64,000 nt of DNA from Gemmatimonadaceae bacterium (GTDB lineage: Bacteria; Gemmatimonadota; Gemmatimonadetes; Gemmatimonadales; Gemmatimonadaceae). Below, piece by piece: positions 1 to 64,000 of the stretch (position 1 is its first letter; every line of letters begins with the position of its first letter). The DNA is taken from contig JAUSJA010000026.1 in NCBI GenBank assembly GCA_030647905.1, positions 1-64,000 on the forward strand. Direction: 5' to 3'. The position numbers and the translations under genes were made by a program. The notes beneath the pieces were generated by a model. The model saw nothing but the letters and a program-made list of their open reading frames with translations, had not been told where the DNA came from and searched no databases.

Positions 1-594
1 GAGCTTGTCGGTTTTCTCTGGGCCGTGATGCGGGAGCGTCCCGCAGCCCAGATCCCGTCTACGTCTTCAATGAACTAAAATGAACTCATGCGAATGCCGT
101 GTCCCTGACGTGGAGGACCCGGAGGGTCAGCTTGCGGCACGATTTGGAGGACGCTCGAGGGCGTTATGCGGTAAGGTCGATCTGTTGCTCTTCGCGACCG
201 AATCCCCGTGCCTAGAATGAGCCTGCTCCGGACGAATCCAGTTCTTGCCGCTCTGTGAAAGCGATTTCGCAATCGGCGTATATCAGCAGGATTCATCGTC
301 GAAGCCGCCGCAGGCGCCTCCGGTTTTCCACCTCAGGGATTGGCTGTTCGCTGGTGTTGTTCTCACTCTCGTCTCGCTGGACATCGACCATCTCATCGAT
401 GCCAATTATTGCACACGCCCCCACACGCCCCCACACGCCCCCTTGACACCAGCCCAGTCATATCAACGCTCGGCATCAGCGGCGGCGCAGAGCGCCGTCC
501 GCTGCATGCCGTTGTTCGGTGGCACAACGACGGTCTCAGGAGGCCGAGAATAGCCAATCGCGGTCGTTCGGCTACACTCAAGGGCCCTGCGCTC
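1..594. other. Non-coding stretch with hairpin and 10-bp tandem repeat
   Basis: I find no convincing gene here; the short open frames lack family features and ribosome binding sites. Positions 20-53 form a nested hairpin in which CTGGGC pairs with GCCCAG and an inner GCGGGA pairs with TCCCGC. Positions 412-441 hold three exact copies of CACACGCCCC. The segment lies downstream of the methyltransferase gene on the minus strand and may be the far end of an accessory insertion, but that is inference. Confidence 0.5.
412..441. repeat. 10-bp tandem repeat, three copies
   Basis: The unit CACACGCCCC occurs three times without a mismatch at 412-421, 422-431 and 432-441. It lies in non-coding DNA and no function is evident. 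Confidence 0.85.
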
Positions 595-1407
595 TCAGAC
601 CATGACTGTGACGCGCAGGAACGTGGCCGGGATCGAGGTCGTATTCTTGTCCGACGCAGTGTTCTGGCGTGTGAACAGTTCTTCGAGTTCCCTCAGCAGA
701 TCGGAAGCTCGACCGTTCTTGCCCGCAGCTTCGAAGGCATTCATGGTCGGGCCGTAATAGTTCCTGAACGCGTCTACGAACCCGGATGCGGGGCCAGGAT
801 AGTTGAAGACCCATGTGTCTTTGGCGAATGAGATTTGTTCTCTTGATATACCCGCGCCTCCGAACCTTTCGATTACGCTGCCCTCGATACCCCACGTCAT
901 CGGACTGACAAAGCCTTCTGGCGGCGGCGGTGAGTATGAGGAGCTGATCTTTAAGATCTGCGCGACTAGCGTCGGATCGTTGGGAATCCAGTTTCCCATG
1001 ACGATCCTGCCTCCGGTCCGGGTTACGCGCACCATCTCCTTGGCGACATCAAAGGGCTTCGGCGCGAACATAGCTCCGAATATGCTGACGACGAGGTCGA
1101 ACGTGTCATCCTTCAGATCGTGTAGATTGCTCGCGTCACCTTCCTGAAACCTGCAGTTCTTCAAGCCAAGTGTTGACACCCGCTTGTTCCCGGCATCGAC
1201 AAGGTTGCTCGCGATATCGACACCGAGCACGTCCGCCCCGAGCTTTGCCGTCGGCACGGCCGTCGTTCCATCTCCGCATCCGAGATCCAGGGCCTTGAGC
1301 CCCTTTGTAATGCCTAAGCCTGCGACGAGCGCTTCGCCGCTTGCTCTCATGGTTTCGGCGATGTGAGTGAAGTCTCCCTTTTCCCAAAGAGCCTTGTTTG
1401 GATTCAT
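595..1407 (-). CDS. Class I SAM-dependent methyltransferase
   Basis: This is a 270-residue soluble protein with a class I methyltransferase fold. The glycine-rich SAM-binding motif LDLGCGDG lies at about residues 40-47, followed by an acidic end of strand 2 (VLGVDIA) and the post-motif VVSIFGAMFAPKP. The layout matches UbiE/Methyltransf_11-type small-molecule methyltransferases, but the substrate cannot be read from sequence. I chose the ATG at 1407 because AGGAGG (minus strand of 1418-1423) sits 10 nt upstream; an in-frame TTG at 1437 has no such site. It lies on the same strand as the UPF0158 gene and the integrase remnant upstream. Confidence 0.85.
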   Translation of the reverse strand: MNPNKALWEKGDFTHIAETMRASGEALVAGLGITKGLKALDLGCGDGTTAVPTAKLGADVLGVDIASNLVDAGNKRVSTLGLKNCRFQEGDASNLHDLKDDTFDLVVSIFGAMFAPKPFDVAKEMVRVTRTGGRIVMGNWIPNDPTLVAQILKISSSYSPPPPEGFVSPMTWGIEGSVIERFGGAGISREQISFAKDTWVFNYPGPASGFVDAFRNYYGPTMNAFEAAGKNGRASDLLRELEELFTRQNTASDKNTTSIPATFLRVTVMV

Positions 1408-1456
1408 TTGCGGTGTGCCTCCTATTGAGTTAGCCAATTTTACTGTGCCATCGAAT

Positions 1457-1544
1457 GCCTTCAGCTAAGCTGCAGGCGAATCAAATAAAATGCGAGCGAA
1501 GCGAGCTTCATTAGATCGCCTGGCAGCTTCAGCGAGTGTTAGGC
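1457..1544 (-). repeat. attC-like imperfect inverted repeat
   Basis: Read on the minus strand, the stop codon of the UPF0158 gene lies inside GCCTAAC, which matches the integron R'' core RYYYAAC. An imperfect palindrome of about 88 nt follows. Its arms are GAAGCTGCCAGGCGATC and GATTCGCCTGCAGCTTAGC, which pair with extra unpaired bases as in integron attC sites. The distal core is degenerate (GAAGGC instead of GTTRRRY). A stop codon overlapping the R'' core is typical of gene cassettes. Being an attC site is inference from this structure. Confidence 0.55.
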
Positions 1545-2006
1545 GTCACTGGGGAGAGAATCAAGCTCGATACCGTTCGCCTCGCACCAAGTTCGCGCCA
1601 CGTCCGTGTAGGCACGCTCACGAAAGGCATACCACGCATCCGAAAGCCCAAGCCGGTGTACGGTGTCTTTAAAGCGCCGAAATGCCTTCGCGCCGCGTAA
1701 CGACGCGAGCGTTTCATCACGCCGGTGCGAGTCTTCAATCTCCGTGGCAAACCCTTCCATCATCCGATACTCGTCTATCTCAAAACGATCCGGGAGGGCA
1801 AGATACTCATCACCGCCACCCAAGATCGCCCGGGCGTCAGCAAGTTCTTCAGGCTCTACCGAGTTCTCGTCATCTTCGTCTGCAGCGCCGAGCGCTTCCT
1901 CGCTCACCCATAGGACTCGCCCAGTGGGACGATGCAGGTATGACGTCATCTGGTCGGACTGAACGTCCATGCCATCGAGGATTTCGCTAAGGCGGACTCG
2001 AGTCAT
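1539..2006 (-). CDS. UPF0158 family protein
   Basis: This 155-residue acidic protein resembles the UPF0158 family (PF03682), whose function is unknown. Family-like features are the N-terminal MTRVRLSEILDGMDVQSD segment, a long acidic middle (DEDDENSVEPEEL) and the C-terminal block with FRRFKDTVHRLGLSDAWYAFRE. No membrane segment or signal peptide is seen. The start is the ATG at 2006, 38 nt after the conserved GTTAGGC (minus strand of 2044-2050). The stop codon lies inside GCCTAAC. The gene is thus bracketed by integron-type core sites and could be a gene cassette. Confidence 0.75.
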   Translation of the reverse strand: MTRVRLSEILDGMDVQSDQMTSYLHRPTGRVLWVSEEALGAADEDDENSVEPEELADARAILGGGDEYLALPDRFEIDEYRMMEGFATEIEDSHRRDETLASLRGAKAFRRFKDTVHRLGLSDAWYAFRERAYTDVARTWCEANGIELDSLPSDA

Positions 2007-2043
2007 CGGCCATTCAAATTGCGGAACGTGACCTGCTGCTGAC

Positions 2044-2284
2044 GCCTAACGCCAATTAGACATCCATCTTATGCAGCGAGCCAGGTCGAAACGCAACAAT
2101 GCTCGCTGTCTAGGATCGGACGAGAATTCCACAACGCCGCAATCCCCTCTAGCGGTTGGCACTTACGAACGACGATCCAGGTCGCTCGATAATTTAGACA
2201 GCACGGGCTCGCTGCCTAATTCCGCTGACCTCCAGAATCTGGCTGAGCATCCGCGCGGAGACGTGTGCCCGCCGGCGCTGAGCG
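2044..2284 (-). other. attI/attC-like repeat region beside the integrase remnant
   Basis: This gap lies between the 3' end of the integrase remnant and the UPF0158 gene. On the minus strand it ends in GCGTTAGGC, which matches the integron recombination core GTTRRRY. Upstream, short blocks are repeated: CAGCGAGC occurs twice directly and once inverted, CGACCTGG occurs twice, and TGTCTAA occurs twice. Clustered direct and inverted boxes beside a core site are what an attI or a worn attC would show. The assignment is inference. Confidence 0.4.
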
Positions 2285-2662
2285 TCAGAGTCGGTCCGCG
2301 GGACTGCGGACACCCAGTCCGCCGCGATTCAGTACGTGCGTGTACACCATCGTGGTCCGAACATCGGAATGACCGAGCAGCTCCTGAATCGTTCGGATGT
2401 CCGCGCCACTCTCGAGAAGATGGGTGGCAAACGAATGGCGAAACACGTGACAGGTCACACGCTTTCCTATTTTCGCCTCAGTCGTAGCATCACGAACCGC
2501 GCGCTGCACCTGCGTCTCGTGAAGATGGTGCCGCCGCGCCACGCCCAAAAGGTCGACGAATGTCCGGGTCGCCGGGAACAGATAGAACCAGGGCCATTCA
2601 CGATCGGCGTTGGGAAGCTTTCGCGCCAACGCACCGTCGGCAACCGCCGTGACGGCGTGTGA
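2285..2662 (-). pseudogene. intI: Integron-type tyrosine integrase, C-terminal fragment
   Basis: Only about the last 125 codons of a roughly 320-residue integron integrase remain. The segment [12 protein letters not shown] plus FYLFPA corresponds to the patch that separates IntI proteins from other tyrosine recombinases. It is followed by [13 protein letters not shown] (box II HxxR), the [15 protein letters not shown] block with the catalytic Tyr, and the usual GVRSPADRL end. The frame is closed by a stop just upstream (2663-2665). The box I Arg and the whole N-terminal domain are absent, so the protein cannot be active. It points in the same direction as the putative cassette downstream, the arrangement of inverted-integrase integrons. 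Confidence 0.85.
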
Positions 2663-2829
2663 AAGTCAGCTTCGCTATCCACCTGCCCGTCAGCGACATC
2701 CATTTCCCGCCCCCGAAATCCCAGTGACGTGAGCATGCCGTGTCGCTTCGCGGCACCAACCGCCGGATGCGCCATTCCCGGCCCACAGTCCCTCGCACCA
2801 GTCCCCATGCCCTTAGATTTTGACGCGTG

Positions 2830-4047
2830 ATGACAAATGCATTCATTGTGGACGGAATCCGTACCCCGGTGGGCAGCTTTTCGGGGTCCCTCTCCACCGT
2901 GCGCGCCGACGACCTCGCGGCGCACGTGATCGCGCGCCTCATGGAGCGCAATGCGTCCGTCGATCCGGCAACGATCGCAGACGTGGTGATGGGTTGCGCC
3001 AATCAGGCGGGCGAGGACAATCGCAACGTCGCGCGGATGGCATTGCTCCTTGCCGGCCTGCCGGCTTCGGTGCCGGGCGAGACTGTGAACCGCCTGTGCG
3101 CATCGGGAATGAGCGCCGTCGTCAACGCCGCCCGCGCCGCCTCGCTCGGCGACGGCGACTTCTACGTTGCGGGCGGAGTCGAGCACATGACGCGCGCGCC
3201 TTACGTGCTCTCGAAGTCGGCGCAGCCGTTCGCTCGCAACGCCGAGCTGTTCGACACGAGCATCGGCTGGCGTTTCGTGAATCCGAAGATGCGTGACAGG
3301 TACGGCATTGACTCGATGGGCCAGACTGCAGAGAACGTAGCCGAACAGTTCGGTGTGTCGCGCGCCGACCAGGACCTTTTCGCGTGCGATTCGCAGCGGA
3401 AGGCCAGCGCCGCGCGCGCTGAGGGACGGTTCGAGCGCGAGATTGCGCCCGTCACGATTCCGGCGGACAAGCGCGGGAAGGAGCCGACTGTTTTTGCCGC
3501 GGACGAGTTCATCCGACCCGATACGACTCTCGAGATACTCGCCAAGCTGAAGCCGGCGTTCCGCACGGACGGCAAAGGCACGGTGACTGCGGGCAATTCT
3601 TCAGGCATCAACGACGGAGCCGCGGCGCTCCTCATCGCGTCCGAAGCAGGCGTCGCCCGGCTCGGCCTCGATCCGATGGTGCGCATCGTTTCGTCCGCCG
3701 CCGCTGGAGTCGAGCCGCGCATCATGGGGATGGGGCCGGTCCCCGCCTCGCGCATGGCCCTGGCGAAGGCGGGGCTCGAGCTCGAGCAGATGGATGTCAT
3801 CGAGCTCAACGAGGCCTTCGCCGCACAGTCCCTGGCGTGCATGCGTGAGCTCGGGCTCGACGACGACGATCCGCGCGTCAATCCGAACGGTGGTGCCATC
3901 GCGCTCGGTCATCCTCTCGGTATGTCGGGAGCGCGGCTGCTCCTGACCGCCGCTCATCAGCTCCGGCAGACGGGTGGCAGGTATGCGCTGTGCACGATGT
4001 GCATCGGCGTCGGCCAGGGAATGGCGACGATCATCGAGCGGGTCTGA
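2830..4047 (+). CDS. paaJ: Acetyl-CoA acyltransferase, beta-ketoadipyl-CoA thiolase type
   Basis: This is a degradative thiolase of 405 residues, close to the usual family length. The nucleophilic Cys lies in NRLCASGMSAV near residue 90. NEAFAAQ, GGAIALGHPLGMSGAR with the catalytic His, and the terminal CIGVGQG with the second Cys are all present. In phenylacetate breakdown PaaJ cleaves 3-oxoadipyl-CoA and 3-oxo-5,6-dehydrosuberyl-CoA. That substrate assignment rests on the neighbours: paaY begins 3 nt downstream and paaZ follows. A GTG three bases before the ATG is an alternative start. A general acetyl-CoA acetyltransferase role is possible if the pathway is not complete elsewhere. Confidence 0.85.
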   Translation: MTNAFIVDGIRTPVGSFSGSLSTVRADDLAAHVIARLMERNASVDPATIADVVMGCANQAGEDNRNVARMALLLAGLPASVPGETVNRLCASGMSAVVNAARAASLGDGDFYVAGGVEHMTRAPYVLSKSAQPFARNAELFDTSIGWRFVNPKMRDRYGIDSMGQTAENVAEQFGVSRADQDLFACDSQRKASAARAEGRFEREIAPVTIPADKRGKEPTVFAADEFIRPDTTLEILAKLKPAFRTDGKGTVTAGNSSGINDGAAALLIASEAGVARLGLDPMVRIVSSAAAGVEPRIMGMGPVPASRMALAKAGLELEQMDVIELNEAFAAQSLACMRELGLDDDDPRVNPNGGAIALGHPLGMSGARLLLTAAHQLRQTGGRYALCTMCIGVGQGMATIIERV

Positions 4048-4050
4048 AGC

Positions 4051-4689
4051 GTGATCCGGAAGGAACCGGCGCCGCACAACATCTATGAGTTCGACGGATT
4101 CCGACCGGTGATCCACGAGTCCGCGTTCATTCACCCAAACGCGACCGTGACCGGCAACGTCATCATCGGACGCGACGTGTATGTGGGACCCGGTGCCGCG
4201 ATCCGCGGCGACTGGGGCGGCATCGTCATCGAGGACGGATGCAACGTTCAGGAGAACTGCACCGTGCACATGTTCCCCGGCGTGACGGTCGTGCTCGAAA
4301 CGAGCGCGCACATCGGGCACGGGGCGATCGTTCACGGCGCTCGCATCGGCCGGAACTCGCTGATCGGGATGAATGCAGTCGTGATGGATAACGCTGTCGT
4401 CGGCGCCGAGTGCATCGTCGGCGCGCTGTGTTTCGTCCCGGCCGGGATGCAGATACCCGACAGAAAGGTGGTGGTGGGAAACCCGGCGAAGATCGTGAAG
4501 GATGTGAGCGACGAGATGATCGAGTGGAAGAGCGAAGGGACGCGGCTCTATCAGTCGCTTCCCGCGCAGATGCGCGCGACGCTCAAACCCACCGAGCCGC
4601 TGCACGAGGCCGAGCCCGACCGGCCGAGCCAGCAGACGAGCTACAGGACGTGGCGAGAGACATCGCCCAGAACCGGCGAACAGGAATAG
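4051..4689 (+). CDS. paaY: PaaY-like gamma-carbonic-anhydrase fold thioesterase
   Basis: This 212-residue left-handed beta-helix protein is built of hexapeptide repeats. Zinc-ligand histidines of the gamma-carbonic anhydrase type are visible in CTVHMFPG and AHIGHGAIVHG. PaaY proteins are known to remove dead-end CoA thioesters during phenylacetate breakdown. The gene starts with GTG 3 nt after paaJ and ends 2 nt before the paaZ start, so translational coupling is likely. Gamma-carbonic anhydrases share the fold, and the phenylacetate context decides the name. Confidence 0.85.
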   Translation: MIRKEPAPHNIYEFDGFRPVIHESAFIHPNATVTGNVIIGRDVYVGPGAAIRGDWGGIVIEDGCNVQENCTVHMFPGVTVVLETSAHIGHGAIVHGARIGRNSLIGMNAVVMDNAVVGAECIVGALCFVPAGMQIPDRKVVVGNPAKIVKDVSDEMIEWKSEGTRLYQSLPAQMRATLKPTEPLHEAEPDRPSQQTSYRTWRETSPRTGEQE

Positions 4690-4691
4690 CA

Positions 4692-6746
4692 ATGGCGAGA
4701 CTCAGGAGCTACTCGCAGGGCGAGTGGGTGGAAGGCACCGGAAAGGGCACCGATCTCGTGCACGCCGTCACCGGCGAGAAGATCGGCGAAGCGACGAGCG
4801 AAGGTCTCGACTTCAAAGGCATGCTCGACTACGGCCGCAACACCGGCGGTCCGAAGCTTCGCGCAATGACGTTCCATGAGCGCGCGCGGATGCTGAAGGA
4901 GATGGCCAGGTACCTGATGGACCGGAAGGATGAGTTCTACAAGCTCTCCGAAGCCACCGGTGCAACGAAGACCGATTCCTGGATAGACATCGAAGGCGGC
5001 ATCGGCACTTTCTTCGCCTATGCCAGCAAGGGGCGCCGCGAGTTCCCCAACGAGACGTTCTTCCTGGACGGGAGCGTCGAGCAGTTGTCCAAGGACAACA
5101 CGTTCGTCGGCAGGCACATCTGCGTACCGCTCGAGGGAACGGCCGTCCACATCAACGCATTCAACTTCCCGTGCTGGGGAATGCTCGAAAAGCTCGCGCC
5201 GACTTTCCTTGGCGGCATGCCCGCGATAGTGAAGCCCGCGACCATCACGTCTTATCTCACCGAAGGGATGGTGCGCGCGATGATCGAGTCGGGCATCATG
5301 CCCGAGGGTGCGCTTCAGCTCATCGTCGGCGCGACCGGTGATCTGCTCGATCACGTAACCGGACAGGATGTCGTCACCTTCACCGGCAGCGCGACCACCG
5401 GGCGGAAGCTCAAGGCGGGAAAGGCGATCGTCGAGAATTCGGTGCGGTTCAATCAGGAAGCCGACTCGCTCAACTTCTCGATGCTCGGACCCGAGTCGAA
5501 GCCCGGCACCGAGGAATTCGATCTCTTCGTGAAGGAAGTCGTGCGCGAGATGACCGTGAAGGCGGGGCAGAAATGCACCGCCATTCGCCGCACCATCGTG
5601 CCCGCCCCGATGGTGGACGATGTCATCAAGGCCGTCAGCAAGCGGCTCGGCGGGGTGAAAGTTGGTGATCCGCAGGTTGAGGGCATCAGGATGGGGCCGC
5701 TCGCCGGCAAGGCGCAGGTCGCGGACATCCGGAAGAGCGTCGAGCGATTGAAGGACGGATCGGAGCTGGTGTACGGAGATCCGGACAACTTTGATGTAGC
5801 GGCCGGCGACAAATCGAAGGGTGCTTTCTTCCCGGCGACGCTGCTCTACTGCGATTCTCCATTCAGCGTTGACGCACCGCACACCGTCGAGGCGTTCGGG
5901 CCGGTGAACACCGTCATGCCGTACTCGAGCATCGAGGAGGCCATCGAGCTGGCGAAGCTCGGCCGCGGCAGTCTCGTGGGCTCGCTGTTCACGTCCGACG
6001 ACCGGGTGGCGCGCGAGGTTGTGCTCGGCACCGCGTCGCACCATGGGCGGATCATGATCGCCGACAGGACCACGGCGAAATCATCCACGGGCCATGGATC
6101 TCCGCTTCCGGGTCTGGTGCATGGCGGACCAGGGCGCGCGGGGGGCGGCGAGGAGCTCGGCGGAGCTCGCGGCGCGCTGCACTACATGCAGCGCACCGCG
6201 CTGCAGGGATCGCCGACAACGCTCACGCGCATCTCCAATGAATGGATCAAGGGAGCCGCGCAGCCAACCGATCGCATCCATCCGTTCAGGAAGTACTTCG
6301 ACGAAATCGAGATCGGCGACACGCTGATCACGCACCGGCGCACGATCACCGAGGCCGACATCGTGAACTTCGCCGGGATCAGCGGCGATTTTTTCTACGC
6401 CCACATGGACGACATCGCGGCCAGAGAGTCGTTGTTCGAGAAGCGCGTCGCGCACGGTTATTTCGTTCTGTCAGCCGCGGCCGGGCTTTTCGTGGATCCC
6501 GCGCCGGGGCCGGTGCTCGCGAACTATGGTCTCGACAATCTGCGGTTCGTGAAGCCCGTGCACGTCGGCGACACGATTCAGGTGCGCCTCACCTGCAAGC
6601 AGAAGACGGCGAAGGAGACGCCACCTGATACCGTGCCGCAAGGTGTCGTCGCGTGGGACGTCGAGGTGACGAATCAGAATCAGGAGCCCGTAGCTGTCTA
6701 TACGATCCTGACTCTGGTGAAGCGCGGCGGTCACCAGGCTCCGTAG
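4692..6746 (+). CDS. paaZ: Bifunctional oxepin-CoA hydrolase / semialdehyde dehydrogenase
   Basis: PaaZ opens the oxepin-CoA ring (hydratase half) and oxidises the resulting semialdehyde (dehydrogenase half) in aerobic phenylacetate degradation. The 684-residue protein matches the known length near 681. The N-terminal aldehyde dehydrogenase carries Cys295 in KAGQKCTAIR and Glu256 in FNQEADSLN. The C-terminal MaoC-like domain has Asp566 and His571 in DFFYAHMDD, then HGYFVLSAAAGLF. The ATG at 4692 is chosen because PaaZ homology begins there. The last 16 bp overlap the convergent Wzi-type gene. No ring-epoxidase (paaABCDE) or ligase (paaK) gene is in the window. Confidence 0.95.
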   Translation: MARLRSYSQGEWVEGTGKGTDLVHAVTGEKIGEATSEGLDFKGMLDYGRNTGGPKLRAMTFHERARMLKEMARYLMDRKDEFYKLSEATGATKTDSWIDIEGGIGTFFAYASKGRREFPNETFFLDGSVEQLSKDNTFVGRHICVPLEGTAVHINAFNFPCWGMLEKLAPTFLGGMPAIVKPATITSYLTEGMVRAMIESGIMPEGALQLIVGATGDLLDHVTGQDVVTFTGSATTGRKLKAGKAIVENSVRFNQEADSLNFSMLGPESKPGTEEFDLFVKEVVREMTVKAGQKCTAIRRTIVPAPMVDDVIKAVSKRLGGVKVGDPQVEGIRMGPLAGKAQVADIRKSVERLKDGSELVYGDPDNFDVAAGDKSKGAFFPATLLYCDSPFSVDAPHTVEAFGPVNTVMPYSSIEEAIELAKLGRGSLVGSLFTSDDRVAREVVLGTASHHGRIMIADRTTAKSSTGHGSPLPGLVHGGPGRAGGGEELGGARGALHYMQRTALQGSPTTLTRISNEWIKGAAQPTDRIHPFRKYFDEIEIGDTLITHRRTITEADIVNFAGISGDFFYAHMDDIAARESLFEKRVAHGYFVLSAAAGLFVDPAPGPVLANYGLDNLRFVKPVHVGDTIQVRLTCKQKTAKETPPDTVPQGVVAWDVEVTNQNQEPVAVYTILTLVKRGGHQAP

Positions 6747-8401
6747 CGAACCGAGACTCCGAGACCGACGTTGGTTTTGTCGGACTGAAGATTCCGGTTG
6801 AGATCGAAGGTGAGCGATCCCTGCACAGTCACATCCACCGGGCCCACGAAGCGGGTCATCTCGCCGCCGAGCGTGTTCAGGACATCAGGTTCCGCCGACT
6901 CGTGCGCGACCACTCTTCGCGCGTAGCCGGTCACTCTCCCCCTCGTCGTGAAACGATCGAACGCAAGTATCTGGGCGTTGCCGCTCCCAGGCCCTACGTC
7001 GGCGGAGAGGAGCTGTCCCCGCTGCGTGTGACCCTGCTTCAGCACGGAGTGTATGTACACTCCCCCTTCTCCCATTTCCCGCGTCTGAACTCCCCCGGGA
7101 GCCTCGTAGGTGAAGAACTCCGCGCGTAACGCGCTCATGACAGTCGGCGACAGCCACGCCTTGCGGAAGCCCACGTTGCTCATGGAAGCATGGTCGGGCT
7201 CGAGCAGAAAATCGCGCAGGTCGGCGCTGTGATCCTCGCGGGCGAACTCACCGTACAGGTCGAACCCGCTGCCCGGTGGAGCTATTCGCACGAAAACCGA
7301 CGCAAGCTGGTTCTCTTTCACGCCGCGTGTTTCCCCGAAAGCGGTGTCGGCTTCCACCGGCAGTCTGTTCTTGAGCAGTCCCAGAAAGGGCAGACGCAGA
7401 TTGTGGCTGCTCAGTCCGCCGCGAAGGTTGGCCGCGTGAAAGAACCGGGTGCCGCCAATCTCCAGTCCTGGGAGCCCTCGCACCTGCATGAGACCGACGA
7501 GTCCAGCCATGAAACGGCGTGTCCCGGTCTCGGTGGAGTTCACCCAGTAAGTGGATCCCGTGACAGGCGACCACGCTGACTGCTCGAGGTAACCGTACAC
7601 GACACGACCGTGCAGGCTGGCGAACCCGATGCTGGCCGGCGACGACGTGCCGAGAAAAACATGCGCGAATCCCCCCGCATTGTTGCCGAGTATCGGAGAG
7701 AATTCCGAGGTCGGACCCCACCATTGGCTGGCGGTCGAGATTCCCGCAGTCGCTCCCAGAAAATCGACACGGATGGTGCTCTCGCCCGGATCGAGCCGCA
7801 TGTAAGGCTGTGTCCCGAATGTCTGCGGCCTGTCCACCGCGGTTGGAAATCCGCCATCGGCGAACCGCAGACGTCCCGTTGCACCGTTCGGCATCAGCGC
7901 GATGCTCTGGTTCTCGGCGCGGAACGCGACAGGGGCGAGTACCGCCGAGAATGCGCCGTAGCGCGCGGCGATTCCCATGCGCACCGAAGTGGTCAGGCCC
8001 CTGCCGTTCCACACCGGGCCGTCGTTACCGCCGAAGGGAAATGCGCTGTTCACATTCAAGCTCAAGGCCGGACGCACGACGTCCCAACGGAAACCGGACT
8101 GCGTGCCGCTGCCGAGGGAATAGCGCCTTGCCCAGGGGTGCTGCGTGTCCTTCGGCGCAAGGCGGTCTATCTCGGCGGGTGAGAACCCGCGAATTCCGAA
8201 CGGATAACTGGCGGATTTTCCGGCGGTCTGCAGGTATCTCAGATACGATTCGAGAACGCTGCCGGCGAACACCTCGCTCGCTCCGCCGGTGTTCGTCTGT
8301 GCCGGCACGGGCAAGGCGTCGAGGAACAGCGCTGCGGCCGCGAGCACCACGGCGAGCAGGGGCCGCCGCATCCGCCGAATAATCCCTGCCTTTTTCGACA
8401 T
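6731..8401 (-). CDS. Capsule assembly Wzi-family outer-membrane protein
   Basis: The protein has about 556 residues from the ATG at 8401, chosen because GGAG precedes it; another in-frame ATG lies at 8434. A signal peptide (RRPLLAVVLAAAALFLDALPVPAQ) is followed by alternating beta-rich segments typical of an outer-membrane barrel. Family-like parts include the GGNDGPVWNGRG turn, SQWWGPTSEFSPIL and a barrel-like last strand ending in VSVRYGAW. In Wzi proteins the barrel anchors surface polysaccharide. No capsule genes lie nearby, so the partner polysaccharide is unknown. Confidence 0.8.
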   Translation of the reverse strand: MSKKAGIIRRMRRPLLAVVLAAAALFLDALPVPAQTNTGGASEVFAGSVLESYLRYLQTAGKSASYPFGIRGFSPAEIDRLAPKDTQHPWARRYSLGSGTQSGFRWDVVRPALSLNVNSAFPFGGNDGPVWNGRGLTTSVRMGIAARYGAFSAVLAPVAFRAENQSIALMPNGATGRLRFADGGFPTAVDRPQTFGTQPYMRLDPGESTIRVDFLGATAGISTASQWWGPTSEFSPILGNNAGGFAHVFLGTSSPASIGFASLHGRVVYGYLEQSAWSPVTGSTYWVNSTETGTRRFMAGLVGLMQVRGLPGLEIGGTRFFHAANLRGGLSSHNLRLPFLGLLKNRLPVEADTAFGETRGVKENQLASVFVRIAPPGSGFDLYGEFAREDHSADLRDFLLEPDHASMSNVGFRKAWLSPTVMSALRAEFFTYEAPGGVQTREMGEGGVYIHSVLKQGHTQRGQLLSADVGPGSGNAQILAFDRFTTRGRVTGYARRVVAHESAEPDVLNTLGGEMTRFVGPVDVTVQGSLTFDLNRNLQSDKTNVGLGVSVRYGAW

Positions 8402-8483
8402 ATCTCCAGTTAATTGGATGACGTTCACGTTCATCTCGAGAGCTGCGCTAGCCCGGATTTCTCACGATACGATAGGTATTGAA

Positions 8484-8551
8484 AACGGCTGCCTCGTGTG
8501 GGATAACGGGTTTACCGAGAACACGTTAACGCCAACACGAGGGCAGCCGTT
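8484..8551. repeat. Inverted repeat with 16-17 bp arms
   Basis: The left arm at 8484-8499 reads AACGGCTGCCTCGTGT. The right arm at 8535-8551 is its reverse complement with one extra base. The loop of about 35 nt contains two further TAAC motifs. It lies in the gap between the Wzi gene start and a small membrane-protein gene. There is no T-run, so a simple terminator is unlikely; a protein-binding site or small mobile repeat is possible. Confidence 0.8.
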
Positions 8552-8656
8552 ATGAAGACAGAGTGTACGGCGGACACGTTGCGGTTTCAAGGGGTCGCTG
8601 GACGGGCTGTGCAGGCGCGGTTTGACGGCGGGACGAAGCGCGTCTCGCATCCGTAG

Positions 8657-9013
8657 TCAGTTGCGCGGCGAGCGGGCTCTCGGAACTACGGGGATGCTCT
8701 GGGTCACCATCGGAGAGAGCTCGCTGGTTTTCATCACGTCGGACTTCCCCTGAGCCTCGTGAGTGCTGGCGCTCGCCTGGAGCCGAGCCATGAAGCGCTC
8801 CTTCTCGCGCATACTGGTCATGTCCATGATGAGACCGCTCGTCACGGCTTCCACTTGCTTGAGCCGCTCTTCCATCTCTCGGAGGCTGTCGCCGGAGGTC
8901 TTTCCTCCGCGGCTCAGGTTGTACCAGGTGACAATCAGGCTCTTGGCGACCCAGCCGGTGACGCCGACCAGCACGATCAGAAGAAAAATGGCGCGGGGAT
9001 CGAAGAACATCAT
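8657..9013 (-). CDS. Small membrane protein with coiled coil
   Basis: This 118-residue protein has one N-terminal transmembrane helix (about residues 8-28, IFLLIVLVGVTGWVAKSLIV). A charged helix that looks like a coiled coil follows (LREMEERLKQVEAVTSGLI, about 45-75), then a Pro/Ser-rich tail. The layout resembles PspB-type envelope proteins, but I see no definite sequence signature. It lies 63 nt downstream of the aminotransferase gene on the same strand. Confidence 0.6.
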   Translation of the reverse strand: MMFFDPRAIFLLIVLVGVTGWVAKSLIVTWYNLSRGGKTSGDSLREMEERLKQVEAVTSGLIMDMTSMREKERFMARLQASASTHEAQGKSDVMKTSELSPMVTQSIPVVPRARSPRN

Positions 9014-9076
9014 GTCCGGACGCAGCCGGCCAGCCGATAGTTTCAGCCACGCGCGATTTTTTTTGCGCCTTCCGAG

Positions 9077-10387
9077 CTAGCTGACCTGGTCCAGCAGCGC
9101 CTTGATGCGGGGGAAGAGGACCTGGATTTCGTCCATGGAAACCGCGCCCGCGGAAAGTCGGAACCAGCCGGTATTCGCCCGCACACCGAATGCCTGAAAC
9201 GGGACGACCGCGGCGCCCCCCCGCTCCAGCAGCAAGACACGAATGTCCTCGTCCGTGGTCAGGGTCCTGTCATCGAATGATTTCCCATGCAGCCGAAACT
9301 GCGCCGAGAAGTAGATGGCGCCCTGAGGGTTGATCGAATCCACCGGGTAGCCCTCGGACTTCAGCGCCTCGAAGCCCTCGTGCATCGCGTGCAGGCGCTC
9401 GGCGAGCCGGGCGTCCATCTCCTCCCTGAAATCGGCTATCGCATCGGGGTCGTTGAGGAAGGCGGCGACACCAACCTGCTCCGGTCGCGGCGCCCACGCG
9501 CCGGCGTTCGACAGCAGGTCGCGAATGCGCGCGCCGATCGCGGGGGCCACGAGCATCCATCCCAGCCGCAGGCCGGTGCCGGCGTACGCCTTGGAGACGC
9601 CGTCGGCCGAGATGACGTAGCGCGCCGATTCCGGCACGAGCGCCGCGGGATAGACGTGCTTCTGCCCCTTGGAGACGAGAGCGCCGTACATCTGATCGTG
9701 GAGGACGAAGATGGGGCGCCTGCCGGTGGCCTCGCGCGCGCGATTCTCGCTCACGACCGCGCGCAGGATGTCGCCCAGCTGCTCCTCGCTCATGACCGTA
9801 CCGGTCGGATTCCCCGGAGAGCAGATGCAGATCATCGTCGCATCGGTGAGGTGCGGGCGAAACTGCTCGACGGTGGGCTGGAATCCGGTTTCCACTGTCG
9901 CTTCGATGACGACCGACTGGGCGCCTGTCAGCCACGAGTACGCGTCGTTCTGCCACGATGGTACCGAAAAGACGACCTTGTCGCCGGGATTCACGATCGC
10001 GCGATAGGCGCCATAGAGAACCGGGCGCCCGCCGCTGCAGACGACGATTGCGTCCAGCGGATATCGGACACCGGCAGTCCTGAAGACGTAATCGGAAATC
10101 GCCTGCCGGAGGACGGGAAGGCCCTCCGGGTTCGGATAGTTGGTCTCGCCGCGCGCCACGGCGTCCTGAATCGCCTGCGCGAGCCTCTTCGGGATCGGAA
10201 AATAGCGCGGGTCGAAATCACCGACACTCAGATTCACCACCGTCTCGCCGCTGGCGAGCATTCCGCGGACCTGGCGGGTGATTTTCAGGATGCCGGATTC
10301 GTGCAGCCCTCGCGCACTCACGGAGACGGCGTCGTCGAGCGACTGCTGGTCGCCGAAATCCAGAGGTTTTGCGGGGTCTTGAGTCAT
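9077..10387 (-). CDS. Class I/II PLP-dependent aminotransferase
   Basis: This 436-residue fold-type I aminotransferase has the Schiff-base lysine at residue 266 in DGVSKAYAGTGLRLGW. The preceding elements are YPNPEGLPVLRQAI, the PLP-phosphate region GGRPVLYGAY and the CSPGNPTGT loop with its conserved Asn. The C-terminal substrate-binding Arg lies in NTGWFRLSAG. It belongs to the broad aspartate-aminotransferase-like group; the amino acid used cannot be decided. It is divergently arranged with the dipeptidase gene across an 84-nt gap. Confidence 0.85.
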   Translation of the reverse strand: MTQDPAKPLDFGDQQSLDDAVSVSARGLHESGILKITRQVRGMLASGETVVNLSVGDFDPRYFPIPKRLAQAIQDAVARGETNYPNPEGLPVLRQAISDYVFRTAGVRYPLDAIVVCSGGRPVLYGAYRAIVNPGDKVVFSVPSWQNDAYSWLTGAQSVVIEATVETGFQPTVEQFRPHLTDATMICICSPGNPTGTVMSEEQLGDILRAVVSENRAREATGRRPIFVLHDQMYGALVSKGQKHVYPAALVPESARYVISADGVSKAYAGTGLRLGWMLVAPAIGARIRDLLSNAGAWAPRPEQVGVAAFLNDPDAIADFREEMDARLAERLHAMHEGFEALKSEGYPVDSINPQGAIYFSAQFRLHGKSFDDRTLTTDEDIRVLLLERGGAAVVPFQAFGVRANTGWFRLSAGAVSMDEIQVLFPRIKALLDQVS

Positions 10388-10471
10388 GGGCGGATTCTAC
10401 CCACATGGAGTAGGCCAGTCCAGCGCGTTATGTTTTGCACTCCCCCTGTTTCCTCAGCCTGGAACGAGTCC

Positions 10472-11731
10472 ATGAGATGCTTGATCACACTAGTCGCGCT
10501 CACCACCATGAGCGCATCCGTCATGTCCGCCCAGGCAACTGAGAAGGACTTCGCCAGGGCGCGAAGGGTTCTCGCCTCGACGCCGCTCATAGATGGCCAC
10601 AACGACCTTCCGTGGGCGATTCGCGAAGATGCGAAAGCACCGCTCGACGTCGCCGCTTACGATCTGAGACAGCGCACGCGCGGGCATACCGATCTCGAGC
10701 GCCTTAAGCAGGGAATGGTCGGCGCGCAGTTCTGGTCCCTCTACATCCCCGGAGAAGCGAAGGACTCGGGCTACGCGCGAATCCAGCTCGAGCAGTTCGA
10801 CATAGCGCGACGATTCATCGCGATGTATCCCGATCGCCTCCAACTCGCGCTCAGCTCGAGCGACATCCGCGACGCATTCAGGAAGAAGAAGATCGGATCG
10901 CTACTCGGGATGGAAGGCGGCCACGCTATCGAGAACTCGCTTGGCGCACTGCGGTCGTATTACGCCCTCGGCGCGCGATACCTGACGCTGACGCACAATG
11001 TCACGCTCGACTGGGCCGATGCGGCGCTCGATTCGGCGAAGCATGACGGACTCACGGAGTTCGGCAAGGAAGTTGTGCGCGAGATGAACCGGCTGGGAAT
11101 GCTCGTGGACTTATCGCACGTTTCTCCGGCCGCGATGAGCGATGTGCTCGACGTGAGCGAGGCGCCGGTGATCTTTTCGCACTCGGACTCGCGCGCTCTC
11201 GTTGACGTTCCGCGCAACATTCCCGATTCGATCCTGACGCGCCTGCGGACGAACGGCGGCGTGGCGATGATAACGTTCGTGCCGAGCTTCATCTCGAAGC
11301 AGTTCGCCGACAACGAGGCCGACTTCAACCGCGCCGCGCAGGATATCCGTCTCCGGCTTGCCGGCGACGCGGCGGCGATCAAGCGGGAGATGGACGCGCT
11401 GCGCGCCAGTCATCCGCGGCCCGTCGTCAAGCTGACCCAGGTCGCCGACCACATCGAGCACATGCGGGACGTGGCGGGAATCGATCACATCGGCATCGGT
11501 GCCGACTTCGACGGCATCACCGAAGTCATCCAGGGACTCGAGGACGTATCGAAGTATCCGGCGCTCTTCGCCGAGCTCGCGCATCGCGGCTGGTCGGATG
11601 AAGACATGAAGAAGCTGGCGGGAGAGAATGTGCTCCGCGCGTTCGCGAAGGCGGAGGAGGTCGCGGCACGTCTTCAGAAGTCGCGACAGCCATCCACGAA
11701 GACGATCGCCCAGCTCGACGGAAAAAAATGA
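10472..11731 (+). CDS. Secreted M19 (renal-dipeptidase family) dipeptidase
   Basis: The 419-residue protein has a signal peptide (MRCLITLVALTTMSASVMSAQA). The M19 zinc site is visible: IDGHNDLPW (HxD), the bridging Glu in GMEGGHAIE, then VDLSHVS and IFSHSDSRAL. IGIGADFDG near the C terminus is also typical. These metalloenzymes hydrolyse dipeptides, often with a D-residue at the C-terminal side. The ATG at 10472 is chosen because the signal peptide begins there. The stop overlaps the rhodanese start (ATGA), indicating co-translation. Confidence 0.9.
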   Translation: MRCLITLVALTTMSASVMSAQATEKDFARARRVLASTPLIDGHNDLPWAIREDAKAPLDVAAYDLRQRTRGHTDLERLKQGMVGAQFWSLYIPGEAKDSGYARIQLEQFDIARRFIAMYPDRLQLALSSSDIRDAFRKKKIGSLLGMEGGHAIENSLGALRSYYALGARYLTLTHNVTLDWADAALDSAKHDGLTEFGKEVVREMNRLGMLVDLSHVSPAAMSDVLDVSEAPVIFSHSDSRALVDVPRNIPDSILTRLRTNGGVAMITFVPSFISKQFADNEADFNRAAQDIRLRLAGDAAAIKREMDALRASHPRPVVKLTQVADHIEHMRDVAGIDHIGIGADFDGITEVIQGLEDVSKYPALFAELAHRGWSDEDMKKLAGENVLRAFAKAEEVAARLQKSRQPSTKTIAQLDGKK

Positions 11732-12105
11732 GCGTGCATCTGCATTCCCCGGGCTTCCTCGCAATCGTCGCGGACGCAAAGTCCCGCGTTCGCGAAGTGA
11801 CGGTCGGGGAAGCGCTCAGGGCGGTCAACGGGGGCAGCGCGCGACTGATTGACGTGCGCGAGGACAACGAATGGGAGGCGGCCCACGCGAAAGGCGCCGA
11901 TCACCTCGGCAAGGGGATCATCGAGCGCGACATCGAAAAGACGGTGCCGGACAAGGACGCCGAGCTGATCCTGTATTGCGGCGGCGGTTTCCGCGCCGCT
12001 CTGGCTGCCGATGCGCTTCAGAAGATGGGTTACACCAACGTCGCGTCGATGGCCGGCGGCTGGCGCGCATGGCTCGAAGCAAAGGCTCCAATCGAAGAGG
12101 ACTGA
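11728..12105 (+). CDS. Single-domain rhodanese-like protein
   Basis: This 125-residue cytoplasmic protein carries the rhodanese domain. RLIDVREDNEWEAAHAKGA is the conserved N-terminal block, the active-site Cys lies in LYCGGGFRAALAA, and SMAGGWRAWL closes the fold. Single-domain rhodaneses transfer sulfane sulfur, for example to thiols or cyanide. The start overlaps the dipeptidase stop by 4 nt. Confidence 0.9.
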   Translation: MSVHLHSPGFLAIVADAKSRVREVTVGEALRAVNGGSARLIDVREDNEWEAAHAKGADHLGKGIIERDIEKTVPDKDAELILYCGGGFRAALAADALQKMGYTNVASMAGGWRAWLEAKAPIEED

Positions 12106-12136
12106 AGAGGAACCCTCTGCGTCTTCTGCGTCTCTC

Positions 12137-12319
12137 GTCCCTATCAAGGTTTACAAGGACGCCAGCTGCGACTGCTGCACGGAGTGGGTGAAGCACCTCG
12201 AGCAGAACGGCTTCAAGGTCGAAACCATGGACATGCCCGACCTCTCGGCGGTAAAGCAGAAGTACGGCGTGAAGCCGGAGATTGAGGCGGGCCACACGGC
12301 GGTATACGCGAAGAGATAG
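12137..12319 (+). pseudogene. DUF411 family core fragment
   Basis: The frame encodes VPIKVYKDASCDCCTEW, KHLEQNGFKVE and GHTAVY, which match the CxCC-containing core of DUF411 proteins. Such proteins are usually about 150 residues, exported and linked to metal handling. No start codon or signal peptide precedes the match; the only in-frame ATG (12011) is inside the rhodanese gene. The frame stops right after GHTAVYAKR, where a further 30-40 residues are expected. Both ends are therefore missing. A TCTGCGTCT-type short repeat lies just upstream (12117-12134). Confidence 0.6.
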
Positions 12320-12374
12320 ATCCCGATGAGGAAAGCCAGGCGCTCGATGACTCGGAGAATCTCGTAGCGCTCCG

Positions 12375-14315
12375 TTACGGCTTCCAGCTGTTGTTCGACC
12401 GATCCAGATCCTGGAAGCGATTGTCCGGGTCGAGCGTGACCGACTTGATAGCCTTTCCACCGAGCGGGACTCGGGCAGCGAGCATCCGGGTGCCGGTGAA
12501 CCACTGCTCCGCCGGCAGCGTCTCCGTCCGGCTCGTGCCGTCCGCGTAGTCAATTCGCACGATCACCGGCATCGCCAGATCGCCTTTGTCACGAACGGTG
12601 ATCGCTGCTTCTCCGTCCTGCGTCGTCACCAACTCGATGGACTGATCCACCGTGTAGCTCGTGAAGAACCAGCCATACCAGAACCAGCCGAGATCGCGGC
12701 CGAGCGACTGGTTCATGGACATGAAGAAATCCCATGGCGACGGGTGCTTGTATTTCCACTGAACCGCATAGTTGGCGAACGCCCGCCGCACCGCAGAATC
12801 ACCCACGATCCCGCCAAGCGCGTTGAGCGCGATCTCCGGCTTGCTGTAAGTCGCGACGGAGGCATTCGGACCCGCATAGTTGCTCGGCCACATCATCGGC
12901 GCTTCCAGATCGGATCCCGCGACGCGACGGTAGCCGGCCGCGCGGGTCTGCCAGTTCACCGGCGCATTGTTGATCGCCGCCACGGCGGGCGCGTCTATGT
13001 ACCCGTTGAATCCCTCGTCCATGAACCCATGCCGCGTCTCGTTCGAGCCGACCATCATCGGGAACCACTGGTGCCCGAACTCATGGACCGTGACACCGAG
13101 GCCCGACCCGTTGAAGATGATCATCGGGTACTCCATCCCCGTCTCCGGTCCATCGGCGATTGTGCCCTGCGAGAACTCGTAAGGAAAGAGAAAGGCCGAA
13201 TGCTGCTCGAGCGCTTTCCGTCCGAACTGGGCGGTGTTGTTCGTCCTGTACGCTGTGTGCTGCGGCAGGTGCAGGACGTGAACGGGGACGATCCCCTTCC
13301 CCGGAATCGCTGCGTGCGTCGCGTCATACACGTAATCACGCGATACCGCGAAGGCGAAGTCGTTCACCATCGGCGCGTTGAAGTGCCATGTGAGAGTGGA
13401 GCCGGGCGCGGTGGCGTCGGCGCCGCGCTCGCTCGCCTCGACGACGTGGATCGTGGTGTCCGTCCGCATCGCCATCGCCAACCGGTCGCGAGTGCGCTGT
13501 GACAGCACCTCGGCCGGATTCTGCAGCTCGCCGGTCGCGCCGAGGAGCCAGCCGCCCGGAACCGTGATTCGTACGTCGAAGCTTCCGAACTCGTTGTAGA
13601 ACTCGCCATACCCGAGGTACTGGTCGAGGTCCCAGCCGCGCAGGTCGTCGTACATCGCGACCTGCGGGTACCACTGCGCGATCTGGTACAGATAGCTGCC
13701 GTACCGCCCCATTCGCTGGCCGCGACGTGTCGTGTCCACAGCGGGCACCGTGAATCGCCACGCGACATCGATTGTCGCCGACGCGCCCGGGAGAATCGGT
13801 GCGGGTGGCGTCACCGTGGCGATGCGCTCATCGAGACGATATTGCTGCCGGTCGGTCATCGAGATAGACGTCCCGTTCACCGAGAGCTTGTCCACCGTCA
13901 CGCCGTCGGTAATGTCGGTGACGTTGCCGTTCCTCTTCACGAGGGGCGTGAAGTAGTTCTGATACAGCCGAAGCACGACTGTCTTCAGCGTGTCCGGCGT
14001 CGAATTGTGGAGCGTGATCGTCTCGCTTCCGCGAAGCTGGTTCGTGGCAGCATCAATCGTCGCGTCTATCCGGTAGTCCACGCGCTGCTGCCAGTAATTC
14101 CGCCCCGGAGCGCCGGTCGAATCGCGGGTGCCCGCGGCGTATGCCTTCCGGATGGACGGCCATATCGGGATGTCCCTCCTGACAGCTCGCTCCGGCCACT
14201 GTGCACGCACCGCTGAGGCGGGAGCGGTCTGCGGCGCCGGGGAGTTGGAGCACGCTGCCAGGACGAGGGCAAAAGCTGCAGCCGAGACGCGGCGGACGAT
14301 TGAATCGAAGTTCAT
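12375..14315 (-). CDS. M1 family metallopeptidase, lipoprotein
   Basis: The 646-residue protein starts with a lipoprotein signal ending in VLAACS and is therefore probably membrane-anchored outside the cytoplasm. The gluzincin site is complete: HEFGH at residues 411-415 and the third zinc ligand Glu434, 18 residues on, in MDEGFNGY. The GAMEN-like exopeptidase motif is replaced by TGMEYPMIIF. An N-terminal beta-sandwich with LRGSETITLHNST supports the M1 aminopeptidase family. It is transcribed toward the DUF411 fragment. Confidence 0.9.
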   Translation of the reverse strand: MNFDSIVRRVSAAAFALVLAACSNSPAPQTAPASAVRAQWPERAVRRDIPIWPSIRKAYAAGTRDSTGAPGRNYWQQRVDYRIDATIDAATNQLRGSETITLHNSTPDTLKTVVLRLYQNYFTPLVKRNGNVTDITDGVTVDKLSVNGTSISMTDRQQYRLDERIATVTPPAPILPGASATIDVAWRFTVPAVDTTRRGQRMGRYGSYLYQIAQWYPQVAMYDDLRGWDLDQYLGYGEFYNEFGSFDVRITVPGGWLLGATGELQNPAEVLSQRTRDRLAMAMRTDTTIHVVEASERGADATAPGSTLTWHFNAPMVNDFAFAVSRDYVYDATHAAIPGKGIVPVHVLHLPQHTAYRTNNTAQFGRKALEQHSAFLFPYEFSQGTIADGPETGMEYPMIIFNGSGLGVTVHEFGHQWFPMMVGSNETRHGFMDEGFNGYIDAPAVAAINNAPVNWQTRAAGYRRVAGSDLEAPMMWPSNYAGPNASVATYSKPEIALNALGGIVGDSAVRRAFANYAVQWKYKHPSPWDFFMSMNQSLGRDLGWFWYGWFFTSYTVDQSIELVTTQDGEAAITVRDKGDLAMPVIVRIDYADGTSRTETLPAEQWFTGTRMLAARVPLGGKAIKSVTLDPDNRFQDLDRSNNSWKP

Positions 14316-14412
14316 GCGGGGTGCGGATTCGGTGAGGGGGTGAGTCAGGAGAGCAATAAGGCCCCATGCATGGAACTATCCAAGCCGGGTCCGCTTGCCC
14401 GGTCCAACGGGG

Positions 14413-14444
14413 GTCAAAAGACCCTTGCGTCAAAAGACCCTTGC
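14413..14444. repeat. 16-bp direct tandem repeat
   Basis: GTCAAAAGACCCTTGC occurs twice in succession (14413-14428 and 14429-14444) with no mismatch. The second copy runs into the -35 element of the candidate promoter for the GNAT gene, so it could be an activator or repressor site. That role is inference. Confidence 0.85.
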
Positions 14445-14469
14445 GTAGCACTGGCTGATTATTTATACA
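14441..14469 (+). promoter_or_regulatory. Candidate sigma-70-type promoter of the GNAT gene
   Basis: TTGCGT (14441-14446), a 17-nt spacer and TATACA (14464-14469) form a plausible promoter. Transcription would begin near 14476, which is also the first base of the GTG start, so the mRNA could be leaderless. Confidence 0.45.
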
Positions 14470-14475
14470 TTCTTT

Positions 14476-15057
14476 GTGCATAATCACTCACCAGTGACCC
14501 TTCCTTTCTCCGCCACCCCGAATGAGCCTTCCCGGCCCGTCGTTCGCAACGCCACTCGCGCCGACGCCGACCAGATCTGGGAGATGGTATCGTGCTACGC
14601 GGCCGAAGGGCTGATGCTGCCCCGCACTCTGCAGCAGGTGGCGATGAACGTTGACAATTACGTCGTCGCGACTTCCGGCACCCGTGTCGTCGCCTGCGCG
14701 GCCCTGGAGGAGTACTCCCCGTCGCTGGCCGAGGTCGCCTCGGTTGCGGTGGCAAAGGCGGAGCTCGGCAAGGGTCTGGGAACCGACGTCGTACTAGGCG
14801 TCGAGCGCCTCGCCCGCTCCCGCGATATTGGAGAGCTCTTCGCGCTCAGCCTGAGCGACCGGTTCTTCCTTTCGCTGGACTACGAGCCGATGTCCATCTC
14901 GCGCTATCCGGAGAAGCTGGCGCGCTACGACCGCCTTGCTGCGCAGGGCGTGGAGATCGTTCCCAAGCACTGCTTCCAGAAGCTCCTCGCCGATTCGTGG
15001 CAGCTCCCGACGCTGGTCGAGGACGCCCCCGCCGAGAGGGCGTTGCGGGCAAGCTGA
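14476..15057 (+). CDS. GNAT-family N-acetyltransferase, ArgA-like
   Basis: The 193-residue protein carries one GNAT domain. Typical parts are VRNATRADADQIWEMV at the start and the LPRTLQQV segment. VASVAVAKAELGKGLG, with the acetyl-CoA-binding loop, corresponds to the family's V.P.YRGKGIG. This layout is close to the stand-alone N-acetylglutamate synthases used in arginine synthesis, but no arg gene is near. The GTG at 14476 is uncertain because no ribosome binding site is visible; a downstream GTG at 14494 is possible. A strong terminator follows. Confidence 0.75.
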   Translation: MHNHSPVTLPFSATPNEPSRPVVRNATRADADQIWEMVSCYAAEGLMLPRTLQQVAMNVDNYVVATSGTRVVACAALEEYSPSLAEVASVAVAKAELGKGLGTDVVLGVERLARSRDIGELFALSLSDRFFLSLDYEPMSISRYPEKLARYDRLAAQGVEIVPKHCFQKLLADSWQLPTLVEDAPAERALRAS

Positions 15058-15088
15058 GCCCGGCTGCTCGACGCAATAAACGAAAGGC

Positions 15089-15111
15089 GCGCCCCGCGGG
15101 CGCTTTTTTTT
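15089..15111 (+). terminator. Intrinsic terminator after the GNAT gene
   Basis: A GCGCCC stem (15089-15094) pairs with GGGCGC (15098-15103) across a CGC loop. Eight T residues follow directly. Confidence 0.9.
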
Positions 15112-15131
15112 GTCCAAGTGGATTGTGGTGC

Positions 15132-15153
15132 AGCAACGGGTAACGGGTAACGG
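15132..15153. repeat. Short heptamer array, CGGGTAA type
   Basis: The sequence contains AACGGGT repeated with a third partial copy. It belongs to the same A(A/G)CGGG(T/C) family as the arrays near 22.4, 27.1 and 52.4 kb. It lies between the terminator and the DinB gene. Confidence 0.75.
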
Positions 15154-15281
15154 AAGTCTTGCAGGCCCGTTCATCGGCGTGCTTTATATGGTATCGAAGA
15201 ACCGCCGCCGACCGATGCACCGCCACATCAATTATCGCTGCTCCGAAAGCTTGTAACCAGACAGCACAGGAGGACCGCCTT

Positions 15282-15818
15282 GTGAGCTCGCCCTTTCGTT
15301 CGATCAGACCGGTCGCCGGTGAATACGCATCCTACTACGCCAGCTATATCGCGCGCGTTCCGGACGGCGACATCGTGGAAACACTCGACCGCCAGATCTC
15401 GGAGTCGCTCGAGCTCTTCCGGTCCATTCCGGAATCACTCGGCGATCATCGTTACGCCCCCGGCAAATGGAGCATCCGCGAAGTGATCGGTCACATCGCC
15501 GACGCCGAGCGTGTTTTCGCGTACCGTGCGCTCCGGTTCTCCCGGGCAGACACGACGCCGGTGGCAGGATTCGACGAGAATGCGTACGTGAGCAACGCGC
15601 CGTTCGCGCGCACGAGTCTCGCCGATCTTGCGAGCGGGCTCGAGCACGTCAGGCGTGCCTCGCTGTATCTTTTCGCCGGGCTCGACGAGGAAGCGATGAC
15701 GCGCCGCGGAATCGCGAACGGGTTCGAGGTCTCTGTCCGCGCGCTCGCGTGGATCACCGCGGGCCATGAGACTCACCACATTGACGTGCTTCGAGCACGG
15801 TATCTCACAGAGCGATGA
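15282..15818 (+). CDS. DinB-family protein
   Basis: The 178-residue four-helix protein belongs to the DinB/YfiT superfamily. Metal-ligand histidines are seen in REVIGHIADAERVFAYR and AGHETHHIDVLRARY. Members include thiol-dependent transferases, but substrates are mostly unknown. I chose the GTG at 15282 because AGGAGG ends about 8 nt upstream and homology starts there. The stop overlaps the next start (ATGA), so it heads a three-gene operon with the DUF885 peptidase and the class-V aminotransferase. Confidence 0.85.
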   Translation: MSSPFRSIRPVAGEYASYYASYIARVPDGDIVETLDRQISESLELFRSIPESLGDHRYAPGKWSIREVIGHIADAERVFAYRALRFSRADTTPVAGFDENAYVSNAPFARTSLADLASGLEHVRRASLYLFAGLDEEAMTRRGIANGFEVSVRALAWITAGHETHHIDVLRARYLTER

Positions 15819-17791
15819 ACCGACGGTCCTTCGTACGAAGCGCCGGCATGACAGCCGCAGGTTTCGGAATTCTCCGCAACGTCCAGGCGTGCGCGCCTCC
15901 GCCGGGACCCGGGGGCATCCCACGTCCCGCAATTCTTCCCGGTACGTTCGCCGAGCTGCGTGACAGGTACTTCCTCTATCACCTGGAAAAGAACCCCGTC
16001 ACGTCCACGTACCTCGGCGGAGACGGCTATAGTCCATCACTCGCCGGTTCCAATGCGCGGCTGCGGGATTATCGCGCGTCGTCGCTCAACGCGGAGCTGA
16101 GATTCTATCGGTCGCTGCGCGCATCCATCGGGCAGATACCGACGACCGGCATGACGGCCCGCGATCGCGCCGATCATCGGCTGATGTCGGCCCAGCTCGA
16201 CTTTCTCATCCATCAGATCGGCGATCTTCACTATCACCAGCGCTCGCTCGACACTTATGTGGGGGAGCCGTTCCGCGGCGTGGACTGGCAGATTCAGCAG
16301 ATGGTGGAGCTGCCCGGTGGACTGCTCGGCAACGAGCCCGACTGGCAACAGGTCGTCACTCGCACGATGACTGTCGCCGGGTACCTCGAGGTCGCGAAGA
16401 CGAACCTTCTCTCGGGAAAGAAGGCGGGCATCATTCCCGACCGGCGGATGGTGCAGCGCGATGGCATCAACGGGAGCCATGCAAACGCGGAGTATTTCCG
16501 CACCACTCTACCGAAGACAGCGCAGCAGTTCATCGGCTCACGCCCGTTCGCCGCTACCATGCGCGCGCAGATCACGGGCGCCGGCATGACCGCCGCCAAT
16601 GCGTGGGAACAGTTCGCCGCGTTCCTCGGCCAGACGTACGACGTGAACGAGACAGTGGATCGCTTCGCCGCCGGTGAGCGCGAGTACGAGTGGCGCGTGC
16701 ACAACGTGGTGCAGGATCCGCGTAGCGCCGCCGAGCTCTATGAGTATGGCGCATCGCAGGTCGCGCTGTACACTGGAAAGATCGTGGACGTGGCGCGCGA
16801 ATTCTCCACCAACGCGAAGCTCAATCTGCCGTTCGGCACCGACGCCGATAACTACGCGAGCGTCAGGCGGGTGATGGAGTTTCTGTCGAAGGACTCGCCG
16901 AAGAACGACGATCAGCTCTTCAAGTGGTACAGGGACGCCGGAGCGCGCGCGGTCGCGTACGGCCGTGAGCACAACCTGTTCGACGTGCCGGCCACATATC
17001 GTCTCGACGTCGTGCCCACGCCGCCGGTTCTTCAGAGCACGATAGATGCGGCGTACTACCCCGCGCCGCCCTACAGGAAGACGGGCGTTGGCCGATTCTA
17101 TCTGACTCCAACGGGCAACAATCCGGAAGATCTCAAGCTCAACAACTTCTCGTCGGTCGCGGACACCGCCGTTCACGAGGGGTTCCCCGGTCACGACTGG
17201 CATTTCCGCTACATGACAGACCACAAGGACGAGATCTCGAACATTCGCTGGCTCACGCCGGGGGCCGTTGAGGATTCATCGTCCATGTGGAGCGACTCGA
17301 TGGCGACCGAGGGGTGGGGCCTCTACAGCGAAGAGCTGATGTCCGAGCCCGTCGCCAACCACAAGTACGGCTTCTACTCGCCTGGTGAGTATCTCTACGA
17401 GCTGCAGGGCCAGCTGTTGCGCGCCGTGCGCATTCGCGTTGACGTCGGCATGCACACGGGACGCATGACGTTCGATCAGGCGATTGACTACTTCACCGAG
17501 CACGTCCAGTTCACTCCCGGTGCGCGCCTCGGCGCAGCGACGAATCCGGCGGCGAAGGCGGCGTTCGATTCGGCAACACGCGCCATCTACAGGTATTCCA
17601 AGTGGCCGACCCAGGCGATCACGTACAACCTCGGAAAGAACTCGATCATCGGGCTCCGCGAGGCGTGCAAGGCGAAGATGGGCGCGTCCTTCACGGCCAG
17701 GACATTTCACGAAAGATTCATGGCGCAGGGCCAGATTCCGGTCCCCTTCATAAGGGACGGCTTTCTGGAGGAGTGCGGCCCGCAGGGCTAG
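15815..17791 (+). CDS. DUF885 putative zinc peptidase, Tat-type leader
   Basis: The 658-residue DUF885 protein starts with MNRRSFVRSAGMTAAGFGI, a twin-arginine leader, and a Cys at about residue 26 (VQACAPPP) could be lipidated. The putative zinc site HEGFPGH lies at residues 454-460, with TEGWGLYSEEL downstream supplying further conserved Glu residues. The family is held to be M32-like metallopeptidases of unknown substrate. The gene overlaps dinB by 4 nt and is followed 25 nt later by the aminotransferase gene. Confidence 0.85.
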   Translation: MNRRSFVRSAGMTAAGFGILRNVQACAPPPGPGGIPRPAILPGTFAELRDRYFLYHLEKNPVTSTYLGGDGYSPSLAGSNARLRDYRASSLNAELRFYRSLRASIGQIPTTGMTARDRADHRLMSAQLDFLIHQIGDLHYHQRSLDTYVGEPFRGVDWQIQQMVELPGGLLGNEPDWQQVVTRTMTVAGYLEVAKTNLLSGKKAGIIPDRRMVQRDGINGSHANAEYFRTTLPKTAQQFIGSRPFAATMRAQITGAGMTAANAWEQFAAFLGQTYDVNETVDRFAAGEREYEWRVHNVVQDPRSAAELYEYGASQVALYTGKIVDVAREFSTNAKLNLPFGTDADNYASVRRVMEFLSKDSPKNDDQLFKWYRDAGARAVAYGREHNLFDVPATYRLDVVPTPPVLQSTIDAAYYPAPPYRKTGVGRFYLTPTGNNPEDLKLNNFSSVADTAVHEGFPGHDWHFRYMTDHKDEISNIRWLTPGAVEDSSSMWSDSMATEGWGLYSEELMSEPVANHKYGFYSPGEYLYELQGQLLRAVRIRVDVGMHTGRMTFDQAIDYFTEHVQFTPGARLGAATNPAAKAAFDSATRAIYRYSKWPTQAITYNLGKNSIIGLREACKAKMGASFTARTFHERFMAQGQIPVPFIRDGFLEECGPQG

Positions 17792-17816
17792 CACAATCAC
17801 ACTGGGAGCGGTTCAC

Positions 17817-19112
17817 ATGACCACACGGCGCAGTTTCGTATCGGGCATGGCGGCCGCGGGCCTCGGCAGCACGGCGATGTTCCGCGAGAGCGCCATCGGC
17901 TCGCTATTTCGCGCGAACGTGATCGCCGGGAATCGCCCGCCGGAGTCGGTGGCGGACGACGAATCGTACTGGAGCGAGATCCAGCGCGCGTTCGACGTGG
18001 ATCGCACGATGATCAACCTCAACAACGGCGGCATCAGCCCGACGCCGAGTCACGTGCTCGAGGCGATGATCCGCGATCTCAGGTTCACGAACGAGCTGCC
18101 AGTCGAGCACATGTGGCGCGTGCTCGAGCCGCGCATCGAGAGCGTGCGGCGGGATCTCGCCCGCGAATTCGGCTGCGATCCGGAGGAGATGGCGATCACG
18201 CGGAATGCGTCCGAGGCGAACGAGATCATGATCATGGGTTTCGATCTCAGGCGCGGCGACGAGGTCGTGGTATCCAACCAGAACTACGGACGCATGCTGA
18301 CGGCGTGGGACCAGCGCGTCAGGCGAGACGGCATCGTTCTGAAGCAGGTGTCGTTCAAAGTCCCGCCACCGTCGCAGCAGTACATCTTCGAGCAGTTCAA
18401 GGCGGCAGTTACGCCGAACACGCGCGTGATCGAGCTTCCCCATATCACCAATCTCACGGGGCAGATAATGCCCATCCGCGAGCTGGTGGATTTCGCGAGA
18501 CCGCGCGGCATCGAGGTGCTCGTGGATGGCGCGCACGCATTCGCGCACTTCCCGTTCAAGCGCGACGACCTCGGCGCGGACTTCTACGGAACCAGTCTGC
18601 ACAAGTGGCTGCTGGCCCCCATAGGAACCGGATTCCTTTACGTGAGGAAAGAAAAGCAGCGCAAGGTGTGGCCGCTGATGGCGGCGGCCTCGAGCCAGGA
18701 CAACGACATCCGGAAGTACGAGGAGATAGGAACGCATCCCGCCGCGAACCACAACGCAATCTCCGCCGCGCTGGCATTTCATCGCGGGATCGGCAGCGAT
18801 CGCAAGATCGCGCGCCTGCGCTATCTGCGCGACAGATGGGCGAAGCGGTTGATCGCGGAGAGCCCGAGGGTGAAGGTTCTCACACCGCTCGACAGCGCGT
18901 ATTCGGGTGCGATCGCACTCGTGAGCGTCGAGGGCCTCGAGTTCGGCAAGCTCGGAAGCTGGCTGATGTCGAACCACCGGATCGTGAACACGCCGATCCT
19001 GCACCCGGAGTTCAATGGGCTGCGCATCACGCCCAATGTCTACACGACCGTGGACGAGATAGATACGTTCGCGGACAAGATGACCGACGCCATCAGGAAG
19101 GGCATCAGTTAA
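17817..19112 (+). CDS. Class-V PLP aminotransferase with Tat-like leader
   Basis: This 431-residue protein resembles the isopenicillin-N-epimerase / cysteine-desulfurase-like branch of class V. The PLP lysine is residue 263 in GTSLHKWLLAPIGTGFLYV, and the cofactor Asp lies in VLVDGAHAFAHFPF. The N terminus MTTRRSFVSGMAAAGLGS has the twin-arginine motif and a moderately hydrophobic stretch, suggesting export with its cofactor already bound. It is the last gene of the dinB-DUF885 operon and is followed by a strong terminator. The substrate is unknown. Confidence 0.85.
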   Translation: MTTRRSFVSGMAAAGLGSTAMFRESAIGSLFRANVIAGNRPPESVADDESYWSEIQRAFDVDRTMINLNNGGISPTPSHVLEAMIRDLRFTNELPVEHMWRVLEPRIESVRRDLAREFGCDPEEMAITRNASEANEIMIMGFDLRRGDEVVVSNQNYGRMLTAWDQRVRRDGIVLKQVSFKVPPPSQQYIFEQFKAAVTPNTRVIELPHITNLTGQIMPIRELVDFARPRGIEVLVDGAHAFAHFPFKRDDLGADFYGTSLHKWLLAPIGTGFLYVRKEKQRKVWPLMAAASSQDNDIRKYEEIGTHPAANHNAISAALAFHRGIGSDRKIARLRYLRDRWAKRLIAESPRVKVLTPLDSAYSGAIALVSVEGLEFGKLGSWLMSNHRIVNTPILHPEFNGLRITPNVYTTVDEIDTFADKMTDAIRKGIS

Positions 19113-19166
19113 CGAAGGGAGTTTCGCGTTGTGGTGGAATTCCGGACTTGTGGGTCCTGATACAGA

Positions 19167-19199
19167 AGAGGCGGGCCGTTTCGGCCCGCCTCTCTTCGT
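19167..19199. terminator. Strong hairpin terminator
   Basis: AGAGGCGGGCC (19167-19177) pairs perfectly with GGCCCGCCTCT (19183-19193), with an additional G-C pair closing a TTT loop. T-rich sequence follows on the plus strand. It separates the convergent aminotransferase gene and the small minus-strand gene and may serve both. Confidence 0.85.
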
Positions 19200-19202
19200 T
19201 CC

Positions 19203-19388
19203 TTAGTCCTTCTGGGTCTTGCTGCCTTTCGGCCGGCCACCCTTTCGCGCCGCCTTGCCATCCTCGATCATCTGATCGAACGCGGCCTTCGCATCCACCA
19301 TCAGCGCGGTGTGCGAAGCGCGACGTTCCTTCTCCGACCGCTTCTTCTCGAGCTGATAGATGGCCTGCGGAGTCTTTGTCTTTGGCAT
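19203..19388 (-). CDS. Small basic hypothetical protein
   Basis: The product has 61 residues and is rich in Lys, Arg and Ala. It begins MPKTKTPQAIYQLEKKR and ends with KGGRPKGSKTQKD, a stretch resembling an AT-hook-like GRPKG motif. AGGA lies about 12 nt upstream of the ATG. It could be a nucleic-acid-binding small protein. I do not recognise a family. Confidence 0.55.
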   Translation of the reverse strand: MPKTKTPQAIYQLEKKRSEKERRASHTALMVDAKAAFDQMIEDGKAARKGGRPKGSKTQKD

Positions 19389-19522
19389 CTAGACTTCACA
19401 TCCTTTTATCACGAGTCGCATACTGTGAGCGCCCCGCCGGCAGTCGCCGCGCGGAGCGCTTTCTTATGTCTGAATATAACCGGATTCCGGGCCTTTTTGC
19501 AGTCCCTACCCCTAATCGGACC

Positions 19523-21127
19523 TCAATCCATTGCCCGCGCGGCATCGCCGGCCGGCTCGGCAGACTCGGTATCGGACGGCATCGGAAACACCTCGCCCAT
19601 CTCATCACCCACGTCGCCCGCTCTGGCGGCGACAGTGTCACGCAACGGGTGCTCCGGAAGCATCCACGCCAGTAGAAACCCGAGCACTCCGATCGCTGTC
19701 GCGACGACGAACACAGTGTTCAGCGCCGATGTGAACCCAGCCGCGTAGACCTGCCTTATCTCGGCGGGAAGCCTCGCAAGCGTCCGTGGATCTATGTTCG
19801 CGCCGATGCGTCCGCCGTGTGCCGGAAGAGTACGCGCGAAGATGTCGTTCAGCCGCGAGGCGAAGATGGCGCCCAGCGCCGCCGTCCCCACCGATCCGCC
19901 GATGAGACGGAAGAGCGTCGCCCCTGAAGTCGCCACTCCCAGATCGCGATAGTCAACCGAGTTCTGCGCGACGAGCACCAGAACCTGCATCAGCATCCCG
20001 AGGCCGAGCCCCAGCGCCATCATCAGGAGAGAAGCGGTGGCAAGCGACGTGTCCGGCCGCATTCGCGACAGCATGAACAGACCCGCCACCATCACGGCCG
20101 TGCCCATGACCGGGAAGACCTTGTACCGACCCGTGCGGCTGATGACCTGTCCCGAGATGATGGACGACACGAGCATCCCGCCCATCATCGGTACCATTCT
20201 GAGCCCGGACGCCGTCGGACTCTCGCCTTTCACCACCTGCAGAAACAACGGCAGGTAGGTCACGGATCCGAACAGAGCGAAGCCGACGATCAGCCCCACC
20301 ACGGTGGATATCACGAACGCTCGGTTCTCGAACAGCCTGAGGGGTAATACGGGCTCGGCGGCCCGCCGCTCAACGAGCAGGAATCCAGCGAGCGACGCAG
20401 CGGTGATTATCGAGAGGCCGACGATGACCGGCGATCCCCACGGATACGCCATGCCGCCGAGGTCGGTCACGATGATGAGTCCGCTCAACCCCGCGGCAAG
20501 CAGCGCGGCCCCGGCGTAGTCAATCGCGTGGCTCACTCTCGTCGTGACCGCCGGCAGAGTTGCCGCGATGACGCCGAGGGCGAGCATCCCAAGCGGGAGA
20601 TTGATGTAGAAGATCCAACGCCACGAGATATGCGTCGTGAAGTATCCGCCGATGAGCGGGCCGGCGATGCTGGCAAGCCCGAAGACCGCGCCGAAGACTC
20701 CCTGGTATCTGCCGCGATCGCGGGGCGGAACGATATCGCCGACCGAGGCCTGTGTCGTGACCATCAACCCACCACCGCCGAGCCCCTGAATTGCGCGGAA
20801 TGCGATGAGCTGCGTCATGCTGCGGCTGAGCCCGCAGAGCGCCGACCCGGCGAGGAAAATCATGATCGCCACCTGAACGATCCGCTTGCGCCCGTAGAGA
20901 TCACCGAGCTTGCCATAAAGCGGAGTGACGACGGTCTGGGCCAGCAGGTACGCCGTCACGACCCATGACAGGTGACTGAGCCCGCCCATTTCGCCGACGA
21001 TCGTCGGCAGTGCCGTGGCGACGATGGTAGAATCGAGCGCCGCCAGCAGCAGGACGAGCAACAGCCCGCCGATGACGACGCGAATCTGCTGTGGCGAGAG
21101 TGGCAGCGGAACGGTTCCGGAGGTCAT
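19523..21127 (-). CDS. MFS drug exporter, DHA2 (EmrB/QacA-like) family
   Basis: This 534-residue membrane protein has about 14 hydrophobic segments. [18 protein letters not shown] is motif D1 of the DHA2 family, and [11 protein letters not shown] is the MFS loop 2-3 motif [26 protein letters not shown] matches motif C, which is diagnostic of antiporters. It likely exports toxic compounds in exchange for protons. It lies 62 nt downstream of another MFS gene on the same strand, so they may be co-transcribed. Confidence 0.9.
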
Positions 21128-21189
21128 ATCGCTCTAACGCGGTTCATGACGATTTCGTTGACGGATGGTTATCGCAGGGCAAGCCCGAA

Positions 21190-22416
21190 TCATACCCTCC
21201 GCAACTCCGGAAACTTCCAGAACGCCCACGCCGCATAGAAAAGCATGATCACGGCTCCGCTTCCGATCGCCCACTGCACGCTGGTGGCGCGCGCGACAGA
21301 CCCGGCGATGAGCGAGCCGATCGGAGTGAATCCCACGTAGACGAAAACGTAGGCGGCCATCACGCGGCCACGCAATTCATCCGGCACCACGGACTGGAGA
21401 ATGCCGTTCGCCAGCGCGCCGTTGATGAGCATCGTCAGGCCAAGGAAGAGTAGCACGCCCGCTGCGATCGGGCGCACGTTCACGAAGCTGAACAGCAGCA
21501 GCAGCGACGCAAATGAGATTGCCGAAATCATGAACAGCCGCCCTCTGCGCACGCGGGCGCTCAGCGCGGCGAGAGTCAGTGCCCCGAACACCGCCCCGAT
21601 GCCTACGAAAGTCACCAGAAGCCCATATCCGCTGGCATCCGTGTGCAGGACGTCTCGCGCAATCACGGGCATCAGCGTCAGGTACTGGAACCCGAACACC
21701 GAATAGACGGCGATCACCCCCATCAGACCCGTCACTTCCCGCCTCGACCTTATGTAGGCGAGCCCCTCGCGGAACTCCTTGAGCGCCGTCAGCTGACGCT
21801 CCACCGGAATGAACCTGGGCAGCCGAATGGCAAGCAGGCATCCGATCACCGCGATGTAGCTGAGCGCGTTGATCGCGAAGCACCAGGCGAGCCCCGCTCC
21901 GGCGATGACCGCCGCGGCGATGGACGGACCGATGATGCGAGCGAGGTTGAAGCCGCCGGAGTTGAGAGCGACGGCATCCACGATGTCCTCGCGCCCAACA
22001 AGCTCGACGATCAGCGATTGCCGCGCGGGAATCTCCACCGCGCTGATGAGCCCGTTGATCCCCGCCAGCGCAAGGAGCAGCGGGATGTTGATCCGCCCTG
22101 TCCACACCGCCCACCACAACACCACCGCCTCGATCGAGAGCAGCACCTGCGCGATTGTCACGAGCCGGAGCTTGTCACGCCTGTCCACCACCACGCCCGC
22201 GTACAGCGAGAACACCAGAATCGGTAGAGACCCGGCGGCGCTCACGAGCCCGACAATGAACGCGCTGTCCGAGAGCTGCAGCGCCAGCCACCCCTGCCCC
22301 ACCTGCTGCATCCACGTGCCGATCAGCGAAACCGTCTGCCCGATCCAGAAGAGCCGGAAGTTCCGGTGCTCCCGGAGTACCCGGAAAGGGTTCAATGAGC
22401 GTGGCTGGGGTGACAT
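21190..22416 (-). CDS. MFS transporter, MFS_3 (EntS-like) family
   Basis: The 408-residue protein has about 12 hydrophobic segments. Its N terminus (LREHRNFRLFWIGQTVSLIGTWMQQVGQGWLAL, given here in parts: FRLFWIGQTVS, GTWMQQVGQGW) is typical of the MFS_3 group, and VVVDRRDKLRL is the loop 2-3 motif. Members include enterobactin and other metabolite exporters. The substrate is unknown. It is divergent from the VWA gene, with a heptamer-repeat region between. Confidence 0.85.
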   Translation of the reverse strand: MSPQPRSLNPFRVLREHRNFRLFWIGQTVSLIGTWMQQVGQGWLALQLSDSAFIVGLVSAAGSLPILVFSLYAGVVVDRRDKLRLVTIAQVLLSIEAVVLWWAVWTGRINIPLLLALAGINGLISAVEIPARQSLIVELVGREDIVDAVALNSGGFNLARIIGPSIAAAVIAGAGLAWCFAINALSYIAVIGCLLAIRLPRFIPVERQLTALKEFREGLAYIRSRREVTGLMGVIAVYSVFGFQYLTLMPVIARDVLHTDASGYGLLVTFVGIGAVFGALTLAALSARVRRGRLFMISAISFASLLLLFSFVNVRPIAAGVLLFLGLTMLINGALANGILQSVVPDELRGRVMAAYVFVYVGFTPIGSLIAGSVARATSVQWAIGSGAVIMLFYAAWAFWKFPELRRV

Positions 22417-22440
22417 CGTGTCAGAAAATAAACAGGATCC

Positions 22441-22606
22441 GTTACCCGCTGCCCGTTGCCCGCTGCCGGTTACCAGCTACCCGCTACCCGTGACCCGTGA
22501 CCCGTGACCCGTGACCCGTCACCTGTTACCTGTTCACCGAAGTTGTCAGCAACGGGCAACGGGCAACGGGCAGCGGGCAGCGGGTAGCGGGCAACGGGCA
22601 ACGGGT
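22441..22606. repeat. Inverted pair of heptamer arrays
   Basis: About 14 heptamers in the CCCG orientation (22441-22538, variants of ACCCGTG, ACCCGCT and GCCCGTT) are followed by a 12-nt spacer. Eight heptamers in the CGGG orientation (22551-22606, AACGGGC, AGCGGGC, AACGGGT) come next. The two sides can pair to form a long imperfect hairpin. The array fills the divergent gap between the MFS gene and the VWA gene and ends 11 nt before the VWA start codon. Confidence 0.9.
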
Positions 22607-22617
22607 TATTATCCGGG

Positions 22618-23895
22618 ATGCGCTCCCATACATACTCCAGGTTCTCCCCGGAGATGGCAGACGCGGTGGACCTGCAGGCGCTGCTTGGCAAGCTGGCCGA
22701 TTTCCTCCTCCAGTCGGGGTTCGCCGGAGGCCAGCAGCACGACCCGTGGGGCGATTACAACGAGGACGCGGATCGCTCTCTCGAAGCCCTCAAGCAAGCC
22801 ATACTCGACGCGCTGATCGAGAGCGGCCAGTTCACCCCGGAGCTGCTCGAAGCGCTTCGCGGCGACGGCGGCGAAGACGCGGAAGAGAAGCTCGCGAAAC
22901 TCCTCGACGATCTCGTGCAGCGGCTCTCCGCCGAGGGTTACCTGAACGTCGACGCGCCGCCCCAGGTGCCGGCGGGACACCAGTCGGTCACGGGCCCCGG
23001 CGGTCTCGCACACGCCGCATCGAAGAGCGTCCAGTTCAATCTCACCGACAAGGCGATTGACTTCCTCGGATACAAGTCGCTCCGCTCCATCCTCGGCTCC
23101 CTCGGCAAATCGAGCTTCGGCAGCCACGACACTCCCTACCTCGCCACGGGCATCGAAGCCGACGGATCGAGCAAGCCGTACGAGTTCGGCGACGTGCTCA
23201 ACCTCGACGTCAACCAGACGCTGCTCAATTCGCTCGCTCGCACGGGATCCATCGAAGTTCCCCTCGACCTCGACTACAGTGACCTGATGGTTCGACAGTC
23301 GGAGTACCGCTCATCCTGCGCCACGGTGCTGATGCTCGATACCTCGCACTCGATGATCCTCTACGGCGAGGACAGATTCACCCCGGCCAAGAAAGTCGCC
23401 CTCGCGCTCACCCATCTCATTCGTACGCAGTTCCCCGGCGACACTCTCCGCGTAGTCCTCTTCCATGACTCCGCCGAAGAGATTCCGCTCGCGACTCTGC
23501 CACAGGCGCAGGTCGGGCCGTATCACACAAACACCGCGGAAGGGCTCAAGCTCTCGCGCCGGATCCTCATGGGGCAGAAGAAGGACATGCGGCAGATCGT
23601 CATGATCACCGATGGCAAGCCGAGCGCACTGACGTTGCCCAACGGTCTCATCTACAAGAATTCGATGGGGCTCGACCTCGCCGTGGTGACCGAGACGCTG
23701 AAAGAGGTGGCGAACTGCCGCCGGTCGGGGATCATGATCAATACATTCATGCTCGCCCGCGACCGCGCGCTCGTCGAGTTCGTGAAGAAAGTCTCCGAGA
23801 TCAGCCGGGGAAAGGCCTACTTCACCAACACGATGACGCTCGGCCAGTTCATCCTCATGGACTTCCTGCGGAAGAAGACGCGAAAAGTCTCGTAA
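22618..23895 (+). CDS. VWA-domain protein
   Basis: The 425-residue cytoplasmic protein has an acidic helical N-terminal half and a von Willebrand A domain. Its MIDAS motif DTSHS is at residues 241-245, with the later metal residues in MITDGKPSA. It resembles the CoxE/YehP-like VWA proteins that normally work with a MoxR-type AAA ATPase as metal-dependent chaperones. No such ATPase is in the window. The start is directly beside the heptamer array, with no clear ribosome binding site. Confidence 0.8.
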
Positions 23896-23918
23896 CAACA
23901 GCCACGAACAGGATCACA

Positions 23919-25577
23919 ATGACGCGACTCGGATGGGGTGGCTTCGTATTTCTCGTGCTTGCCGCATGCTCGCCTTTGGTGCGGACGGCGCCGACTCCGG
24001 CAAACGGCTACGACCTGCTCATCACCAACGCGCGCATCGTGGACGGTACCGGCAATCCATGGTATCGAGGCAGCGTGGCCACGCGAGGTGACCGCATCGC
24101 CTACGTCGGTCCGTCGCTGAACGGAATGACGGCCAGGCGCGTCATAGATGCCGGCGGAAAAGTCGTATCACCCGGCTTCATAGACATGCTCGGCCACTCG
24201 GAGAACACCATTCTCCGCGGTCCGCACGCCGTCTCCAAGATCACGCAGGGCATCACCAGCGAGATCACCGGTGAAGTCCACTCGGCGTGGCCCAATCTCA
24301 CTCTTGGCGAAGCGCCCGACCCGCGTCAGCCGTGGCAGTCGCTCGATGGCTACTTCCGCGAGCTCGAGCGACGCGGCACGGCCATCAACCTCGGCACCTA
24401 CGTCGGAACCAGCTCGGTGCGCGAAGCCGTGATGGGAGAGCTCACACGCCATCCGACCGCGGCCGAGATGGCGCAGATGGGCGCGCTCATCGATTCGGCG
24501 ATGCGCGACGGCGCGATGGGACTCGGCACGGGTCTCATCTACCTGCCCAGCACTTTCTTCTCCACCGAAGAGCTCATCGCGCTCACGAAGTACGTGGTTC
24601 CCTGGCGCGGCGGGTATGCGGCGCATATCCGGAGCGAGGGAACAGGGCTTCAGTCCGCCGTTCGCGAGACGATCCGCATAGCGGCGGAGGCCGGAACATG
24701 GGCCGAGATCAGGCACATCAAGTCGCGCTCGGCGGAGCAGATGGCCGACGCGCTGCGGATTGTAGATTCGGCCCGCGCGGCAGGAATAGACGTCACCGCC
24801 GACCAGTACCCATACATCGCCAGCGGCACCGGGCTCTCGGCCATGCTCAACACGTGGGTACAGGAAGGCGGGAACGACTCGATGGTCGTGCGGCTGCACG
24901 ATCCAGCCGTGCGCGCGCGTCTCAGGAAGGAGCTCGCTGAGGACTCGGCGGCGGGAATTCGCACGGCAGAGAAGACGATGGTGAATTCGGTGAGCGTGGA
25001 TTCGCTGAAGAAGTATCAAGGCAAGCGGCTCACCGAGATTGCCCAAATGATGGGCGATGGCCGCGACGCATACGACGCGGCGTTCGACATTCTCATCGCG
25101 GACCGGGGGAGAACGAGCGCGATCTACTTCTCGTTCAACGAGGACGCCCTGCGCATGGCGATGCAGAAGCCATGGGTGTCGGTCGGCCAGGACGCCGGGT
25201 CGGTGAGCCCCGATTCGCTCGGCAAGTGGGGTGAGCGCGGACATCCGCGCGGGTTCGGAACGTTTCCGCGCATTCTCGGACGCTACGTGAGACAGGATTC
25301 GGTCATTACCCTGGAGTTCGCGATCCGGAAGATGACGTCGCTCGCCGCGCAGCGTGTGGGGTTGAACGATCGCGGCCTGCTCAAGCCGGGCATGTACGCC
25401 GATATCACCGTCTTCGATCCGAACACGATCATTGACAATTCGACGTACGAGCAGCCGCAGCAGATTGCGAGCGGCGTGTCTTACGTCATCGTCAATGGCG
25501 TGCCCGTCGTGGACGAAGGGAAAGTGACCAGCGCCCTTCCCGGCCGAGCCCTGAGGGGCCCGGGATACCGGAGATAG
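23919..25577 (+). CDS. D-aminoacylase-family amidohydrolase, lipoprotein
   Basis: The 552-residue protein starts with a lipoprotein signal ending VLAACS. It has the amidohydrolase fold with TNARIVDGTGNPWYRGSVA at the start and RGLLKPGMYADITVFDP near the end, as in N-acyl-D-amino-acid deacylases. The usual metal motif FIDxHxHxD reads FIDMLGHSE here, so the first His and final Asp are replaced. Other conserved parts (QGITSEITGE, HIRSEG, HIKSRS) are kept. It may act on D-amino-acid amides from the cell wall or antibiotics, or be a variant with altered metal use. Confidence 0.8.
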   Translation: MTRLGWGGFVFLVLAACSPLVRTAPTPANGYDLLITNARIVDGTGNPWYRGSVATRGDRIAYVGPSLNGMTARRVIDAGGKVVSPGFIDMLGHSENTILRGPHAVSKITQGITSEITGEVHSAWPNLTLGEAPDPRQPWQSLDGYFRELERRGTAINLGTYVGTSSVREAVMGELTRHPTAAEMAQMGALIDSAMRDGAMGLGTGLIYLPSTFFSTEELIALTKYVVPWRGGYAAHIRSEGTGLQSAVRETIRIAAEAGTWAEIRHIKSRSAEQMADALRIVDSARAAGIDVTADQYPYIASGTGLSAMLNTWVQEGGNDSMVVRLHDPAVRARLRKELAEDSAAGIRTAEKTMVNSVSVDSLKKYQGKRLTEIAQMMGDGRDAYDAAFDILIADRGRTSAIYFSFNEDALRMAMQKPWVSVGQDAGSVSPDSLGKWGERGHPRGFGTFPRILGRYVRQDSVITLEFAIRKMTSLAAQRVGLNDRGLLKPGMYADITVFDPNTIIDNSTYEQPQQIASGVSYVIVNGVPVVDEGKVTSALPGRALRGPGYRR

Positions 25578-25604
25578 GCCGCGGGGAGGTACCCGAAAGG
25601 TTGG

Positions 25605-25644
25605 ACGGTCTCTGGCTCGCCACCTCGCCAGACCGTAGTTTTTT
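25605..25644 (+). terminator. Intrinsic terminator after the amidohydrolase
   Basis: ACGGTCTCTGGC pairs with GCCAGACCGT with a two-base bulge, and AGTTTTTTC follows. Confidence 0.7.
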
Positions 25645-25689
25645 CTCCCCGTACGACGTCGAGGCCAAAGAGTAAATGTTCGAGCAGTT

Positions 25690-26522
<833 letters not shown>

Positions 26523-26624
26523 GACAGCTCCAGCGCGAGCAACATCCACCGTGTCCCGACGCGGGGCAACCGCATATTATTTCGCAAAGGGCAAGCGCGT
26601 TCGATTCTCAATTGAGTCAGGGCG

Positions 26625-27137
26625 ATGGAAATTACATACACTATATCGGAAAGTCGCCTCGGGCGTTTGCTGGTTGCGGCTAGCCCGAAGGGATTGTGCA
26701 TGATCGCGATCGGAAAGTCGGACTCCGAGCTGGAGCGACGGGTTCGATCACACTTTCCCACCGATACGGTAAAGCGCGACGACCGCGCCATGGCAGCCAT
26801 CCGCAAAGCCGTGGAAGCGCGCGTCGCCGGAAGGGACCTCGACGGGAGACTTCCCCTCGATCTCCGCGGCACGCCGTTCCAGCTCTCGGTATGGAAGGAG
26901 ATGCTCCGGATTCCCGCCGGAAGCACGCGTACTTACGGCGATGTGGCGCGCCGGATCGGACGCCCGAAGGCGTTCCGCGCAGTTGCGCAGGCGTGCGGCG
27001 CCAACCCGGTGCCGATCATCGTGCCCTGCCACCGCGTGGTCGCCGCCGGAGGAGCGCTCGGTGGTTACACCGGAGGGATTGATCGGAAAATCGCGTTGCT
27101 GGCGAGCGAGGGCGTGACCGATCCCGCCTGGACGTAA
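26625..27137 (+). CDS. ogt: Methylated-DNA-protein-cysteine methyltransferase
   Basis: The 170-residue protein repairs O6-alkylguanine by transferring the alkyl group to its own Cys. The active site PCHRVV has Cys135, and the DNA-binding helix-turn-helix contains the Arg finger in YGDVARRIGRPKAFRAVAQACG. RGTPFQLSVWKEMLRIPAG is also a family block. The start ATG at 26625 has only a weak GGG upstream. It is convergent with the citrate synthase gene, with a heptamer repeat pair in the gap. Confidence 0.95.
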   Translation: MEITYTISESRLGRLLVAASPKGLCMIAIGKSDSELERRVRSHFPTDTVKRDDRAMAAIRKAVEARVAGRDLDGRLPLDLRGTPFQLSVWKEMLRIPAGSTRTYGDVARRIGRPKAFRAVAQACGANPVPIIVPCHRVVAAGGALGGYTGGIDRKIALLASEGVTDPAWT

Positions 27138-27144
27138 AGGTCAA

Positions 27145-27204
27145 CTGCCCGATTCCCGCTGCCCGATTGCAACGGGTAACGGGTAACGGGCAGCGGGCAA
27201 CGGT
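27145..27204. repeat. Inverted heptamer repeat pair
   Basis: CCCG-oriented units (27145-27169) face CGGG-oriented units (27171-27204: AACGGGT twice, AACGGGC, AGCGGGC and a partial). They lie between the convergent ends of ogt and gltA, where a hairpin could act as a bidirectional terminator. They belong to the same family as the 22.4-kb array. Confidence 0.85.
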
Positions 27205-27207
27205 CTT

Positions 27208-28536
<1,329 letters not shown>

Positions 28537-28664
28537 ACTTTCTCCTGGTGATACTCAAAATTAACCGATTCCGGGGGCGAATCGCATGATGGCCTCCCAC
28601 TCCTCGGGTTGAAGGCCGTGTGATCCGGATACCTTGTCTGGAACCATTGCTCTCAATTCCCGTA

Positions 28665-28680
28665 AATTGACCTGTCAATT
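28665..28680. promoter_or_regulatory. Palindrome in the gltA / S9A divergent gap
   Basis: AATTGAC, two bases, GTCAATT is a perfect inverted repeat that ends 4 nt before the likely S9A start. It may be an operator, but the regulator is unknown. Confidence 0.45.
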
Positions 28681-28684
28681 GAAT

Positions 28685-30970
28685 ATGAGCCCCATGTCCA
28701 GAACCCGCTCGCTCCTCCTGCTCTCCCTGCTTTCGCTGGCGCTCGCCGGCGCCGCCGGGGCGCAGAATTCTTCCGCCGCGCTTACCTATCCGCCCACCGC
28801 GCGCGGCTCGCAGGTGGACGATTACCACGGCACTCGCATCACCGATCCATACCGCTGGCTCGAGAATACTGATTCTCCAGAGACAGCCGCATGGGTCGAG
28901 GCTCAGAACCGCCTCACCTTCGGTTATCTCGCGACTATCCCTGAGCGAACCGCGATCCGGAACCGCCTGAGCCAGGTCTGGGACTACGCCAAGTATTCCG
29001 TTCCGACGAAGGCCGGCGACCGCCTCTTCTTCCTCGAGAACAGCGGGCTGCTCAATCAGAGCATTCTCTTCGTCCGCGACGGCGATCGCCCCTCGCGTGT
29101 TCTGCTCGACCCCAACACGCTTTCCACCGACGGTACGGTCGCACTCTCGGCGACCGAGCCGTCACCGAACGGTCGCTCGCTCGGCTACGCTGTCTCCGCA
29201 AGCGGCTCCGACTGGCAGGAGCTGCGCGTGCGCGACATCGAGACAGGCCGGGATACACGCGACACGCTCAAGTGGGTGAAGTTCTCCGGCATCTCGTGGA
29301 CCAAGGACAACAAGGGATTCTTCTACTCCGGCTACGATGCTCCACCCGCCGGAAACACACTGACCAGCATCAACCGGAACCAGCGCGTCTACTACCATCG
29401 GCTCGGCAAGCCGCAATCGGCTGACGAAATCATCTTCGACAGAAAGGACAAGCCGGAGTGGATCTTTGGCGCCCGCGTAACCGAGGACGGCACCTTCGCG
29501 ATCATCACCGTGTACGAAGGGACCGACCCGCGCAACCGGCTCTACTACATCTTCCTCGACAACCCGAAGAGGCCGGCCATCAACGCTCCGGTCGTTCGGC
29601 TGATTGACCGCAAGGACGCGGAGTACGAGTTCATCCACAACATTGGCGACAACTTTCTCGTGCGGACCGATCTTGGCGCGCCGAAGGGAAAGCTTGTCCA
29701 GATTGACATCAACAACGACGAGCCCACACGCTGGATCACAGTGATTCCCGAGGGAAAGAACGCTCTGCAGTCGGTGAACGTCGCTGGGAAACAGCTGGTC
29801 ACCACCTATCTGCAGGACGCGCATTCCAGCCTCCGTCTCTACGGAATGCCGAATCTCGCCGATCCGCGCCGCACTCGCGGGACGTCGGGACCGGGCGGAA
29901 ATATCCCCGGCCCAAGCAGAGACCGGTTTCCGACCCCGGGCGACGACCGGAGAATGCTCACGGCGCCGGGATATCCGTTCATCGGCGAGATCCAGCTGCC
30001 GGGGATCGGCACAGTGGGCTCGATCAGCGCGAAGCCCGGTGATAACGAGATGTTCTATTCGTTCTCGACATTCCTGTCGCCGGCATCCATTTTCAGATAC
30101 GATGTGAAGCGGCGCACCACGGACGTGTGGAAGTCGCCGAAGCTCGCGATAGACGCCACGCAGTTCGAGACAAAGCAGGTCTTCTTCACGAGCAAGGACG
30201 GCACGCGGGTGCCGATGTTCATCACGATGAAGAAGGGGCTTGCGCTCGACGGCACGAATCCGACGATCCTCCACGGGTACGGCGGATTCAACATCTCGCA
30301 GAGCCCCTCGTTTTCCCCGGCCAATCTCGTCTGGATGGAGATGGGCGGCATTTACGCGTTGGCCAATCTTCGCGGGGGCAGCGAGTACGGAAAGGAATGG
30401 CACGAGGCGGGCATTCTCGGGAAGAAGCAGAACGTCTTCGACGATTTCATCGCCGCGGCCGAATACCTGACCAGGGAGAAGTACACATCGACGCCGAAGC
30501 TGGCGATTTCCGGCGGATCGAACGGGGGCCTGCTCGTTGGCGCGGTCATGACGCAGCGCCCGGAGCTTTTTGGCGCGGCGCTGCCGGCGGTTGGCGTCAT
30601 GGACATGCTCCGCTTCCAGAAATTCACGATTGGCTGGGCGTGGACGTCCGACTACGGATCGTCCGACGATCCGAAGCAGTTCGAGTTCCTGCGCGCATAC
30701 TCGCCTCTTCACAACATCAAGCCGGGAACGCGGTATCCGGCGACCCTCGTAACGACGGCCGATCACGACGATCGCGTCGTGCCGGGTCATTCGTTCAAGT
30801 TCACCGCGACCCTGCAGGTGGCGCAGGCCGCCCCCGCTCCGATCCTCATCCGCATCGAGACGAAAGCGGGCCATGGCGCAGGCAAGCCGACCGCAAAGCA
30901 GATAGACACCGCGGCTGACAGGTTTGCGTTTCTCGTGAAGACTCTCGACATGCGCGTACCCCCCAAGTAA
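28685..30970 (+). CDS. Prolyl oligopeptidase (S9A), secreted
   Basis: The protein of about 761 residues has a signal peptide (SRTRSLLLLSLLSLALAGAA) and thus acts outside the cytoplasm. The seven-bladed propeller is followed by the alpha/beta hydrolase domain with nucleophile Ser612 in SGGSNGGLLVG, the catalytic Asp in ADHDDRVVP and His730 in KAGHGAGKP. WLENTDSPETAAWVEAQN at the start is the S9A N-terminal signature. It cleaves proline-containing oligopeptides. The stop overlaps the yggT start by one base. Confidence 0.92.
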   Translation: MSPMSRTRSLLLLSLLSLALAGAAGAQNSSAALTYPPTARGSQVDDYHGTRITDPYRWLENTDSPETAAWVEAQNRLTFGYLATIPERTAIRNRLSQVWDYAKYSVPTKAGDRLFFLENSGLLNQSILFVRDGDRPSRVLLDPNTLSTDGTVALSATEPSPNGRSLGYAVSASGSDWQELRVRDIETGRDTRDTLKWVKFSGISWTKDNKGFFYSGYDAPPAGNTLTSINRNQRVYYHRLGKPQSADEIIFDRKDKPEWIFGARVTEDGTFAIITVYEGTDPRNRLYYIFLDNPKRPAINAPVVRLIDRKDAEYEFIHNIGDNFLVRTDLGAPKGKLVQIDINNDEPTRWITVIPEGKNALQSVNVAGKQLVTTYLQDAHSSLRLYGMPNLADPRRTRGTSGPGGNIPGPSRDRFPTPGDDRRMLTAPGYPFIGEIQLPGIGTVGSISAKPGDNEMFYSFSTFLSPASIFRYDVKRRTTDVWKSPKLAIDATQFETKQVFFTSKDGTRVPMFITMKKGLALDGTNPTILHGYGGFNISQSPSFSPANLVWMEMGGIYALANLRGGSEYGKEWHEAGILGKKQNVFDDFIAAAEYLTREKYTSTPKLAISGGSNGGLLVGAVMTQRPELFGAALPAVGVMDMLRFQKFTIGWAWTSDYGSSDDPKQFEFLRAYSPLHNIKPGTRYPATLVTTADHDDRVVPGHSFKFTATLQVAQAAPAPILIRIETKAGHGAGKPTAKQIDTAADRFAFLVKTLDMRVPPK

Positions 30971-31560
30971 TGGCCTCCGGCATCGCCCTTTTCGATCAGA
31001 TACTCGGCGCCGTCCGCTTCGTGCTGCTGGTGACGGCCGGCATATTCGCCGTCTTCTGCCTCATTGACTGGATGGTGAGAACGCGCCGCATCAACCTTTT
31101 CGGATCGCTCGCGCGCTTCTCGCGCTCGAAGATCGATCCGGTGCTCGAGCCGATCGAGCGCCGGGTGGTGGCTGCCGGCGGCAATCCGGTGAGCGCGCCA
31201 CTGTGGGCGCTCGCCGCGGCGGTGATCGGCGGAATCCTCCTCATCAGCGTACTCGATTTCATCCGTGCCGAGCTGATCGGGCTGGCTTTCGCGATGCAGA
31301 CCGGGCCGGGCGGACTGTTCAAGCTCGTCGTCGCGTGGGCGTTCGATTTCCTCAGGATCGCGATTCTGGTGCGGGTGGTGAGCTCGTGGCTGCCCGTGTC
31401 GCCGTACTCGCCCTGGATCCGCTGGTCCTATGCGGTGAGCGAGCCGATCCTGCGGCCCCTGCGCCAGGTGATTCCCGCGATGGGTCCCATGGACATCACC
31501 CCCATCATCGCGTATTTCCTTGTCGGGTTTCTGCAGGGAGCGGTGCTCCGGCTGCTGTGA
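30970..31560 (+). CDS. yggT: YggT-family membrane protein
   Basis: The 196-residue integral membrane protein has at least four hydrophobic segments. The YGGT domain is at the C-terminal side (ILVRVVSSWLPVSPYSPW, and PILRPLRQVIPAMG with the conserved Pro/Arg loop, ending DITPIIAYFLVGFLQ). The family is linked to cell-division and osmotic stress functions, but its biochemistry is unclear. The 4-nt overlap with the following DUF167 gene matches the common yggT-yggU pairing. Confidence 0.85.
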   Translation: MASGIALFDQILGAVRFVLLVTAGIFAVFCLIDWMVRTRRINLFGSLARFSRSKIDPVLEPIERRVVAAGGNPVSAPLWALAAAVIGGILLISVLDFIRAELIGLAFAMQTGPGGLFKLVVAWAFDFLRIAILVRVVSSWLPVSPYSPWIRWSYAVSEPILRPLRQVIPAMGPMDITPIIAYFLVGFLQGAVLRLL

Positions 31561-31862
31561 CCAGCGTGGCTGTCACGACCGCGCGAGGATGCATTCGATT
31601 CGCCGTGCACGTTCAACCGCGCGCATCGCGAACTGAAATTGTCGGCGTGCATGGAACGGCGCTGAAAGTGCGGCTCCATGCGCCTCCCGTGGATGGCGCC
31701 GCGAATACAGCGCTTATCGAGCTACTCGCGGACAAACTCGGCGTTCCGAAGCGCGCTGTGCGCATCGTCGCCGGGCAGTCATCGCGTGGAAAGACTGTGG
31801 AGATAGAAGGCGTATCACCCGCGAGCGTGCACGCGCTCGCAGAAGGAGAGGGGATCTCATAG
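31557..31862 (+). CDS. yggU: DUF167 (YggU) family protein
   Basis: The 101-residue small protein has the DUF167 signatures VHVQPRASRTEIVGVHG, LKVRLHAPPVDGAANTALIELLAD and VRIVAGQSSRGKTVEIEG. It starts with the GTG that overlaps the yggT stop by 4 nt. The function is unknown. Confidence 0.9.
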   Translation: MTSVAVTTARGCIRFAVHVQPRASRTEIVGVHGTALKVRLHAPPVDGAANTALIELLADKLGVPKRAVRIVAGQSSRGKTVEIEGVSPASVHALAEGEGIS

Positions 31863-32272
31863 TGGCATCCATACTCGTCGTAGGCCCCGACACCGCTCTG
31901 CTGGAAGGAATTTCCCAGACGCTGGTCGGCGCGGATCATAAGGTCGTGGTGGCGAGAGACGTCGCCGAAGCGCTGGAGCTGCTGCAGGGCGCGCGGCCGC
32001 TCGTTGCGGTCGTGCACATGGACGAGCTTTTGAATGGCGGCTCCGTATTCCGCGTGACGCTGGCGCAGGGTGGCGCGCTCATCGCATTCCACTCGGACGA
32101 GACAGACGCCGCCGGGCTTCCGTTCCAGCTTCAGCGTGCGATGCTTGCCGAGCTGCGGCTTCCACTGGAACGGCAACGTTTACTGGCACTCGTGAAGTTC
32201 GTAGAGAGCCGCGCGCGGGCCGCAGGACGCGATTCGTCCGACGAGGACGCCACAGAAGCACGGACCAGCTGA
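31862..32272 (+). CDS. Pseudo-receiver domain protein
   Basis: The 136-residue protein has the response-regulator receiver pattern: ASILVVGPDTALLEGISQTL, then a helix (ARDVAEALELLQ), then a hydrophobic strand PLVAVVHMDEL, and a late RLPLERQRLLALV helix. The phospho-acceptor Asp that should end strand 3 is His here, and the acidic pair after strand 1 reads GPD. It is unlikely to be phosphorylated. The GTG start shares a base with the DUF167 stop, so it belongs to the yggT operon. Confidence 0.65.
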   Translation: MASILVVGPDTALLEGISQTLVGADHKVVVARDVAEALELLQGARPLVAVVHMDELLNGGSVFRVTLAQGGALIAFHSDETDAAGLPFQLQRAMLAELRLPLERQRLLALVKFVESRARAAGRDSSDEDATEARTS

Positions 32273-32296
32273 TCCGCGCGGCGAGCGAGCACCCGC

Positions 32297-34015
32297 TCAG
32301 CCGATCGCCGCTGCCGCCGCTCTTCCCGCGGCGCGTCCGGAGAAAATGCATCCGCCGAGAAATGTCCCCTCGAGCGCGCGATACCCGTGCATGCCTCCCC
32401 CTCCGAAACCGGCAACCTCACCCGCCGCGTACAAACCCGGCAACGGCTGCCCGTCTGCGCGCAGCACCCGCGACAGGAGATCCGTCTCCAGCCCGCCGAG
32501 CGTTTTCCGCGTGAGGATGTTGAGGCGCACCGCGATCAGCGGACCGGCATCCGGGTCGAGCAGCTTGTGCGGCTTCGCCACTCGAATGAGCCGGTCGCCG
32601 ATATAGCTTCTCGCCCCGCGCAGCGCGGCGATCTGAAGATCCTTGGTGAACGGATTGTCCATCTCGCGATCGCGCGCGATCACTTCGCGCTCGACCTGTT
32701 CGACGTCGAGAAGCGGCTCATCCGTCAGCTCGTTCATTCGGCGGATGAGATCACGCAGCTCGCGTTCGACGATGAAATCGGCACCCCGCTCCATGAATGC
32801 ACGCACTGGCGCCGGCGCTCCGCCTCCGGCGCGTCCGAGGACTCCGCGAATGCTCCTGCCCGTGAGATCCGGATTCTGCTCCGATCCCGAGAGCGCGAAT
32901 TCCTTCTCGATAATCTTCTGCGTGAGGATGAACCAGGAGTACTCGTGCCCCGTTCGCATGATGTGATCGAGCGTGCCGAGCGTGTCGAAGCCCGGATAGA
33001 GCGGCGCCGGCAGTCGTCGTCCGAGCGCATCGAGCCAGAGCGACGACGGCCCGGGCAGAATCCGTATTCCATGATTCGTCCAGATCGGATTCCAGTTGCG
33101 TATCCCTTCGACGTAATGCCACATCCTGTCGCGATTGACGATCCGACCTCCCGCCAATTCCGTGATGCCAAGCATCCGGCCGTCCACGTGGTCGGGCACG
33201 CCGGACAACATCTTCTTCGGCGGATCGCCGAGCCGGGCGGGCCAGTTCGCTCGCACCAGATCATGGTTCGCGCCGATGCCTCCCGACGTGACGATCACCG
33301 CCTGCGCCCTGATCTCGAACTCGCCGGCAATGTCGCGCGTGCTGCGCATGCCACGCTCGGCCGCGCTCGGCTCCAGAACTTCGCCGCGCACGCCGTCCAC
33401 GACGCTGCCGGTCATCGTCAGCGCGCTCACGCGATGGCGGAATCTGAACTCGACGAGGCCGTGAGCTTCCGCCGCGCGCACGCGGTTAACGAACGGTTCG
33501 ATGATCGCCGGGCCTGTGCCCCATGTGATGTGGAATCGCGGCACCGAGTTCCCGGGCCCGGTTGCGCCGTAGCCGCCTCGCTCCGCCCATCCGACGACGG
33601 GAAAGAATCGCACCCCGCGCTCATGCAGCCACGACCGCTTCTCACCAGCGGCAAAGTTCACGTACGCTTCTGCCCACTTTCGCGGCCAGTAGTCCTCGTC
33701 GCGGTCGAATCCCGCGGTTCCCAGCCAATCCTGCCATGCCAGATCGAATGAATCGCGAATGCGCAGACGGCGCTGCTCCGGCGAATTGACGAGGAACAAG
33801 CCGCCGAACGACCAGAAGGCCTGACCGCCGAGACTCTGTTCCGGCTCCTGGTCCAGAACGATTACCCGCTTGCCGGCGTCTGCCAGCTCCGCGGCGGCAA
33901 CGAGCCCGGCGAGTCCGGCTCCGACGACGATCGCGTCCGCGTCGCCTCTCATTTCATCGCCTTTGGCGCGATGGTCAGCGCGAATGATTTTCTGGCGACT
34001 TGCATCGGTGTCCAT
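32297..34015 (-). CDS. FAD-binding dehydrogenase (KstD / fumarate-reductase-like)
   Basis: The protein of up to 572 residues has the dinucleotide-binding motif AIVVGAGLAGLVAAAELADAGK near its N terminus. The C-terminal FAD-binding segment is GLYAAGEVAGFGGGGMHGYRALEG. It belongs to the group annotated FAD-binding dehydrogenase, related to 3-ketosteroid-delta1-dehydrogenase and fumarate reductase flavoproteins. The substrate is unknown. An ATG at 33952 directly before the FAD motif, preceded by AGGCGA, is an alternative start; the ATG at 34015 has GGAGAG. It converges on the receiver gene. Confidence 0.8.
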   Translation of the reverse strand: MDTDASRQKIIRADHRAKGDEMRGDADAIVVGAGLAGLVAAAELADAGKRVIVLDQEPEQSLGGQAFWSFGGLFLVNSPEQRRLRIRDSFDLAWQDWLGTAGFDRDEDYWPRKWAEAYVNFAAGEKRSWLHERGVRFFPVVGWAERGGYGATGPGNSVPRFHITWGTGPAIIEPFVNRVRAAEAHGLVEFRFRHRVSALTMTGSVVDGVRGEVLEPSAAERGMRSTRDIAGEFEIRAQAVIVTSGGIGANHDLVRANWPARLGDPPKKMLSGVPDHVDGRMLGITELAGGRIVNRDRMWHYVEGIRNWNPIWTNHGIRILPGPSSLWLDALGRRLPAPLYPGFDTLGTLDHIMRTGHEYSWFILTQKIIEKEFALSGSEQNPDLTGRSIRGVLGRAGGGAPAPVRAFMERGADFIVERELRDLIRRMNELTDEPLLDVEQVEREVIARDREMDNPFTKDLQIAALRGARSYIGDRLIRVAKPHKLLDPDAGPLIAVRLNILTRKTLGGLETDLLSRVLRADGQPLPGLYAAGEVAGFGGGGMHGYRALEGTFLGGCIFSGRAAGRAAAAAIG

Positions 34016-34141
34016 TCTCTCCGGTTCGAGGCGACCCGCTCAATATCGCCAGCCCACCCGGCATTCCGCGAGCTTTGACGGGATCGCACATTTCACCGCG
34101 AAGGTCCGCAGCCCGTCATGCACTCCGTCATCCAACGAATA

Positions 34142-35542
34142 ATGCGATTCGATATCCATCGCCGTCTGTCCCTGGCCGTCACCGCGGTAGTGACACTCTC
34201 ATCCGCCTGCACGCCGATGGCCCCAGGGGCGTCGAGTCCGGTACCTGTGTCTTCGATGCCGTCACCCGCCCCGAATCCCGGATCGGCCGTACCGACTGCC
34301 GCTCTCACCGCGACAGAGCGCGCGATCGCGAGCGCCGTGGATGGCCGGAACGCCGAGGGGCTCGCGCTGCTCGAGCGCATCGTAAACATCAACAGCGGGA
34401 CGATGAACTTCGCTGGAGTCCGCGAAGTGGGAGCGATCCTGCGCGCCGAGCTCGACGCGCTCGGGTTCGAGACGCGCTGGGTGGACGGCGTCGCGTTCGG
34501 CAGGGCGGGTCATCTCATAGCCGAGCGTACGGGGACCGGGCCGCGTCTTCTGCTCATCGGGCATCTCGATACCGTATTTGAGCCGACGAGTCCATTTCAG
34601 AGATTCGAGAAGCTGACCGACACGACCGCACGTGGCCCGGGCGTGATAGACATGAAGGGTGGCGACGTCATCATGCTGCAGGCGTTCAAGGCGTTGAGGG
34701 CAGCCGGCGTTCTGGACAGGATGAGCATCACCGCCGTGTTCTCTGGCGACGAGGAATCTGCCGGACGTCCGCTCGAAATGGCGAGAGGAGAGCTCATCGC
34801 GGCAGCGAAGCGTTCGCAGTACGCGATCGGCTTCGAGGACGGATCTGGCGATCCGCGCACCGCCGTGATCTCCCGCCGCGGCGCAACTTCATGGAGTCTG
34901 CGGTCTACAGGCATTCCCGCTCACTCCTCGCAGATCTTCAGATCCGACATCGGAGCCGGCGCGATCTTCGAATCGGCCCGTGCGCTTGACCAGTTCCGCG
35001 CGCGGCTCAGCACGCAGCAGTATCTGACGTTCAACCCCGGCTACGCGATTGGTGGAACGGACGTGCGCACCGATTCGACCCAGCCCGGCGGAAGCGCGTA
35101 CGGAAAGTCGAACGTCGTTTCGAGGGAGATGTGGGTCTCGGGCGATATTCGCGCGCTCTCACCGGAGCAGCTTGCGAGCGCCAAGGCCACGATGCGCTCC
35201 ATCGTTTCGTCTTCGCTTCCGCACACCACGTCGGAGATAACGTTCGACGACGGGTACCCGCCGCTCGCGCCGACAGACGGAAACCGGCGCCTGCTCTCAC
35301 TGTACGACCAGGTGAGTCGCGATCTCGGCTACTGGCCCATGGTGGCCGTGGATCCGATGCGTGCGGGGGCGGCGGACGTATCATTCGCGGCTCCCTTCAT
35401 TCCGATGGCGCTCGACGCAATCGGGCTCGCTGGTTGGGACGATCACACCGATAAGGAGACGGCGGATATGCGGATGTTCGGTCCGCTCACGAAGCGCGCG
35501 GCGGTGTTCCTCTATCGGCTGAGCACCGCCGCGCCGCGGTGA
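34142..35542 (+). CDS. M20-family metallopeptidase, carboxypeptidase G2-like
   Basis: The lipoprotein (signal ending TLSSAC) has about 466 residues. M20 metal-site motifs are seen in LLIGHLDTVF (His, catalytic Asp), GPGVIDMKGGDV (bridging Asp) and FSGDEESAGRP (catalytic Glu, metal Glu). GATSWSLRSTGIPAHSSQ is the dimerisation-domain block. It likely trims C-terminal residues from peptides or acyl-amino acids outside the cytoplasm. An ATG at 34118 is a possible earlier start. Confidence 0.88.
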   Translation: MRFDIHRRLSLAVTAVVTLSSACTPMAPGASSPVPVSSMPSPAPNPGSAVPTAALTATERAIASAVDGRNAEGLALLERIVNINSGTMNFAGVREVGAILRAELDALGFETRWVDGVAFGRAGHLIAERTGTGPRLLLIGHLDTVFEPTSPFQRFEKLTDTTARGPGVIDMKGGDVIMLQAFKALRAAGVLDRMSITAVFSGDEESAGRPLEMARGELIAAAKRSQYAIGFEDGSGDPRTAVISRRGATSWSLRSTGIPAHSSQIFRSDIGAGAIFESARALDQFRARLSTQQYLTFNPGYAIGGTDVRTDSTQPGGSAYGKSNVVSREMWVSGDIRALSPEQLASAKATMRSIVSSSLPHTTSEITFDDGYPPLAPTDGNRRLLSLYDQVSRDLGYWPMVAVDPMRAGAADVSFAAPFIPMALDAIGLAGWDDHTDKETADMRMFGPLTKRAAVFLYRLSTAAPR

Positions 35543-35623
35543 GAAGCCGGCGATGAACCAATCGTTCTCGCGCCCGACGCTCGTCCTGCTGTCGAGCCAC
35601 GCGCGTCCCGTCGGGGAGGCCGC

Positions 35624-36889
35624 ATGACTTTCCCATCACCACTGACACACAGACCAGCTATGCCGCCAAGAATTGCGATCCTCGCGCTCATGATCTCTGC
35701 ATGTGCGACGCAGACCCAGGCAGTGCGGCCACCGGAGGGCCAGGTCGTGCCGGGCGTCGAGGTGCTGCTGCGCGATTCGCTGGATCTTCTTCGCGGCAAG
35801 CGCGTCGGCCTGATAACCAATGCATCGGGCCGGGACCGTAAGGGAACAAGCACGATAGATCTCCTGTTCCACGCGCCCGATGTGAAGCTTGTTGCGCTGT
35901 TCGGCCCCGAACATGGCTTGCGCGGGGTCGCCGAAGCGGGAGTCGCGGTGGCCTCGGATGTTGACTCGGCCACCGGCGTACCCATCTACTCGCTTTTCGG
36001 AGAGATCACCACTCCCACTCCGGCGATGCTGGCCCCGCTCGATGTCCTTGTCTACGACATCCAGGACGTCGGCGCACGCGTGTACACGTACCAGTGGACG
36101 ATGGTGCTCGCCGCGGCTGCCGCGAAGAAAGCCGGCAAGCCGTTCATCGTTCTCGACAGGCCGAATCCGATACGTGCCGATCGGTTCGAAGGGAACGTGC
36201 TACGGCCGGCGTTCGCTTCCTTCGTCGGACTCCAGCCGGTCCCGTTGCGCTACGGCTTCACTCCCGGTGAGCTGCTCCGGTATCTGGTTGGAAAGAGGCT
36301 GATTAACGCCGATGTCACCGTCGTCCCGATGAGCGGATACCGGCGCTCAATGTGGTGGGAGGAGACAGGCATTCCGTGGATCAACCCGTCGCCGAACCTG
36401 CGCGGGATGGACGCGGTCATTCTCTATCCCGGCACGGTGATGTTCGAAGGAACGAGCGCGAGCGAAGGCCGCGGAACCGAGGATCCATTCCGCATCGTCG
36501 GCGCGAGCTGGCTGACCGACGCCGCCGCGATCGCGGACGAGCTCAACGCGAAGCATCTGGCTGGTGTGCGGTTCGCGGCGACGACGCGCGCCATCGTCCC
36601 GACGGCGCGAAAGTTCGCCGGCCAGACCATTCCAATGATCGAGATCACCATTACCGGCCGCAACAAGGTGAACGGAGCGGAGGTCGGGGTTCACATGCTG
36701 CGCGCCATGTACCGCCGGCATCCGGCGGAATTCACGTGGAGGCTTCCGCAGATTGACCGGCTCGCCGGCACGGACGAGCTGCGCAAGGCGGTGGAACAGG
36801 AAGGCGGAGTGGAGCGGCTGCTCGAGCAGTGGAGAAAAGAAGCGGCCGCTTTCGAGATCGAAGCGCGGCCGTTCCTGATCTACCACTAG
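35624..36889 (+). CDS. namZ: DUF1343 protein, NamZ-type exo-N-acetylmuramidase
   Basis: The 421-residue lipoprotein (signal ending MISACA) belongs to DUF1343. Characterised members (NamZ) release N-acetylmuramic acid from the non-reducing end of peptidoglycan fragments. Conserved blocks are KRVGLITNASGRDR, ALFGPEHGLRG, VYDIQDVGARVYTYQWT and IVLDRPNPI, followed later by EGTSASEGRGTEDPF. A strong GGGGAGG site supports the ATG at 35624; an ATG at 35660 would shorten the leader. The GH20 and GH18 genes nearby fit a role in wall-sugar recovery. Confidence 0.85.
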   Translation: MTFPSPLTHRPAMPPRIAILALMISACATQTQAVRPPEGQVVPGVEVLLRDSLDLLRGKRVGLITNASGRDRKGTSTIDLLFHAPDVKLVALFGPEHGLRGVAEAGVAVASDVDSATGVPIYSLFGEITTPTPAMLAPLDVLVYDIQDVGARVYTYQWTMVLAAAAAKKAGKPFIVLDRPNPIRADRFEGNVLRPAFASFVGLQPVPLRYGFTPGELLRYLVGKRLINADVTVVPMSGYRRSMWWEETGIPWINPSPNLRGMDAVILYPGTVMFEGTSASEGRGTEDPFRIVGASWLTDAAAIADELNAKHLAGVRFAATTRAIVPTARKFAGQTIPMIEITITGRNKVNGAEVGVHMLRAMYRRHPAEFTWRLPQIDRLAGTDELRKAVEQEGGVERLLEQWRKEAAAFEIEARPFLIYH

Positions 36890-36903
36890 CTCCTGCCGCG
36901 CGC

Positions 36904-37434
36904 CTACCGCGGAGAACCGGGCTGCGGCGGGCCCGCTGTGAGCGCAAGCGTGACGCGCTCGGCCTGTCGCTGATTGGCGGTCAGGATGACGGCGGCGAGA
37001 TTGGCCGAGCGAATGAGAATCGGCGGCATTTCCCAGGCGGCCGTGGTGCCGCGCGGCGCGACAAGCACAGTATCCATTGCGGAGAGGTCGCGCGCGAGTG
37101 CCGCTTCGTTCTTGTACAGAAAGATTTCGAGGCGCGACTTGCCTAGCGAATAAACCGTCGGGCTCACACTGAATCCCGCGCGTTTGGGCGACTCGCCCTC
37201 GATCCGCCGGGCGACGAACCCGGACTGGCGCAGCCGCTTCTCGACGGTGCAGAGCGCCCAGAGCCCGGTGTGGGGGCACGCTGTCGCGCCCGCGTTGGAG
37301 CCGGACGTACGTGCCGCCGGTGGCTCAGCGACCGAATCCGGTCCGGAGCGGGCCAACCGCGTCGAGTCCAGGCGTGACTCACTCGATTGGCCGCAGCCCG
37401 CGATCACGAGCGCGAGCGCGAACGCGAACGCCAT
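36904..37434 (-). CDS. Hypothetical lipoprotein
   Basis: The 176-residue protein starts with a short lipoprotein signal MAFAFALALVIAGC. A Ser/Ala/Arg-rich linker follows, then a compact domain (ACPHTGLWALCTVEKRLRQ onward) containing two Cys that might form a disulfide. I recognise no family. It is convergent with namZ and divergent from the kinase gene. Confidence 0.65.
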   Translation of the reverse strand: MAFAFALALVIAGCGQSSESRLDSTRLARSGPDSVAEPPAARTSGSNAGATACPHTGLWALCTVEKRLRQSGFVARRIEGESPKRAGFSVSPTVYSLGKSRLEIFLYKNEAALARDLSAMDTVLVAPRGTTAAWEMPPILIRSANLAAVILTANQRQAERVTLALTAGPPQPGSPR

Positions 37435-37530
37435 TGGAGTGGCGGTGACAATTGGCCGCTCACAGTGGACGCCACTCTGGCCCGGGCGCCATGTCGCAGC
37501 TATCGTTGCGAACACAGCACGGGAGATGGC

Positions 37531-39810
<2,280 letters not shown>

Positions 39811-39819
39811 AACCCGCGG

Positions 39820-39835
39820 CGGCATCCCGATGCCG
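39820..39835. terminator. Possible bidirectional hairpin between convergent genes
   Basis: CGGCATC pairs with GATGCCG across two bases, in the 84-nt gap between the kinase gene and the lipoprotein gene. No T-run follows, so this is a weak call. Confidence 0.35.
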
Positions 39836-39894
39836 GCCAGCTGCAGGTTCTCAAGTCAGCGCGGCACCCTGCTCCTCGCAAAATGCGACGACAA

Positions 39895-40569
39895 TCATGT
39901 GCCCGCACCCTTCATTCCGTCCAGCTTCTTCAGATCCACTTTCCCCAGCGCATCCTTGAGCGCATCCATGTCCACGTCATTACCCGACACCTCCGCGACA
40001 AATCGGCCACCGACGAGCACACTCACCTCACCGGACCTCGACGCCTTGTCCCACTTCTCGTGCGACTTGAACCCCTTGAAGGTGGACGTCTTCTCGTAGC
40101 CGCTGTCCGACTCCCGCTCGATGTCCGTTGCCGCCCACGCGTGCGCCGCCATTCCCGCGAGTCCGGTCATGCTGCCGATGTCGGTGATCTTGATGGTCAT
40201 CGATGCACCCTCGCCGTTCGAATACCGCCCCTCGGCGTTCGATATCTGCATTCCCATGGCGGAAGTCTTCTCGCCGGTTGCTTCCGTGCGCTTCATGCCT
40301 GACACCTCGCCGGGTAGCAGGTCCTTCAGGATCTTGTAGTCCACGGTCTCGACCTTCTTGCCGCCTTTCGCCGCACCCATCGCCGCACCGAGTGCGTTCA
40401 TCGCGTCAGTCATGTTCCCGGTGTCGTTCTTCGTGGCCTCCGCCATTTTCTTGCTGGCCACGTCGAGCTGTCTGGCGGTTTCTTCCGCCGCCTTCTGCTC
40501 GGGACTCTTGCATGCGGACGTCATCACGATCGCGACAGAAACCGTCAGAAAGGTCCATTTCCTGTGCAT
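39895..40569 (-). CDS. Hypothetical lipoprotein
   Basis: The 224-residue protein has a lipoprotein signal ending MTSACK, followed by a charged helical linker (KAAEETARQLDVASKKMAEATK). The C-terminal globular part has alternating strands (ASMTIKITDIGSMTG, EVSVLVGGRFVAEVSG). AGGAG lies 8 nt upstream of the ATG. No family is recognised with certainty. It is divergent from the GH18 gene. Confidence 0.75.
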   Translation of the reverse strand: MHRKWTFLTVSVAIVMTSACKSPEQKAAEETARQLDVASKKMAEATKNDTGNMTDAMNALGAAMGAAKGGKKVETVDYKILKDLLPGEVSGMKRTEATGEKTSAMGMQISNAEGRYSNGEGASMTIKITDIGSMTGLAGMAAHAWAATDIERESDSGYEKTSTFKGFKSHEKWDKASRSGEVSVLVGGRFVAEVSGNDVDMDALKDALGKVDLKKLDGMKGAGT

Positions 40570-40699
40570 CCGGCACTCCTTTGAAGGTGGGGTTTGCGGC
40601 CCAGCCAGAATACGGCTTTCGCGAGCGCTTTTCAACTGCGGATAGAGCAGATCCAGCATCCTTCGACCCAGTTCGCCTTGCGCCCCGCTGACGGCATGA

Positions 40700-40728
40700 T
40701 TGACAGGGCGCCCGAGCGGGCATAAGAC
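40700..40728 (+). promoter_or_regulatory. Candidate promoter of the GH18 gene
   Basis: A consensus TTGACA (40700-40705) is followed 17 nt later by TAAGAC (40723-40728). The -10 match is weak, so the call is tentative. Confidence 0.35.
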
Positions 40729-40786
40729 TCGCTGCCTGCAGTCGCACGAGATTGTGCGTCCGGCTTGAACCTTTTCCAACCGTCCG

Positions 40787-41833
40787 ATGAAACTCCGCCG
40801 ATCATCATTGCTGTTCGCCATCACGATGCTTTGCCCGATGACGGGACAATCCCAATACGCCGGCGAGCGACTCTTCTATTACGTGGACCGCGAGGACAGC
40901 TACAACAGTCTGGTGAAGCACATCGGCCAGATCAGCGTGCTGGCGCCACAGGTTTACGTCGTGGACAGTCTCGGCATCATGTGGGGATCGCTCGACCGCC
41001 GTGTCGCCGCGCTCGCGAAGCAGCACAACGTGAAGGTGATGCCGCTCTTCACGAATGAGGGATTCCAGCAGCCCGGGCTGCGGCGCCTTCTTGCCGACTC
41101 GGCCGCGCGCGCCCGCGCTGTCGAGACCATGGTCGCGCTGTGCAGAACGCACGGCTACTGGGGGATCCAGTTCGACGTCGAGAATATCAACATCGCCGAC
41201 CGCGACCGCTTCACCGCCTGGTATCGTGAAGCGGCGAACGCGCTGCACGCCGCGGGCTTCAAGATCAGTGTCGCGGTGGTGCACCGCACCGAGGACGGCG
41301 CGGGTCCGACGGCATATCATCGCTTCCTTCAGGACAGTTGGCGCGGCGGTTACGATCTCGCCGAGCTGGGGCGCATTGGAGATTTCATCTCGTTGATGAC
41401 GTACAGCGAGCACACGCGCCGCACCACTCCCGGCCCGGTCGCGGGGCTGCCGTGGATGAAGGAAGCGGTGGATTATTTCCTCCGCTTCGTGCCGCCGGAG
41501 AAGCTGTCGCTCGGCATTCCGACGTATGGTGGTCGCTGGTACACGCGCTACGATGGGTCAACTCCCGATCGTGCGAGCTCGACCAGCGAGTCGGTGAGCT
41601 GGACCTGGGGCTCCGGATTCGCCGCGCGCAACGGCGCGACGATTCAATGGGACTCCGTTCAGCAGGTGCCATTCGCGTCCTACAGCATCGGAGGCATCAA
41701 CGAGTGGCTGTTCCTCGAGGACGCTCGGGCGTTCCGGACGAAGCTCGATCTGGCGAAGGAAAAGAAGCTGCGTGGCTTCTCGGTGTGGGTGCTGGGACCC
41801 GAAGACGAGCGGATATGGGACGTGCTGCGCTAA
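40787..41833 (+). CDS. Glycoside hydrolase family 18 protein, secreted
   Basis: The 348-residue protein has a signal peptide and a GH18 barrel. The catalytic strand reads GIQFDVENI, a shortened DxxDxDxE motif in which the final acid Glu is kept. Later barrel parts include LMTYSEHTR, LSLGIPTYGGRW and GFSVWVLGPEDERIW. The layout is close to YaaH/SleL-like enzymes acting on N-acetylglucosamine bonds. It could act on peptidoglycan or chitin; sequence alone does not decide. Confidence 0.8.
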   Translation: MKLRRSSLLFAITMLCPMTGQSQYAGERLFYYVDREDSYNSLVKHIGQISVLAPQVYVVDSLGIMWGSLDRRVAALAKQHNVKVMPLFTNEGFQQPGLRRLLADSAARARAVETMVALCRTHGYWGIQFDVENINIADRDRFTAWYREAANALHAAGFKISVAVVHRTEDGAGPTAYHRFLQDSWRGGYDLAELGRIGDFISLMTYSEHTRRTTPGPVAGLPWMKEAVDYFLRFVPPEKLSLGIPTYGGRWYTRYDGSTPDRASSTSESVSWTWGSGFAARNGATIQWDSVQQVPFASYSIGGINEWLFLEDARAFRTKLDLAKEKKLRGFSVWVLGPEDERIWDVLR

Positions 41834-41899
41834 ACGCAGACGTCGCGGCGAGGCACCGACGGGTCATTACATCGCTCAAGCCAGGGGGCTTCGCGCTAC

Positions 41900-43402
41900 T
41901 TACGGTCTCAGGGTCAACGCACCTGCAAGTCGCCGCACCAGCTTGTCGAGAAAATCGAGCCCCTCGTAGAACGACTTCGTTCTCAGCTTCTCGTCGCGGC
42001 CGTGGGCGTTGCTTTCACCAGGAAGCGAGAAGATTCCACTGACTCCGTAGGTCGGGATTCCCACCGCGCGTAGAAAGCGACCGTCGGTAGCGCCGGTGGA
42101 CATCGTGGGAATGACGGGAATGGCGCCCCACATACGGCGTGTCAGGTCAGTCGTCGCCTGGAGCAACGCCGGTTCCACGGGCCTGGCCGATTCGGGGAAC
42201 CGCTCGCGATCCGGAAGCGTGAACGTGATGGCGATCGCCGTGTCAGCGAGCACGCGTGCCAGCGTTGCCTGGGTTTCCTCGGCGCTCGATGTCGGAACGA
42301 TGCGGCAGTTCACGTTGGCGCTCGCGGTCTGCGGAAGCGCGTTGTACGCATGACCTCCCCCCAGTCGAGTCGTGACGCATGTCGTTCTCAGCATGGATGC
42401 GTAGCGCGGGTCGGTCGAAAGCCTTGCCGCAGCTGCCGAGTCGTCAGCGTTGGCGACGATGGCGCGCATGGCGGCCGAAATCTCGGGACGCTCGACTTTC
42501 GCGGACTGCTCGAAGAACGCGCGCGTCACGGGATTGAGTGCGACCGGGAATGCGAAGCGTCCAAGTCTCGCCAGGCCATTCGCAAGCGCGTAGATCGCAT
42601 TGTCGGGCCGAGGCACGCTGGAGTGTCCGCCCGAATTCCTCACCGTGAGGGTGAAGTTCTCGGGCACTTTCTCCGCCGCCTGGATGGAGTTGAGAAGCGG
42701 ACGCACGTTGGCGCCTTCGCCGGCGAGAGTCCCACCACCGCCTTCATTGATCGCGTACGCAGCATCGATGAGCGACCGGTGGTCCTTGATCAGCCACTCG
42801 ACACCGTTGTTGTCGCCGCCCTCTTCGGCGGCGGTGAGCGCGAGAATCAGGTCGCGCTCCGGCCGCCATCCTTCCGCCTTATAGTGGAGAAGATTCGCCA
42901 CGAATATGGCCGCCATCGCCTTGTCGTCCGCCGAGCCACGTCCGAGAAAGAAGCCGTTCTCCTCGTAAAGGGTGAACGGGTCGCGCGGCCAGTCCGACCT
43001 GAGCGCGGCGACGACGTCGATGTGCGCGAGGAGCAGGATCGGCTTTGCGCCGCCCGCGGGTCCGCGACCGCGATAGCGAACGACGAGATTGCCTTTCGTC
43101 GAATCGCCGGGCGGGACGAGAATCTGTACGTCCTCCGCCGGAAATCCCGCAGCGCGGAATCGCCGCGCCATCGCTTCTGCCGCGCGAGTCGTCGAGCCAA
43201 CGGAGTCGACTGTGTTGATTCCGACGAGCTCGGCGTAGATCTCGCGCGCAAGACGCTCGTGAGGCGTGGCCGCGGCGCGAGGAGCCGTGACCGGAGCTTG
43301 CGCTTGTACCGGCGAAGGAAGCGGAGCGCTGGTAATGATTGCGACGAGGATCAGTGCTGCGCTGACGACGCGCAGTCCGACCGATGGCGACGAAGACGAC
43401 AA
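41900..43402 (-). CDS. M20-family peptidase, PM20D1-like, secreted
   Basis: The 500-residue protein has a signal peptide (ALILVAIITSAPLPSPVQA). The dinuclear zinc site is visible in ILLLAHIDVVAA, GRGSADDKAMAA and LTAAEEGGDNNGV. The larger lid and GGHSSVPRPDNAIY match long M20 carboxypeptidases of the PM20D1/CPS1 group, which hydrolyse or form N-acyl-amino-acid bonds. It is divergent from the GH20 gene. Confidence 0.9.
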   Translation of the reverse strand: MSSSSPSVGLRVVSAALILVAIITSAPLPSPVQAQAPVTAPRAAATPHERLAREIYAELVGINTVDSVGSTTRAAEAMARRFRAAGFPAEDVQILVPPGDSTKGNLVVRYRGRGPAGGAKPILLLAHIDVVAALRSDWPRDPFTLYEENGFFLGRGSADDKAMAAIFVANLLHYKAEGWRPERDLILALTAAEEGGDNNGVEWLIKDHRSLIDAAYAINEGGGGTLAGEGANVRPLLNSIQAAEKVPENFTLTVRNSGGHSSVPRPDNAIYALANGLARLGRFAFPVALNPVTRAFFEQSAKVERPEISAAMRAIVANADDSAAAARLSTDPRYASMLRTTCVTTRLGGGHAYNALPQTASANVNCRIVPTSSAEETQATLARVLADTAIAITFTLPDRERFPESARPVEPALLQATTDLTRRMWGAIPVIPTMSTGATDGRFLRAVGIPTYGVSGIFSLPGESNAHGRDEKLRTKSFYEGLDFLDKLVRRLAGALTLRP

Positions 43403-43545
43403 GTGGTTCTCTCCTATCGTGTTGTGTAGTTGAGCTTCAGCTCTGAAGCTATCGTGGCGAGACGCTTCAGGGAGCGAACGAGAGAGCGCGCGATGTCATC
43501 GGACGAGGTAGCTTATTCAGAATGACTTCTCAAGGATACTCCGGC

Positions 43546-45105
43546 ATGCGCTCATCCAGCTTTCGGCGCGCTCTGCCGTTCACCGTGTTGGCGGTTGTCG
43601 GTTGCACTTCTCGCCCACCGGGAACAGCGCCCTTGCCTGTCGCGCGAGAAGAGCGGCACAGCATCATCCCGCTTCCGTCTTCGATTCAGCTCGATCCCAC
43701 TCAGTCATTCGTTATCGATACACTGAGCACGGTCTACATCGACGAAGGCGCCGGCACGCCGGTCGAAGGAGTCGCGACTTACCTGGCGACGATGCTCGCA
43801 CCTGCCATCAAGCCGGAGGTGCGAAGGATCGCTTCGGGTACTCCTCTGCCGGGTGGGGCGATCCATCTCGGGATCGATTCCGCGAACGCTGTGGTTGGAG
43901 CGGAAGGGTACGAGCTGACCATCACACCCGCCGCAGTGAACATCACTGCTCGCACCGCTGCCGGTCTCTTTCACGGCGTTCAAACCCTTCGGCAATTGCT
44001 CCCCGTGTCCATCGAGCATCCCGCGGCTCTGAGACACCAGCTGACCATGCCCGCAGGCCGGGTGGTAGATGCTTCACGCTTCGAGTGGCGCGGCATGATG
44101 CTCGACGTCTCGCGTCACTTCCTCGGCGTCAGGGACATCGAGCGCTTCATCGATCTGCTGGCGCTCTACAAGCTCAATCGTCTCCACCTGCACCTGTCGG
44201 ACGATCAGGGCTGGCGCATCGAGATCCAGTCACGCCCCAACCTCGCGAAGATCGGCGGCAGCACGCAGGTAGGTGGCGGCCGAGGCGGCTATTACACGCA
44301 GGCCGAGTACATGGACATTGTCGCATACGCGGCGAGCCGCTTCATCACGATCGTGCCCGAGATCGACATGCCGGGTCACACGAATGCTGCCCTCGCGTCA
44401 TATCCGGAGCTGAACTGCAACAAGGTATCGCCGCCGCCCTACACCGGCATTCGCGTGGGATTCAGCGCGCTATGCGTGGACAGCGCCGCGATCTATCCCG
44501 TCCTGGAAGACGTGGTCCGTGAGATCTCGGCGCTCACACCGGGGTCCTGGTTCCACATCGGCGGTGACGAGGTAAAGACACTGACGACCGAACAGTATCG
44601 CCGATTCATCGAGCGGATGCAGGGAATCGTGAATGCGAACGGCAAGCAGATGATCGGGTGGGGTGAGATAGCGCCTGCGCAACTCTCCCCGACTACAGTA
44701 GTTCAGAACTGGAAAAAGGATTCTTCAGCCGTGCACGCGGCGAGAGGCGGGAAAGTCATTCTGTCCCCCGGCATAAAGGTGTACCTCGATCAGAAATACG
44801 ACAGCTCGACCATCCTCGGCCTGAACTGGGCGGGATTCAACTCGGTGAGGACTGCCTACGATTGGAACCCGGCGACATTCATACCGGGAGTGCCCGAGAG
44901 TGCGGTCCTGGGTGTGGAGGCGCCGCTCTGGTCGGAAACGTTGGTGAAGTCCGAGGACTTCGAGTTCATGGCGTTCCCGCGATTGATTGCAGTCGCGGAG
45001 GTGGGGTGGACTCAAGCTGGTCTGATTGAGTGGGACGGGTTCAGGAGAAGGCTCGAGATGCAGACCGGGAGATTGAACGCACTCGGGATCAATACGCCCA
45101 GGTAG
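43546..45105 (+). CDS. GH20 beta-N-acetylhexosaminidase, lipoprotein
   Basis: The lipoprotein (signal ending LAVVGC, about 519 residues from 43546) has an N-terminal GH20b domain and the catalytic barrel. RGMMLDVSRHFLGV, LHLHLSDDQGWRIEI and PEIDMPGHTNAAL are conserved blocks. HIGGDEV carries the catalytic Asp-Glu pair. The enzyme removes terminal N-acetylglucosamine using substrate-assisted catalysis. AGGA lies 10 nt before the ATG at 43546; another ATG is at 43522. With NamZ it could complete exolytic breakdown of wall glycan. Confidence 0.93.
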   Translation: MRSSSFRRALPFTVLAVVGCTSRPPGTAPLPVAREERHSIIPLPSSIQLDPTQSFVIDTLSTVYIDEGAGTPVEGVATYLATMLAPAIKPEVRRIASGTPLPGGAIHLGIDSANAVVGAEGYELTITPAAVNITARTAAGLFHGVQTLRQLLPVSIEHPAALRHQLTMPAGRVVDASRFEWRGMMLDVSRHFLGVRDIERFIDLLALYKLNRLHLHLSDDQGWRIEIQSRPNLAKIGGSTQVGGGRGGYYTQAEYMDIVAYAASRFITIVPEIDMPGHTNAALASYPELNCNKVSPPPYTGIRVGFSALCVDSAAIYPVLEDVVREISALTPGSWFHIGGDEVKTLTTEQYRRFIERMQGIVNANGKQMIGWGEIAPAQLSPTTVVQNWKKDSSAVHAARGGKVILSPGIKVYLDQKYDSSTILGLNWAGFNSVRTAYDWNPATFIPGVPESAVLGVEAPLWSETLVKSEDFEFMAFPRLIAVAEVGWTQAGLIEWDGFRRRLEMQTGRLNALGINTPR

Positions 45106-45183
45106 CGCGGATTCGGTCAGGCGTCCAGCGCGACGAACATGACCTCACCGTATGGGGACGATCGGGGGTCCATCTGAGAAGAG

Positions 45184-45543
45184 TCATGTGCGACGGCGAA
45201 CAAACAGAAAATATGCGATCGCGTTGACGGTAAGCACGAGGATGCCGAACACCACCTGGGTGTTCCTGCTCAGACCAAGGGGATAAAGGACGGGAATGAT
45301 GTAGTGGTCGATGAAACCGCCCTCATATCCCGCCTGCCCACCGCGCGCGCGAAAGGCGTTCTCCAACGGAGTCAACGGACATATCCAGCCCGCGAACTCT
45401 ATCAACACTCCCCACACCGCCATCGGGAGGTGCGCGTAGATGACCTTTGGCCACCGCCGCAGCAGGAACCCGCCGAGTACGACGAATACGACAAAACTCA
45501 GATGCGCAACGACGACCGCGTCGGCGAGCCACCGATAGATCAT
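45184..45543 (-). CDS. DUF2784 membrane protein
   Basis: The 119-residue protein has three to four hydrophobic segments and matches DUF2784: ADAVVVAHLSFVVFVVLGGF, then WICPLTPLENAFR with the conserved CPLTxLE motif, and a C-terminal helix before VRRR. The function is unknown. It is convergent with the GH20 gene. Confidence 0.85.
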   Translation of the reverse strand: MIYRWLADAVVVAHLSFVVFVVLGGFLLRRWPKVIYAHLPMAVWGVLIEFAGWICPLTPLENAFRARGGQAGYEGGFIDHYIIPVLYPLGLSRNTQVVFGILVLTVNAIAYFLFVRRRT

Positions 45544-45760
45544 TCGCTAAAGCCCGTCAACACATCTCCGACGCTCGTCGCCACAGAAAGCTCAATTAGT
45601 CCTTTAGCATACAGTGAAGCGCCAATAATAGGCATTGCGGCGCTATTCGTCACGGCCGCCAGCTACCGCAGCGGGTCATCCGTGGCGATGCTACGTGGGA
45701 TAGCGCATTTTTCCCCCGCTCAATCCTGCTCCGTCCCGCTACCCCACTCCTCTTTTCCGA

Positions 45761-48700
45761 ATGCGTAATTCAATCGCTCGCATCGTCACGTGCTTCGCTG
45801 CGCTGTCAGTCGCCCATCCGGCTCTCGCGCAAACGAAACTGCTGCGCTTTCCGGGAATTCATGGCGACCGCATCACGTTTACATACGGCGGCGATCTCTG
45901 GACCGCCTCGACCAGCGGCGGAACGGCCACTCGGCTCACCACTCACCCCGGGCTGGAGCTGTTCGCGAAGTTCTCTCCCGACGGTAAATGGATCGCGTTC
46001 ACCGGGCAGTACGATGGAGACGAGCAGGTCTACGTCGTCCCGTCAACGGCCGGCTCACCGAAGCAGTTGACGTACTACCCGTCGGGCGGGCCGCGTGCGG
46101 AACGCTGGGGTTACGACAACCAGGTGTACGGATGGACGAATGATGGTTCGCGGATTCTCTTCCGCGCATCGCGCTGGTCGTGGTCGCTGGGGCAGACCCG
46201 CCTCTTCACGGTGAGCGCGGCTGGAGGTTCCGCGGTTCCTCTTCCGATGCCGCTCGCTGGATCGGGCGCCTATGCCCCCGACGGCAAGCGCATCGTTTAT
46301 TCGAAAGTGTTCCGCGATTTCCGTCCCGAGAAACGCTACGGCGGCGGCCAGGCCAACTATCTCGCCATCTTCGACTTCGCCGGCAACTCGGCGAAAACCA
46401 TCACCAAGGGCCCGCGCGCCGAGCGTGATGCGATGTGGATCGGGGGCAAGATCTATTACAACTCCGACAGGGACGGGACGTTCAATCTGTACTCGTACGA
46501 CGTCGCCTCGGGCGCGACGAGTCAGCTCACCCACAGCACGACATGGGATGTGCGGTGGCCGAGCGCTGATCCGGAAACGGGACGCATCATCTATGAGATG
46601 GCGGGCGAGCTTTCCATCTTCGACACGAAAACTGGCCAGACGACCCCGATTCACGTCACCGTCTTCGACGATGGTGTCAACACCAGGCCATCGCGAGTAT
46701 CTGCCGCCGGCCAGGTGGAACGGTTCGCGCTCAGCCCGAAGGGCGAGCGGGCAGTCTTCGCCGCGCGGGGCGACATTTTCACCGTGCCGATCGAGCGTGG
46801 CTATACGCGCAATCTCACTCACTCATCCGGCGCGCATGACAGGGAGCCGGCGTGGTCGCCCGACGGAACGCGGATAGCGTTCATCTCCGACTTGAGTGGA
46901 GAGGAGGAGATCTACTCAGTTGCGCAGGACGGCCAGTCGAAGCCGGTGCAACTCACCACCGGAGGGCATGCCCAGCGCTTCAGTCCGCGCTGGTCGGCCG
47001 ATGGATCGCACATCGCGTTCAGGGAAAAGGACGGAAGGTTGTTCGTGCTGCGTGTCGCGGACAGAAACCTGAAAGAGATCGCCAAGGACATGCAGGGCGG
47101 CCTGTCCGACAATGCGTGGTCGCCATCCGGGAACAATCTCGCGTGGAGCATGACCGACTCCGACCGCACGAGCCAGTCCATTTACGTCTGGACCGCCTCC
47201 GACGGCCGCGTGCGAAGAGTCACCGGCGACGTATTCAACGAGTACAGCCCCGCCTGGGATCCCGCCGGGAACTTCATCTACTTCCTGAGCGATCGCGACT
47301 ACCAGCCTCAGATCTCACAAGCTGAGTTCAACTTCGCGACCGCCCGTACGACAGGCATCTTCGCGCTCGCGCTCCGGAAGGATGTGAAGCAGCCATTCCC
47401 AATGGAGAGCGACGAAGTCACGATTGACACGGCGTCGAAGGCGCGGCCAGGTGTGCCAGGTGCCGCTGCTCCTGCGCCGGCCGCTGCTCCGGCTCCCGCC
47501 GCCACCGGAAAGGACTCGGTCGCGCCGGCGCGAGCCGAGATCAGAATTGATTTTGATGGGATCGAGACGCGTGTCGCGCGAGTCCCTGTCGAAGCCGACA
47601 ATATCAGCGATGTCGTCGCGACGAAAGACCAGCTGATCTACGCCGTTCAGGGCGCCAGGTACTACGGCCGCAGCAGCGAGCGGAAGCCCGTGCTCAGCAC
47701 CTTTACGCTGAAGGACCGGAAGACCCAGGTTCTCCTCGACAATGCGCCGTCATACGCATTCTCGGCCGACATGAAAAAAGTCATGGTGCAGGCGGGCGGT
47801 TATGGCGTGTATGACGTGGGGGCGAACGCAGTCGCGTCGAGGAAGGGCGTTTCCACCGACGGACTCGTGGTGGATCGTGTGCCGAAGGATGAATGGAACC
47901 AGATATTTGACGAAGTATGGCGCCGCTATCGCGACTACTTCTATGTGAAGAACATGCACGGCTACAACTGGCAGGCACTGCACGATCAGTACAAGCCGCT
48001 CGTTCAATACGTCGCGCACCGCGCCGATCTCAACTACGTCATTCAGGAGATGATCGCCGAGCTCTCCGTGCAGCACACGTACATAGCCGGTGGCGACTGG
48101 CAGCAGCAGGCGCGCGTCCCTGTCGCGCTGGCGGGAGCCGTGTTCACGCTCGACTCTGCGCGCAACCGCTATCGCATCTCAAAGATCTATACAGGGCAAA
48201 ACGAAGAGCCCAACTACCGATCGCCGCTGACGGAGATCGGTGTGAACGCGAAGGTCGGCGACTACGTCATGGCGATTGATGGAGAGGATCTTCGCGGGAG
48301 CGATGATCCGTATCGGCTGCTGCGCGGGAAAGCCGACCGTCCAGTCACTCTCACATTGAGCTCGGACGCTCAGGGAACTGCTTCGCGCCAGGTCAGCTAT
48401 CGCCCGATCACCACCGAGGGCGATCTCGGCTACCTCGACATGGTGCTCGCCAACCAGAAGCGTGTGGCGCAGCTCAGCGGTGGAAAGGTCGCGTACATTC
48501 ACATCCCGGACATGGGCGCGAACGGACTGCGGGAATTCGTCAAGTGGTACTATCCGCAGATCAACAAGGAAGGACTGGTGGTGGACGTTCGCGCGAATGG
48601 CGGCGGCAATGTCTCCCGGATGCTGATCGAGCGTCTTCGTCGCGAGTTGCTGGGCATCAACTACTCGCGCGACAACGAGCTTCCACAGACCTACCCTGAC

Positions 48701-49099
48701 CAGGTTTTCGTCGGCCCGATGGCGGCGATACTCGATGAGTATTCGGCATCGGACGGTGACATCTTCCCGGCGATGTTCCGCCAGGCGAAGCTGGGTCCGC
48801 TCGTCGGCAAGCGTTCGTGGGGCGGGGTGGTCGGGATCACCGGAGGCGTTCCGCTGATTGATGGCGGCAACGTGAATGTTCCGACGTCAGCGCTGGCGAG
48901 CGTCGAAGGTCAGTGGATCATCGAGGGCTACGGAGTTGATCCCGACATCGAGGTGGAGAACGACGCCGCATCGGTGCTTGCCGGCAAGGATCCGCAGCTG
49001 GAGCGCGCGGTTCAGGAAGTCGTGCGGCAGATGGGAGCGAAGCGGCATGTTCTTCCTCCGCGTCCGCCGGACAAGGTGAGGGAGCGCACGGGACGGTGA
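45761..49099 (+). CDS. Tricorn-type protease with propeller, PDZ and S41 domains
   Basis: The 1112-residue protein has a signal peptide ([11 protein letters not shown]). WD/TolB-like propeller repeats follow ([31 protein letters not shown]), then a Pro/Ala-rich linker ([15 protein letters not shown], about residues 567-584), a PDZ-like domain and the S41 core. Tricorn catalytic parts are seen as [12 protein letters not shown] (His772) and [12 protein letters not shown] (Ser near 995-997). It probably degrades peptides in the periplasm, possibly as an oligomer. Secretion differs from the cytoplasmic archaeal tricorn. Confidence 0.92.
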
Positions 49100-49117
49100 A
49101 GGCGTGGTAACCGTCTG

Positions 49118-49146
49118 TTGTACCATTTCATGATCGATACTATATT
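49118..49146 (+). promoter_or_regulatory. Promoter of the vapBC-like operon
   Basis: TTGTAC (49118-49123), a 17-nt spacer and TATATT (49141-49146) form a clear sigma-70-type promoter in a locally AT-rich stretch. It lies 26 nt before the antitoxin start. Confidence 0.7.
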
Positions 49147-49171
49147 GGTATTACATCAAGGAGTTCGATAC

Positions 49172-49378
49172 ATGGAAACGGTAACTGTCAGCCCAAAGTT
49201 CCAGGTCGTGATCCCCCGGGCAATCCGTGAAAAGCTGCAGATCGAGGCGGGACAGAAAGTGCAGGCGATCGCTTTCGAGGACCGCGTGGAGCTGATCCCG
49301 GTACGGTCCGCGAAGAGCATGCGCGGGTTCCTCAAGGGACTCGACACGCGCGTCAAGCGGGAATCCGACCGGATTTAG
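49172..49378 (+). CDS. AbrB/SpoVT-fold antitoxin
   Basis: The 68-residue protein has the swapped-hairpin AbrB DNA-binding fold: TVSPKFQVVIPRAIREKLQIEAGQKV is the signature, given here as VSPKFQVVIPRAIREKL. The C-terminal tail (MRGFLKGLDTRVKRESDRI) would bind the toxin. AAGGAG lies 8 nt upstream of the ATG at 49172. It is followed 2 nt later by the PIN-domain gene and presumably represses the shared promoter. Confidence 0.9.
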   Translation: METVTVSPKFQVVIPRAIREKLQIEAGQKVQAIAFEDRVELIPVRSAKSMRGFLKGLDTRVKRESDRI

Positions 49379-49380
49379 CC

Positions 49381-49776
49381 ATGACGAAGGCGAAGCTCAA
49401 CGTCGTGGACTCATCTGCATGGCTCGCTTATTTCGCCGACGAGCCGGGCGCGCATGCATTCGCTGGCGCGATCGAGGATACCGCAGGGCTTGTCGTTCCG
49501 ACGATCTGCCTCACCGAAGTGTTCAAGGTTGTCGCGAGACAGCGCGGGGAGGGCGACGCCTTGCAGGCGATAGCCGTCATGCAGCAGGGCCGAGTCGTGA
49601 ATCTGGATGGCGAGCTGGCACTGGCGGCCGCCGTCGTGGGAACGGAGCACAAGCTCCCACTCGCAGACAGCATCGTGTACGCTACCGCACGCCAGCTCGA
49701 TGCGGTCGTGTGGACGCAGGATGAGGATTTCAAAGGGCTTCCGAACGCTCGGTATTTCCGAAAGCGCAGGACATGA
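49381..49776 (+). CDS. vapC: PIN-domain toxin, VapC family
   Basis: The 131-residue PIN domain is probably an RNase. The conserved acidic residues are Asp10 in VVDSSAWLAYF, Glu in CLTEVFKVVARQ, Asp in LPLADSIVYATAR and Asp in WTQDEDF. It overlaps no other gene and lies directly downstream of the AbrB-type antitoxin, as in VapBC modules. Confidence 0.92.
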   Translation: MTKAKLNVVDSSAWLAYFADEPGAHAFAGAIEDTAGLVVPTICLTEVFKVVARQRGEGDALQAIAVMQQGRVVNLDGELALAAAVVGTEHKLPLADSIVYATARQLDAVVWTQDEDFKGLPNARYFRKRRT

Positions 49777-49834
49777 GACCTCTGAGTCGCTCAAACTCCT
49801 GCTGTTTCGTGATTGTGAACGTGAGAGGCTCCGC

Positions 49835-50325
49835 CTAACCGGCGGCGAGGACATAGCAGCGTCCCTCGAACGCGTAATGGCGACTGGCGATCTGATGCAT
49901 CTCGTGGACAGTCGGCCAGACCGCCACGTGAATGTCTTCTCCGCTGTCGTGGAGGGCCTGACGCGCGAGCGGCATCCAGTGCTCCCAGCATACGAGCCCA
50001 CCGATACGGGCAACCGGAGTTTCAACCGCGCGCAGGCCGTCGGTGTCTCCCTGCCCCCAGACGAGCCGCTCGGTGTAGGTTGGAATGAGCTTGCGATGAT
50101 GATTGAGCAACTGGCCATCACTACCATATGTAAGCAGCGCGTTGAACAGCGTTCCGCGCCCGGGGCCGGCCGTTACTCTCTCGACAGCGCCGACGACGAC
50201 CACGACGCCCGTCTCTTTCGCGACACGCGACAGCGCCGCGCCGTCCTCGCCAGACCCTCAGCGAGATCACTCGAGACCTCGGCCTGCACGACCGCTACGT
50301 GCACGGTGCCGGCAGTGCGGGTCAT
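49835..50325 (-). pseudogene. Nitrilase-family gene, deleted and frameshifted
   Basis: The start MTRTAGTVHVAVVQAEV is a nitrilase N terminus. After about 25 codons the sequence jumps, with a frame change, to [20 protein letters not shown]. The catalytic Lys ([12 protein letters not shown]) and Cys ([11 protein letters not shown]) remain, but the segment with the catalytic Glu (about 60 residues) is gone. The frame stops early at CYVLAAG, where about 80 more residues are expected. It is a fossil, not a working hydrolase. Confidence 0.85.
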
Positions 50326-50395
50326 TCGACTCTCGGCCGGGTTGGCGTTCTGGAGCTCGAAGGCGTGCGGATATGCCGCGTGTCCCGCCACTTAG

Positions 50396-50605
50396 TCACG
50401 CGAACATCTCGACGTATTGCTCGTAGCGAAATGAGCGATTTCTCCGCTGCATCGTTATTTCCTTCAGGATACCTAAGCGAGTCAGGCGGCTCACAAGTTC
50501 GTTGGCTGCCGGGAATGAAGTCCCGGTAATGTCCTTCACCGCCTTCACGTTGATGATCGGCCGACGGTAAAGCGATTCAAGGACCTTGTGGCCATTCCCC
50601 GATGT
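50396..50605 (-). pseudogene. Fic-family protein, C-terminal fragment
   Basis: Minus-strand translation gives HKVLESLYRRPIINVKAV, then FPAANELVSRLTRLGIL and QRRNRSFRYEQYVEMFA, ending at 50396. This is the winged-helix tail usual in long Fic-domain AMP-transferases. The catalytic Fic motif HPFxxGNGR is absent and a stop closes the frame upstream. It lies between the nitrilase fossil and a small intact gene. Confidence 0.75.
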
Positions 50606-50628
50606 CCGGGAGGTTCATCCCCCGATGA

Positions 50629-50919
50629 TCAGGTCGGATCCGCCACCCAGCTCCTGAGCTCGTCCGGACTACGCAGTATCCGATCGCGTGATCCTATCTC
50701 CGGATGGATCTGGTCCGAAGGGTATCCGGTGGGCTGTCCGTTCTGCCGGCTCACGATCCACGAGTGCTTCTGATCGCGAGGGCGGCCTGTCATCAGCGAT
50801 CGCGGCGATGTGTCAACGACGCCGGCAACTGCCCCGTACGTCGCGCGCTGGTGGAACTGATCGAGCAGCTCGAGAACTGAGTCGAAGGAGTGCTCCGTCG
50901 AGGTTGCGGTGTTGCTCAT
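50629..50919 (-). CDS. Conserved small hypothetical protein
   Basis: The 96-residue protein has a helical start (HSFDSVLELLDQFHQRATYG) and a second half with GRPRDQKHSWIVSRQNG and PTGYPSDQIHPEI. This pattern recalls small bacterial proteins of unknown role often found near mobile DNA. AGGAGG lies 8 nt upstream of the ATG, supporting translation. No family name is assigned. Confidence 0.7.
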   Translation of the reverse strand: MSNTATSTEHSFDSVLELLDQFHQRATYGAVAGVVDTSPRSLMTGRPRDQKHSWIVSRQNGQPTGYPSDQIHPEIGSRDRILRSPDELRSWVADPT

Positions 50920-51134
50920 GAGTGATTCCTCCTGAAGTTGACAACGGTCTTGTAGCGACTGTTTTCAACATCGCCGGCGATCGGGGGGCCGCGCGACTAC
51001 CGAAGGCCGCGAGTGAAATCAAATCGTGGCGGCGCACGATCGCGATAAGTCGATTGATCGAGCTATCTGCGGTCGAGCGGAGAATTGTGTGGCAGGCGCG
51101 CTAACCTTCGACGGTTGCGCGCGTCTATCCAAAC

Positions 51135-52232
51135 ATGACGATACAAGCCGTGAACGCTTCGATGATCCCGGAAACCATCAGGCTCTCGCGAGTCCTCCTT
51201 CTCCTTGTGGCCCTCGCGTGCAACGGCGCCAGCTCTGCGGGCCCCTGGTCAGACACGAATCTCCCGCCCTCGAACGGCAATGACACCGTCGAGGTCGCAT
51301 TGAACGATCTGGGAGGCGGGACGTACAAAGGATTTCGCGGAGGACTTTATCCGAACGGAAGCAACAGCGCGCCTGCCGCTCACTCCGCTGTCGGAACGGC
51401 GCGCGCGAAGAATATCCGGCCACTCGACGCGAACGGAAATCCGAGCCCCACAGGAAAGTACGTCCTGCTTTCCATCGGAATGTCGAACACATCCCAGGAA
51501 TTCTGTGGCGCCGACATCACGGTCAACTGCCTGAGCGAGACGTTCATGGGTCAGGCGGTCGCCGATCCGACAGTCAACAAGTCCACTCTCGTCATCGTCA
51601 ATGGAGCCCAGGGCGGCCGCGACGCGCAGAACTGGATCTCTCCATCGGCGCAGACGTTCAATGAAGTCCGAGATCAGCGACTGAGCAGACTCGGTGTCAC
51701 AGAGCGCCAGGTTCAGGTCGTTTGGCTCAAGCAGGCCGACGCCGGTCCCACGCGGCTGCTGCCCGACTCCGATGCAGATGCCTATGCGCTCGAGACGCGA
51801 CTTGGCTCGATCGTGCGCGCGCTGAAGGTGAGATATCCCAACCTTCAGCAGGTTTTCATCACGAGCCGCACCTATGCCGGATATGCGACATCCACTCTGA
51901 ATCCTGAGCCGTACGCGTACGAATCGGGCTTCGCGGTGAAGTGGCTGATCCAGGCACAGATTGACCAGGTGCAGCGCGGAAGCGTCGTTAATATGCGGGC
52001 CGGCGACCTCGACTACAACACTGTCGCCCCATGGATAGCGTGGGGCGCGTATCCCTGGGCTGACGGGATGAAAGCGAGATCCGACGGACTGCAGTGGGAG
52101 CGCGCCGACTTCGGCAGCGATGGAACGCATCCTTCGTCGGCCGGGCGCGCGAAGGTGGGCACGATGCTGCTGGCGTTTTTCAGGAATTCAGAGTGGACCC
52201 GGTGCTGGTTCGTTGCCGGAGAAAGTTGCTGA
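51135..52232 (+). CDS. SGNH/GDSL-hydrolase-like lipoprotein
   Basis: The protein of about 365 residues has a lipoprotein signal ending LVALAC. SGNH-hydrolase-like blocks are visible: LLSIGMSNTSQ (possible nucleophile Ser), NGAQGGRDAQNW and SRTYAGY, with DGTHPSSAGRAKV at the C terminus supplying Asp and His. An ATG at 51162 immediately before the signal is an alternative start. It may deacylate a carbohydrate or lipid substrate. It is followed by a primase-helicase fragment and a heptamer array. Confidence 0.7.
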   Translation: MTIQAVNASMIPETIRLSRVLLLLVALACNGASSAGPWSDTNLPPSNGNDTVEVALNDLGGGTYKGFRGGLYPNGSNSAPAAHSAVGTARAKNIRPLDANGNPSPTGKYVLLSIGMSNTSQEFCGADITVNCLSETFMGQAVADPTVNKSTLVIVNGAQGGRDAQNWISPSAQTFNEVRDQRLSRLGVTERQVQVVWLKQADAGPTRLLPDSDADAYALETRLGSIVRALKVRYPNLQQVFITSRTYAGYATSTLNPEPYAYESGFAVKWLIQAQIDQVQRGSVVNMRAGDLDYNTVAPWIAWGAYPWADGMKARSDGLQWERADFGSDGTHPSSAGRAKVGTMLLAFFRNSEWTRCWFVAGESC

Positions 52233-52284
52233 AGCTGAAAGGACAGTCCACACATAATCGCATCGAGAGAGGGCGGAGGTGCCG

Positions 52285-52377
52285 CTACGGGCCTACGCTG
52301 TATCCCATGGCACGGTACCCGCGCTGGCGCTTCTCGAACATCCTGGCGAGGACAGGCACTGCGCGATCCACGTAGTA
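52285..52377 (-). pseudogene. C-terminal fragment of a primase-helicase (TOTE-type) gene
   Basis: Minus-strand translation gives YVDRAVPVLARMFEKRQRG and YRAMGYSVGP before a stop at 52285. The intact protein encoded at 60938-63394 ends YVDRAIPVLVRMFEKRLRG and YRAIGYQMDL, so this is a paralogous tail. The remainder of the gene is missing and a heptamer array starts exactly at its upstream edge. Confidence 0.85.
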
Positions 52378-52411
52378 GCGGGTAACGGGTAACGGGTAAC
52401 GGGTAGCGGGT
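52377..52411. repeat. Heptamer array, five units
   Basis: AGCGGGT, three copies of AACGGGT and AGCGGGT lie head to tail. The array touches the primase-helicase fragment on one side and the stop codon of the kinase gene on the other. Confidence 0.9.
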
Positions 52412-54996
52412 CACTGCAGGCGCCGCCGCTCCGCCGTCTGGCCGCTCGCGATCGGCGCGGCGGCCACCGTGCGCACCGACACGCCGAGCTTCAGCTCGTG
52501 CTCGACCAGCCCGCGGTATCGCGGGTCACCGCGCATCTTGTCGAAGCGCGAGTCCCACCCGAGATGCACGATGAACGTCGAACGCTCCTCCGCCGCGCGG
52601 CGCAGCCACCTGAAGGTCTCGTCGCCGTCACCGAGCCCGGCGTAGACGGTGGCGATGTCGTAGGGGGAGACGTACTCGTTCTGCGCCCGCACGAGCAGCT
52701 TGCCCAGCACTCGCCGCGACTCCGCCGTGTGCCCCGTGACCGCCAGCCCGTTCGCCAGCGCCGCAGCGGTGAACGCGCCCGTGCTCAGGCGCGTGCCCTC
52801 GGCGAACGCGAGCAGCGCCGAGTCCGGCCTCCCCTCGCCGAGCAGCGCCCAGCCGCGCACCACCTGCGCCCACTCGGCGGGCATCATTGCGTCCGCCTCC
52901 GCGGCGTAGGCGAGCGCCTGTTTGTACTCGTGGTTGAAGAGACTGTGCCATCCCATGCAGGACGTGAGCATCGGATTGGCGGGATCCAGCGCGACCGCCT
53001 TCGCCGTCTCATCAACCGATTCGCGCTGCCGCCCCTGTGCGAGCAGAAAGTGTGCGTAGTCGTGATGGATCTGCGCGTGGCCGGGGCTCAGCTCGAGCGC
53101 GCGGCGGAACTCCTGTTCGGCGCCGGCCCAGTCCCACTCCTGGAGCATCTTCACCAACGCCATCTGGCCGTGCGCTTCGGCCAATAGCGAGTCCTGCTCG
53201 AGCGCCGTCGTCGCGGCCCGGCGCATCTTGGCGAAGGCGATCCCCGGCGGAATGTCGCCGAAGAACGCCAGGAAGTAGTAGGCGCGTGATAGCCCCGCCT
53301 GCGCGGGGGCGTGCGAGGGATCGATCGCCACCGCGCGCTCGAATGCCTCGATCGCCTGAGGGAGCTTCCAGTGCGCCTGGTAGTAGACGCCCTTCAGGTA
53401 CGCCTCGTGCGCGGCGGGATCACTCGCCCGCTCCGCGGCCGCCTTGACGTCGCGCCCCGCAACGCCGCGCCCGCCAGCGCCGCGAGTGACAACGCGCACG
53501 ATCGCGGTCTTCAGCTCCTGCTGGAGCAAGAACAGCTCGCGCACGTGCCGGACATACTTGCCGGTCCAGAGATTCTGCTGCGTGGCGGCCCTCACGAGAG
53601 TGGCCGACACTCGCACGCTGTCGCCCGTGCGCGTGAGGCTCCCCTGAACTACCAGGTCCGCGTGCAGCTCGCGGGCGATCTCCGGGAGTGTCTTGGGCGG
53701 GCCCATCGCAGCCATCCCGCCGCTCGTTTCGGAGGGCATCGCGGCCTTTCCCGTCCCGCCGCTCATGTCGGAAGTCATCGCGGCCTTTCCCATCCCGCCC
53801 ATGTCCGTCCCACCGACGGAGGCGCTCGCGTACCGCATGATCGAGGTGCCGGAGATCACCCGCACGCCCGGAATGCGCACCAGGTCGGCGATCAGCGCAT
53901 CGGTGAGCCCATCGGCGAGATATGCGAACTCGGCGTCGCCGGAGGCGTTCGTGAGCGGCAGCACGGCGAGCGTTTGCACCGGGCCGCCGCCGCGGAGCAA
54001 GTCTCCGAAGCGCCACCAGGCGCCGAACAACACCAGCAGCATCACGATCGCGGCGAATGCCTTTGCGCGGCGAGAGCCGAAACGCACGAACCTCGATCCG
54101 CCGCGCACCCCCGACACCGTGCCGCGCGCGGTGGAATCTGCGTATCGCTCGCCGCTCTCCTGCGAGCACGCGGCGAGCGCCGCGCGGAACTGCTCCGCAG
54201 TGGCGTAGCGGTCGGCCGGCACGGGATCGAGCGCCCGCAGTAGTGCTTCCTCCACCGCCGCCGGTATCGACGGGCGCACCGTGCGAATCCGGGGTGGAGA
54301 CCCGCTCAGCCGCTTCGCGATTATCGTCTGCGCCGTCGGGCCAGTGAACGGCGGCTCGCCCGCGAGCATCTCGTGAAGCACGGAGGCCAGACTGTAGAGA
54401 TCGGAGCGGCCGTCCAGCGACTGCTCGCCGGCTGACTGCTCCGGGCTCATGTACGCCGGCGTGCCCAGCGTCATCCCCGTGGCCGTGAGTTGTCCCTCGG
54501 AGGCGCTTCCGATCGCCCGCGCGATCCCGAAATCGGCGAGCACCGCGTGCCCGTCTTCCAGCAGGATGTTCTCGGGCTTGATGTCGCGATGCAGGACGTT
54601 GTGCCGGTGCGCGTAGTCGAGTGCGCTCGCTACCTGACAGGTGATGCGGAGCGCGTCATCCATCGGAAGCTGTTTCTCGCGCGTGAGCCGGTCGCGCAGC
54701 GACTCGCCGACCACGAACGGCATCACGAAGTAGAGGAGGCCGGCGGTCTCACCCGAGTCGTGCAGCGGGAGGATGTGCGGGTGCGTGAGCTGCGCGGCGA
54801 TGTTGATCTCGCGCAGGAACCGATCGGCGCCCAGACTCTGCGCGAGCTCGGGGTGGAGGATCTTGACGGCGACGTCCCGGTCGTGCTTCCGGTCGCGGGC
54901 CAGGTACACGGTCGCCATCCCGCCGCGGCCAATGCGACGCACGATCTCGTAGCGCTCCGCTAGAATCGAGGGAAGGGGAAGAGCATCGTCGTGCAT
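52411..54996 (-). CDS. Membrane Ser/Thr kinase with TolB-like and TPR region
   Basis: The 861-residue protein has an N-terminal kinase: IGRGGMATVYLARD, Lys in VAVKILHPE, HRDIKPENIL, ADFGIARAI and GTPAYMSPEQS. One transmembrane helix follows at about 311-328 (AAIVMLLVLFGAWW), then a TolB-like domain and TPR-like repeats (AIEAFERAVAIDPSHAPAQA). The second half is therefore probably periplasmic. A Met/Gly-rich repeated insertion sits at about 397-434 inside the TolB-like domain. GGAGG precedes the ATG. The signal and substrate are unknown. Confidence 0.92.
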   Translation of the reverse strand: MHDDALPLPSILAERYEIVRRIGRGGMATVYLARDRKHDRDVAVKILHPELAQSLGADRFLREINIAAQLTHPHILPLHDSGETAGLLYFVMPFVVGESLRDRLTREKQLPMDDALRITCQVASALDYAHRHNVLHRDIKPENILLEDGHAVLADFGIARAIGSASEGQLTATGMTLGTPAYMSPEQSAGEQSLDGRSDLYSLASVLHEMLAGEPPFTGPTAQTIIAKRLSGSPPRIRTVRPSIPAAVEEALLRALDPVPADRYATAEQFRAALAACSQESGERYADSTARGTVSGVRGGSRFVRFGSRRAKAFAAIVMLLVLFGAWWRFGDLLRGGGPVQTLAVLPLTNASGDAEFAYLADGLTDALIADLVRIPGVRVISGTSIMRYASASVGGTDMGGMGKAAMTSDMSGGTGKAAMPSETSGGMAAMGPPKTLPEIARELHADLVVQGSLTRTGDSVRVSATLVRAATQQNLWTGKYVRHVRELFLLQQELKTAIVRVVTRGAGGRGVAGRDVKAAAERASDPAAHEAYLKGVYYQAHWKLPQAIEAFERAVAIDPSHAPAQAGLSRAYYFLAFFGDIPPGIAFAKMRRAATTALEQDSLLAEAHGQMALVKMLQEWDWAGAEQEFRRALELSPGHAQIHHDYAHFLLAQGRQRESVDETAKAVALDPANPMLTSCMGWHSLFNHEYKQALAYAAEADAMMPAEWAQVVRGWALLGEGRPDSALLAFAEGTRLSTGAFTAAALANGLAVTGHTAESRRVLGKLLVRAQNEYVSPYDIATVYAGLGDGDETFRWLRRAAEERSTFIVHLGWDSRFDKMRGDPRYRGLVEHELKLGVSVRTVAAAPIASGQTAERRRLQ

Positions 54997-55112
54997 ACAC
55001 GCCTCCGGGGCGAACCGCCGCAGTCAGATGATGCTGATGTTAATAGTTGCGCGCGGGCGATGTCGCCAGATGCTGAGCGGCCGCGCGCCCCAGAACCGCG
55101 GACATGGCGGCT

Positions 55113-55697
55113 CTACGCCCATCCATACGGTGTGACGCTCTTGTAGGCCCGCCAGGTGAAGGCCCCGGTGGCGACGACGAGCACTATCGTCAGCCACCAC
55201 GGGAAGGGAGCCCGCACCTGCACGCCAAGGATGGAGATCGTCAACACGATGAACATGCAGACGGCCGCGAAGCGCTTGCGCCGCAAGCGCAGGTTTCCAA
55301 TCCGGGCACCAACCTCCACGGGGATCGGACTACCGGCCTGCGCAAACAGGGCATCGATTTTGGGCTGCATGCCGACACGGACGTAGAGCAGAAGTCCCGC
55401 GATCACCACGAGGAGCAGGAGCTTCAGTCCCAGTGCCGGAACGGTGACGAAGCTCTCCCACCCCATGCCGTTCAGCAGAACCAGGGCGAGCCCCGTGATG
55501 AGTGCGGTAGCCTGAAAGACGAGACAGGGATTCGTGCGGTTCTTGATGATGTTCTCGAGGTATGTGTCCGCCCGGTCTCCAAGCGGAGGTCCCAGGGCCG
55601 CGCGCTGGTTGACGATGACCAGCGCATAGAATGGCCATACCATGAGGATGGCCGTGACGACGTGAATCACCGTGAGAGCGCTGAGCAGTGCGTCCAT
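55113..55697 (-). CDS. Four-helix membrane protein, DUF2269-like
   Basis: The 194-residue protein has four to five hydrophobic segments, beginning LSALTVIHVVTAILMVWPFYALV and ending WWLTIVLVVATGAFTW. Layout and length recall DUF2269/CopD-like small integral membrane proteins, but no diagnostic motif is certain. AGGAA lies 9 nt upstream of the ATG. It stands alone between the kinase gene and the five-gene operon. Confidence 0.6.
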   Translation of the reverse strand: MDALLSALTVIHVVTAILMVWPFYALVIVNQRAALGPPLGDRADTYLENIIKNRTNPCLVFQATALITGLALVLLNGMGWESFVTVPALGLKLLLLVVIAGLLLYVRVGMQPKIDALFAQAGSPIPVEVGARIGNLRLRRKRFAAVCMFIVLTISILGVQVRAPFPWWLTIVLVVATGAFTWRAYKSVTPYGWA

Positions 55698-55772
55698 CGT
55701 CTTGTTCCTCGCGTGTAAGTCTGCCTCGACCGAAATGCCGGGGCGACACCCGGCCAGGCAGAGAAGATGGCT

Positions 55773-56810
55773 CTAATAGTATGGAAATCTCGTGAAGATC
55801 TCTCGCACTTTCTTTGCACTGGATGTGACCAGTTTCTCGAGTTGCGGGCTTATCAGGACCGATGTGCGCGATGAACGCGGATGGTGGACAGCGGCGATCA
55901 TCGCCTTGTTTCCCCAGTGAACCGCGGCGCCGTACCCTGCCTTTGCACCTTCTTGTCGGTCAGCCCAGGCCACAATCGCTGCAACTCCAACATTTCTGTA
56001 GACGTATCCGACAGTCTCGAGGGCCAGAGCGCTCCTGAATCGATCTGACGTCTTGTCGGTGTATTCGTAGGCCAGGGCAGGATGCAGCAGTATCCATTGC
56101 GATCGCGGGGGCTCGTTATAGCCTCTTCTCTCGTGTCTCTGATAAAGCGCACTGTTGACCGCAAGCTCCCATGGGAACTGGCTTGGCGTTTTGTTAAAGT
56201 AGTTTTCCCAGCGTTTATCCAGCGCCGCCACGTACTTGACGAGCGCGTCACGTTGGGGCGTCAGCAGTTGTCCATTGAGCCGCCGTACCAGGGTTGCATC
56301 GGTGATGATCTCGACAGCTTCCTGGAATGCAGCGGAGCAGGCATCGACTGCCGCCTGGCAGCGTACGTCAACGCTCGAGTCCAGCGGGATCGCATATGGT
56401 GTGTCGAGAAACAGGCCTCCCCGAGCGATCTCGTACTGCCACTGCGCCGGTTCGGATTTGGCCAGAGCGTCCGCCCTTACGACTTCGATCCAGGCGTCTG
56501 TCCGTTCTACAAGGTTCTGCAGGTTGGCGCTGTTGCCGGTCTTTGCAGCCGAGTTGCGGATTGCAGTCAGCATCTCGAGCGCCCCTCGGCCGTCTGGAGC
56601 CTGAAGCCAGGTAGCGAACTGCATGCATAGCGCGACAGTGCAACTGCTTCCCCCGAGACAATCGACGACGCGAAGCTCGTGCAGCTTCATCAAGGCGTCT
56701 TCGGAGGTGCGAGGCTGGTCGTCTCTCGCTCCGCATTGATCCTGTGCTGACAGACGCGGGGCAAATATCAGAACAGAGAGAAGCAAGCCGATGCGAAGCA
56801 GTATTCTCAT
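55773..56810 (-). CDS. Secreted protein of unknown family (last gene of the five-gene operon)
   Basis: The 345-residue protein has a clear signal peptide (ILLRIGLLLSVLIFAPRLSA). A largely helical mature part with an even number of Cys follows (VDCLGGSSCTVALC, RCQAAVDAC), suggesting disulfides outside the cytoplasm. No enzyme motif is seen. Its ATG overlaps the stop of the serine-hydrolase gene (ATGA), so the two products are made together. I recognise no family. Confidence 0.75.
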   Translation of the reverse strand: MRILLRIGLLLSVLIFAPRLSAQDQCGARDDQPRTSEDALMKLHELRVVDCLGGSSCTVALCMQFATWLQAPDGRGALEMLTAIRNSAAKTGNSANLQNLVERTDAWIEVVRADALAKSEPAQWQYEIARGGLFLDTPYAIPLDSSVDVRCQAAVDACSAAFQEAVEIITDATLVRRLNGQLLTPQRDALVKYVAALDKRWENYFNKTPSQFPWELAVNSALYQRHERRGYNEPPRSQWILLHPALAYEYTDKTSDRFRSALALETVGYVYRNVGVAAIVAWADRQEGAKAGYGAAVHWGNKAMIAAVHHPRSSRTSVLISPQLEKLVTSSAKKVREIFTRFPYY

Positions 56811-57877
56811 GCTTCCCCCGCCATTTCGAGGAGCGCGTTCAACTCATCCCAAAGATTCTTCAGCGCCGGCCAGCTTTCGCCGGAGCTTGGAGAAATCGCT
56901 GCCAGATCCTTCTTGATCCGTGCGGCTGCTTCCGGGCTCAAACCGTCAAACTGAGGAAACGATTCGATTGCTGCTTTCTCCTCAGTCTTCGTGATCGTCG
57001 TTTCACCAGCCAGCGCGCGGAATAGCGGTATGTGCGCCTGTGGGTTGATGAGATAGTGGCAGACGTCGTGGACGTTTACCTTGTGCACATGCGTGACTTC
57101 GCAGTACTGGTATCGTCGCGCGGCCACTGTTGCATCGTCGGGCCAGCTTTGTGGCCGAAACATTCGCGGTATCGTGAACGGGTCGAGGAAATGCCGGATG
57201 TTCACGTAGCGGAGGCAATCCCTTCCTTCCTGTCCTGCCTTGCCCGGCTGCACCGCAGATTTGTAGACGTCGACCACTTTCGTCTCGAGCACCCGGCTGG
57301 TGTTGGCGATCATCGTGATCGACTGAGCCTGTTCGATGCGCGGGTCGAAAGCGCTGATGTCGGTTCCCGGCACGACCCCCGTAGCGAGCATGTCGAGCGC
57401 ATCGTGCGCCACCGCCGTCCCCAGAGAATGCCCGATGACTGACCAGAGAGACTGCTGCTCTTTCTTGTACTGTTTGCTTATGCCGTCGACGATTTGTTTT
57501 GCGACGTGAACTTTGACGCGCTCGCGAACCGTTGCGGACAGACGGTAGAGAAGCACGTCGGCTGCATGCGTCCAGATGAAGTTCCCATCCTTCTTGCCGG
57601 CGGTCCTGAGCCATCCGACGAGCTGTGCCGCCTGGCTTGCGCCGACGTCCATCGCCAGAGGTTGTATTTCCCTGGCGTCTGTCTGCCACCGCGAGACGAT
57701 CTCCTGAAAGATCGGATCGTAGTGGACCATCTCGATCTCGAACTGGGTGTCGAAGGGGATGGCGGCGAGCTTGGGGTATTTCTTGTACGCGGCGACCAGG
57801 ACCTTTTTGACTTCCTTGGCCCAGGTGTCGCCGTCGTAGACGCCCATTCCGTGAACCAGAAACAGCTTGTGGCGCAT
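56807..57877 (-). CDS. Alpha/beta-hydrolase, lipase-like
   Basis: The 356-residue protein has no signal peptide and begins with KLFLVHGMGVYDGDTW, the oxyanion-hole strand of the alpha/beta hydrolase fold. The nucleophile elbow is WSVIGHSLGTAVAHDAL. Later segments ending in THVHKVNVHDVCHYL could supply the catalytic His. It is probably cytoplasmic and acts on an ester or lipid. GGAGG lies 5 nt upstream of the ATG. It is the fourth gene of the operon and overlaps the secreted-protein gene by 4 nt. Confidence 0.8.
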   Translation of the reverse strand: MRHKLFLVHGMGVYDGDTWAKEVKKVLVAAYKKYPKLAAIPFDTQFEIEMVHYDPIFQEIVSRWQTDAREIQPLAMDVGASQAAQLVGWLRTAGKKDGNFIWTHAADVLLYRLSATVRERVKVHVAKQIVDGISKQYKKEQQSLWSVIGHSLGTAVAHDALDMLATGVVPGTDISAFDPRIEQAQSITMIANTSRVLETKVVDVYKSAVQPGKAGQEGRDCLRYVNIRHFLDPFTIPRMFRPQSWPDDATVAARRYQYCEVTHVHKVNVHDVCHYLINPQAHIPLFRALAGETTITKTEEKAAIESFPQFDGLSPEAAARIKKDLAAISPSSGESWPALKNLWDELNALLEMAGEA

Positions 57878-57941
57878 GGTGCCTCCGCGCAGCAGGTGCG
57901 GCGACGGTGAGACCTCTCTGGGGCATCGTTACCGTTGTGGC

Positions 57942-58862
57942 CTAAACGACAGTGCAATGAAATCGTTTTTCTACGCCATCGAGTTTCGCCGTAACCCGTG
58001 CCGTGCCCGGAGCGACGGCATGCAGGGTTCCATCGGGCAGCACGGAAAGTGTTGCTGGATTGTCCGTCGCCCATGTAATTCCGTGCAACGGCACGGTGGC
58101 GCCGGTTGCATCGGTCGCCGTGACTGTAAGAAGCTGATAGAGGCCCACTGAAAGGCTGGGAACCGGATCGGGGTCTATCTGAATACTCTTCGCCACAGCG
58201 AGCTGGTTCCTGAAATCCTTCACCGCACTCCGAAGCACGTCCTCTCCCACGACATTGAGAAGAGCAAGTCCCAGGAGACTCACCTTCACTTCGTCACTCA
58301 GATTCTGGAGGCCGCGAATGTCGTTGATGGTTCTTGCAAGCGACTGCTGTTGGTCCTGCGGCAGGTTCTGCATAAGCGCGAGACATAAGGCCGGCAACGC
58401 AACAGCGGCCTTGGTAAAGGAGACGTCACCCATGAGCTTTGATACGGCTGTCGAGCGAGCGCCCCCGCGGTGGCGATCCACTTCGCGGTCGGCCGCGGTC
58501 AGAGCGAGCTGGAGAAAGCTGGCCGGCCCCACGCTGACATCCTGATTGCCTACCCGGACCGTGAAGAGCGAACTTCGGAACACAGCCATGGCTCCGAATC
58601 CGGCGGTGACCAATTGCGTCCAGCGTATGGCTTCCGGCGAGGCGCCGCTGCCGAGCCCGAATTTCCAGTCGAATGCCCGTATCAGGCTCAGGACAAAAGC
58701 GGCCGCAGCGGCGTTGAGAGCGATATAGATCCATCCCGGAGTTGTATTTACGGCACTCACCGGGGCGTCACGATAGCGCGAGACGAGCTCCCCTGCCCCG
58801 ATGAGTCCTCCAAACGCCGCCACGAGGCCGAAGTCGATCAGAAGCTGCCAGTTGATGCCCAT
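57942..58862 (-). CDS. Membrane protein with C-terminal Ig-like (BIG2) domain
   Basis: The 306-residue protein has two to three hydrophobic segments in its first third (LIDFGLVAAFGGLIGAGELV, IYIALNAAAAAFVLSLIRAF). A helical middle follows, and the C-terminal domain of about 85 residues has the bacterial Ig-like pattern: LTVTATDATGATVPLHGITW, then LPDGTLHAVAPGTARVTAKLDG. BIG2 domains usually mediate extracellular contacts, so a sensor or tether role is plausible. The start lies 3 nt after the preceding gene's stop. Confidence 0.75.
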   Translation of the reverse strand: MGINWQLLIDFGLVAAFGGLIGAGELVSRYRDAPVSAVNTTPGWIYIALNAAAAAFVLSLIRAFDWKFGLGSGASPEAIRWTQLVTAGFGAMAVFRSSLFTVRVGNQDVSVGPASFLQLALTAADREVDRHRGGARSTAVSKLMGDVSFTKAAVALPALCLALMQNLPQDQQQSLARTINDIRGLQNLSDEVKVSLLGLALLNVVGEDVLRSAVKDFRNQLAVAKSIQIDPDPVPSLSVGLYQLLTVTATDATGATVPLHGITWATDNPATLSVLPDGTLHAVAPGTARVTAKLDGVEKRFHCTVV

Positions 58863-58865
58863 CGC

Positions 58866-59186
58866 TCAACGGGTGAATTGATAGTCCGACAGTAGCCGCT
58901 GCCCTTCCGGGGAAAGATCAATGACCTCCCCTTTAGGCGACGTAGAGATATGTATGAGCCCGGCATCGAGCATGTTGTCGATGAGCACCGCAAACTCCCG
59001 GACATCTATCTCTTCCTCGACTGCCAGGTCGCGGGCCAGGTGCGGTCCGTCAGACAGCCGCCTGAGGAATTTCGTGGGAATGTAGCCTCGGCCTTCCGAC
59101 TGGTTCTGCCGCTGAAGTCTCGCGGATTCTTTCAGGAATGTCGAGAACCCTGTTGGGTCCCCGCCGCTGCCGCCCGAACTTTGCAT
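58866..59186 (-). CDS. Small winged-helix-like protein
   Basis: The 106-residue soluble protein has a Gly/Ser-rich start and a helical C-terminal domain: GYIPTKFLRRLSDGP, DVREFAVLIDNMLDAGLI, then a short hairpin (ISTSPKGEVIDLSPEGQRLL). The helix-helix-wing order ending in SPEGxxLL is typical of winged-helix DNA-binding or protein-interaction folds. It could be a regulator or adaptor of the operon. No family is certain. GAGG lies about 9 nt upstream. Confidence 0.65.
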   Translation of the reverse strand: MQSSGGSGGDPTGFSTFLKESARLQRQNQSEGRGYIPTKFLRRLSDGPHLARDLAVEEEIDVREFAVLIDNMLDAGLIHISTSPKGEVIDLSPEGQRLLSDYQFTR

Positions 59187-59202
59187 CTGCTTTACCTCGC
59201 GA

Positions 59203-59478
59203 TTACGGCTGGCGTTGTGGTCTGGTGAGCCCGGGGAGGCTCAAATAGGAGATATGGTCGGGTCCCACTGCCAGTACGCGGTGACCGACCTCAGTCTCGG
59301 CCTGCATCCATTCCACCACCGCGAGCGCAGCACGCACTGCATCCGCCCTCGACTTGAGGGCAAGGCGATCTCGAATCGCGTCGAGCGCCACGGCTTCGTG
59401 GACGGGCAGGTCAAGCTGAATCCGAACTTTGGATTTCGCGTTCCCAACCCTGGATGCTACCACTGATTTTTTACTCAT
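59203..59478 (-). CDS. Ribbon-helix-helix (CopG-like) protein, operon leader
   Basis: The 91-residue protein begins with a basic tail and then KVRIQLDLPVHEAVALDAIR and KSRADAVRAALAVVEWM, the strand-helix-helix pattern of ribbon-helix-helix repressors. The C-terminal extension (VGHRVLAVGPDHISYLSLPG) may bind a partner. It is first in the operon, and a palindrome overlaps its promoter, so it likely represses its own transcription. No ribosome binding site is seen and the mRNA could be leaderless. Confidence 0.75.
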   Translation of the reverse strand: MSKKSVVASRVGNAKSKVRIQLDLPVHEAVALDAIRDRLALKSRADAVRAALAVVEWMQAETEVGHRVLAVGPDHISYLSLPGLTRPQRQP

Positions 59479-59485
59479 GTCGTTG

Positions 59486-59512
59486 AATATATCATACTCA
59501 GGCGCGTGAGTA
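59486..59512 (-). promoter_or_regulatory. Promoter and palindromic operator of the five-gene operon
   Basis: On the minus strand, TATGAT (59491-59496) is a good -10 element, with a second TATATT directly after it. TACTCA, six bases, TGAGTA (59495-59512) is a perfect inverted repeat that overlaps the -10 region. The expected transcription start is within about 5 nt of the ATG at 59478. Confidence 0.6.
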
Positions 59513-59573
59513 CAGTATCGCGCGGCGTCCCACGGGGGACGAGGGATTGGTGGCCGGAAATTCCACGCGATCG

Positions 59574-59725
59574 CTAAGGCCTTACTTTCGGGCGGCCTCC
59601 CTTTGCCCCGTTGGCCCGCGCTGCGCGAGCTTTCGCCGGACTTCGCGACGCGCCTCCGCTACGCCCCAGTAGCCGCATCCAACGACTGCTGCCCACTATG
59701 GCTTCAAGCACACCTGCAACGTAAC
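59574..59725 (-). pseudogene. DUF2442 gene, C-terminal fragment
   Basis: Minus-strand translation ends VLEAIVGSSRWMRLLGRSGG and KARAARANGAKGGRPKVRP. This matches the end of DUF2442 proteins such as the intact one at 63391-63855 (GVFGTRRWMAEVGKKGG, NGRRGGRPRKP). The N-terminal domain is missing; the sequence upstream is the start of the nucleotidyltransferase gene on the other strand. Confidence 0.75.
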
Positions 59726-59737
59726 CAAATTGGTTAC
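59721..59737. promoter_or_regulatory. 17-bp perfect palindrome before the nucleotidyltransferase start
   Basis: GTAACCAA, a central A, TTGGTTAC is a perfect inverted repeat with 8-bp arms that ends directly at the ATG at 59738. It could be an operator covering the start codon, or a deletion junction. Confidence 0.5.
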
Positions 59738-60094
59738 ATGCCAACCCCCAACATAGTGAAGCCATCTGATATCTACGGATCGGTGGCGTCTGGGAGCCAG
59801 AGGCCGGCAAGCGACATCGATCTCGTAGTAGTTGGTCGGATCACGTTGACCAAGTTGTTGCCCCGATTGCGACGCCTTCAACGCCAGCTCGGCCGCGAAA
59901 TAAATCCCACGATCTATACGCCCGAAGAACTAAGGTCCAAGTATTCGCACCGCGAATATTTCGTTCGCCGTGTTATGGAACGACCAAAGATCATGTTACT
60001 GGGGACGGAAAATGACCTTGCGGAGCTGGTTGGTCAAAGAGGTCTACTTGATAGCAACCACGCTGCGAGACAAGGTCCGAGCGTGGCTGGCTGA
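59738..60094 (+). CDS. Nucleotidyltransferase (MNT-type), probably N-terminally truncated
   Basis: The 118-residue protein has the minimal nucleotidyltransferase signature: YGSVASGSQRPASDIDLVVVG, that is GSxxxG plus the catalytic Asp pair. REINPTIYTPEELRSK and MERPKIMLLGTENDL follow, as in MNT proteins that carry an N-terminal winged helix. That N-terminal domain is missing here, and no HEPN partner gene is adjacent. It may be a solitary antitoxin-like enzyme or a relic. The start is directly after the palindrome and no ribosome binding site is seen. Confidence 0.65.
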   Translation: MPTPNIVKPSDIYGSVASGSQRPASDIDLVVVGRITLTKLLPRLRRLQRQLGREINPTIYTPEELRSKYSHREYFVRRVMERPKIMLLGTENDLAELVGQRGLLDSNHAARQGPSVAG

Positions 60095-60181
60095 ACGCCA
60101 TCCAGAGAAGGTCGAGGCGGGTGAGCGTCGGACGGCAGACTTAAGAGTGTGAAGAATTTTCATGGCCAGAAGGGGCCTCCT

Positions 60182-60571
60182 TCAGGTAGCGCCGCGTTTC
60201 AACTGGTATCGCCCAGAAGTAACCGGTCGCGCGGATTTACCGGGCTGATTGCGAAGCAGATATGTCCAGGCTGCCCGTCGCCTACCACCGCGCAGAGTCA
60301 CATACACTCGCTTCCGGGTAAACTCCGGACCCTCGTATCTGTCCAACGTCTCGAGCGAGCGGTCAGTGGTCTTCTCCGGAAAAGCGTACAGCTCACCGAA
60401 GACGCGATTGCCCGCGGACCTTTCTCGATAGACGCCCGGGTAGCGGCCCAGGTCGTAGAGCATTCCAGACATTGACGCAACGTCAACAAATTGCGCGTTG
60501 CGCATGAGAGCATGAGGAGAACGCCTGGTGGAGCGCTTAAGCGTTCCATAGACGAAAATCGGCAGTGCCAT
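60182..60571 (-). CDS. Gamma-glutamylcyclotransferase (AIG2-like)
   Basis: The protein of about 129 residues begins at the ATG at 60571 with LPIFVYGTLKRSTRRSPH, the GGCT-fold YGTL substrate loop. FGELYAFPEKTTDRSLETLD and YEGPEFTRKRVYVTL follow, with the catalytic Glu in the RYEGP block. Such enzymes release 5-oxoproline from gamma-glutamyl amines. It overlaps the upstream gene by 35 nt and closes the primase-helicase operon. Confidence 0.85.
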   Translation of the reverse strand: MALPIFVYGTLKRSTRRSPHALMRNAQFVDVASMSGMLYDLGRYPGVYRERSAGNRVFGELYAFPEKTTDRSLETLDRYEGPEFTRKRVYVTLRGGRRRAAWTYLLRNQPGKSARPVTSGRYQLKRGAT

Positions 60572-60884
60572 CAGTTCGAAGCCAGCAAGTTGGTTTGCTG
60601 AGGATTTCGTTATCAGAAATCTGGCGGAGTTGCCCCAGGCTTGCCAAGAGTTCAAAGAAATTCAGATACCTGAAAAACTCGTCGACAACCGGGAGGTATT
60701 TGCCCGCTGTCACGGCCTCTTGAAGCTCAGTGTACGCGGGATCTTCGTGGTAATCCAATATTCGGCGCACGTGAGCGTATCGGTCCGTTTCAAAGAACTT
60801 CTCGTGCAGCGAGGAGAGCCACTCGGCGCGTCTCGTGCGAACCGCCCGACGATAGTGGTTGATCGCGAACAAAGCTCCGCCCAT
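60537..60884 (-). CDS. Helical protein, DUF4760-like
   Basis: The 115-residue helical protein begins with a short hydrophobic stretch (MGGALFAINHYRRAVRTRR). A charged region follows with FFETDRYAHVRRILDYHEDP and FFRYLNFFELLASLGQLRQIS. The pattern of a body helix followed by YLNFFELLA recalls DUF4760, which is often found near defence genes. The ATG at 60884 is chosen, with a GTG six bases upstream as alternative. It lies 53 nt after the primase-helicase stop and overlaps the cyclotransferase gene. Confidence 0.6.
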   Translation of the reverse strand: MGGALFAINHYRRAVRTRRAEWLSSLHEKFFETDRYAHVRRILDYHEDPAYTELQEAVTAGKYLPVVDEFFRYLNFFELLASLGQLRQISDNEILSKPTCWLRTDGTADFRLWNA

Positions 60885-60937
60885 CGTCACCCGAATTGTT
60901 TTACTCGCGGCGCGCGAAGCAGCCGCGCGTGCGAACG

Positions 60938-63394
60938 CTACAGATCCATCTGGTACCCGATAGCACGGTATCCGCGCAGCCGCTTCTCGAACATCCGCAC
61001 CAGCACCGGAATCGCCCGATCCACGTAGTCGTAGACATGCACCTCCCGCTTCCCGGCATATGCCCGGTGGAGTCGTCCGGCATATTGCACCAACGTTCCT
61101 CTCCACGCGAAGGGCATGGCGAGGAAGAGCGAATCGAGCCGTGCGTCGTCGAATCCTTCGCCAAGATAGCGGCCGGTTGCGAGCACCAGCCGTTCTTCGT
61201 CCGGTGGAATATCCGCCAACTGGCGCATGACTTCCCGTCGCACCTTCGTACCAGTGCCCCCGTGCATGACTACCAGATGCCGCGTGAATGGCCGAAGCCG
61301 GTTGGCCAGATACTCCAGGTGATCGCGTCGCTCTGTGAGGACAAGTGGCGAGCGCCCCACTTCGAGAGCACACAGGATATCGTCGAACAGCAGATCGTTG
61401 CGTGCCTCGGATGCGCCGAGAGCGGCGTACAGCTCCTGGATGCTCTGCTCGGTGAGGCCGGCGGCGAACGGTGTGTCACGAACGATCAGACGATGTGACA
61501 GTCGTCCGCGCAAAGCCGCCCCGGTGCCGATGACGTGTCGCACCGGCCCGAGCTGCATGTGCACGATGGGGTGCAATCCATCGCGCCGCGTTGGCGTAGC
61601 GGTCAACCCAAGGATATAGCGTGCCCATACGTGAGAGAGCACGCGCTCAATGGAGACCGCCGCGACGTGATGGCACTCGTCGACGATCACTGTTCCGTAC
61701 GATGCCACCAGATCGTCGACGACTCCATTCCGCACCAGGCTCTGGACCGTGGCGACGTCGATCGCGCCGGTGACATGTCGCTTTCCCGACGTGATCTGCC
61801 CGATGTCGCGACTCTGGAGCCCGGTGAAGGCAGCAATGCGCGAGACCCACTGATCGACTAGCGGTCTGCGATGAACCAGCACGAGCGCATTCCGCCCGCG
61901 CCGCGCGAGTAATGCGATGGCAATGACGGTTTTCCCCGAACCCGGCGGTGCCACCAGAACGCCGGTGTCGGTCAAAGCGAGAGTCTCGACGGCTTGCGCC
62001 TGTTCTGCGCTCAACGTGCCGGTGAAGCGCACATCGGCTGCGGCGCCATCAGTGCGCCGGTCTTCGACGACCAGCGCCACGCCATAACTCGCTAGCAATG
62101 CCTGCAAATCGTCCAGGCAACCGCGGGGAAGTGAGATATGCGCGGGGAGTTCCTCGGCGCAGCTGACAATCCGTGGTGTGTCGTGGGTTGAGAGGCGCAG
62201 TCGCTGCTTCTGGTAGAATTCGGGGTTCTGGAACGCCGCCAGTTGCTTGATCTGCGTGATGAGTGACGAGGGTAGCCCAACCAGGGGAACGAAGAGTCGC
62301 TGGGCGATCACTGCGGCGACGCATTCGGGGACGGGATCCGTGAGGCGACGCGATTGCGACTCCATCGGCGATGGAGCGAGTTCCCATGGTTGATCCTCCG
62401 GCTGTGTGTCCGTCTCGCGGACGGCCCGTACGCCGAGGATGCGTCCGCTTTTCTCCGCCTCTCGGGCGAGGAGCTCGAGCGCGGCAGCCGTATGTCGCTC
62501 AACTGACGCGAGATATTCCCATTGATCGGCCTGCGGTTCCCACCGATCGTTGAGGAAGAGTGTGTTGCCCTGTTCGGCTGCGCTGCGTTGCAACGGCAGC
62601 GCGATCAGGTTTCCGAAGCCGCCTTTGGGTAGGGTGTCCTGATTCGGGAAGAGCCGGTCGTACGACGTGAGCCGGAGCTGGTGCCGGCGCACCATCGTCT
62701 CGGTAATCAGAAAGCAGCCCACGGTGCGCGCGGTGCGAGCGGGCACCGGACTGGAGAAAAAAAACCACACATGCGCACCCCTCCCGGAGCGCGACCGCTC
62801 GACTGACGGCTCAAGACCGAAAGTCCGACACGTCTCCGCAAAGGCCGCTACATCATCGCGCCAGCCGTCGTCATCGAAGTCGGCCGCGAGGAACCAGCAC
62901 GTGTCGTCCGTCAGCAGCGGGTATACGCCGATGGTGTGCCGGCCGCGCAGGTGATCTTCAATCACGCGATCCGTGACAGGGAGAAACTCACGATTCAGAG
63001 CGTCTCCGCCCCGGAGCAGTGGCTTCTCGCGAACGCCCCGGAACCATTCGTTGGCGCACGCCGGGGCATAGCCCGACCGATTGAGTTTCGGGTTGTGCCA
63101 GAACTTCGGATAGACGTCTTCGCGGCCACGAAAGAGCGTGCGAAACCGGGAGATTTTCTCTGGAACGCTCAGTCGGGATGATGTCCCCGGCGGCGACGGT
63201 GCTGGTACTGAAGGACGCACCCCCAGCGCGACGGCCTGCCGTTCACGCAGATCCAGCAGGTGCGCTCGAGCTTCGGCTAACTCGTGGTCCAGCCGTGCTA
63301 CACGCGCCTCCTGTTCAGCGAGCGCCGATTCGATACCGGGCGGGTCGTCCTCAGAATTCATATCCATCGGGTGGACTCGAACTCTGAGGCTCAA
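60938..63394 (-). CDS. AEP primase-SF2 helicase protein of TOTE conflict-system type
   Basis: The protein of about 818 residues combines three parts. A coiled coil covers residues 20-60. The archaeo-eukaryotic primase domain has FLAADFDDDGW with the catalytic Asp cluster (172-176) and SRSGRGAHVWFFF with His208, plus LFPNQDTLPKGGFGNLIALP. The SF2 helicase has Walker A PPGSGKT with Lys488, DECH at 572-575, GLTATPTRRDG and ATGRYLGEGFDDARLD. This order is known from TOTE systems proposed to counter invaders. The first start is a TTG overlapping the DUF2442 stop; ATGs at 63367 and 63361 are alternatives. Confidence 0.9.
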   Translation of the reverse strand: MSLRVRVHPMDMNSEDDPPGIESALAEQEARVARLDHELAEARAHLLDLRERQAVALGVRPSVPAPSPPGTSSRLSVPEKISRFRTLFRGREDVYPKFWHNPKLNRSGYAPACANEWFRGVREKPLLRGGDALNREFLPVTDRVIEDHLRGRHTIGVYPLLTDDTCWFLAADFDDDGWRDDVAAFAETCRTFGLEPSVERSRSGRGAHVWFFFSSPVPARTARTVGCFLITETMVRRHQLRLTSYDRLFPNQDTLPKGGFGNLIALPLQRSAAEQGNTLFLNDRWEPQADQWEYLASVERHTAAALELLAREAEKSGRILGVRAVRETDTQPEDQPWELAPSPMESQSRRLTDPVPECVAAVIAQRLFVPLVGLPSSLITQIKQLAAFQNPEFYQKQRLRLSTHDTPRIVSCAEELPAHISLPRGCLDDLQALLASYGVALVVEDRRTDGAAADVRFTGTLSAEQAQAVETLALTDTGVLVAPPGSGKTVIAIALLARRGRNALVLVHRRPLVDQWVSRIAAFTGLQSRDIGQITSGKRHVTGAIDVATVQSLVRNGVVDDLVASYGTVIVDECHHVAAVSIERVLSHVWARYILGLTATPTRRDGLHPIVHMQLGPVRHVIGTGAALRGRLSHRLIVRDTPFAAGLTEQSIQELYAALGASEARNDLLFDDILCALEVGRSPLVLTERRDHLEYLANRLRPFTRHLVVMHGGTGTKVRREVMRQLADIPPDEERLVLATGRYLGEGFDDARLDSLFLAMPFAWRGTLVQYAGRLHRAYAGKREVHVYDYVDRAIPVLVRMFEKRLRGYRAIGYQMDL

Positions 63395-63855
63395 GCCGCC
63401 CGCGTCGCGGAGGGCTTGCGAGGCCGACCCCCACGGCGCCCGTTCCGCCTCGAGGCAGCTGCTTTCGCCGAACTTCGCGCACTCCCGCCCTTCTTACCCA
63501 CTTCTGCCATCCAGCGGCGCGTACCGAAGACCCCGCCTAGCAGCGCCGGAACGTAATGGTCAATCCCAAGCGCCGGCCAATGCAAGCCTGATCCGGGTCC
63601 TTCGATCTCGATTTGACCCAGTTCTTCGGGCTTCCTGCCTTCAAGGCCTTGTATCAGGGCGCGCGGAATGGCCACTTCGATACCAGTTGAGAGCAGCAGA
63701 ACGACATGATCTCCCCGGGCACGATACTTCGCCTTTATGACCCGAATGCCCCGCTCTTCCTGACTCCTGGCTTGTGCAATCGCCTTCTCGATCTGAGCGT
63801 CGTTTGCCAATACCTTGGCACTTGTCCTCACGTGTGCGGTTCTGAGCTTTGTCAT
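63391..63855 (-). CDS. DUF2442 protein
   Basis: The protein has about 154 residues from the ATG at 63855, whose ATGA overlaps the stop of the upstream frame. The DUF2442 domain is seen as HVVLLLSTGIEVAIPRALIQGL and LHWPALGIDHYVPALLGGVFG. A basic tail rich in Ala, Arg and Gly follows (KAAASRRNGRRGGRPRKP). Such proteins often pair with DUF4160 proteins in toxin-antitoxin-like loci. Here it directly precedes, and overlaps, the primase-helicase gene. An ATG at 63873 is also possible. Confidence 0.8.
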   Translation of the reverse strand: MTKLRTAHVRTSAKVLANDAQIEKAIAQARSQEERGIRVIKAKYRARGDHVVLLLSTGIEVAIPRALIQGLEGRKPEELGQIEIEGPGSGLHWPALGIDHYVPALLGGVFGTRRWMAEVGKKGGSARSSAKAAASRRNGRRGGRPRKPSATRAA

Positions 63856-64000
63856 CGGTGCATTGCCTCCCATGCCGCGACTAGCATATCAAAGTTGTCA
63901 GCTGCCAAATCCAGAATGTGTCGCACCTGATTTCGTTTCGCTTTCCCTGGCTGTACTGCATCCTTTCGATTGGCCAGAGTCACAGTTGCATTCTCATTCA
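63852..64000 (-). CDS. Partial gene at the window edge, C-terminal 49 residues
   Basis: An open minus-strand frame runs in from beyond the window end and stops at 63852, overlapping the DUF2442 start by 4 nt. The visible part contains VTLANRKDAVQPGKAKRNQV and HILDLAADNFDMLVAAWEAMH. The final helix resembles the end of DUF4160 proteins, the usual DUF2442 partner, but this is only a suggestion. The rest lies outside the window. Confidence 0.5.
   Translation of the reverse strand, partial: NENATVTLANRKDAVQPGKAKRNQVRHILDLAADNFDMLVAAWEAMHR

Follow-up and report, generated by a model that had tools for sequence, protein, structure and literature searches.

The locus analysed here raises the question of whether five adjacent genes of a Gemmatimonadaceae bacterium form a single system. 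The window, a stretch of 64,000 nucleotides, is part of a 596-kb contig in a 3.1 Mb genome (98.6% complete). A preliminary description had proposed a five-gene operon of unrecognised type, led by a ribbon-helix-helix (RHH) gene and accessory, possibly defensive, in character.

All five open reading frames (ORFs) are on the minus strand. The first encodes an RHH-like DNA-binding protein of 91 aa (59203-59478), recognised from its sequence pattern, the second a predicted winged-helix (WH) protein of 106 aa (58866-59186), assigned from homologues in another Gemmatimonadota genome, G283, and in Citreicoccus (locus L042), and the third a membrane protein of 306 aa with a C-terminal Big_2 domain (57942-58862), identified from Pfam and homologues. 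These three genes are referred to here as module A. Module B consists of the gene for a lipase-like, predicted cytosolic alpha/beta-hydrolase of 356 aa (56807-57877), defined by columns that are invariant in its homologues, and the gene for a predicted secreted partner of 345 aa with a signal peptide (55773-56810), defined by its leader and by leave-one-out profiles. The intergenic gaps in gene order are 16, 3, 64 and -4 nt, and both order and spacing are as first described. Because all five ORFs have homologues in other genomes, we consider them to be true genes and not chance ORFs.

When the five proteins were searched against Pfam, Big_2 was the sole domain above the cut-off, and PADLOC, PHROGs and NCBIfam returned nothing further of meaning for any of the five. 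We regard as spurious the XopAP and blaGES matches from NCBIfam and the Cas matches from PADLOC. The designation as an unrecognised type was borne out, four of the five genes having no convincing model in Pfam, NCBIfam, PADLOC or PHROGs, and no paper on this gene arrangement was found in the open library.

Genomic setting of the five genes

The GC content is 57-61% over the five genes versus 68-69% in the adjacent kinase gene, and the RHH protein, the membrane domain and both module B proteins were without a match in eight same-genus genomes, which make up the whole congener sample and vary in completeness. The gene at 60938-63394 encodes a TOTE conflict-system primase (PF22548, E 1.9e-91) joined to a helicase, confirming the TOTE-type neighbour recognised earlier. 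Because of the low local GC, the absence from the eight sampled congeners and the TOTE gene nearby, the five genes look horizontally acquired. The suggestion of an accessory, possibly defensive module survives in part: the low GC and the congeners that lack the genes favour the accessory character, but PADLOC gave no meaningful defence match to the five window genes or to the hydrolase homologues, and the support for defence consists of the neighbouring TOTE gene and the low-GC accessory surroundings.

Carriage by a plasmid or phage was considered and rejected, as tblastn searches of plasmids (with the hydrolase, secreted protein, membrane domain and RHH protein) and of phages (with the hydrolase) found no homologue, and viral contigs scanned with the alignments of the membrane, hydrolase and RHH families yielded no match. 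No tRNA is present in the window. A 94-nt direct repeat (74%) is located at 52283-52376 and 60936-61029; the latter copy forms the 3' end of the TOTE gene, and the former is probably what is left of the same end of another TOTE gene. On the plus strand, between the RHH gene and a cyclotransferase-like gene, there is a nucleotidyltransferase (NTP_transf_2) ORF (59603-60094), which may belong to a nucleotidyltransferase pair that has degraded.

Distribution of the two modules

With the hydrolase as a single query, homologues were found in six others of the 298 Gemmatimonadota genomes searched. A hydrolase profile matched 15 of the 298 (14 and the window's own genome), several of these matches being marginal, and gave one marginal match only among 193 Myxococcota genomes. 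The module B neighbourhoods read were those in G112, G185, G211, G079, G202, G128, G143, G184, G294, G243 and G241. The G211 and G243 loci end at a contig edge and the downstream gene is out of reach, and the marginal match in G241 is a different protein, an 882-aa membrane hydrolase. A secreted-type gene lies downstream of the hydrolase gene in all nine Gemmatimonadota loci with a readable downstream gene, the window included, and at each of the nine the hydrolase stop and the partner start overlap, by 4 to 31 nt.

The relatedness of these partners was examined by leaving out one locus at a time and searching every ORF in it with a profile made from the other loci. Exactly the downstream gene was recovered in seven of the nine loci, namely the window and six other genomes (E 1e-11 to 4e-58, 37 to 190 bits, in small databases; the six others alone range from 1e-11 to 1e-55). 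The partners in G184 and G294 form a second secreted family, 40% identical to each other, and hhalign found no significant match between the two secreted families. The window's secreted protein has a single N-terminal hydrophobic leader, and none of six members of its family was matched by Pfam; on sequence grounds, the partner is a new family. A two-gene pair recurs across Gemmatimonadota that is named by no library searched here.

Other genes were seen beside the pair in two genomes. In G112, the gene before it (L028:4313-6028) encodes a membrane-spanning hydrolase of 571 aa with weak similarity to the one in the window, and what looks like an antitoxin/PIN-like gene pair is close by (L028:8305-9008). 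In the complete genome G128, the gene directly before the pair encodes a 133-aa membrane protein without a Pfam match (L033:7499-7900).

Module A is distributed differently. Across the 298 Gemmatimonadota genomes, the membrane domain (residues 1-221) was found in G283 alone (51% identity), which belongs to the same class and to another family. In G283, RHH, WH and membrane/Big_2 genes follow one another in identical order, and this is the sole other genome with the trio. The two RHH proteins are 57% identical over 68 residues, and both carry the C-terminal motif VGPD-(H/Q)-(I/V)-S. A scan of GTDB genomes for the membrane domain, using narrow patterns that undercount its carriers, recovered a Gemmatimonadetes contig with the G283 match and the myxobacterium Citreicoccus inhibens, in which the membrane gene comes after a WH homologue, and both the RHH gene and the Big_2 tail are absent from the locus (L042). 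A membrane-domain profile matched 10 of 195 Myxococcota genomes, one marginally, and in seven Myxococcota genomes of 12-14 Mb neither an RHH nor a WH gene lies beside the membrane gene. In G272, the gene for a 131-aa membrane protein follows that for an RHH relative. In the Myxococcota genome G410, the gene after the membrane gene encodes a 211-aa histidine phosphatase-like protein without a Pfam match (L053:6495-7130).

The two modules were not seen together again. The stretch fetched from G283 contains no module B homologue, module A profiles found no RHH or WH homologue in six module B loci (L028, L029, L031-L033 and L083), and elsewhere in the 298-genome sample the genomes with the hydrolase-secreted pair are not those with the RHH-WH-membrane trio. 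All five genes together were not found in any other genome examined. Co-occurrence of at least three of the genes in a distant genome, which the preliminary description had named as support for a system, was found once, for the trio in G283, but the set that recurs repeatedly comprises two genes only. Because the modules occur separately, the five-gene system was rejected as a conserved unit, and from these comparisons we conclude that the locus is two joined, separately inherited modules. A single defence or stress system of five genes, to which the common strand, the short gaps, the TOTE neighbour and the lack of a promoter or terminator between the modules would lend themselves, is also highly unlikely as an account of this locus, given that the full set was found nowhere else, that the modules recur separately and that PADLOC gave no match. 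What had been a plausible five-gene system is thus corrected to two modules, and the novelty, judged from sequence, is real at the level of the families.

Regulation and function

In the membrane protein, three hydrophobic helices at the N-terminus and a conserved helical domain (motifs GELVSRYRDAP ... FRSSLFTVRVGxQDV ... MQNLP) are followed by the Big_2 domain (residues 225-304, 26.3 bits versus a Pfam gathering cut-off of 22.8), which upholds the Ig-like domain proposed earlier. Pfam did not match the N-terminal domain, and its distribution defines a new family common to Gemmatimonadota and Myxococcota. By the positive-inside rule, the helical domain would face the cytoplasm. WH homologues adjoin the membrane gene in G283 and Citreicoccus, and in searches confined to a single locus, leave-one-out WH profiles gave E values of 7e-4 to 7e-11. 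The winged-helix assignment draws on the L042 homologue, which approaches HTH_45 below the cut-off (E 2e-4, 21.7 versus 25.5 bits), and on weak MarR-like PDB profile matches. The RHH gene does lead the set and has the expected sequence pattern, but no RHH family model (MetJ/Arc type; Pfam) matched it at E up to 5.

A candidate operator, the palindrome TACTCA-N6-TGAGTA on the minus strand (59495-59512), sits immediately upstream of the RHH gene and overlaps a -10-like TATGAT (59491-59496). A strict sigma-70 scan of the window sequence found no promoter, and by itself the window's palindrome count did not reach significance (P 0.15). In G283, the putative promoter TTGACA-N18-TAGAAT is overlapped by the palindrome ACAGGAGT-N7-ACTCCTGT, which CTCCTGTACAGGAG adjoins. 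The half-site core GAGT/ACTC is common to the two palindromes, and because these half-sites sit at the same place in both promoters, the comparison suggests that module A is autoregulated by the RHH protein at its own promoter. No promoter, terminator or unusually stable structure was found in the 64-nt gap between the modules, which makes read-through from module A into module B plausible.

In an alignment of seven hydrolase homologues, H9, G10, G12, H150-S151, G153-T154, D232 and H270 are invariant. These include an HGxG near the N-terminus and the serine of GHSLGT (S151), so the earlier identification of a GHSLGT hydrolase stands. The invariant residues fit an alpha/beta-hydrolase with a Ser-Asp-His triad, likely S151/D232/H270. 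The protein has no hydrophobic leader. The commonest weak match among the homologues is DUF676, which is below threshold in five of seven members. The window hydrolase itself falls under the Pfam gathering cut-offs for DUF676 (13.5 versus 20.3 bits) and Lipase_3 (15.1 versus 22 bits), and it weakly matches lipase PDB profiles, at E of about 0.01-0.04. In both module B genes, nonsynonymous divergence is well under synonymous: dN is 0.26 versus a dS of 1.2 for the hydrolase, and 0.42 versus 2.6, near saturation, for the secreted protein. AlphaFold single-sequence models (mean pLDDT 45 and 40) were too poor for use.

The best reading, which we hold with modest confidence, is that an autoregulated membrane module and a hydrolase-secreted pair, the latter probably of conflict or envelope type, together make up an accessory composite. 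In mechanistic terms, the RHH-like repressor would probably shut its own promoter via the palindrome overlapping the -10 box, and module A as a whole probably serves as a small regulatory unit linked to the membrane; its promoter would here drive both modules, by co-transcription across the 64-nt gap. The hydrolase would be a lipase/DUF676-type serine hydrolase acting on an envelope lipid or ester, a lipid being the substrate that we infer, and it or its product would target the envelope of its own cell or of a neighbour, with the secreted partner checking or completing its action from the periplasm. As a whole, this explanation, with modules joined in a lineage-specific manner, module A self-regulated and module B a self-limiting envelope hydrolase, is tentative, its likelihood falling a little short of even. 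In its favour we count the pairing at nine of nine loci, the separate occurrence of A and B, the G283 trio, the shared half-sites, the invariant S151, D232, H270 and HGxG, the low dN relative to dS and the accessory character. Counted against it are that the trio is in one other genome only, that the window palindrome is not statistically striking and that the predicted compartments of hydrolase and partner differ.

The same pair might instead serve envelope maintenance, with both proteins acting in a single pathway of lipid or ester turnover and module A adjacent by chance, transcribed apart or incidentally. Such a role would suit a pair that occurs without contractile systems, has a conserved secreted partner and shows no toxin or defence markers; however, with profile matches in 15 of 298 genomes, some of them marginal, the pair is rare and patchily distributed, and absence from the sampled congeners fits an accessory rather than a housekeeping role. 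We regard it as possible but unlikely. Distinctly less probable is that pair B represents a new class of envelope-acting toxin or antagonist, or an abortive one, that works without contractile injection and has here come under a membrane-sensing, RHH-autoregulated module.

Comparison with known systems

Small operons autoregulated by RHH proteins include those under type II antitoxin or CopG-type regulation. Module A resembles them in that an RHH-like gene comes first with a palindrome over its own promoter, but a WH protein and a membrane protein follow, not a toxin enzyme. The C-terminal domain of that membrane protein is shared with Big_2 (PF02368) proteins, whereas here Big_2 is joined to an unnamed three-helix membrane domain, and the tail is missing in the Myxococcota locus L042. 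The module B enzyme resembles the DUF676 and Lipase_3 serine esterases (PF05057, PF01764) in the nucleophile-elbow region and predicted fold class; it misses both Pfam cut-offs, and membership of DUF676 by itself implies no secreted partner gene.

The closest anatomy is that of the type VI secretion system (T6SS) Tle/Tli pairs (Tle1-Tle5), in which a cytosolic lipase is encoded in tandem with a secreted immunity protein (PMC9860674). Module B likewise has a cytosolic GxSxG-type alpha/beta-hydrolase and a tandem partner with a signal peptide, of the two proteins the partner evolves more quickly, and the pair is patchily distributed. If it were a T6SS effector pair, the hydrolase would be injected into rivals and the secreted protein would guard the producer's periplasm. 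Four of 11 carriers do have T6SS genes, but on contigs other than that of pair B, and both TssC (PF05943) and the VgrG/spike (Phage_base_V, PF04717) are absent in the other seven, which include the window's genome (G000) and G128 (one contig, 100% complete). Moreover, Tle family models matched neither the hydrolase nor its homologues, and the partner matches no known family. Because seven of the 11 carriers lack TssC and a VgrG-type spike, pair B was not filed as Tle/Tli, and we consider delivery by a T6SS very unlikely; with TssC and Phage_base_V as probes, the case for an effector of any other contractile injection system was weak too. By analogy, pair B may nevertheless work in a Tle/Tli-like antagonistic way. 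If the secreted partner restrains the hydrolase, the two would form a lipase/immunity-like set in cells that lack a T6SS, a prediction that is directly testable.
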